A stretch of DNA of 23,854 nt from a virus, in IMG/VR virus record IMGVR_UViG_3300021960_000508, positions 1-23,854 of that record, one strand, 5' to 3'. How positions within the stretch are numbered: position 1 is the stretch's first letter; the number at the start of each line of letters is the position of its first letter. The notes beneath the pieces are model-generated. The model did no database searches and was not told where the DNA came from. It saw nothing but the letters and a program-made list of their open reading frames with translations. The position numbers were made by a program, and so were the translations under genes. Shown here in pieces: positions 1-23,854 of this stretch.

Positions 1-82
1 GAGAAAGAGAGAGAGCGTGTGAGTCGCTGTGCGATGGTTTAGCTTGTGCCTTGTGCTGGGTGATCCTATCCCGTGCGTGTGT

Positions 83-152
83 GGCTTGTTTGCCTTGGCG
101 TGTGTCTTTAAGAATAGAGCGGCGCAATGGGCTTGTTTACCTTGGCGTGTGT
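83..152 (+). repeat. 23-bp direct repeat, two copies
   Basis: Positions 83-105 and 130-152 are the same 23-bp unit with one difference (G at 92, A at 139). Each begins GGCTTGTTT and ends CCTTGGCGTGTGT. The start-to-start distance is 47 bp. Such repeats may be protein-binding sites of an origin or control region. Confidence 0.75.
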
Positions 153-191
153 ATTGGTGCTTGCTTCTTAATTGATGCACGCACGCGAAGC

Positions 192-220
192 GTTATGGGG
201 TCAGTCTCAATAAGTGTCAA
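192..220 (-). promoter_or_regulatory. Candidate leftward sigma70-like promoter
   Basis: On the minus strand TTGACA (220-215) is followed after 17 bp by CATAAC (197-192), which matches four of six positions of TATAAT. It would transcribe out of the left end of the window. The spacer contains one copy of the 13-bp inverted repeat. This is sequence matching only. Confidence 0.35.
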
Positions 221-310
221 CCTTTTAGGTGGCAAGGTGCTTTTCGTGCTTGTATACTAGATTATTAGGCAAGGCTAAATTGTGACAGTGAATGCGCCTT
301 ATTGAGACTG
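202..310. repeat. 13-bp inverted repeat, possible paired operator
   Basis: CAGTCTCAATAAG at 202-214 is the exact reverse complement of CTTATTGAGACTG at 298-310, with 83 bp between. On the minus strand the left copy lies exactly in the spacer between TTGACA (220-215) and CATAAC (197-192), where repressors commonly bind. The spacing is too long for a simple terminator. Confidence 0.6.
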
Positions 311-510
311 GTGCAATTTTGCTTTGCCTTGTCCTGGTTTGTTTGATTCTATCTCGCAAAAAAGTTTCGTTCCTTGTCCATTGGATTTGTGCGAGTTATG
401 GCTTCCATGCAAGAAATATTCAATTTAGGGCTTGCAAGGTTGGCGGCCTTGGCTAATTTGTTGCGTATCGCCTGCGGGCAAACAACCACAAACCATTAGA
501 AAACCGAACA

Positions 511-828
511 ATGATGCAAATCGTATTTAACAAATCAACCGGGCAATTTGCGACCGTTCCATCGCGCAATATTGCTTCCGCCATGTTTGGCATGGGAAAT
601 GCCGAGGGTTTCGACCGTGGAATGCCTGTCAACAGCCTGCCGCGCAACACCGTTGCCAAGCTTTCAGGCGCGGGCAAACTTGCCAAGCTTGAGATTATCG
701 CGCCCAATGGAGAAACCCTTCACCAATTCGGAGGACGTGTTCACCTTAAAGCCGAGGCCGAAAAAATCCGCCCATATGTTGCCAGCCTTCTAAATGAGAA
801 AAAAGGCGGCGCAATCGTCACGTTCTAA
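511..828 (+). CDS. Hypothetical early phage protein, 105 aa
   Basis: I do not recognise this protein. It is the first credible plus-strand gene, about 105 residues with mixed charge, no membrane segment and no obvious catalytic motif. The middle is rich in Gly, Ala and Lys (about residues 46-62) and the C-terminus reads GGAIVTF. Two ATG codons stand side by side (511 and 514), so either may be used. There is no Shine-Dalgarno sequence. An early leader variant (489-510, ATTAGAAAACCGAACA) precedes the start and resembles the leaders of several genes downstream. Position and leader suggest an early function such as host takeover or counter-defence; that is inference from context only. Confidence 0.7.
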   Translation: MMQIVFNKSTGQFATVPSRNIASAMFGMGNAEGFDRGMPVNSLPRNTVAKLSGAGKLAKLEIIAPNGETLHQFGGRVHLKAEAEKIRPYVASLLNEKKGGAIVTF

Positions 829-840
829 TCCAACACCCAA

Positions 841-859
841 ACAATAGAAAACACCGACA
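841..859 (+). promoter_or_regulatory. Early leader, divergent copy
   Basis: ATAGAAAACACCGACA directly precedes the ATG at 860. It differs by a few bases from the exact leader copies before 1156 and 2026. No Shine-Dalgarno sequence is present. Confidence 0.6.
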
Positions 860-1108
860 ATGAAAACATTCAAAGATATTCCTAGCGGCCAGTGTTACGG
901 GTTTATTCCAACTGGTATTGAGTCCATGATGGGAGGTTTCTCAAGAATCGACCAACTATCGAACGGGGTTGTCCGCGTCCACTATACAGACGGCACAAAA
1001 GAGGAGAGAGATGGCGCTGGCGTATGGGATCTCCCATCACTAGACAGGGAGTCAGTAAGCCTTTTCTCAATTTTGAGTTGGATTCAAGACGGGAGGGAAT
1101 CCCAATGA
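860..1108 (+). CDS. Hypothetical early protein, 82 aa
   Basis: I do not recognise the family. The 82-residue protein is soluble-looking. The stretch VVRVHYTDGTKEERDG (about residues 37-52) looks like a beta hairpin such as those in small SH3-like folds, but this is only an impression. It is followed by GVWDLPSLDRE and a short hydrophobic helix-like stretch, SLFSILSWI. The start is fixed by the repeated leader just upstream. About 47 bp of non-coding sequence separate it from the next gene. Confidence 0.65.
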   Translation: MKTFKDIPSGQCYGFIPTGIESMMGGFSRIDQLSNGVVRVHYTDGTKEERDGAGVWDLPSLDRESVSLFSILSWIQDGRESQ

Positions 1109-1135
1109 ACGCCTAATCGATCCACAAACACAAAC

Positions 1136-1158
1136 CACTAGAAAACACCGAAACAATG
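1136..1158 (+). repeat. Early leader repeat, exact copy 1
   Basis: This 23-bp sequence, with core TAGAAAACACCGAAACA and ending in the ATG at 1156, is identical to 2006-2028. It is A/C-rich, has no Shine-Dalgarno motif and places TAG 16 bases before the start codon. Related versions precede the genes at 511, 860 and 1613. Confidence 0.85.
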
Positions 1159-1530
1159 AAAATGACACTGACTACATACGACATCGCAGACGCGCTCTGC
1201 GCTGATCAATACGCAAATTGGAGCCGTGCCGGTGCGCTTGCCCTGGCTGAATGGCTGGAAGAGATGGAGGAATCCACAGGCGCGGAAACCGAGCTGGACG
1301 TGGTGGCCGTCCGCTGTGATTTCTCCGAATATGAAAGCTTGCAAGCGTGGGCGGCGGATTATTTCTCCGACATCAAGCAGGCATCCGATGCAATCGGATT
1401 TGATCTCGACATGGACGGAGAGACACCCGGACACGATGAGGAGGAACTGGTCGACATGATCCGCGAACATATCCAGGACAATGGACTCCTCATCGAATTT
1501 GATGGGGGCGTGATTGTATCCGCTTTTTAA
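1156..1530 (+). CDS. Strongly acidic early protein, 124 aa
   Basis: The protein has about 30 Asp/Glu against about five Lys/Arg, so its net charge is near -25. It looks like a small folded domain. It begins TLTTYDIADAL, has a helix ALALAEWLEEMEE (about residues 27-39), the strand AVRCDFSEYESLQ (about 51-63) and a C-terminal strand LLIEFDGGVIVSAF. Similar proteins with the AVRCDFSEY core occur as unknowns in other phage genomes, as I recall. Such charge is typical of DNA mimics that block restriction or other DNA-binding defences, but no known anti-restriction family is recognised. The start follows an exact leader repeat. Confidence 0.75.
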   Translation: MKMTLTTYDIADALCADQYANWSRAGALALAEWLEEMEESTGAETELDVVAVRCDFSEYESLQAWAADYFSDIKQASDAIGFDLDMDGETPGHDEEELVDMIREHIQDNGLLIEFDGGVIVSAF

Positions 1531-1547
1531 ATGGAGTTAATCGCCTA

Positions 1548-1574
1548 GCATGGCCAAGCCAGCCTTGGCCATGC
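1548..1574 (+). other. Strong hairpin between early genes
   Basis: GCATGGCCAAG (1548-1558) pairs perfectly with CTTGGCCATGC (1564-1574) around a 5-base loop (CCAGC). It lies 18 bases after the stop at 1530. No U-tract follows on either strand, so it is not a standard Rho-independent terminator. It may stabilise mRNA, pause polymerase or bind a protein. Confidence 0.7.
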
Positions 1575-1612
1575 AAGGCGGGAAACACCGCAAACCTAAA
1601 CACTGAAAAACA

Positions 1613-1957
1613 ATGAAAACGAAACAAGCACCGATAGAATACAAGGCAGACTGTGAGGGAGGCTTGTGCTCTCTTTTAATCCACAAAGAAGCCAAGCCGC
1701 AAAACCTGCTTGATTCCTGCCTTCTCTGGTCTGCTCAAACTGGAGGGACAATCCATGACTTCATGCCTAGACTGGGTGTGTCACTTGATGGTTGGGATGG
1801 ACATGGAGCTTGGTGGAACATTCGCCTAGATGATATAACGATTGCCAAAGTGTGCTCAGATGAGAAGCCAGTTATTGAGCCTGGCCTGCAAGCAAGGTTT
1901 CATCTAGTCCCCGTGTCTGCAATTGCAACATACGTCCGCAGAGAGGAGGAATACTAA
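1613..1957 (+). CDS. Hypothetical early protein, 114 aa
   Basis: I do not recognise the family. The protein carries three cysteines in the first half (ADCEGGLCSLL and LLDSCLLWS) and a Gly/Trp-rich centre (SLDGWDGHGAWWNIRLDD, about residues 57-74), which suggests a compact mostly beta fold. It ends with VRREEEY. The leader AAACACTGAAAAACA before the ATG resembles the other early leaders and no Shine-Dalgarno sequence is seen. The final TAA overlaps an ATG at 1957 (TAATG). After the stop, another frame reads on for 14 residues (NDEIAEAIETFKDI) before a stop at 2001-2003, perhaps a remnant of a longer C-terminus or of a lost gene. Confidence 0.65.
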   Translation: MKTKQAPIEYKADCEGGLCSLLIHKEAKPQNLLDSCLLWSAQTGGTIHDFMPRLGVSLDGWDGHGAWWNIRLDDITIAKVCSDEKPVIEPGLQARFHLVPVSAIATYVRREEEY

Positions 1958-2005
1958 TGACGAAATTGCCGAGGCGATTGAAACCTTCAAAGACATTCAT
2001 TAGAA

Positions 2006-2028
2006 CACTAGAAAACACCGAAACAATG
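2006..2028 (+). repeat. Early leader repeat, exact copy 2
   Basis: Identical over 23 bp to 1136-1158, ending at the ATG at 2026. The identity stops just after the start codon, so the conserved unit is a 5' leader and not a duplicated gene end. This supports 2026 as the start. Confidence 0.85.
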
Positions 2029-2271
2029 CAAATTGACAGCAGCGCGATTCATGGGCGCAAATCCCGAACAGATCGTTGCCAAGCCAAAATCACAATGCCA
2101 ACCCGTGAAAAGGCTCAGGCATTGGGGATAGCCTGGACGCGAAAAACACTAACTGGCCATTCTATTTCGCCGGCAATGGATGATGGAAGCTCAACTGTGA
2201 CCATTTACGACATATTGCCAGAGGATAAGCCCTGGCTTGAAGAAACCGCCAACCATATCGCCAACCAATGA
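2026..2271 (+). CDS. Hypothetical early protein, 81 aa
   Basis: I do not recognise this protein. I start it at 2026 because the exact leader repeat lies directly upstream. The frame is open from an ATG at 1957, and AGAGGAGGA precedes that ATG, but the extra 23 residues would be partly a translation of the leader itself. The 81-residue product has a basic N-terminal part (IHGRKSRTDRC), a Thr/Arg-rich middle and an acidic C-terminus (ILPEDKPWLEETANHI). Its stop overlaps the next ATG by ATGA, which suggests translational coupling. Confidence 0.6.
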   Translation: MQIDSSAIHGRKSRTDRCQAKITMPTREKAQALGIAWTRKTLTGHSISPAMDDGSSTVTIYDILPEDKPWLEETANHIANQ

Positions 2272-2624
2272 AAACAATGAAAACGAAAACAGAAACACTC
2301 CAAATCAATGGGCGGCTTTTTGTCGCCAATGACGCAGCAATGATTGCAACCCTTTTCCAAGGTGGCGCAACTGCGTCCGGATACTTCAAACAATACAAGC
2401 GCGGAATTGAATTGCGGGACATACAGGGGGAGCCTTTCGCCTTCCTTTGCGCTAACTCGCCAAGTTCTCCATTCTGGGTTAGCGCATACAAGACAAGCGC
2501 GGGGAAAACCCGTTACAGTTACGGATTCTCGTCCGTGGACGCGGCTAGGCTGGGTCTGGATGTCATGCAACCCGCCGCCGCAAGGGAGAAGGCCAAGCAA
2601 GTATGGGAGGAGGCAAACGCATGA
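2268..2624 (+). CDS. Hypothetical early protein, 118 aa
   Basis: The family is unknown to me. The first ATG (2268) overlaps the previous stop. A second ATG at 2277 has the context GAAAACAATGAAAACG, which resembles the leader of the gene at 1613, so the true start may be 2277 (115 aa). The protein reads as alternating strands and short helices: LQINGRLFVANDAAMIATLF, then GIELRDIQGEPFAFLC, then SPFWVSAYKTSAGKTRYSYGF, ending in a helix rich in Ala and Lys. No catalytic motif or membrane segment is evident. The small membrane protein that follows overlaps its stop. Confidence 0.65.
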   Translation: MKTMKTKTETLQINGRLFVANDAAMIATLFQGGATASGYFKQYKRGIELRDIQGEPFAFLCANSPSSPFWVSAYKTSAGKTRYSYGFSSVDAARLGLDVMQPAAAREKAKQVWEEANA

Positions 2625-2827
2625 ATCGTAAACGCAAACACCCATTGGAGGCGCAATCTGACAGCGATTGGGCTTGCGGCCTTTTCATCGTGGCAACGTG
2701 CATCCTCTGCGCTTTCCTGGTCGCCCTTCCTTCCATGTCTCGCGCACGTTTTAGCGTGCCGAGTGAGCTTGAACGGGAGCCGGTCGAAAATACGCAAACC
2801 CATTCCGAAAAGGCTAAAAAGCCTTAA
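2621..2827 (+). CDS. Small single-span membrane protein, 68 aa
   Basis: The start at 2621 overlaps the previous stop (ATGA) and has GGGAGGAGG about ten bases upstream. The basic N-terminus (MNRKRKHP) is followed by one hydrophobic segment, about residues 22-43 (CGLFIVATCILCAFLVALP), and a hydrophilic C-terminus. By the positive-inside rule the N-terminus should be cytoplasmic. The function is unknown; early membrane peptides of phages include superinfection-exclusion and host-takeover factors. The C-terminal stretch SELEREPVENT is encoded by DNA sharing a 16-bp word with the gene at 3606. Confidence 0.65.
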   Translation: MNRKRKHPLEAQSDSDWACGLFIVATCILCAFLVALPSMSRARFSVPSELEREPVENTQTHSEKAKKP

Positions 2828-2889
2828 ATCAATAAAAACTCAATAAACCATTTACAAAAGGCGGGAGACCGTCTAAAAAACTTGAACCT

Positions 2890-3225
2890 ATGAATCACAA
2901 CGAAGCATTTAACACGCTTCTCGACATCGTTTGCCAATGGTATCCGGTGACACGGGAGGACATCACAAACAGGGCAAGGCGGACGCATGACGTGACCACG
3001 GCCAGAAACATTGCCGCAGCTTGCTGGTCGAATGCCAATAGCCTAATTGACACGGCCAAGCGTTTCGGCTGGAAGTCCTCGGCCAGCACGATCCGCGCAC
3101 GGGAACGGGCAAATGCTCTGGCCGATATGCCAAGCCATGCCTATCGAATCGAAAAGATTGTAAACGAATTGCAACAAGAATTGCCTTGGCTTTGCCTTGG
3201 CACGGAAGGAGGAGACAATGAGTAG
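2890..3225 (+). CDS. DnaA domain IV-like DNA-binding protein
   Basis: Residues about 12-75 align by eye with the C-terminal DNA-binding domain of bacterial DnaA. VCQWYPVTREDI matches the first helix, RRTHDVTTARNIAAAC matches the RSR..ARQIAMYLA block, and FGWKSSASTIRARERAN matches the FGGRDHTTVLHACRKI recognition segment. No AAA+ domain is present: at 111 residues it is a free domain IV. Known domain IV binds the DnaA box. A stand-alone version could mark the phage origin, compete with host DnaA, or act as a regulator. The next gene overlaps its end by eight bases. Confidence 0.7.
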   Translation: MNHNEAFNTLLDIVCQWYPVTREDITNRARRTHDVTTARNIAAACWSNANSLIDTAKRFGWKSSASTIRARERANALADMPSHAYRIEKIVNELQQELPWLCLGTEGGDNE

Positions 3226-3421
3226 CTCCGAAACCATGAAGCTGTGGCGGGAGCTTGTCACCAGCAAGCAATCCGTGGAGGAAATTGCCTTGCGTATGTC
3301 CGACCTGTGCCGTTATCTTGAATACCAGCGGGACGAAGCGAGGATTGAAGCTAGGCGATATCGTGCCTTGCATTGTGCCGGGGAGCATGAGCCACCATTT
3401 ACCTGGGAGGGCAAGGAATGA
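3218..3421 (+). CDS. Small helical protein, 67 aa
   Basis: I start this at 3218 because GGAAGGAGGAG lies just upstream, inside the end of the DnaA-IV-like gene, which it overlaps by eight bases. The product is mostly helical and charged: SVEEIALRMSDLCRYLEYQRDEARIEARRYRAL (about residues 19-51) reads as one long amphipathic helix. The tail is hydrophilic (GEHEPPFTWEGKE). I know of no family. Its close coupling suggests that it is made together with the DNA-binding protein before it, and the next gene overlaps its stop by ATGA. Confidence 0.6.
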   Translation: MSSSETMKLWRELVTSKQSVEEIALRMSDLCRYLEYQRDEARIEARRYRALHCAGEHEPPFTWEGKE

Positions 3422-3609
3422 GAGCCAGCAAAGCAACGCAAGAGCTGATCCTTTGGAACTATCGGCACAATGTAGCGCAAGCACGCTCTAAAAAGCTGAA
3501 ACAGTTTGCCGAGGAGCAGCTTGCCCAATATGAACGGGAGCTAGCTAAAAGGCGGCAACCTAAAAAGGAAAACCCATTTACACGCTTTGAACAAGCACTA
3601 GCACAATGA
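3418..3609 (+). CDS. Small Lys-rich coiled-coil protein, 63 aa
   Basis: This 63-residue protein overlaps its neighbours by four bases at both ends. Residues about 20-45 (ARSKKLKQFAEEQLAQYERE) look like a coiled coil and the rest is basic. The ERELAKR segment is encoded by 3531-3550, which matches 3710-3729 in the next-but-one overlapping gene at 19 of 20 bases. That suggests local duplication. The function is unknown. Confidence 0.6.
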   Translation: MRASKATQELILWNYRHNVAQARSKKLKQFAEEQLAQYERELAKRRQPKKENPFTRFEQALAQ

Positions 3610-3794
3610 CAACGGAAACCCAAATGCTGATTTACCAGCACGAAAACACGCACCCACTAGCCACGCGCAGCCTGGTTTATCAGGAACTCGCTAAAAGAGC
3701 CAAAGAGCTTGAACGGGAGCTGGCTAAAAAGGACGAACTCATAGCCCAAATGGAAAAGGGCTTTATCATTGAATCACGAACCCACGAACACTAA
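3606..3794 (+). CDS. Small coiled-coil protein, 62 aa
   Basis: The gene starts inside the previous stop (ATGA) and ends on the first base of the next start (TAATG). Residues about 22-50 (LVYQELAKRAKELERELAKK and beyond) form a likely two-stranded coiled coil. It shares the ELEREL/ERELAK module at DNA level with the genes at 3418 and 2621. No Shine-Dalgarno sequence precedes it, so coupled translation is likely. The function is unknown. Confidence 0.6.
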   Translation: MTTETQMLIYQHENTHPLATRSLVYQELAKRAKELERELAKKDELIAQMEKGFIIESRTHEH

Positions 3795-4042
3795 TGAAAA
3801 TACACGCATTGTTTCACGATGAAGACGGCTGTCGGGAATTACTGGCAGAGGGCATTTATCACAAGGCAGACCCCGGAGGCTGGCTTGATGGCAAACGATC
3901 CGAGCCACCAATGGAGGCATATATCGAGGTGACCGACATCACCAATCCCGAAGGTGGGAGCGAGTATTGCGAGGAGCTTGAGGTTCCGGCCCGTGCTGCG
4001 CTCTGGGAGCAAGTAGAAACCGAACCTGCGGAGGACTGGTAA
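3794..4042 (+). CDS. Acidic hypothetical protein, 82 aa
   Basis: I do not recognise this protein. It is acidic, begins MKIHALFHDEDGCRELL, has a Gly/Pro-rich middle (KADPGGWLDGKRSEPPMEAY) followed by a strand IEVTDI, and ends in an acidic tail (EQVETEPAEDW). The start shares one base with the previous stop. Its stop shares one base with the methyltransferase start, with GCGGAGGA upstream of that start, so it is probably translated as a pair with the methyltransferase. A role as partner or regulator of the enzyme is possible but not shown. Confidence 0.6.
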   Translation: MKIHALFHDEDGCRELLAEGIYHKADPGGWLDGKRSEPPMEAYIEVTDITNPEGGSEYCEELEVPARAALWEQVETEPAEDW

Positions 4043-4794
4043 TGCAACCGTATTACGAACACAAAGGAATCACCATCTACAACTGCGATGCACGGGAGGG
4101 ATTGGAATCTGTCGGGAGGTTTGATGCCACCATTACGTCACCACCTTATAACCTGAATACACGGGTAAACAAAAATCGTGAATACATTTCTCGGCAGGTC
4201 ATCCCGACTGAGTTCAGTTCAAAATATGATGGATACGATGACAACTTACACCCAGAAGATTACTTTTCGATGACCAACCATGTTTTAGAGCTTTGTCTGG
4301 CCGCTTGCACCAGTGTCTTTTGGAACATTCAACTTGCTACCGGAAACAAGCCGGCCATTGCTCAACTAATTGGGCAGCACGCCCACTTGCTAAAAGAAAT
4401 AGCTATATGGGACAAAGGCCACTCCCAGCCAGCAATGAAAGACGGGGTGATGAACTCCGTGTTTGAATTTGTATTGATATTTAGCAATGACGATCCAAGC
4501 ACGAGGCAATTTAAGGGATGCGGGTTTGATCGAGGGACTTTAGACAATGTTTGGCGGCTGCAAAAGGGCCGCAGTATTGACCCAGACCATAAGGCCGCGT
4601 TTCCTCCCGCGCTTGTTGATAGGTGTTTGCAGTTACAACCAAGCAAGCGCGTGTTAGACCCATTCATGGGGACAGGAACCACGCTTGACGTTGCCAGAAC
4701 GATGGGGGCCGAGGCTGTGGGATTTGAAATCTCGGAAAGGTATTGCGAGGCCGCAGCCAAAAGGCTTTCACAAGAAGTCATGGACTTTACGTAA
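4042..4794 (+). CDS. Beta-class DNA methyltransferase (N6-A or N4-C)
   Basis: The enzyme transfers methyl from S-adenosylmethionine to a base amino group in DNA. The catalytic motif TSPPYN is at residues 32-37. The AdoMet-binding motif DPFMGTGTT is near the C-terminus, about 206-214, followed by GFEISERYCEAA. This order (motif IV before motif I) defines the beta class. SPPY is common in N4-cytosine enzymes but also occurs in N6-adenine enzymes, so the target is open. At 250 residues it is short, with a small target-recognition region between the motifs. No restriction endonuclease is adjacent, so it is an orphan that probably protects phage DNA or regulates. Confidence 0.92.
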   Translation: MQPYYEHKGITIYNCDAREGLESVGRFDATITSPPYNLNTRVNKNREYISRQVIPTEFSSKYDGYDDNLHPEDYFSMTNHVLELCLAACTSVFWNIQLATGNKPAIAQLIGQHAHLLKEIAIWDKGHSQPAMKDGVMNSVFEFVLIFSNDDPSTRQFKGCGFDRGTLDNVWRLQKGRSIDPDHKAAFPPALVDRCLQLQPSKRVLDPFMGTGTTLDVARTMGAEAVGFEISERYCEAAAKRLSQEVMDFT

Positions 4795-4850
4795 AAATAA
4801 TGAACTTTAACCTTGAACCAGAGCCAACTAAAAACTAAAACAACCACGAT

Positions 4851-5492
4851 ATGAACACCGAACCAACACAAGCAGCCAGCGAGCTGGCTAGAATACAGCG
4901 GGAGCTAAAAGCACCCAAAAATCAATACAACTCCTTCGGGAAGTATAAATACCGCGCCTGTGAAGACATCCTAGAGGGTGTCAAAAAGGTAAAAGGAGAT
5001 TGCTCCGTAGTCATTCAAGATGACATCCACTTTATTGAGGGTCGATTCTATGTGAAGGCCACGGCTGTCTTGCTTGCCCCGGATGGCAGCAGCGTTAAGT
5101 CCACCGCATTTGCGCGTGAGTCGCAGGACAAGAAGGGCATGGATGCAGCGCAGGTAACGGGGGCGACTAGCTCCTACGCACGCAAGTATGCACTCAATGG
5201 CCTGTTTGCTATTGATGACACCAAGGACGATGATGCCGAGGGAACCGGAGAGGACACCGTGGCGATCATTGAACCTAAGACCGCCAATCAAATCCGCAAG
5301 GACTTGGAAGAACTGGGCGCAGACATCGAAGGCTTTGAGAAATACATGGGTTGCACGATTGACGAAATCACAACCGACAAACTGGCCAAAGCTAACTCGG
5401 CCATCGCAGCCAAGCGCAAAAAGGCAGCAGCCGAACCTAAAAAGAGCGCAATCGACAAGCTCGCAGAAATGGCAGAGGAGGCAGACGCATGA
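4851..5492 (+). CDS. erf: ERF family single-strand annealing protein
   Basis: ERF proteins bind single-stranded DNA and anneal complementary strands in phage recombination. Residues 1-125 carry the ERF core: an N-terminal helix ELARIQRELK, KYKYRACEDILEGVK (31-45), and the signature DAAQVTGATSSYARKYALNG (98-117). An acidic linker (DDTKDDDAEGTGED) leads to a small helical domain (about 144-185), TANQIRKDLEELGADIEGFE, and a Lys-rich end. The length of 213 residues is normal. Neighbours are a YqaJ-type exonuclease overlapping by four bases and then an SSB, the classic set for exonuclease-driven annealing. No Shine-Dalgarno sequence is present; the leader is A/C-rich. Confidence 0.92.
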   Translation: MNTEPTQAASELARIQRELKAPKNQYNSFGKYKYRACEDILEGVKKVKGDCSVVIQDDIHFIEGRFYVKATAVLLAPDGSSVKSTAFARESQDKKGMDAAQVTGATSSYARKYALNGLFAIDDTKDDDAEGTGEDTVAIIEPKTANQIRKDLEELGADIEGFEKYMGCTIDEITTDKLAKANSAIAAKRKKAAAEPKKSAIDKLAEMAEEADA

Positions 5493-6319
5493 TTGCAACA
5501 GCACCAAGCGCAGAGCTGGAGAGCATCGACCACTTGCCTAAGTGTGTGTTCTACAACATGGAGCAGCGCAGCCCAGCCTGGTATGAAATCCGCAAGGGCG
5601 TGCTGACAGCATCCAAGGTGGGTGATTGGCTCGCAGAGCAGCCTGAGTGCCGCATGACTGTGGCAGAAATCAAGGAGGCTCTGGACGAGGAGGGTATCAG
5701 CTACAAGGGCAAGACCAAAAGGGATGACCTGCTTGAGCTTTTGCCAGAGGTGCGCCGCCACCTGTCTCTGACGCAATCCACAATGGATGCAACGGAGAAA
5801 GCGATCCTCAAGATTCTCGGCCAGCAATCCAGCGTCCAGCCTCCATACGAGTTCACCGTGGATATGAACGATGAACACCCACCAAGCAACATTGCTTTGT
5901 GGGCAATCTGGAATGGCCTCAAGCTGGAACCGGAGGCAACAGCAGCCTTTGAGTGGGAGACTGGGGAGAAACTTCAGCACGTAGGCTTTGCCAAAAGCAT
6001 TGAATGGGACGCTGGTTGCTCACCTGACGGGCTGGTAGCTGGTAAGCCGATTGGCTTTGAGGGCAAGGCTCCGCTACCACATACGCACCTCAAATACCTG
6101 TTTGATGGCAAGCTGCCTGATGACTACAAGATGCAGGTGCATTTCTCTATGGCTGTGACAGGAGCCGAAGCGTGGTGGTTCCAATCCTACTGCCCCGGTC
6201 TACCAACCTTCCGCACCCTTGTGGAGCGTGACGAAACCACCGAGCGCGTTGAGCGTGGGCTGGAGTCGTTTACCAACAAGCTGGCAGAAGCACAGGAGAA
6301 ACTCAAACAATTCAACTAA
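5489..6319 (+). CDS. YqaJ-type recombination exonuclease with SAP-like insert
   Basis: The protein belongs to the YqaJ/lambda-exonuclease fold (PD-(D/E)XK nucleases), which resects DNA ends to feed the annealing protein. It starts RSPAWYEIRKGVLTASKVG (27-45), followed by GLKLEPEATAAFEWETG (143-159), the metal site CSPDGL with Asp180, EGK with Glu191 and Lys193, and MQVHFSM (215-221) late. Between the first and second blocks lies TVAEIKEALDEEGISYKGKT (57-76) continuing to about 86, which reads as a SAP-like helix-extended-helix DNA-binding motif and is not part of the usual core. GAGGAGGC precedes the ATG, which overlaps the ERF stop. Confidence 0.9.
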   Translation: MIATAPSAELESIDHLPKCVFYNMEQRSPAWYEIRKGVLTASKVGDWLAEQPECRMTVAEIKEALDEEGISYKGKTKRDDLLELLPEVRRHLSLTQSTMDATEKAILKILGQQSSVQPPYEFTVDMNDEHPPSNIALWAIWNGLKLEPEATAAFEWETGEKLQHVGFAKSIEWDAGCSPDGLVAGKPIGFEGKAPLPHTHLKYLFDGKLPDDYKMQVHFSMAVTGAEAWWFQSYCPGLPTFRTLVERDETTERVERGLESFTNKLAEAQEKLKQFN

Positions 6320-6331
6320 ACCAAAATAACA

Positions 6332-6724
6332 ATGCCTAACGCAAACAAAGTAATCCTCATGGGCCACCTTACCCGTGACATCGAACTGAGACACACCGCC
6401 TCTGGAACCGTAGTCGGTAACGGTGGTATCTGTGTGAATAACATCAAGAAGGGTGGCGAAAAGCAGCCGTGCTTCGTGGACTTCACCTGCTTCGGTAAGA
6501 CTGCTGAAATCGCAGACAAATACCTGAGCAAAGGAAGTGCCGCCTACCTTGAAGGACACTTAGAAATGCAGGAATGGAATGACAAGAACACTGGAGCCAA
6601 GCGCACCAAGCACGCCATCATCGTCCAAAACCTGCAATTCGTGGGCGAGAAGAACGCCTCTGGTGGTGGTCAAGGGTCGGCATCGCATAGCGTGGCCGAG
6701 GACACTGATGAAATACCCTTCTGA
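6332..6724 (+). CDS. ssb: Single-stranded DNA-binding protein
   Basis: SSB coats single-stranded DNA during replication and recombination. The OB fold covers about residues 1-110: NKVILMGHLTRDIELRHTAS at the start, FVDFTCFGKTAEIADKYLSK in the middle, and AYLEGHLEMQEWNDKNTGAK near its end. A short Gly/Ser linker leads to the acidic tip DEIPF, the standard hook for partner proteins. At 130 residues it is shorter than bacterial SSB because the linker is short. It follows the exonuclease by 12 bases with an A-rich leader and no Shine-Dalgarno sequence. Confidence 0.95.
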   Translation: MPNANKVILMGHLTRDIELRHTASGTVVGNGGICVNNIKKGGEKQPCFVDFTCFGKTAEIADKYLSKGSAAYLEGHLEMQEWNDKNTGAKRTKHAIIVQNLQFVGEKNASGGGQGSASHSVAEDTDEIPF

Positions 6725-6756
6725 TCTAGCGCATAGCCCACACCATTATTTGATAC

Positions 6757-7035
6757 ATGATGACCACAAACAAATTCTTTCCTGTGATGGAGCTGGTGGA
6801 TGCCAGAGCCGCCGGGTTTAGGAGCCTCACCAAGCCATACTACTTAAACCACAGAGACGAAAGCATACGCATTTGTGAGCGTGGATGGTGGGACGCAATT
6901 TGCCATGACCTCAAGGACTGCAAGTGCGTGATCGTGGAGTTTCAAAATGGTGTGGAGCTATGGCGGCACGATGACGAGCTAGACGTTGACCCAATGACTG
7001 GCACGAAACTACCCAGAAACGCATTCAAAGAATGA
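6757..7035 (+). CDS. Hypothetical protein, 92 aa
   Basis: I do not recognise the family. It begins with two ATGs (6757, 6760). It has a Cys/Trp-rich centre (IRICERGWWDAICHDLKDCK, about residues 37-56) followed by a strand CVIVEFQNGVELW and a hydrophilic end with DPMTGTKLPRNAF. Three to four cysteines and histidines lie close together, so metal binding is possible but no standard spacing is seen. The next gene overlaps its stop by ATGA. Confidence 0.6.
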   Translation: MMTTNKFFPVMELVDARAAGFRSLTKPYYLNHRDESIRICERGWWDAICHDLKDCKCVIVEFQNGVELWRHDDELDVDPMTGTKLPRNAFKE

Positions 7036-7202
7036 ACGATTGTATCACTTTATTGAACGACCTAGTGGATGCAGCGCAAAACTACTACGCCTCAGAGACA
7101 CAAGGCTGGCAAGCTCGGCGTGAAGCAACCATGAGACTGAAAGAATCCATTAACCAAGCAAAGCAACACATCGCCAAACATGAAAACCAAGAGCCAAACT
7201 AA
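7032..7202 (+). CDS. Small helical protein, 56 aa
   Basis: This short gene is supported by the ATGA overlap with the stop at 7035, an otherwise empty interval, and an overlap of 23 bases with the next gene. The product begins MNDCITLLNDLVDAAQNYYA, contains TQGWQARREATMRLKESINQ and ends KHENQEPN. It reads as one helical hairpin. No family is recognised. It lies between SSB and a helix-turn-helix gene. Confidence 0.55.
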   Translation: MNDCITLLNDLVDAAQNYYASETQGWQARREATMRLKESINQAKQHIAKHENQEPN

Positions 7203-7380
7203 GCAAATCCAGAGCCACCTCAACCGTGGTTGGAAACTCACACCTCTACAAGCCCTGCAAAAGTATGGGTGCATGAGGCTTGCAGCCCGTATCGCAGAAC
7301 TACGCGATGAGGGAATGAACATTATCACCCGCAAGGTGACTCGCAACGGCAAGACCTTCGCAGAATACCAACGCGCATGA
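7180..7380 (+). CDS. Small helix-turn-helix protein (HTH_39-like)
   Basis: The 66-residue protein resembles the small winged HTH family often found in phages and prophages. QIQSHLNRGWKLTPLQALQK (about residues 9-28) gives the first helices, then YGCMRLAARIAELRDEGMNI (29-48) is the recognition helix, followed by a hairpin wing (ITRKVTRNGKTFAEY). It is likely a DNA-binding regulator or accessory factor. It sits between SSB and the resolvase, and the next gene overlaps its stop by ATGA. The family assignment is by motif memory. Confidence 0.75.
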   Translation: MKTKSQTKQIQSHLNRGWKLTPLQALQKYGCMRLAARIAELRDEGMNIITRKVTRNGKTFAEYQRA

Positions 7381-8009
7381 AGGCTGCAATCACCATTGAT
7401 GGAGTCAACTACACCGCCGAGGACACAATCTCCTTGGCAATGGCTCAGTGGCCGATGCTGCCAGGTCGTCCCGGTTTGAACGATGCTGTCTCCATGCTCC
7501 GCATGATGGGCAGCAAAGTCATCACCTCACCTAAGTGCGTGGTCGGGATTGATAATGGAGTGTCTGGTGCGCTAGTCATATTGGCCGCATCCAATGGTGA
7601 TCTGCTAGCCAAGGCGCATATGCCAAGCCGCAAGCGCAGGGATAAAAACGAAATAGATTCGGTTGCACTAGCCGACTGGTTGCTTGAGAACTTAGAGGAA
7701 TTGCACCTGCACGACTTCGTTCTTGAGCGACCAGTGGGCAGTCAATCGGTCAATGCTGCGGTCTCCATGCACGGCAGCTACCACGCTATCCGCTCCACCA
7801 TCGAAGTGCTGGGTGGCAACTTCCACGATGTCTCAGCAAAGGAGTGGCAGAAAGCCATGCTTCGCAAGGGAGATACCAAGGAGCAAAGCATATTCACCGC
7901 CGTCACCCGTTGGCCCAATGAGGATTGGCGTAAATCTGACAGGGCAAAGAAACCATATCCAGACTTCTGCGATGCCGCAAACATAGCAGAATACTACCGC
8001 ACCCGATGA
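7377..8009 (+). CDS. RuvC-like Holliday junction resolvase
   Basis: The RNase H-fold nuclease would cut four-way junctions produced by recombination or replication. The first strand CVVGIDNGVSGALVIL (54-69) carries Asp59, DFVLERPVG (113-121) carries Glu117, and the last helix DFCDAANIAEYYR (196-208) carries Asp199, with Asp196 as alternative. These match the RuvC/poxvirus A22-type acidic set. The first 50 residues are an extension with no known domain (VNYTAEDTISLAMAQWPMLP). An internal start is possible, but the ATG at 7377 overlaps the previous stop. It belongs with ERF, exonuclease and SSB. Confidence 0.85.
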   Translation: MKAAITIDGVNYTAEDTISLAMAQWPMLPGRPGLNDAVSMLRMMGSKVITSPKCVVGIDNGVSGALVILAASNGDLLAKAHMPSRKRRDKNEIDSVALADWLLENLEELHLHDFVLERPVGSQSVNAAVSMHGSYHAIRSTIEVLGGNFHDVSAKEWQKAMLRKGDTKEQSIFTAVTRWPNEDWRKSDRAKKPYPDFCDAANIAEYYRTR

Positions 8010-8155
8010 AAGACGAAGAAAAAGACAAGCTCGCAGAGCTATTCGATTGGATTAAAAACGACAGCGCGGCAACCGAGGCGATGGTGGGAATGATCGCATC
8101 TTGCGTAGTTTTTGCTGTCCTACTGGGATTCATTATACTATTAACACAAATCTGA
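8006..8155 (+). CDS. Small C-tail membrane protein, 49 aa
   Basis: The start overlaps the resolvase stop (ATGA). The N-terminal half is charged and helical (MKDEEKDKLAELFDWIKND). The C-terminal half is one hydrophobic span, about residues 27-47 (VGMIASCVVFAVLLGFIILL), ending TQI. It is a tail-anchored-type peptide whose N-terminus is probably cytoplasmic. It could be a small holin-like or regulatory membrane protein, but it is far from the lysis genes, so an early membrane role is more likely. The function is unknown. Confidence 0.6.
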   Translation: MKDEEKDKLAELFDWIKNDSAATEAMVGMIASCVVFAVLLGFIILLTQI

Positions 8156-8156
8156 C

Positions 8157-8333
8157 ATGGCTGGCAAAGGAGATACACCAAGACAAGTAGACTGGCAGAA
8201 GTGGGACAATTCACCTCTGTGGAAAAACATAGGCAAACGCAATGCACAATTCAAAGGAAACTCCGATAAACCGAGAGACGTATCGGTTCGTGCCGACCAA
8301 GAGGGCTGGCGTAAGAATAAACTGCACGATTAG
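8157..8333 (+). CDS. Conserved small phage protein, 58 aa
   Basis: The start MAGKGDTPRQVDWQKWDNSP matches a GKGDxPR opening that I recall from many small phage proteins of unknown role. The gene begins two bases after the stop at 8155. It continues into the first 92 bases of the ribbon-helix-helix gene in another frame, an unusually long overlap. The product is basic and rich in Trp, Asn and Lys, with no membrane segment. The N-terminal similarity makes me believe the gene; the far end could reflect an old frameshift. Confidence 0.6.
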   Translation: MAGKGDTPRQVDWQKWDNSPLWKNIGKRNAQFKGNSDKPRDVSVRADQEGWRKNKLHD

Positions 8334-8520
8334 CCAGGAGCTGCACAAGCAAATTCATAGGCTAGCGTGCCACGAACAAATCTCTATTGGTAAGGCGATT
8401 GAGAAGATGTGCCGCACACCGCAAGCACAAGCTCTTGTCCCATCCAAGATTGGAAAGATGTTCTCAACAGCACGCAACACCAGCAAGCGAGCAATCAATA
8501 CCCTATTCCGTAGAGACTAA
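8242..8520 (+). CDS. Ribbon-helix-helix type DNA-binding protein, 92 aa
   Basis: Residues about 27-58 (VRINCTISQELHKQIHRLAC, then HEQISIGKAIEKMC) read as a beta strand and two helices, the pattern of MetJ/Arc-like repressors. The N-terminal tail (residues 1-26) is encoded within the overlap with the preceding gene. The C-terminal third is basic (SKIGKMFSTARNTSKRAINT). It is probably a transcription regulator. Its stop shares a base with the next start (TAATG). A start later than 8242 is possible because no ribosome site is visible. Confidence 0.6.
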   Translation: MHNSKETPINRETYRFVPTKRAGVRINCTISQELHKQIHRLACHEQISIGKAIEKMCRTPQAQALVPSKIGKMFSTARNTSKRAINTLFRRD

Positions 8521-9095
8521 TGGCATATCTTAAAGGTTTCCCGCCCCGGTTCAAGAACACCAAGCCCGAAGATTGTGTCGGTGAAAGGTGGATCGAGTAT
8601 CTCAAGGACGCTAGGTTTAATCTCTGCGCTGGTGGCATTGCCGTATTCTACGGTGGCTGTGGCACGGGCAAGACGCGCATGAGCTACGAGATAGCCAAGA
8701 TCAGCAAGCCCCGTGCTGTCAATGTCAGCGGTATGTCCAAGGAGATGCCAAGAATCTACCTGACAGCCGCAGAGTTCATGGACAAACTTAGACAGGGCTA
8801 CACGGACAAGGATGCCGACAGCGAGCGCAACATCATGGAGGAACTTGCACAAGCAACCCTGCTAGTCATTGACGAGATCGACAACTGCATCGCCACCGAC
8901 TTCGGACAGCGCAAGATTAAGCAGGTCGTGGATGACAGATACCGCAAGGAATTGCCCACCATTCTTATTACCAACCTAGACCGCAAGGCACTAGCTAAAT
9001 TGCTGCCTGAGCCGGTTCTTGATAGAATCCGCGAGTGCGGTAAGGGCTATCACTTCAACTGGCCTAGCTTTCGGGGCAAAATAAATCTTGCATAG
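8520..9095 (+). CDS. DnaC-like AAA+ ATPase, putative helicase loader
   Basis: DnaC/IstB-type ATPases load the replicative helicase onto DNA. The Walker A motif GGCGTGKT is at 45-52, the hhhhDE Walker B LLVIDE at 114-119, sensor 1 TN at 151-152, and LDRIRECG with a likely arginine finger at about 167-174. It is 191 residues, shorter than DnaC (about 245), and lacks most of the N-terminal helicase-binding domain. No helicase gene is in the window, so it may recruit the host helicase. The DnaA-IV-like gene at 2890 would be a natural partner. Confidence 0.85.
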   Translation: MAYLKGFPPRFKNTKPEDCVGERWIEYLKDARFNLCAGGIAVFYGGCGTGKTRMSYEIAKISKPRAVNVSGMSKEMPRIYLTAAEFMDKLRQGYTDKDADSERNIMEELAQATLLVIDEIDNCIATDFGQRKIKQVVDDRYRKELPTILITNLDRKALAKLLPEPVLDRIRECGKGYHFNWPSFRGKINLA

Positions 9096-9125
9096 TTATT
9101 CACAAACCACTAACACCACATTATT

Positions 9126-9857
9126 ATGTCATGGGAAAAGTTTACCGTATTGGGTTGTAGCCACGGCTCACACATCGACAAGGATGCCGAGGCCGCAGCG
9201 CAACGATTCGTCCAAGCATGGAAACCAAAGCATCGCGCACACCTTGGCGACCTTTGGGACTTCGCTGGTATCCGCAAGGGAGCTTCACCAGAGGAACGCA
9301 TGGAAGGTATTACCGCAGACTACCAGGCTGGCATTGAATTGCTCGACTGGTATAAGCCTCAAATCCTCACGCTTGGCAACCACGACCACCGCATCTGGCG
9401 GGTGGCTAACGAGTCGTCCAACGGCATCCTAGCTGATATGGCATACAGCTTTTGTGGCCGCATCGAGGATGACTTACGCAAGCGCAAGATTCAGTGGACA
9501 CCTAGTGCTGTGACCGAGTGGCTCAAGTTCCCCTGCGGTGGGCCTAAGCTACTGCACGGCTACCGATCCACCATGTATCCTGCCAAGGCGCACTTTGAGA
9601 ATTGGGGCGATTGTATCACAGCTCACGTCCACAAGCCTGACGGATACGAGGCACGCCACGTTGACGGAGGCAGGGCATTTACCATAGGCACGCTGGCAGA
9701 CCTCGATAAGATGAGCTACGCCAACCAGACACCCGCCAAACTAGCATGGCGCAACTCCTTTGGCTACGGGCTAATCAACAGCAAGACAGGCAACTGGCAG
9801 ATGTGGCACGTAATCAAACAGGGTGGGGAATGGGTTTCTCCGCTCGGCATCATCTAA
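9126..9857 (+). CDS. Calcineurin-like metallophosphoesterase
   Basis: The fold hydrolyses phosphodiesters or phosphomonoesters with two metal ions. Visible motifs are GDLWD (41-45), GNHDH (84-88), LHGY with His144, and AHVHKP with His167 and His169. The first motif, normally DxH, reads CSH (Cys11, His13), so one metal-ligand Asp is replaced. This is seen in the sequence; whether it weakens activity or is normal for this phage subfamily I cannot tell. The substrate is unknown: phage relatives act on nucleotides, DNA ends or nucleic acid. It has an A/C-rich leader with no Shine-Dalgarno sequence. Confidence 0.88.
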   Translation: MSWEKFTVLGCSHGSHIDKDAEAAAQRFVQAWKPKHRAHLGDLWDFAGIRKGASPEERMEGITADYQAGIELLDWYKPQILTLGNHDHRIWRVANESSNGILADMAYSFCGRIEDDLRKRKIQWTPSAVTEWLKFPCGGPKLLHGYRSTMYPAKAHFENWGDCITAHVHKPDGYEARHVDGGRAFTIGTLADLDKMSYANQTPAKLAWRNSFGYGLINSKTGNWQMWHVIKQGGEWVSPLGII

Positions 9858-9869
9858 ACCAACCCACCA

Positions 9870-10109
9870 ATGAACGACCCACTATCCGCAATCGACAGGT
9901 TCTTGGCAGAAATGCCAGATGAAGGCCCACCCAAGGGCGATGAGTTTACGCTCTACGACTACCTTGATGGCTACAAACGCAAGCACGAAACCGCCATCAG
10001 CATCCCCGGTGCGACCAAGCAACTAGCCAAGATGGTAGAGGCTGGCGCATTGACCATGCGTAAGGGCAGGGTCAACGGCAAGCAGGGCAATATCTACAAA
10101 CCAGCATAG
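9870..10109 (+). CDS. Small winged-helix-like protein, 79 aa
   Basis: The order FTLYDYLDGYKRKHETAISI (27-46), a helix ATKQLAKMVEAGALTMR (48-64) and a hairpin KGRVNGKQGNIYKP (65-78) fits a small winged helix-turn-helix. The N-terminus is acidic (DRFLAEMPDEG). A DNA-binding regulatory role is likely, though no specific family is recognised. It follows the phosphoesterase by 12 bases. Confidence 0.6.
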   Translation: MNDPLSAIDRFLAEMPDEGPPKGDEFTLYDYLDGYKRKHETAISIPGATKQLAKMVEAGALTMRKGRVNGKQGNIYKPA

Positions 10110-10152
10110 GGCGCAACTTGCCAAAGCAGCAACCACCAGTTAGACTAGAATT

Positions 10153-10449
10153 ATGGCTAAGAAAGCAGCAAGCAAGGCAGCATCAGCAGTGAAACGTGCT
10201 GGTGTATCTGGAGTCAACAAACCCAAGCGCACCCCAAGTCACCCCACCAAATCTCATGTGGTCGTAGCCAAGCAAGGAGACCAGGTTAAGACGATCCGAT
10301 TCGGGCAGCAAGGAGTCCGTGGGGCTGGCAAGTCTCCGTCCACCCCGGCAGAGAAGGCACGCCGCAAGTCCTTCAAGGCACGCCACGCTAAGAACATCAG
10401 CAAGGGCAAGATGTCAGCAGCTTATTGGGCCGACAAAACCAAATGGTGA
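10153..10449 (+). CDS. Lys/Ala-rich basic phage protein, 98 aa
   Basis: The N-terminal third resembles a histone H1-like tail (AKKAASKAASAVKRAGV). The C-terminal part, IRFGQQGVRGAGKSPSTPAE (about 51-70) and KARRKSFKARHAKNISKGKM (71-90) and AAYWADKTKW, is a conserved block that I recall from other phage genomes as protein of unknown function. It is first of three consecutive basic proteins. DNA binding or a place in the virion core would fit its charge, but neither is shown. Confidence 0.7.
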   Translation: MAKKAASKAASAVKRAGVSGVNKPKRTPSHPTKSHVVVAKQGDQVKTIRFGQQGVRGAGKSPSTPAEKARRKSFKARHAKNISKGKMSAAYWADKTKW

Positions 10450-10477
10450 TATCACACCACTTCAACCACTATTAGAT

Positions 10478-10663
10478 ATGCCAGCCAAGAAAGCATCTCA
10501 GTCCAAACCTAAGCCATCAAACCCCGCGCTTTGGTCGAGGATGAAGTCACAAGCCAAGAGCAAGTTCAAGGTCTACCCGTCTGCCTACGCGAATGCGTGG
10601 GCTGCAAAGCAATACAAAGCCAAGGGTGGTAGATGGTCAGGCGGCAACAACAAAGTCAGGTAA
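10478..10663 (+). CDS. Small basic phage protein, 61 aa
   Basis: I start this at 10478, where ATG follows the AT-rich leader ATTAGAT; the frame is open further upstream but overlaps the previous gene. After a Lys/Ser/Pro-rich N-terminus, the core WSRMKSQAKSKFKVYPSAYA (about residues 20-39) and NAWAAKQYKAKGGRW (40-54) is a pattern I recall from many small phage proteins of unknown function (DUF5872-like families; not checked). It is strongly basic and probably binds nucleic acid or packs in the head. Confidence 0.7.
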   Translation: MPAKKASQSKPKPSNPALWSRMKSQAKSKFKVYPSAYANAWAAKQYKAKGGRWSGGNNKVR

Positions 10664-10669
10664 TTCATC

Positions 10670-10909
10670 ATGGCGGCGAAATCCAAGAGACGTGGAGGAT
10701 TAGGCAAGTGGTTTGGCGAGCAATGGACTGATGTCAAGACAGGGGAAGCCTGTGGACGCAAGTCTGCCAAGGGCAAAACCAAGCGACCATATCCTGCTTG
10801 TAGGCCCAAGAGCGTGGCATCCAAGATCACCAAGCAAGAGGCTCGCAAGAAGACCGGGCCAGCTCGTGTTCAGTGGTCTACTACCGCAAGCGGTCGCAAG
10901 CGTAAGTAA
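10670..10909 (+). CDS. Small basic Cys-containing phage protein, 79 aa
   Basis: The protein contains GGLGKWFGEQWTDVKTGEAC (9-28), then CGRKSAKGKTKRPYPACRPK (28-47), followed by a basic helix-rich end (SKITKQEARKKTG). This G-W-F-x-E-x-W...CGR...YP.C layout is a known small phage family of unknown function; the three cysteines could bind metal. It is the third of three basic genes in a row, each preceded by a very short spacer. Co-expression with the two genes before it is likely. Confidence 0.7.
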   Translation: MAAKSKRRGGLGKWFGEQWTDVKTGEACGRKSAKGKTKRPYPACRPKSVASKITKQEARKKTGPARVQWSTTASGRKRK

Positions 10910-10917
10910 TAATCCCC

Positions 10918-11556
10918 ATGCCTTTACACGAAACATCCATACCTCCATTGCATTGCTTGGTGCGTAAGGAGTTCATGACATACAACCCAGAGGATGAAGG
11001 TCAGTATGAGAAGGGTGTGGCCGTTTCGGTGAGAGCCGTGGCGGGGTCAGCGGCCTTGTTCCAGGTTCTACTAGAGAATGGTGCGCTCAGGGACAAGCTA
11101 CCCATCCATGCCCTGCATGATTTCGAGCATGAGCATGAGCATCCGTTCCATCACCTCCAGCTATGGAACTGCTTCTCGGCCAACTTCTCCATCGTTGAGA
11201 TCAACTACCTTTCTGGTCTGCGTGTAGACGTTCTACTGAAGTCAGGCCAATGGGCTAGTGGCATCTACCTGTGGACGATGCAATGGGGGCCAGACTACAC
11301 CAACGGGGCTGACCTATCACTGGCGATACATCCTAGTGAGCATAAGTCATCGCACTTCATTGCGCTCGATAACGGCGAGTTTGCCATCCAGCCCAACAAC
11401 AGGCTGCGCTGGTATGAGCCTAGCCATGTGACCAAGCCTTTCCCCGACAAGCCCGAATACAAGGTAAACTTAGACGAGTGGAACTGCGAGGCCCATGAGA
11501 AGTGGGCAACAGAGGATAGTAATGCTTGGCACTACCAGACCAAATCGAAAGATTAA
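10918..11556 (+). CDS. Conserved phage hypothetical protein, 212 aa
   Basis: I recall proteins of this layout from aquatic podoviruses and cyanophages, always without a known function. The recognisable parts are LVRKEFMTYNPEDEGQYEKG (14-33), LPIHALHDF, LQLWNCFSANFSIVEINYLS (81-100), SSHFIALDNGEFAIQPNNRL (about 163-182) and YEPSHVTKPFPDKPEYKV (184-201). An EHEHEHPFHH run (70-79) comes from a tandem GAGCAT hexamer near 11127-11144. It is the last plus-strand gene; its stop overlaps that of the convergent gene. A second start at 10978 is possible but would lose conserved residues. Confidence 0.75.
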   Translation: MPLHETSIPPLHCLVRKEFMTYNPEDEGQYEKGVAVSVRAVAGSAALFQVLLENGALRDKLPIHALHDFEHEHEHPFHHLQLWNCFSANFSIVEINYLSGLRVDVLLKSGQWASGIYLWTMQWGPDYTNGADLSLAIHPSEHKSSHFIALDNGEFAIQPNNRLRWYEPSHVTKPFPDKPEYKVNLDEWNCEAHEKWATEDSNAWHYQTKSKD

Positions 11557-11783
11557 GCCTCGGTAACGCTTACCTGGAACTCTGATCCCGGCACGTCCAA
11601 GCGAATCTTCATTCGGACATCCACGGCCTTCAGAGTTTTGCCATCCTCTTTCATCTCCTTGGCGAGCTTACCAATGGCTTTCACCGCCTCAAGGCAAGCA
11701 GCCTGTGGCTTGTTCCATTGCCTCTCCTTGATGGAGAACATCACTTCAATCTTCCGCTTTGCGGTCTTTTTCTTCGCACTCAT
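11553..11783 (-). CDS. Small basic protein, 76 aa
   Basis: This is the last gene of the leftward late block, directly after the endolysin (one base between). The N-terminus is Lys-rich (MSAKKKTAKRKIEV) and the rest alternates helix and strands (LEAVKAIGKLAKEMKEDGKT, then VRMKIRLDVPGSEFQVSV). No family is recognised. Its stop overlaps the stop of the plus-strand gene by three to four bases, so the two transcripts overlap here. Confidence 0.6.
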   Translation of the reverse strand: MSAKKKTAKRKIEVMFSIKERQWNKPQAACLEAVKAIGKLAKEMKEDGKTLKAVDVRMKIRLDVPGSEFQVSVTEA

Positions 11784-11784
11784 A

Positions 11785-12261
11785 TTACCAATCGGCGTTT
11801 GTTCCCCTTGTGTCTACATGAACAAAGGTAGAATACAAGCCCAAACCACCTTGGAACCTGCCTTGGTCGCGCCAGAGCTTGAGAATCTTGTAGACCTCAT
11901 GCGGGGTTGCGCCGTCAGCTTGCAAATCTGCCGCACGGAAGGCTAGGTGCTGACTGAGCTTTGCGCCCGAAATCGCTTTATTGTATGCGGGGCTACGATA
12001 ATGGCTGGTGATCCTAACCGGGCATCCGAGGACTTGCCGCAGGTCGTCCACTAGCTTGAGGGTCGGCAGGAAGTTCTTCCACAATATCTTGGGCGGGTAG
12101 TCGTTCTGCGTGCCGCCACGGGTGCGGGTGAAATACACAGCCAATTCTTTGCCGGTAAAGTATTTGAACCCTTGCCTGTCAATGTATTGCTCGAAAGTCT
12201 CACCCTTGCGCGGGATGTCCTTGTCTGCCTTGTCTCGTCTAAACCAGTCCCAAATGCTCAT
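11785..12261 (-). CDS. Peptidase M15 family endolysin
   Basis: Zinc peptidases of the M15A type cut peptide crosslinks in peptidoglycan and serve as phage endolysins. The zinc ligands appear as SQHLAFRAADL with His105 and Asp112, and FVHVDTRG with His148; Asp150 is nearby. ITSHYRSPAYNKAISGA (84-100) is the usual preceding block. The protein is 158 residues with no signal peptide or transmembrane start, so release would need a holin. An N-terminal 50-residue part (GFKYFTGKELAVYF) is typical of phage M15_3 members. The start overlaps the stop of the 35-aa membrane peptide gene (ATGA). Confidence 0.88.
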   Translation of the reverse strand: MSIWDWFRRDKADKDIPRKGETFEQYIDRQGFKYFTGKELAVYFTRTRGGTQNDYPPKILWKNFLPTLKLVDDLRQVLGCPVRITSHYRSPAYNKAISGAKLSQHLAFRAADLQADGATPHEVYKILKLWRDQGRFQGGLGLYSTFVHVDTRGTNADW

Positions 12262-12365
12262 GTGATTCTCCTTAGTGAGATAATGGCGATTACGCCCACT
12301 ACTGCAAGCCCAAAGATCACAGCAGGCTTGCTCACCTTTAGGTCTATGGATTTGCGTAGCCTCAC
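12258..12365 (-). CDS. 35-aa single-span membrane peptide (GTG start)
   Basis: This tiny gene bridges the YiiX-like and endolysin genes with four-base overlaps at both ends (GTGA and ATGA). The peptide begins with a basic stretch (RLRKSIDLKVSK), then one hydrophobic span, about residues 14-30 (PAVIFGLAVVGVIAIISL), and ends RRIT. GTG is the only start available, since a stop lies three codons upstream of it. Its place in the lysis cassette suggests a holin or pinholin-like role, but its size is very small for that, so this remains a guess. Confidence 0.55.
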   Translation of the reverse strand: MRLRKSIDLKVSKPAVIFGLAVVGVIAIISLRRIT

Positions 12366-12823
12366 TTGATGGCCTCAGATGGCCGCAGGAGCGGCGAGAA
12401 GGACAGGACGGTAGGAGATACCTGAGAGGAGCTTACACGAGCTAGGAGGGGTATTCCTGCCTCCAGAATGGCCTGATAGACCAACTCAGAGCAAAACCAC
12501 TTCTCGTCCTGCTGCTTTCGCCAGCGAGTGACAAAGCGGAATACGCCCCCGAAATCGTATTTCTTGCCGATTTGCTGCTCGGCCCATGCGATTGCCTTGT
12601 CCCATTGCTCCTCGGTCATGCCCTCGACATCGAAGGCTTCCACGTTGTTCCAGTCTTGGAGCGGCCCACGCAGCCTGACTTTGGCTGGCTTGTGCCAGGC
12701 TTCGATGATGCGCCCATTGGGGAGCTGGATGGCAGCGTGAGAATAGTTCCCATTGGTCTGCCAACGGATCATTTTGGAGATCAGGCTGTTGCCCTTGAAC
12801 AGTAGAATCTTCGGGGTGTGCAT
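12362..12823 (-). CDS. YiiX/YebB-like papain-fold cysteine hydrolase
   Basis: The order of catalytic residues is permuted: NYSHAAI with His29 comes first, then a Glu in IIEAWH (Glu41), and the Cys in WFCSELVYQ (Cys111) late. This is the layout of YiiX-like (C92) NlpC/P60 relatives, which cut amide bonds in peptidoglycan or lipids. KKYDFGGVFRF (88-98) is a typical segment before the Cys. An upstream GTG at 12832 would add three residues and overlap the previous stop; the ATG at 12823 is chosen. It lies beside the M15 endolysin, so the phage may have two cell-wall enzymes. Confidence 0.8.
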   Translation of the reverse strand: MHTPKILLFKGNSLISKMIRWQTNGNYSHAAIQLPNGRIIEAWHKPAKVRLRGPLQDWNNVEAFDVEGMTEEQWDKAIAWAEQQIGKKYDFGGVFRFVTRWRKQQDEKWFCSELVYQAILEAGIPLLARVSSSQVSPTVLSFSPLLRPSEAIK

Positions 12824-12828
12824 AATAA

Positions 12829-13167
12829 TCACCGCTGGGGTAGCCGCTTGAGTATCTCAATACTCAAAGACTCTTGCCGAATCTGGCTGTCTTGCATCTC
12901 CTTGAGCTGCTTATCAATACGCTCAATCTCCGGGCGGGTTACAAAGTCCTTACTCAAGTCCTTGTAGCTTGGGTGAATGTCGATGTTGGAAGTGTGGACT
13001 CTGACATCTTCGGCAATTTCGCTGATGTCGCGCATGATGTTTTGGTCTTTGCCACCCTGAGAGTAAACAAAAGTCACGCCGCCAAAGAACACGCTGAGAC
13101 AAGTCAAGCAGACGAGAACTGTCCCAAGCGGGTGGTTCTGAAACTCTCGTTTGATAAACTCAGGCAT
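12829..13167 (-). CDS. Membrane-anchored coiled-coil protein, 112 aa
   Basis: One transmembrane span lies at about residues 14-35 (LGTVLVCLTCLSVFFGGVTF). It is followed by a long charged region with coiled-coil character (IERIDKQLKEMQDSQIRQES) and a short basic tail. With a cytoplasmic N-terminus the coiled coil would lie outside the inner membrane, as in i-spanins, but no outer-membrane partner with a lipobox is seen next to it. A holin-like or accessory lysis role is also possible. It is the first gene of the four-gene lysis group. Confidence 0.6.
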   Translation of the reverse strand: MPEFIKREFQNHPLGTVLVCLTCLSVFFGGVTFVYSQGGKDQNIMRDISEIAEDVRVHTSNIDIHPSYKDLSKDFVTRPEIERIDKQLKEMQDSQIRQESLSIEILKRLPQR

Positions 13168-13219
13168 GGAGCAGTAATTTGATAGCCGAACAACCTTTAT
13201 TTACCCGACAATCATGGGG

Positions 13220-13687
13220 TTAGACTGTCAAGGATGCGCCCTTGCGGAACAGGTCGTCCACTTGTTCGCTGGTCAAGCCAACGATTTTGGAGATGGCTTC
13301 GATGGCGGTAGAACCGCGCTTAAACTCAGCGTTGTTTTCCCAAGCAGACTTGATGATGATCTTGACCGGGCCGTCCTCAAGTCCAGCAATAGCGGACTCA
13401 ACTTGTGCCAAATGTCCTTCCATTTCCAGTATGGCACGGGCTTGCCATGCGGTCATCGACTGCGGCACAGCGTTTTGCGCGGCTTCGTAGGCTGCGCGTT
13501 TTTCCGGAGACAAAGCAGCAACAAACTTTTCCTGGGTGGTCTTAAGTTCGCCTTCAAGAAGGAACAAGGGTTCTTCAGATGAGCTTACAGTAACGGCTTG
13601 CTCGTCTGTAATTTCAACAGAGCCGTCAGTTGCTGCATCTAGGACTTGGAAGATTCGACCCTGCGGGCCAACGATTGCATATTTCAT
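13220..13687 (-). CDS. Fibre-associated phage protein, 155 aa
   Basis: The start at 13687 (MKYAIVGPQGRIFQVLD) overlaps the sulfotransferase stop by ATGA; the frame is open further upstream, inside the sulfotransferase. After an N-terminal beta part come a helical region (FVAALSPEKRAAYEAAQNAV) and a C-terminal helical domain, TAWQARAILEMEGHLAQVES to about residue 95, then SAWENNAEFKRGSTAIEAIS and GLTSEQVDDLFRKGASLTV. I recall this layout from unknown proteins encoded next to tail fibre genes in other phages. It may be a fibre chaperone or small structural protein. Confidence 0.6.
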   Translation of the reverse strand: MKYAIVGPQGRIFQVLDAATDGSVEITDEQAVTVSSSEEPLFLLEGELKTTQEKFVAALSPEKRAAYEAAQNAVPQSMTAWQARAILEMEGHLAQVESAIAGLEDGPVKIIIKSAWENNAEFKRGSTAIEAISKIVGLTSEQVDDLFRKGASLTV

Positions 13688-14484
13688 AATGATGTGATCC
13701 AGTTGAATTTTTGCTGGAGGGTTTCGGAGAGTTGACGACCAAGTGTGTCGTGCCAATCAGCTTGCAAAGGTTTTACTTCGGCGTGAACAGCGTGGTCGCC
13801 ATACGGCCACCCAAGCTCATGCTCCTTGGTGTATTGCTCCACATTGGTGACATCATGCGTGAATGGTTCTTCGCCCAAGTATTGCCACACTTTGTTCATC
13901 GTTGATTGCGGGTCGGATGTGAGTTGTTCGGCGTGAACAAACATCACCTTATCCTTGTGGAGCCTCTGAAGCTCATACAAGCGTTGCACAGCAATACCAA
14001 CGGGTGCGCTGTCCAACCAGAACTGGCATCGAGCCTCCACTGTTTGAATCCGCCCAGTGTCCTGCTGGCTGACCTCAAGTTGAAACTCAGGGTGCTTTTG
14101 GAATTTCTTTTCCATGCTGGACAGAACTCCACGAATGTCTCGCACAGGAACCAGCAGCTTTGCATTGGGGAACAGCTTGAACAGAAGGTTCGCGCTGCCA
14201 ATCCAAGAGCGGCACTTGTCCACGACCACGGGCCTGTCCGTAATGTTTGTGAAGGCACTCATGATGCCACCTCGCATGAAGTCGCAGAACAGTTGCTCTC
14301 CTTGTTGTGGGTCTGGTATTGAGCGGAACTCGTCAGTCTTAAAGAATGCCTTGCCCAAATACATGACCTCATGCAAACCACTGGTAGCGGTAGCGTGGAC
14401 GCGAGGGTTCTGCGCCAGAAGGTTCTGGAGCAATGTCGAACAGGCGCGAGGAAGGCCAGAAGTATAATGGACAGTATGCGGCAT
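13684..14484 (-). CDS. Sulfotransferase
   Basis: Sulfotransferases move sulfate from PAPS to hydroxyl or amino groups. The 5'-phosphosulfate loop is SGLPRACSTLL (9-19), where family members have a PxxGST-like motif with Arg/Lys. The 3'-phosphate site is VPVRDIRGVLSSM (112-124), with Arg115 and a Ser at about 122-123. Asp/Lys at DKCRSW (89-94) lies between. The length, 266 residues, suits a single domain. It is made between the LRR fibre (two bases upstream) and a fibre-associated protein (ATGA overlap). Its acceptor may be a virion or host-surface glycan or protein; this is inference. Confidence 0.85.
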   Translation of the reverse strand: MPHTVHYTSGLPRACSTLLQNLLAQNPRVHATATSGLHEVMYLGKAFFKTDEFRSIPDPQQGEQLFCDFMRGGIMSAFTNITDRPVVVDKCRSWIGSANLLFKLFPNAKLLVPVRDIRGVLSSMEKKFQKHPEFQLEVSQQDTGRIQTVEARCQFWLDSAPVGIAVQRLYELQRLHKDKVMFVHAEQLTSDPQSTMNKVWQYLGEEPFTHDVTNVEQYTKEHELGWPYGDHAVHAEVKPLQADWHDTLGRQLSETLQQKFNWITSL

Positions 14485-14486
14485 TC

Positions 14487-15359
14487 TTATAGGTCTTTAA
14501 TCACAGTCACGGGTTGCCCACCGATGTTGTCAGGCCCAGCCGTCCAAGTGCTGTCAGAAGCCCTTGCGTGAATGGTTGTGATGCCACTAATGCCAATGAT
14601 ATTTGGCTGGTTGAAAATTGTTCTAGTGACATAACAATTCACATTGGTTAAATTTGTGCAAAGGGCAAATGCGCCAAAAGATATTGAAGTCACAGACGCA
14701 GGAATTGTAACCGAACCAGTTAACCCTGAACAGTTATAGAAAGCGTAACTTCCAATCGAAGTTACACTATCGGGCATACCAAGCTCTCCTGTGAAGCCAG
14801 AGCAGCTATGAAAAGCTCCGACACCAATGCTTGTGCAGGAGTCGGGGATAATCAGCGAACCAGTAAAGCTGGAATCAGTATAAAATGCGTAGTTACCAAT
14901 GCTTGTAATGGACTTCCCTAGAACCAGAGAGCCAGTTGCATTATTATTATAAAAGAACGCAAACCCTCCAATAGAAGTAACTGAATCAGGAATCACCAAA
15001 GACCCATAATCAGTGCTAATATCTTGAAACGCACCTGAGCCATAACCATCAGCGAGATTGCCAATAGTTGTTACTTTGCTGCCAATCTCAAAGCCAAGTA
15101 AGTCGTAACTTCCACTTAGACCCAAAGCAATCGCTTCAGTGTTTGCAAAGCTGCTGGGAATAGTATTAAGACCATAAGCATACAGTGACTTGTCAGACTT
15201 AACCAGCTTGGTCAACGTGGATGGGTCGCGTCCTGCGAGAGATGCGGCGGCTCCAGCATCCTCAGCCTCTAGGCGGGATTTGAGCGTGGTTTTGTTGCTT
15301 GCGCTCATAGCATTAGCCATGAACGAATCAACGTGGGCATCTACAGTAATATCTGGCAT
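14487..15359 (-). CDS. Leucine-rich repeat tail fibre / receptor-binding protein
   Basis: Residues 1-55 look like a fibre-base attachment region (MPDITVDAHVDSFMANAMSA). From residue 121 come five BspA-type (LRR_5) repeats of exactly 24 residues, each with a core like IPDSVTSIGxxAFxxC, e.g. LIIPDSCTSIGVGAFHSC (169-186). A short tail ends GPDNIGGQPVTVIKDL. LRR_5 domains bind proteins or glycans and are found in receptor-binding proteins of environmental phages. No signal peptide is present. It lies in the late region after the connector genes and before the sulfotransferase, where tail fibre genes usually are. Confidence 0.8.
   Translation of the reverse strand: MPDITVDAHVDSFMANAMSASNKTTLKSRLEAEDAGAAASLAGRDPSTLTKLVKSDKSLYAYGLNTIPSSFANTEAIALGLSGSYDLLGFEIGSKVTTIGNLADGYGSGAFQDISTDYGSLVIPDSVTSIGGFAFFYNNNATGSLVLGKSITSIGNYAFYTDSSFTGSLIIPDSCTSIGVGAFHSCSGFTGELGMPDSVTSIGSYAFYNCSGLTGSVTIPASVTSISFGAFALCTNLTNVNCYVTRTIFNQPNIIGISGITTIHARASDSTWTAGPDNIGGQPVTVIKDL
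14640..14999 (-). repeat. Five tandem 72-bp LRR repeats
   Basis: Repeat units start at residues 121, 145, 169, 193 and 217 of the fibre gene, so the DNA period is 72 bp without indels. Conserved codons encode the TSIG and AF positions; surface positions vary. Such arrays can expand, contract or shuffle by recombination. Confidence 0.75.
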
Positions 15360-15371
15360 GGTTTTGTGTGG

Positions 15372-15515
15372 TTATGGTCTGAAGTAATACGATGACCCGT
15401 CAGGGCGAGTATATGTGGCGGTGCTGGCTGGACGATAATAATTGGAATTTGTCGCCAAAGTCAATGCGTTACCCCCAATGGGCGCACCAAGAGCTAAAGA
15501 AAGAGACAGTTGCAT
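15372..15515 (-). CDS. Small structural-region protein, 47 aa
   Basis: The start overlaps the last base of the connector stop (TAATG), and the gene fills the otherwise empty interval before the LRR fibre. The product is MQLSLSLALGAPIGGNALTL, then a Tyr/Thr/Pro-rich part (YYRPASTATYTRPDG) ending SSYYFRP. It has no Lys and only three Arg. No family is recognised. It could be a small virion protein or an adaptor between connector and fibre; short genes here are easily missed. Confidence 0.55.
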   Translation of the reverse strand: MQLSLSLALGAPIGGNALTLATNSNYYRPASTATYTRPDGSSYYFRP

Positions 15516-16135
15516 TACCAGCGGGGTTGCATATTGGAGTTAGTATGAATCCGGTTAGCCACAGCATTGATCGTGTGCATATCGGAAATACGGATAAGCT
15601 CGTCATCTAGCTTGTCCTTGGCAAAAGCATCTTCAACAGCAGCCTTGTCATGCTGCCCTTCAGCACGCAGCCAGTCAGCAGTTGCGCCGTGCGCCAGGTA
15701 TTCAAACCACTCGTCAGGAACATTCACCACGGTTCCAGATGAGCCATCACCATAGACATCAGTCCATTGCTTCTTGTAGGTGACGTATGCCGAGGAAAGG
15801 TTAAGATTGCCGTCAACCAAGGTAGCACCACCATTCTGCACGTAGAACTCAATCAACTGTGCCGAGGCGGTCTGAAACGGCTGCGTCCTGTGAACCTGCA
15901 AGAAGGTGTCAATAGAACCCAAACCAGCCTGCGTAAATGGAACCACACCATTGGTCACTGTGCGAGCCTCACCCACCACCAAGAAACGGGGCCAGTAATT
16001 CGTAGCTCGATAAGCACGCTTCGCACGGCTGTTAATCAACGCCTTGATGCGCGGTGTTTCCGTCAATGCAAACTCAATACCGCATAGAGCCTTAATGAGT
16101 GGCAGTAAATCAGTGGTGTAATTCTTGGTCTGCAC
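15515..16135 (-). CDS. Head-tail connector / tail tube-like protein, 206 aa (GTG start)
   Basis: I recall this pattern from podovirus proteins at the connector position: ALCGIEFALTETPRIKALIN (16-35), SRAKRAYRATNYWPRFLVVG (36-55), YVTYKKQWTDVYGDG, DEWFEYLAHGATADWLRAEG (about 140-159). The position after the capsid fits an adaptor such as T7 gp11. GTG is the only start available, since a stop lies six codons upstream. Sigma70-like hexamers lie so close that the transcript might begin at the GTG itself. There is no Shine-Dalgarno sequence. Confidence 0.65.
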   Translation of the reverse strand: MQTKNYTTDLLPLIKALCGIEFALTETPRIKALINSRAKRAYRATNYWPRFLVVGEARTVTNGVVPFTQAGLGSIDTFLQVHRTQPFQTASAQLIEFYVQNGGATLVDGNLNLSSAYVTYKKQWTDVYGDGSSGTVVNVPDEWFEYLAHGATADWLRAEGQHDKAAVEDAFAKDKLDDELIRISDMHTINAVANRIHTNSNMQPRW

Positions 16136-16141
16136 AAATGG

Positions 16142-16170
16142 TTTATAGCTTATTTATTCTGACACGACAA
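16142..16170 (-). promoter_or_regulatory. Candidate promoter for connector-fibre operon
   Basis: On the minus strand TTGTCG (16170-16165, four of six matches) is followed after 17 bp by TATAAA (16147-16142, five of six). Initiation about seven bases later would fall at 16135, the first base of the connector GTG codon. It lies in the gap after the stop at 16187. Confidence 0.45.
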
Positions 16171-16186
16171 GCTAGTTGGCAGTCAC

Positions 16187-16477
16187 TCATGCCTTATGGG
16201 AAAACAAGTGAGGATGTGTCTTTTGCATATGACGCAGGGTTGCCCGGTCATTCCACCAGCCGTCACCAAGCCATTGAGTCAGCTTAAAGAACTCACGCTG
16301 GGGAATCTCAGCCAAGTGCATCAGTCCACCCTTGGACTTCGTGCCTTTGTAGTCCTGTGCAATACGCGCAGAATTAGCCTCACGCGCAGCCTCAAGCTGG
16401 TTCTTCAACTGCTCACCCGTCATAATCTCACGGATGACAGCAGCCGTCATTGCCTCCTCTGACTCGATAATCTTCAT
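16187..16477 (-). CDS. Hypothetical protein after capsid, 96 aa
   Basis: I start this at 16477 (MKIIESEEAMTAAVIREIMT); the frame extends upstream but through the hairpin. The N-terminal two thirds are helical (GEQLKNQLEAAREANSARIA), and the C-terminal part is aromatic and His-rich (REFFKLTQWLGDGWWNDRAT then MQKTHPHLFSHKA). It lies between capsid and connector genes, where head completion or decoration proteins are often encoded. No family is recognised. Confidence 0.65.
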   Translation of the reverse strand: MKIIESEEAMTAAVIREIMTGEQLKNQLEAAREANSARIAQDYKGTKSKGGLMHLAEIPQREFFKLTQWLGDGWWNDRATLRHMQKTHPHLFSHKA

Positions 16478-16486
16478 AGCAAGAAT

Positions 16487-16515
16487 GGGTGAGGGGTCAC
16501 ACAGACCCCCCACCC
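16487..16515 (-). terminator. Hairpin after the major capsid gene
   Basis: Arms 16487-16498 (GGGTGAGGGGTC) and 16504-16515 (GACCCCCCACCC) pair at 11 of 12 positions around the loop ACACA. On the minus strand it lies 17 bases after the capsid stop and is followed by ATTCTTGC, only a weak U-tract. It probably attenuates read-through or protects the 3' end of the capsid mRNA. Confidence 0.65.
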
Positions 16516-16531
16516 TAATGTTCTAGCTCAA

Positions 16532-17518
16532 TTAGTATGCAACCTTGCCGTGGGCGAGGGGCGACTTACAAGCGAGGGTAAGGGCGCAGTCAACGTAACC
16601 ACGCTCACCACCACCCTTGTTCTCAAGGTCGGTGCTACCCATCGGGATCAGAGTGCCGATACCGAGGTATTTAGGATCAAGAATGTAAGCCTCGTTGGTG
16701 GATGCGCCAGGCATACACACGGGGTTAGCATTCACGATCTTCACAACACCGAAGTCGGACTCAAACAGAGACACGCTCAGGGTGATCTTCTTGGAACCAG
16801 CGTCCTCGTTGATCTGATAAGCGGTCTGAGTAGTGGTTCCTTCAGCACGGGTGAAGTTGGCGATAACCTTGCGGAGAGCCACGTTGGCAACACAGGTAAG
16901 GTTGCCCATTTCACCAGTCTCGGTGTAGATGCTACCAAGGATGTCGTTCAGATCACTCTCAGTGAGTGAAGTGGACTCAATCGAAGCAGCAGGGGTGCGG
17001 TAGGCGGATGGAACATCCAGAGGGCCAGCAGAGTCGATCCAGTCACCAAGACCACGCAGCTTGTAGGGGTTCACACCATCTTCGGCCTGACGGTCGTTGT
17101 TGGAGCAAATCGCAAGCTCAACGTCACGCTTGATCTCGCGCATGGCCTTAGCTTTAGCTTGAGCAACATTGGCAGGGCCAACGGAGCTGACAGCTTCTTG
17201 CAGGTCAGACACAAGGTAGTCGCGGCGGAACTTCTGAATGTAGTTGCCGAGACGAGCGCGGGAAGCGAACTTGTCGGTGAACGAGGTCACGTCACTACCT
17301 TCGTTGATGCCGGAAGCATCAGGAGTAGCAAGCTCGTCAACAGTCCACTCGTGGAAAGTCGATTGAGCTGCACCCTTAGCACAAAGGGAGGTAACGGGGG
17401 CTTCTTCGGGGGCAAGAATGGTAAGGATGTCACTAAGATCCTCACGGTTGCCTACTGCCGAACCAGTCGTGGTAGTGCCGGTAGGGGCACTGGGGCTATA
17501 AGTATTACTGAATGCCAT
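16532..17518 (-). CDS. Major capsid protein (DUF5309/SU10-type)
   Basis: The opening SAVGNREDLSDILTILAPEE (19-38), then FHEWTVDELATPD and EGSDVTSFTDKFASRARLGN (73-92), YIQKFRRDYLVSDLQEAVSS (93-112) match the capsid family I know as DUF5309, which includes the Escherichia phage SU10 capsid. The fold in that family is HK97-like. At 328 residues it is of usual length. It follows the scaffold by 12 bases and is followed by a hairpin that may adjust its high expression. The leader is A/C-rich (CTACTAATACA) with no Shine-Dalgarno sequence. Confidence 0.9.
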   Translation of the reverse strand: MAFSNTYSPSAPTGTTTTGSAVGNREDLSDILTILAPEEAPVTSLCAKGAAQSTFHEWTVDELATPDASGINEGSDVTSFTDKFASRARLGNYIQKFRRDYLVSDLQEAVSSVGPANVAQAKAKAMREIKRDVELAICSNNDRQAEDGVNPYKLRGLGDWIDSAGPLDVPSAYRTPAASIESTSLTESDLNDILGSIYTETGEMGNLTCVANVALRKVIANFTRAEGTTTQTAYQINEDAGSKKITLSVSLFESDFGVVKIVNANPVCMPGASTNEAYILDPKYLGIGTLIPMGSTDLENKGGGERGYVDCALTLACKSPLAHGKVAY

Positions 17519-17530
17519 TGTATTAGTAGG

Positions 17531-18607
17531 TTAGGATTGGGTGGCTTTTGCCACTTGATAAGCAACTAGATCGTCTGGACTTCCAGTTTCCTGGAATCGT
17601 TTGTAGAGAGCGTCTACTTTCGAGTTGTTTGCCTGACCTTGCCGTGCGGCTCCGGCTCCAACAGGGGAAGCGGGTGGACTCACCTTCAACTTCTTCCCTG
17701 CGCCTTTCTGCACTTTGGGTTTGGCTTCACCAACTTTAGACCTGACGGCGTGCGCCAGAATGTATTCGATGTCTACTCCCAACTCAGGTGCGTGCTTGGA
17801 AAGAACGTCTTTGAGTTTCTGCATGTTAGGGCTGTCAACCAATCCCTTGTAGGCTTTACCAATCTCGGTTTCTTCGTCCTGAATCTCAGGAACTTCTTTC
17901 CGAGCTTGCTCCGCCCAAAGTTTTGCTTGGTTGCTAACCTGCTCTTGCCTTTTCAAGTGCTGCGCTTGGGCTGGTAGGAATTTGTTAATCCCGTCCCTCG
18001 CGTTTTTCTGCGCTTGCTTTAGCTGCCGCTTGGTGAACTCTTGGCTACCAACTTCGATTACATCGTCATTGGCGTAGTCCTCGTGTTCCTCAAGTAGCGT
18101 ATCTGTCCACTCCAGGGTCTGCTCAAGCTCCTCGTATTTGGTCTTGATGTCGTCAAACGAAACCAAGTCCTTAAACGGATTCTGCTCTTGCGGGATTTCC
18201 CGTTGCGGCCTGCTGGCTTTGAGTTCCTCAAGTTGATCTTCGGCACTCTTGGCCCGTGCAGTCAGTTCCCCGATTCGACTCAATAGGCGGCTCTTACCCT
18301 TCTTGGCAAGTTCCTGAATCTCCTCGGCTGACAGACTGAGTAGGTCTATGTCTGTGGGTTCCTCCTCGGCTTCTTCCTCGTAGTCCTCGACTTCGGCATC
18401 AGATTCAGCTTCATCCTCGGCAGGCTCAGATTCCTCTGACACCTCCTCAGGCTCCACTTCTTCCTCGGCTTCCGGCTCGACTTCCTCGGCTTGGGCTTCG
18501 GGTTCCTCCTGCGGCCCCTTCATCAAACGCTCCATAAGACCGTCTTGAGTCAGGTTTTCTACGCTGTCTTTATCCCCTTCAGCGATAGGGTTGTCTGTTG
18601 CTTGCAT
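17531..18607 (-). CDS. Scaffold protein, acidic coiled coil
   Basis: Scaffold proteins shape the procapsid and leave before or during packaging. The 358-residue protein has an extremely acidic N-terminal part (about residues 34-88, mostly Glu with Asp, Ala, Ser and Val), a helical coiled-coil centre (LLSRIGELTARAKSAEDQLE, about 107-126, and further to about 260), and a basic C-terminus with GAGKKLKVSPP (about 302-312). This acidic-helical-basic order is typical of scaffolds, whose basic end binds capsid. Position directly before the capsid gene agrees. Confidence 0.82.
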   Translation of the reverse strand: MQATDNPIAEGDKDSVENLTQDGLMERLMKGPQEEPEAQAEEVEPEAEEEVEPEEVSEESEPAEDEAESDAEVEDYEEEAEEEPTDIDLLSLSAEEIQELAKKGKSRLLSRIGELTARAKSAEDQLEELKASRPQREIPQEQNPFKDLVSFDDIKTKYEELEQTLEWTDTLLEEHEDYANDDVIEVGSQEFTKRQLKQAQKNARDGINKFLPAQAQHLKRQEQVSNQAKLWAEQARKEVPEIQDEETEIGKAYKGLVDSPNMQKLKDVLSKHAPELGVDIEYILAHAVRSKVGEAKPKVQKGAGKKLKVSPPASPVGAGAARQGQANNSKVDALYKRFQETGSPDDLVAYQVAKATQS

Positions 18608-18652
18608 ATCTTAGGACGCACGTTTAACGCTCGGCGGTAGCGAATGTGACTT

Positions 18653-18681
18653 ACCTAAGCAGTTTACTAATGATTTGTCAA
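18653..18681 (-). promoter_or_regulatory. Candidate promoter before scaffold-capsid genes
   Basis: A perfect TTGACA (18681-18676, minus strand) lies just downstream of the terminator. After 17 bp the -10 position reads TTAGGT, a poor match. A promoter is expected here because the terminator would otherwise cut off scaffold and capsid transcription. Confidence 0.3.
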
Positions 18682-18689
18682 GCGGACAC

Positions 18690-18733
18690 AAAAATGCCCC
18701 GCCTAGGGGAAAACACAAAAACCTAGGCGGGGC
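18690..18733 (-). terminator. Rho-independent terminator before scaffold
   Basis: On the minus strand GCCCCGCCTAGG (18733-18722) pairs perfectly with CCTAGGCGGGGC (18707-18696), a 12-bp GC-rich stem with a 14-base loop, followed by ATTTTTG. It ends the terminase-portal transcript after the stop at 18770. In the plus direction a T-tract is missing. Confidence 0.88.
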
Positions 18734-18769
18734 GGTGTTATGAACAAACCAACACTGAACGAGGGGATG

Positions 18770-18979
18770 CTAGTCTGTCGGGGAAAGTAAGTCAAGGATT
18801 TGATCGACCCTAGCGATACCACCAGCAATTTTCATCACTTCGTTGGGGTCTTTCGCCTTTTGCAGATCAGAGAAAAGACCTTCGCGCTCTTGCTCAATCA
18901 CCCATAGGATATACTTGTATTCCTCCCTATGCGCTAAGGCGTTGATTGCGGTGTCTAAATCTAGCTGCGGGCCTTCCAT
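18770..18979 (-). CDS. Small helical protein between portal and scaffold, 69 aa
   Basis: The protein is nearly all helical, with DTAINALAHREEYKYILWVI (9-28) and KIAGGIARVDQILDLLSPTD at the end. Small helical proteins of this kind occur in the portal-capsid interval of other podovirus-like phages, without a clear role; I do not know the exact family. It is the last gene before the terminator and has no overlap with the gene upstream (39 bases between). Confidence 0.65.
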   Translation of the reverse strand: MEGPQLDLDTAINALAHREEYKYILWVIEQEREGLFSDLQKAKDPNEVMKIAGGIARVDQILDLLSPTD

Positions 18980-19017
18980 GAGGATTACGCTACACAGTTG
19001 CTACGGCTTGGCAAGGA

Positions 19018-19533
19018 TTATTTAGTTTTCTTTTTACGGGAATAATACCGCCCGTTCTTACCCTTGTATATTTCATACCCAGCAGCTTTCTCGCCAGCAA
19101 CCGTTTTGTCCCAAGTCGAGTATTTTCTACCCTTTAACATCATGCCTGATTCGGGGTCACGGCTAGAACCGTGTATTGCCCAATCCTTTTCTTCTGGATG
19201 CCACACCCACGCCTCAAATGCTCCTTTATTATTGCGTTCCCACGATTCACCATCTAGCGGCGCACCAACGGGTTTTGGCATAGTTAATGGATACTTTTTT
19301 CTCAACCTATCGGCGGTCACATGGTCATACCCCGCCCCCTCTGGATCGAACTCCTTTTTGCTTTTGTTTGATGGTGCGTATTTTTCTTTTCTTCGCTTTC
19401 TCGTGGCAAAGAGAAGATCGGCAAGAGTTCCAGATAAGGCCGATCGACTGCCGTAGCTAGGATATAGGTTGGGGTTGAGTGGCTGATTTCTCGCAAGCCC
19501 AGCTAAAATCCCGTATGAAGGTCTATCATTCAT
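19018..19533 (-). CDS. Hypothetical head-region protein, 171 aa
   Basis: I do not recognise a known function. Visible parts are an N-terminal Pro/Tyr/Asn-rich stretch (NQPLNPNLYPSYGSRSALSG), a basic segment (ATRKRRKEKYAPSNKSKKEF), the block YDHVTADRLRKKYPLTMPKP (69-88) that I have seen in podovirus genomes, a Trp-rich portion (AFEAWVWHPEEKDWAIHGSS) and a basic end (YYSRKKKTK). It starts within the portal stop (ATGA), so it is co-translated with the portal. It may be a minor virion or assembly protein. Confidence 0.65.
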   Translation of the reverse strand: MNDRPSYGILAGLARNQPLNPNLYPSYGSRSALSGTLADLLFATRKRRKEKYAPSNKSKKEFDPEGAGYDHVTADRLRKKYPLTMPKPVGAPLDGESWERNNKGAFEAWVWHPEEKDWAIHGSSRDPESGMMLKGRKYSTWDKTVAGEKAAGYEIYKGKNGRYYSRKKKTK

Positions 19534-21596
19534 TGTTCCATGCCTTGAGTTTGCACCCCGCCCATCTGAGCCGGTGCTGTCCCAAGTCGCCCGATCTGAG
19601 CGTTCTGCGCCTGCGCCATCACCATCTGGTATTGCTGGGCATACTTGTTCAAACGCTCTGCAAAGGCATCGTCACCCTGCAAACGCTCCATAACGTCAGG
19701 CTGCTGGGCGTAGCCTTGAATCACCTGCATCGCAACCTCCGCACCATTCGGACGCGCAGGAACCTCAATGCCGCTGTAAATCTTAGCCAAGTCGTCAGTA
19801 ATGTCCTTGAGCAAACGCTGTTGCGATTCCTCGGCAGGCTCCAGGATGCTGTCAGCAATGAACGGATTGATGGCAGATGCCAGAATCTCAAGCAACCTAT
19901 CAGGGTTAATCCGACCATTGCGGTCAATCTGCATCAACGACACCGTGCTTTCCAACTGAGACTTCACGTTGTCAGGGTCATTCTCCCTAGTGTCAAAGGA
20001 CACCATCAGCGAGAAGTTCTCATCAGCATCACCCTTGGTCATAACCTGCGGGTTTGGATTGCCAGTAACTTGGAAGAACACCTCGTCTGGCCCCATGCGC
20101 TGAAACAACTTCCACGCCAAAGTCAGAACCTCCTTAACGTGGTCAAGATACTTGTTCACGATAAACTGCTGGCGAACAGCAGAGGCGGGGTTAGCCATAT
20201 CAAGGCCAACAGCACGGTCGGCTTGTGCGTCCATCTGAGCCTCGATGCGGTCGCTACCGGGGTCGTAGGGCGGCACGGGTGCGTATTCAAGCTCACCAAG
20301 GCGGCGGTATGGAATCTTGCGGCCCGGCCCCCAATCACCCGGAGGTCTGCCAGCAGGGTGCATCATGGGCGGCAAGGTGGCCAAGGAAGCGCGGTCAATG
20401 CGGCTGTCTCGCTCGGTCTTAATCTGCATCTGCGGCCCACGCAGGATGTCGCTGAATGTTTGAGTTTCGTAAATCCGCTTCTGGTTGTTGCTCAGGCGGG
20501 TGACAACAAACGGGTAATCATCGTAGCCGTTGAGTAGTTCATGCTTCGCGTAGCCATCGGTGTCAGGGTGGAACACTGTGCAGTAGATACCCTCGCTACC
20601 ATCTTCCTCGTCAATGAGTCGTTGATAGCCGTGAATGACCATCACAAGGTCATTATCATCCTCCATGCCCGTGCGGTCGCTGCGGTAGTGGCTTCCATCA
20701 CCACCATCGTAATAGATGGAGTCCTTGCCACGCAGGTTGGCGATTGCATCCTCAACCCAAGCCGCATCCCAACCTTCGTTGGTGACTTTCTTCTCAAGCT
20801 CCTGAGCCGTGTAGAACGCACGCCAGAAAATATAGGGCGCACGCTGCGGGTCGTAGCAGTAAGACGGCATCACCACCTCGCCATCAGGGGCGCAGGCGTA
20901 AACCACCGGGCAATCAACGCTGTCACGGGGAACGCTAACCTCGGCAATGCCAGCCTTGGCCAAGTCACGCACAGCCTTCTTGACACGCTTGGGCAGCATC
21001 TCAGGGTAGGCTTCGCTAATCATCTCGATAGCAGCCTTTTCGTCACCACCAATAATGGCATCAGCAAGCTCTGGCAAAGCCTCTGCAATCTGGTCAATGG
21101 TAACAGTCTGCTTGTATGTGCGGCGTTCCTTCTTCCAGCCCACATACGAAATCATAATACCCTTCTCCAGAAGGTAGTTTGCACCCAGCTCCATCTGCTT
21201 GCGGAAGTCAGGGATGTAGCTCTTACGCATCCACTTGAGGAACGAAGAAACAACAGCAGAACGAGCCACGCTTGCCTGGCTAGTCGGAAATGCCTTGATG
21301 TGGCTGCGGTCTAGTGCCTGATCCAGCAGGGAAACGTAAGTGTCAATACGCTCGCCAATGACGTTAACCTCCATGTCGGAAGCACCCTCCCAAGGGAAAG
21401 CATTAGCACCATGCTTGCGAAGGTCGCTGCTCTTGCCCGGCCAACGATTGCGGCGTTCATTATACGAGCGCAGGCAGTCCCGCATATACTCGTCAATATC
21501 ACGCAAGCTATCTTCATACGCATCCCGCAACGCGCCCACATTCGGCTCACGCTGGGCATAGATCATGGCCTCATCTTGGGCTTGTTCGTCAGTCAT
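19530..21596 (-). CDS. Portal protein
   Basis: The portal forms the ring through which DNA enters and leaves the head. The 688-residue protein fits the podovirus-type portal: FPWEGASDMEVNVIGERIDT early (about 67-86), the wing and stem regions with ASLATLPPMMHPAGRPPGDW (about 400-419), and a Gln/Ala-rich C-terminus (AQQYQMVMAQAQNAQIG). I choose the ATG at 21596, which overlaps the previous stop (ATGA); one at 21605 would add three residues. It sits in the standard order after the terminase. The end overlaps the next gene by ATGA. Confidence 0.88.
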   Translation of the reverse strand: MTDEQAQDEAMIYAQREPNVGALRDAYEDSLRDIDEYMRDCLRSYNERRNRWPGKSSDLRKHGANAFPWEGASDMEVNVIGERIDTYVSLLDQALDRSHIKAFPTSQASVARSAVVSSFLKWMRKSYIPDFRKQMELGANYLLEKGIMISYVGWKKERRTYKQTVTIDQIAEALPELADAIIGGDEKAAIEMISEAYPEMLPKRVKKAVRDLAKAGIAEVSVPRDSVDCPVVYACAPDGEVVMPSYCYDPQRAPYIFWRAFYTAQELEKKVTNEGWDAAWVEDAIANLRGKDSIYYDGGDGSHYRSDRTGMEDDNDLVMVIHGYQRLIDEEDGSEGIYCTVFHPDTDGYAKHELLNGYDDYPFVVTRLSNNQKRIYETQTFSDILRGPQMQIKTERDSRIDRASLATLPPMMHPAGRPPGDWGPGRKIPYRRLGELEYAPVPPYDPGSDRIEAQMDAQADRAVGLDMANPASAVRQQFIVNKYLDHVKEVLTLAWKLFQRMGPDEVFFQVTGNPNPQVMTKGDADENFSLMVSFDTRENDPDNVKSQLESTVSLMQIDRNGRINPDRLLEILASAINPFIADSILEPAEESQQRLLKDITDDLAKIYSGIEVPARPNGAEVAMQVIQGYAQQPDVMERLQGDDAFAERLNKYAQQYQMVMAQAQNAQIGRLGTAPAQMGGVQTQGMEQ

Positions 21597-21862
21597 GGTT
21601 CCCATTTATAGTATTCTTCAAGCTCCCCGTCAATATGAGTGACCTTGATCTGCTTGTTCAACAGCCTATTGCTAAACCGCTTAGGCACACGGATCTTATA
21701 CTGTTTGCCGTTTTTGTCCACCCCCTTGAGCCACATGGCGTTAGGGAAGTTACCGATGATTAGAACATCCACTGACTTTGGAGCCTCTACCTTGGCCTCT
21801 TTAGGCTTTGGTGTTTTCTTGGCCACCTTCTTCTTGGCTGCTTTCTTCTTTTCAACTTTCAT
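21593..21862 (-). CDS. Lys-rich-tailed small protein, 89 aa
   Basis: The first 30 residues form a histone H1-like tail of Lys, Ala, Val and Pro (KKKAAKKKVAKKTPKPKEAK, about 5-24). The remainder is a small beta-type domain (VDVLIIGNFPNAMWLKGVDK, then QYKIRVPKRFSNRLLNKQIK), maybe SH3-like. AGGAGGA lies 12 bases before the ATG. It is placed between large terminase and portal, where packaging or portal-accessory proteins are common. Free DNA binding through the tail seems likely; the role is unknown. Confidence 0.7.
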   Translation of the reverse strand: MKVEKKKAAKKKVAKKTPKPKEAKVEAPKSVDVLIIGNFPNAMWLKGVDKNGKQYKIRVPKRFSNRLLNKQIKVTHIDGELEEYYKWEP

Positions 21863-21865
21863 AGC

Positions 21866-23467
21866 TTAATATCCTCCTGATCCAGTGCGGGTTACTCCTA
21901 GTGTTTCGGTGTCTACGTGGTCGATGTCGGTAACGGAAGCATAACGAAGAACGTCAATCATGTCCTTCCACGCCTCCTTCAATCCCCCCTCGCCGGTGTA
22001 TTCCGATAGGGCGTTAATGATGTTCATACACTCGTCTGTCACGTAGAATTTCGGGCGGTTCACGCTGTCTAGCGGCTTGCTTGTATCATAGCTCATCTTG
22101 CTAATCAACGCTTGAATGCCGTCCTCAATGTCGATACCTGGCGCGGGTATGCAAACGATCCCGTTTTCAGCCAAGTCCTCAATAATGCTGCTGCTTCCAT
22201 CCTGTGCCTGATATTTGGCTGCACCAAGGCGAGGGTCAATGATTCGCTCGTAGATTTCCTCCCCGTCCTCTAGCTCAAGGATTAGCTGCACGTAGTCCTT
22301 AATGCCGTAGCCCAAGCCCTTAGCACCCTGACCAGCAACCCACTTGCCACCCTTCCACTCAGCCCAGTCGCCAATCGTGCTGTCAGGCCACTCGCGGTAT
22401 ACGTAGTAGGTTCCAGTGGCATCCACGGCAATCCAGCAGATCGCCCAATTCTTGCTGCCTGCCGGGTCAATAATGCAGTAGCGGGTCACGTCCTTGGTGG
22501 GAACCATGTCCTGCGGGATTACGTTCACCTCCTTGTTGAACTTGGGAAACTTGGTGGCCTGCGACTTCACTGGCACACCGTAGGCGCGAATCAAGATTTC
22601 CTCACGGGGTCTACCTTTAAGATCGTTCTTAATACGCTCATAACCACCAAACGGGTTATCCTTAGTGTGGAAGTAATGTATTGAGGCGTTGCGGTTGTGG
22701 CTGCGCTGGACATACGGAACTGGCTCGCCATTCAGCAGCTCGGCCTCCCTCGCCTCAACAGTCTTAGCCTTGTCTAAGTAGTCCTTAATCACCTCAGTCC
22801 ATCCGTCAATAGGTGTAAACGTGACTAGCATCTTGGCATTGCGCGTAGCCAAGCGGAAACGCAGCGTTCCAATCAAGTCCTCACCAAGCAGATATTCGTC
22901 CAGCCAGCAACCAATGTTGTGCCACACGGGGTCTTTACAGCCAAGTTCAGCACCCTCCAAGATCGTAGGGTTATTCTGATACTGTGAATAAGTCTTGAAG
23001 ATCACCTGCGAACCATTAGGCAGAATGAACGAGTTGTCAGTAAATCCATTCTTGACCGTATAGCTAATGTATGTGGATGCGCCCGTTTGCTTACGCCTGT
23101 ATTCTGGTGGCAACCATTGATACACCGCACTCTGCTGCTGACGCACGCTTACCTCGCTCGTCTGAGCAAAGCACATAATTATGCTTTTGGGGTTTTCGAT
23201 AGCCGCCTTGACCACGCAGAAGCTACCCCATGCAGTTTTGCCGCTCCGGTTGCCTCCGCTTGCCAGGATCTCGTCTACTTCGTGTAGCTGCTCCTCTGCT
23301 CGCTCCCAGTGAGGCAGACGAAAGCCATAGCGGTATGGGTCGTCCTGAGCGTCCCTGATGGCCTGCTCGCGCACCTCATGGATGGCAAGCAGTTCCTCGG
23401 CATCCATCGCTGCAATCTCCTCGTCTGAGGGGATCGGCAGGATAGGGTGTTTAGTCCACTCAAGCAT
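21866..23467 (-). CDS. terL: Terminase large subunit
   Basis: The packaging motor cuts and pumps phage DNA into the head. The ATPase part shows Walker A SGGNRSGKT (about residues 69-77), a Walker B-like CWLDEYLLG, and a coupling motif LVTFTP. The nuclease part (RNase H fold) has CIIDPAGSKNWAICW (first acidic residue), an Asp in ERIIDPRLGAAK, and DMIDVLRYAS near the end. With the ATG at 23467 the protein is 533 residues, normal for the family. That ATG overlaps the end of the small subunit by eight bases; starts further upstream would overlap it much more. Confidence 0.92.
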   Translation of the reverse strand: MLEWTKHPILPIPSDEEIAAMDAEELLAIHEVREQAIRDAQDDPYRYGFRLPHWERAEEQLHEVDEILASGGNRSGKTAWGSFCVVKAAIENPKSIIMCFAQTSEVSVRQQQSAVYQWLPPEYRRKQTGASTYISYTVKNGFTDNSFILPNGSQVIFKTYSQYQNNPTILEGAELGCKDPVWHNIGCWLDEYLLGEDLIGTLRFRLATRNAKMLVTFTPIDGWTEVIKDYLDKAKTVEAREAELLNGEPVPYVQRSHNRNASIHYFHTKDNPFGGYERIKNDLKGRPREEILIRAYGVPVKSQATKFPKFNKEVNVIPQDMVPTKDVTRYCIIDPAGSKNWAICWIAVDATGTYYVYREWPDSTIGDWAEWKGGKWVAGQGAKGLGYGIKDYVQLILELEDGEEIYERIIDPRLGAAKYQAQDGSSSIIEDLAENGIVCIPAPGIDIEDGIQALISKMSYDTSKPLDSVNRPKFYVTDECMNIINALSEYTGEGGLKEAWKDMIDVLRYASVTDIDHVDTETLGVTRTGSGGY

Positions 23468-23854
23468 TTTGACACCACTCAATGAACATTCTTTTCCTCT
23501 CGGCCCTTCTCTCCATCTCTGCGACCCACTCTCGGTTCTTTTCGTTATCCTCAAAAATCCCGCGCTGCATCGCCCACTTGAACTTGTTGACTGGTGTTAG
23601 CTTTTGTAAACCTCTCCTCTCTAAAGCCATTACGCGGCTACTCGAAACCCCCATAATTTCACCAACAACCTTTCTGGTTTTGTCCCTGTTTTGGACAGCA
23701 CAAGCCTCCTTCGGGGTTAATCCCTGCCCAATCAGTTCGCGGAACAGCCCTTGTAGTTGGTTGTATGGTCTTGCGATTTCATCTATCTGCTGCTGGGTCT
23801 TTAGCTCCTTAATTAAATCTCTCCTGTATTTTTTGGCATTAGAGATTTCTTCCC
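23460..23854 (-). CDS. Terminase small subunit-like protein, 5' end outside window
   Basis: The frame is open from the window edge to the stop at 23460 (about 130 residues visible), so the start is not in the window; the ATG at 23654 is internal. The visible part begins EEISNAKKYRRDLIKELKTQ, then has an HTH-like region, GQGLTPKEACAVQNRDKTRK (residues about 43-62) and VVGEIMGVSSSRVMALERRG (63-82), and a charged helical end (EWVAEMERRAERKRMFIEWC). DNA binding, size and position directly before the large terminase all point to the small subunit, which selects the packaging site. Confidence 0.7.
   Translation of the reverse strand, partial: EEISNAKKYRRDLIKELKTQQQIDEIARPYNQLQGLFRELIGQGLTPKEACAVQNRDKTRKVVGEIMGVSSSRVMALERRGLQKLTPVNKFKWAMQRGIFEDNEKNREWVAEMERRAERKRMFIEWCQNA

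Follow-up and report, generated by a model that had tools for sequence, protein, structure and literature searches.

The DNA analysed here, a virus record from IMG/VR, is 23,854 bases long and is referred to throughout as the window. It encodes an ERF single-strand annealing protein, an exonuclease of the YqaJ/lambda type that harbors an inserted helix-extended-helix (HeH)-like module, and a single-strand DNA-binding protein (SSB), and these three genes form a phage two-component recombinase cassette (Table 1). No close relative of the exonuclease was found among the genome contigs searched. Elsewhere in the window, an ORF on the minus strand (14487-15359) contains repeats that, by eye, we take to resemble BspA-type leucine-rich repeats, and another on the same strand (13684-14484) is presumably, again by eye, a sulfotransferase, which would be unusual in a phage.

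Table 1. Recombination genes of the window and the parts of the exonuclease gene, in window coordinates
Feature	Position	Strand	Basis
ERF single-strand annealing protein	4851..5492	+	PF04404, 122.3 bits; its last 4 bases overlap the exonuclease gene
YqaJ/lambda-type exonuclease with inserted HeH-like module	5489..6319	+	276 aa; PF09588, 54.4 bits (curated cut-off 22); predicted model superposes on LHK-Exo (Z 20.9) and lambda Exo (Z 19.8)
Core block 1 (residues 24-50)	5558..5638	+	W31 and R35 on W24 and R28 of the lambda Exo 5'-phosphate pocket; phmmer alignment to 1avq; residue roles from the review PMC7496540
Whole inserted segment (residues 51-97, 47 residues)	5639..5779	+	Exceeds the corresponding loop of insert-free relatives by about 43 residues, as aligned with L145, L148 and others
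HeH/SAP-like motif (residues 56-86)	5654..5746	+	PF12949 match; helices at 58-67 and 78-84 in the model
Core block 2 (residues 143-228)	5915..6172	+	E147, D180, E191 and K193 on lambda E85, D119, E129 and K131; phmmer and multiple alignment
Single-strand DNA-binding protein (SSB)	6332..6724	+	PF00436, 85.5 bits; downstream of the exonuclease

The exonuclease belongs by profile to PF09588, and its core is carried on two conserved blocks, the first of which displays the pattern Q26..W31..R35..TAS42. For the comparison with lambda, the chain numbering of 1avq was taken as the lambda numbering plus 2, as inferred from the catalytic and pocket residues. Across 45 aligned rows, W31, E147, D180, E191 and K193 are invariant and R35 is nearly so. 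By sequence, the catalytic set, to which E129 belongs in lambda, is intact in the window exonuclease.

The original prediction had placed a SAP-like unit at about residues 56-86 (5655-5747), between the first two conserved blocks of the nuclease. Both the unit and its placement were recovered, with the profile span beginning one base earlier; the peptide concerned, TVAEIKEALDEEG...LLELL, occupies residues 57-85. The best profile match is to HeH/LEM (PF12949), which scores 27.7 bits (E 2.2e-6) on a 40-residue segment and 22.7 bits (E 8.2e-5) on the whole protein. As both scores lie under the curated cut-off of 28.9, the insert is called HeH-like here, without formal membership of the family. 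The SAP profile (PF02037) gives 16.7 bits on the segment against a cut-off of 23.9, which leaves the segment outside that family, and Ish1 also matches residues 56-86, more weakly than HeH. At E<=1 the HeH profile matches 10 of the 17 full-length insert-bearing family members, with 7 unmatched, and 7 of the 13 distinct insert segments, with 6 unmatched.

A hallmark of HeH and SAP units is a hydrophobic pattern combined with a basic residue ahead of helix 2. All 13 distinct inserts are hydrophobic at positions 54, 56, 61, 65 and 81, and 12 of them have a basic residue at 78, immediately ahead of helix 2; tested for both features, the inserts display the HeH pattern. Judged from the HeH matches across the family and from the phrog_1539 and PDB matches described next, the resemblance is more than chance. 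An Arc-like repressor family, phrog_1539, is matched near its C-terminal end by 12 of the 13 insert segments at E<=0.1, and the 19 PHROGs matched by inserts comprise 3 Arc-like repressors, 1 endonuclease VII, 1 tail protein and 14 families without a named function. When a profile built from the 13 inserts was run against PDB sequences, the top match of the 20 listed up to E 10 was FluMu gp35 (2OUT; E 8.1e-6). This protein shares the sequence pattern of the window insert, but the match lies near the end of its chain (residues 92-120 of 131) rather than inside a nuclease; we know of no DNA role for gp35.

The whole protein was modeled as an AlphaFold2 monomer from a 45-row alignment of the window protein and related loci, giving a mean pLDDT of 93.5. 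Within the insert, helices 58-67 and 78-84 are joined by an extended link, and the ten-residue blocks from 51 to 100 have pLDDT values of 94-97. A prediction from 9 rows, with block pLDDT of 31-49 over residues 51-130, was set aside, and the model depends on the 45-row alignment, since confidence rose only with that number of rows. VIA-align superposes the model on LHK-Exo (3syy) with an rmsd of 2.2 over 184 of 194 residues, and on lambda Exo (3sm4), placing the protein in the lambda Exo/LHK-Exo fold. The near-complete alignment of LHK-Exo implies, from the lengths, that the known enzymes are matched without an equivalent of the insert. The PDB structure matches listed for the model show no separate HeH entry, which is uninformative because nucleases fill the list, and a viral-structure search gave YqaJ-type nucleases and no further information about the insert. 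LHK-Exo (3SYY) and lambda exonuclease (1AVQ, 3SM4) have the nuclease fold and the catalytic and phosphate-pocket residues in common with the window protein, but instead of the HeH unit they have a short loop, which in lambda is the Arg45 loop. Structure prediction had been proposed as a check on the original prediction, and it depicts the insert as a separate helix-extended-helix unit and not as a normal part of the nuclease core.

Comparison with homologues, the other proposed check, pointed the same way. The survey covered 182 loci with a YqaJ ORF, corresponding to 128 distinct proteins with the window included, and counted the residues in the alignment columns that correspond to window residues 50-98. 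The insert is missing from 104 of the 128, which have at most 9 residues at the loop; one protein has 15, and 23 have at least 38, of which 18 form the HeH group, 3 come from Gordonia and Arthrobacter phages and 2 from Vibrio phages. These proportions are distinct from natural frequencies, because similarity to the window or to its neighbors was the criterion by which loci were chosen. The survey added sequences to a fixed alignment, a procedure that can drop residues, and 8 rows lost at least 15, so that an unusual insert in those rows could escape the count. The absence of the module from many relatives indicates that it is dispensable for the basic reaction.

The nearest relatives of the window protein, L001 and L002 (70% identity), keep the module. 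A follow-up scan supplied L131-L147 as well as insert-free relatives, and a further scan added more of each kind; among them, L145 clusters with insert-bearing proteins yet runs straight through the site without an insert. HeH-bearing YqaJ proteins also occur in a group of genomes reached from a Verrucomicrobiales contig, at least in G252 (L104), G500 (L112) and, as a fragment, G739 (L270), the last of which encodes an insert-free YqaJ as well (L257). Any YqaJ match at all was obtained in 7/387, 15/386 and 15/260 genomes of that group, in overlapping sets. This distribution hints that the host of the window phage may belong to the Verrucomicrobiota. A distant blastn search (E<=1) with the insert DNA gave no match in 50,697 phage records, and HeH was present in none of 12 YqaJ proteins of isolate or named phages inspected among the matches listed (the best 40/171, 40/180, 12/175, 15/150 and 15/42 records). 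Among plasmids, 21 records matched, and the one inspected is without the insert. In open-access PMC, no paper was found that pairs a SAP domain with YqaJ, alkaline exonuclease or lambda exonuclease.

The history of the module was followed on a tree of 78 rows, which succeeded an earlier one of 76 and was built by a quick search with the insert columns left out and long rows included. The HeH rows fall together, but the insert-free L145, L148 and L153 lie among them. The presence or absence of HeH requires at least 4 changes on this tree, and all insert states together require 7; the hypothesis that the HeH rows form a clade of their own is rejected (p-AU 0.005), in a test run after the first tree had been seen. 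Taken together, the insert-free rows amid the HeH rows and the rejected clade imply either several losses of the module or more than one gain.

The module and the core also differ in how far they have diverged. Between the window and L001, the HeH segment is 94% identical and the core 68%. At the nucleotide level, identity over codons 52-82 and over codons 53-83 reaches 90.3%, the highest of 691 overlapping 31-codon windows across four shared genes, and the best such window clear of the insert reaches 81.7%. Among conserved codons, silent differences number 11/42 in the insert and 73/143 elsewhere in the gene (Fisher p 0.005), and the insert has an NG86 dN of 0.083 and dS of 0.656. The reverse pattern is found between L133 and L134, in which the core is 98% identical and HeH 58%. 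Here, 59/78 bases match at the gene start, 82/84 to the end of helix 1, only 34/81 aligned bases over the loop, helix 2 and linker, and 572/582 afterwards; by eye, both versions are still helix-extended-helix. Recombination within the module would be the simplest reading of these discordant identities. Strong constraint could alternatively account for the pattern between the window and L001, and a chimeric metagenome contig may lie behind L133.

One suggestion made for the insert was that it holds the enzyme on its ERF partner, and the gene neighborhoods disfavor it. Of the 18 distinct HeH proteins, only the window enzyme and L001 have ERF upstream, whereas 10 follow a RecT-type gene (L131, L133, L134, L135, L136, L138, L144, L146, L147 and L112), with a small ORF between the two genes in L133, L135 and L112. 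Two are near a phrog_3657 gene. The remaining 4 are without a call: the contigs of L002 and L132 begin at the exonuclease, no annealase was recognized upstream of L104, and L221 was outside the neighbor survey. The RecT-type genes themselves differ, with those of L133 and L136 matching the Bet-like phrog_252 and those of L135 and L112 matching phrog_561; the L135 annealase scores 22.7 bits against a RecT Pfam cut-off of 24, yet 240.8 bits for phrog_561. Moreover, the HeH segment of L134 is identical to that of L135, yet the adjoining annealase genes differ and are alike in DNA only near both ends. The insert-free L145 likewise follows a RecT gene. The counts of RecT-type and ERF neighbors also speak against HeH as a marker of ERF-type systems, and this idea was discarded.

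Two further observations concern the annealase position. In L137 (1838-2971) and L141 (1967-2989), a protein of phrog_3657, a family without a named function, occupies the annealase place before the exonuclease, and phrog_3657 is possibly an unrecognized annealase family. The exonucleases of L133, L134 and L135 are nearly identical, but the annealase genes ahead of them come from different families. High identity returns in short stretches flanking these annealase genes, which appear to have been swapped as cassettes.

HeH is not the only kind of segment found at this loop. The YqaJ proteins of Gordonia phages Lucky10 and Apricot and of Arthrobacter phage Hestia, which lie elsewhere in the tree, carry a small domain at the same loop as in the window, but there it is a zinc finger rather than HeH, matching PF24623 ('putative DNA-binding phage zinc finger') at 33.7 bits in Lucky10 and Apricot and 30.4 in Hestia, over a cut-off of 24. 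In Pseudomonas phage Medea1 and phage CBW1004C-Prop1, with an ERF family gene nearby, a segment of similar length gives no Pfam match over cut-off and is terminase-small-subunit-like, in contrast to the HeH of the window, through weak matches to terminase small subunit families (phrog_641, E 3e-4 and 6.9e-5). The Vibrio phage exonucleases (L009:1609-1806 and L010) carry about 45 additional residues at this loop, a segment named by neither Pfam nor PHROGs. In the 78-row alignment, 21 rows have at least 15 extra residues at this site, although at least 7 of these owe their selection to an apparent insert; at the sites that follow in rank, the numbers of such rows are 3, 2, 2, 2, 1 and 1, and two of those sites, in Gordonia and Vibrio rows, are probably alignment spill-over from the same loop.

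The position of the insert offers a clue to its role. According to the review PMC7496540, Arg45 of lambda Exo reaches into the minor groove on the downstream side of the active site; DNA binding suffers most from Arg45Ala, which leaves activity nearly complete, and the central channel also includes Lys49 and Met53. The phmmer alignment of the window protein ends at E50, which aligns with lambda K43, so that Arg45, judged by residue number, coincides with the beginning of the insert. The HeH/SAP-like segment would take the place of the short Arg45-carrying loop and, should the enzyme form a ring trimer as lambda Exo does, the module would be found in three copies at the side where the duplex enters. 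There the module could add duplex contacts that help loading or track-keeping, and these might add to, or replace, the contact made by Arg45. We give a probability of about one half to the reading that the insert, an optional and exchangeable module, sits on the side of DNA entry and acts outside catalysis by steadying the enzyme on duplex DNA, in loading or in keeping to its track. Among the functions proposed originally, holding the DNA end would fit the position of the insert best.

The helix-extended-helix fold is often used for DNA binding, and the basic residue 78, together with the kinship to Arc-like repressor and endonuclease VII segments, would fit with a grip on DNA. The putative DNA-binding zinc finger and the terminase-small-subunit-like segment at the same loop, the concentration of long inserts at this one site and the low dN of the insert relative to dS are further points in its favor. 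The composition of the insert counts against such a grip. Acids are frequent at positions 60 (11/13), 66 (9/13) and 80 (10/13), and the net charge, which spans -8 to +2 over the 13 inserts, is -2 in the window and -8 in L104; this would be unusual for a strong DNA binder. The sub-threshold HeH scores, the kin that fall mostly in unnamed families and the best PDB match to gp35 also count against it. The same range of charge would suit a module that docks a protein (the annealase, SSB, a host factor or another subunit) instead of contacting DNA, an explanation that we regard as rather unlikely. SAP/LEM/HeH-type folds can bind proteins, and L133 differs from L134 both in half of its HeH and in the neighboring annealase. 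Furthermore, lambda Exo and Redbeta bind each other, but PMC7496540, which describes this, assigns the Redbeta contact to helix E of lambda Exo. With that, the spread of HeH proteins over ERF, RecT-type and phrog_3657 neighbors and the shared segment of L134 and L135 argue against the annealase as the docked protein, and docking to some other partner, such as a host factor, SSB or subunit, is the main rival to the DNA-steadying reading.

The module might also be a passenger without a specific role, tolerated in a surface loop that permits insertions and retained or lost through drift. Its patchy presence, with repeated changes on the tree and the rejected HeH-only clade, and the several unrelated inserts at one site are what such a passenger would leave behind, but dN is low relative to dS within the insert, the hydrophobic and basic positions of HeH are kept between the window protein and proteins with 34-40% core identity, and the site corresponds to the DNA-contacting loop of lambda rather than to an inert one, all of which render this explanation improbable. 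Least probable by a wide measure is that the segment is ordinary YqaJ core that has diverged. The sub-threshold Pfam scores of the single protein and the low-confidence 9-row model are compatible with a diverged core, against which stand the existence of insert-free relatives, the confident separate helices of the 45-row model and the alignment of LHK-Exo over almost its full length.

Lambda Exo is both a recombineering tool and a standard example of a processive enzyme. The more interesting lead within this known enzyme family is the wider pattern, in which one loop accommodates several kinds of plug-in module. A tentative extension, which we consider doubtful as a whole, is that the DNA-entry loop of lambda-type exonucleases acts as a socket into which small binding modules (HeH, zinc finger, terminase-small-subunit-like and a fourth, unnamed kind) have been plugged repeatedly and swapped independently of the core and sometimes of the annealase. 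Each ring would then carry three replaceable copies for specificity or grip, perhaps diversified under pressure from hosts or rival phages. The natural series of enzymes with, without and with different modules at the residue presumed to keep lambda Exo aligned on DNA would permit a direct test of the role of this loop, and the modules themselves could serve as parts for tuning the loading or processivity of exonucleases.

A second extra stretch is found in the window at 5843-5896 (residues 119-136) and in relatives L131-L138, and resembles VDPDGPPPRNPA. It occurs in the closer HeH clade and is missing from L141, L144 and L145. This stretch directly precedes the position that, by numbering, matches Leu78, the hydrophobic wedge of lambda.
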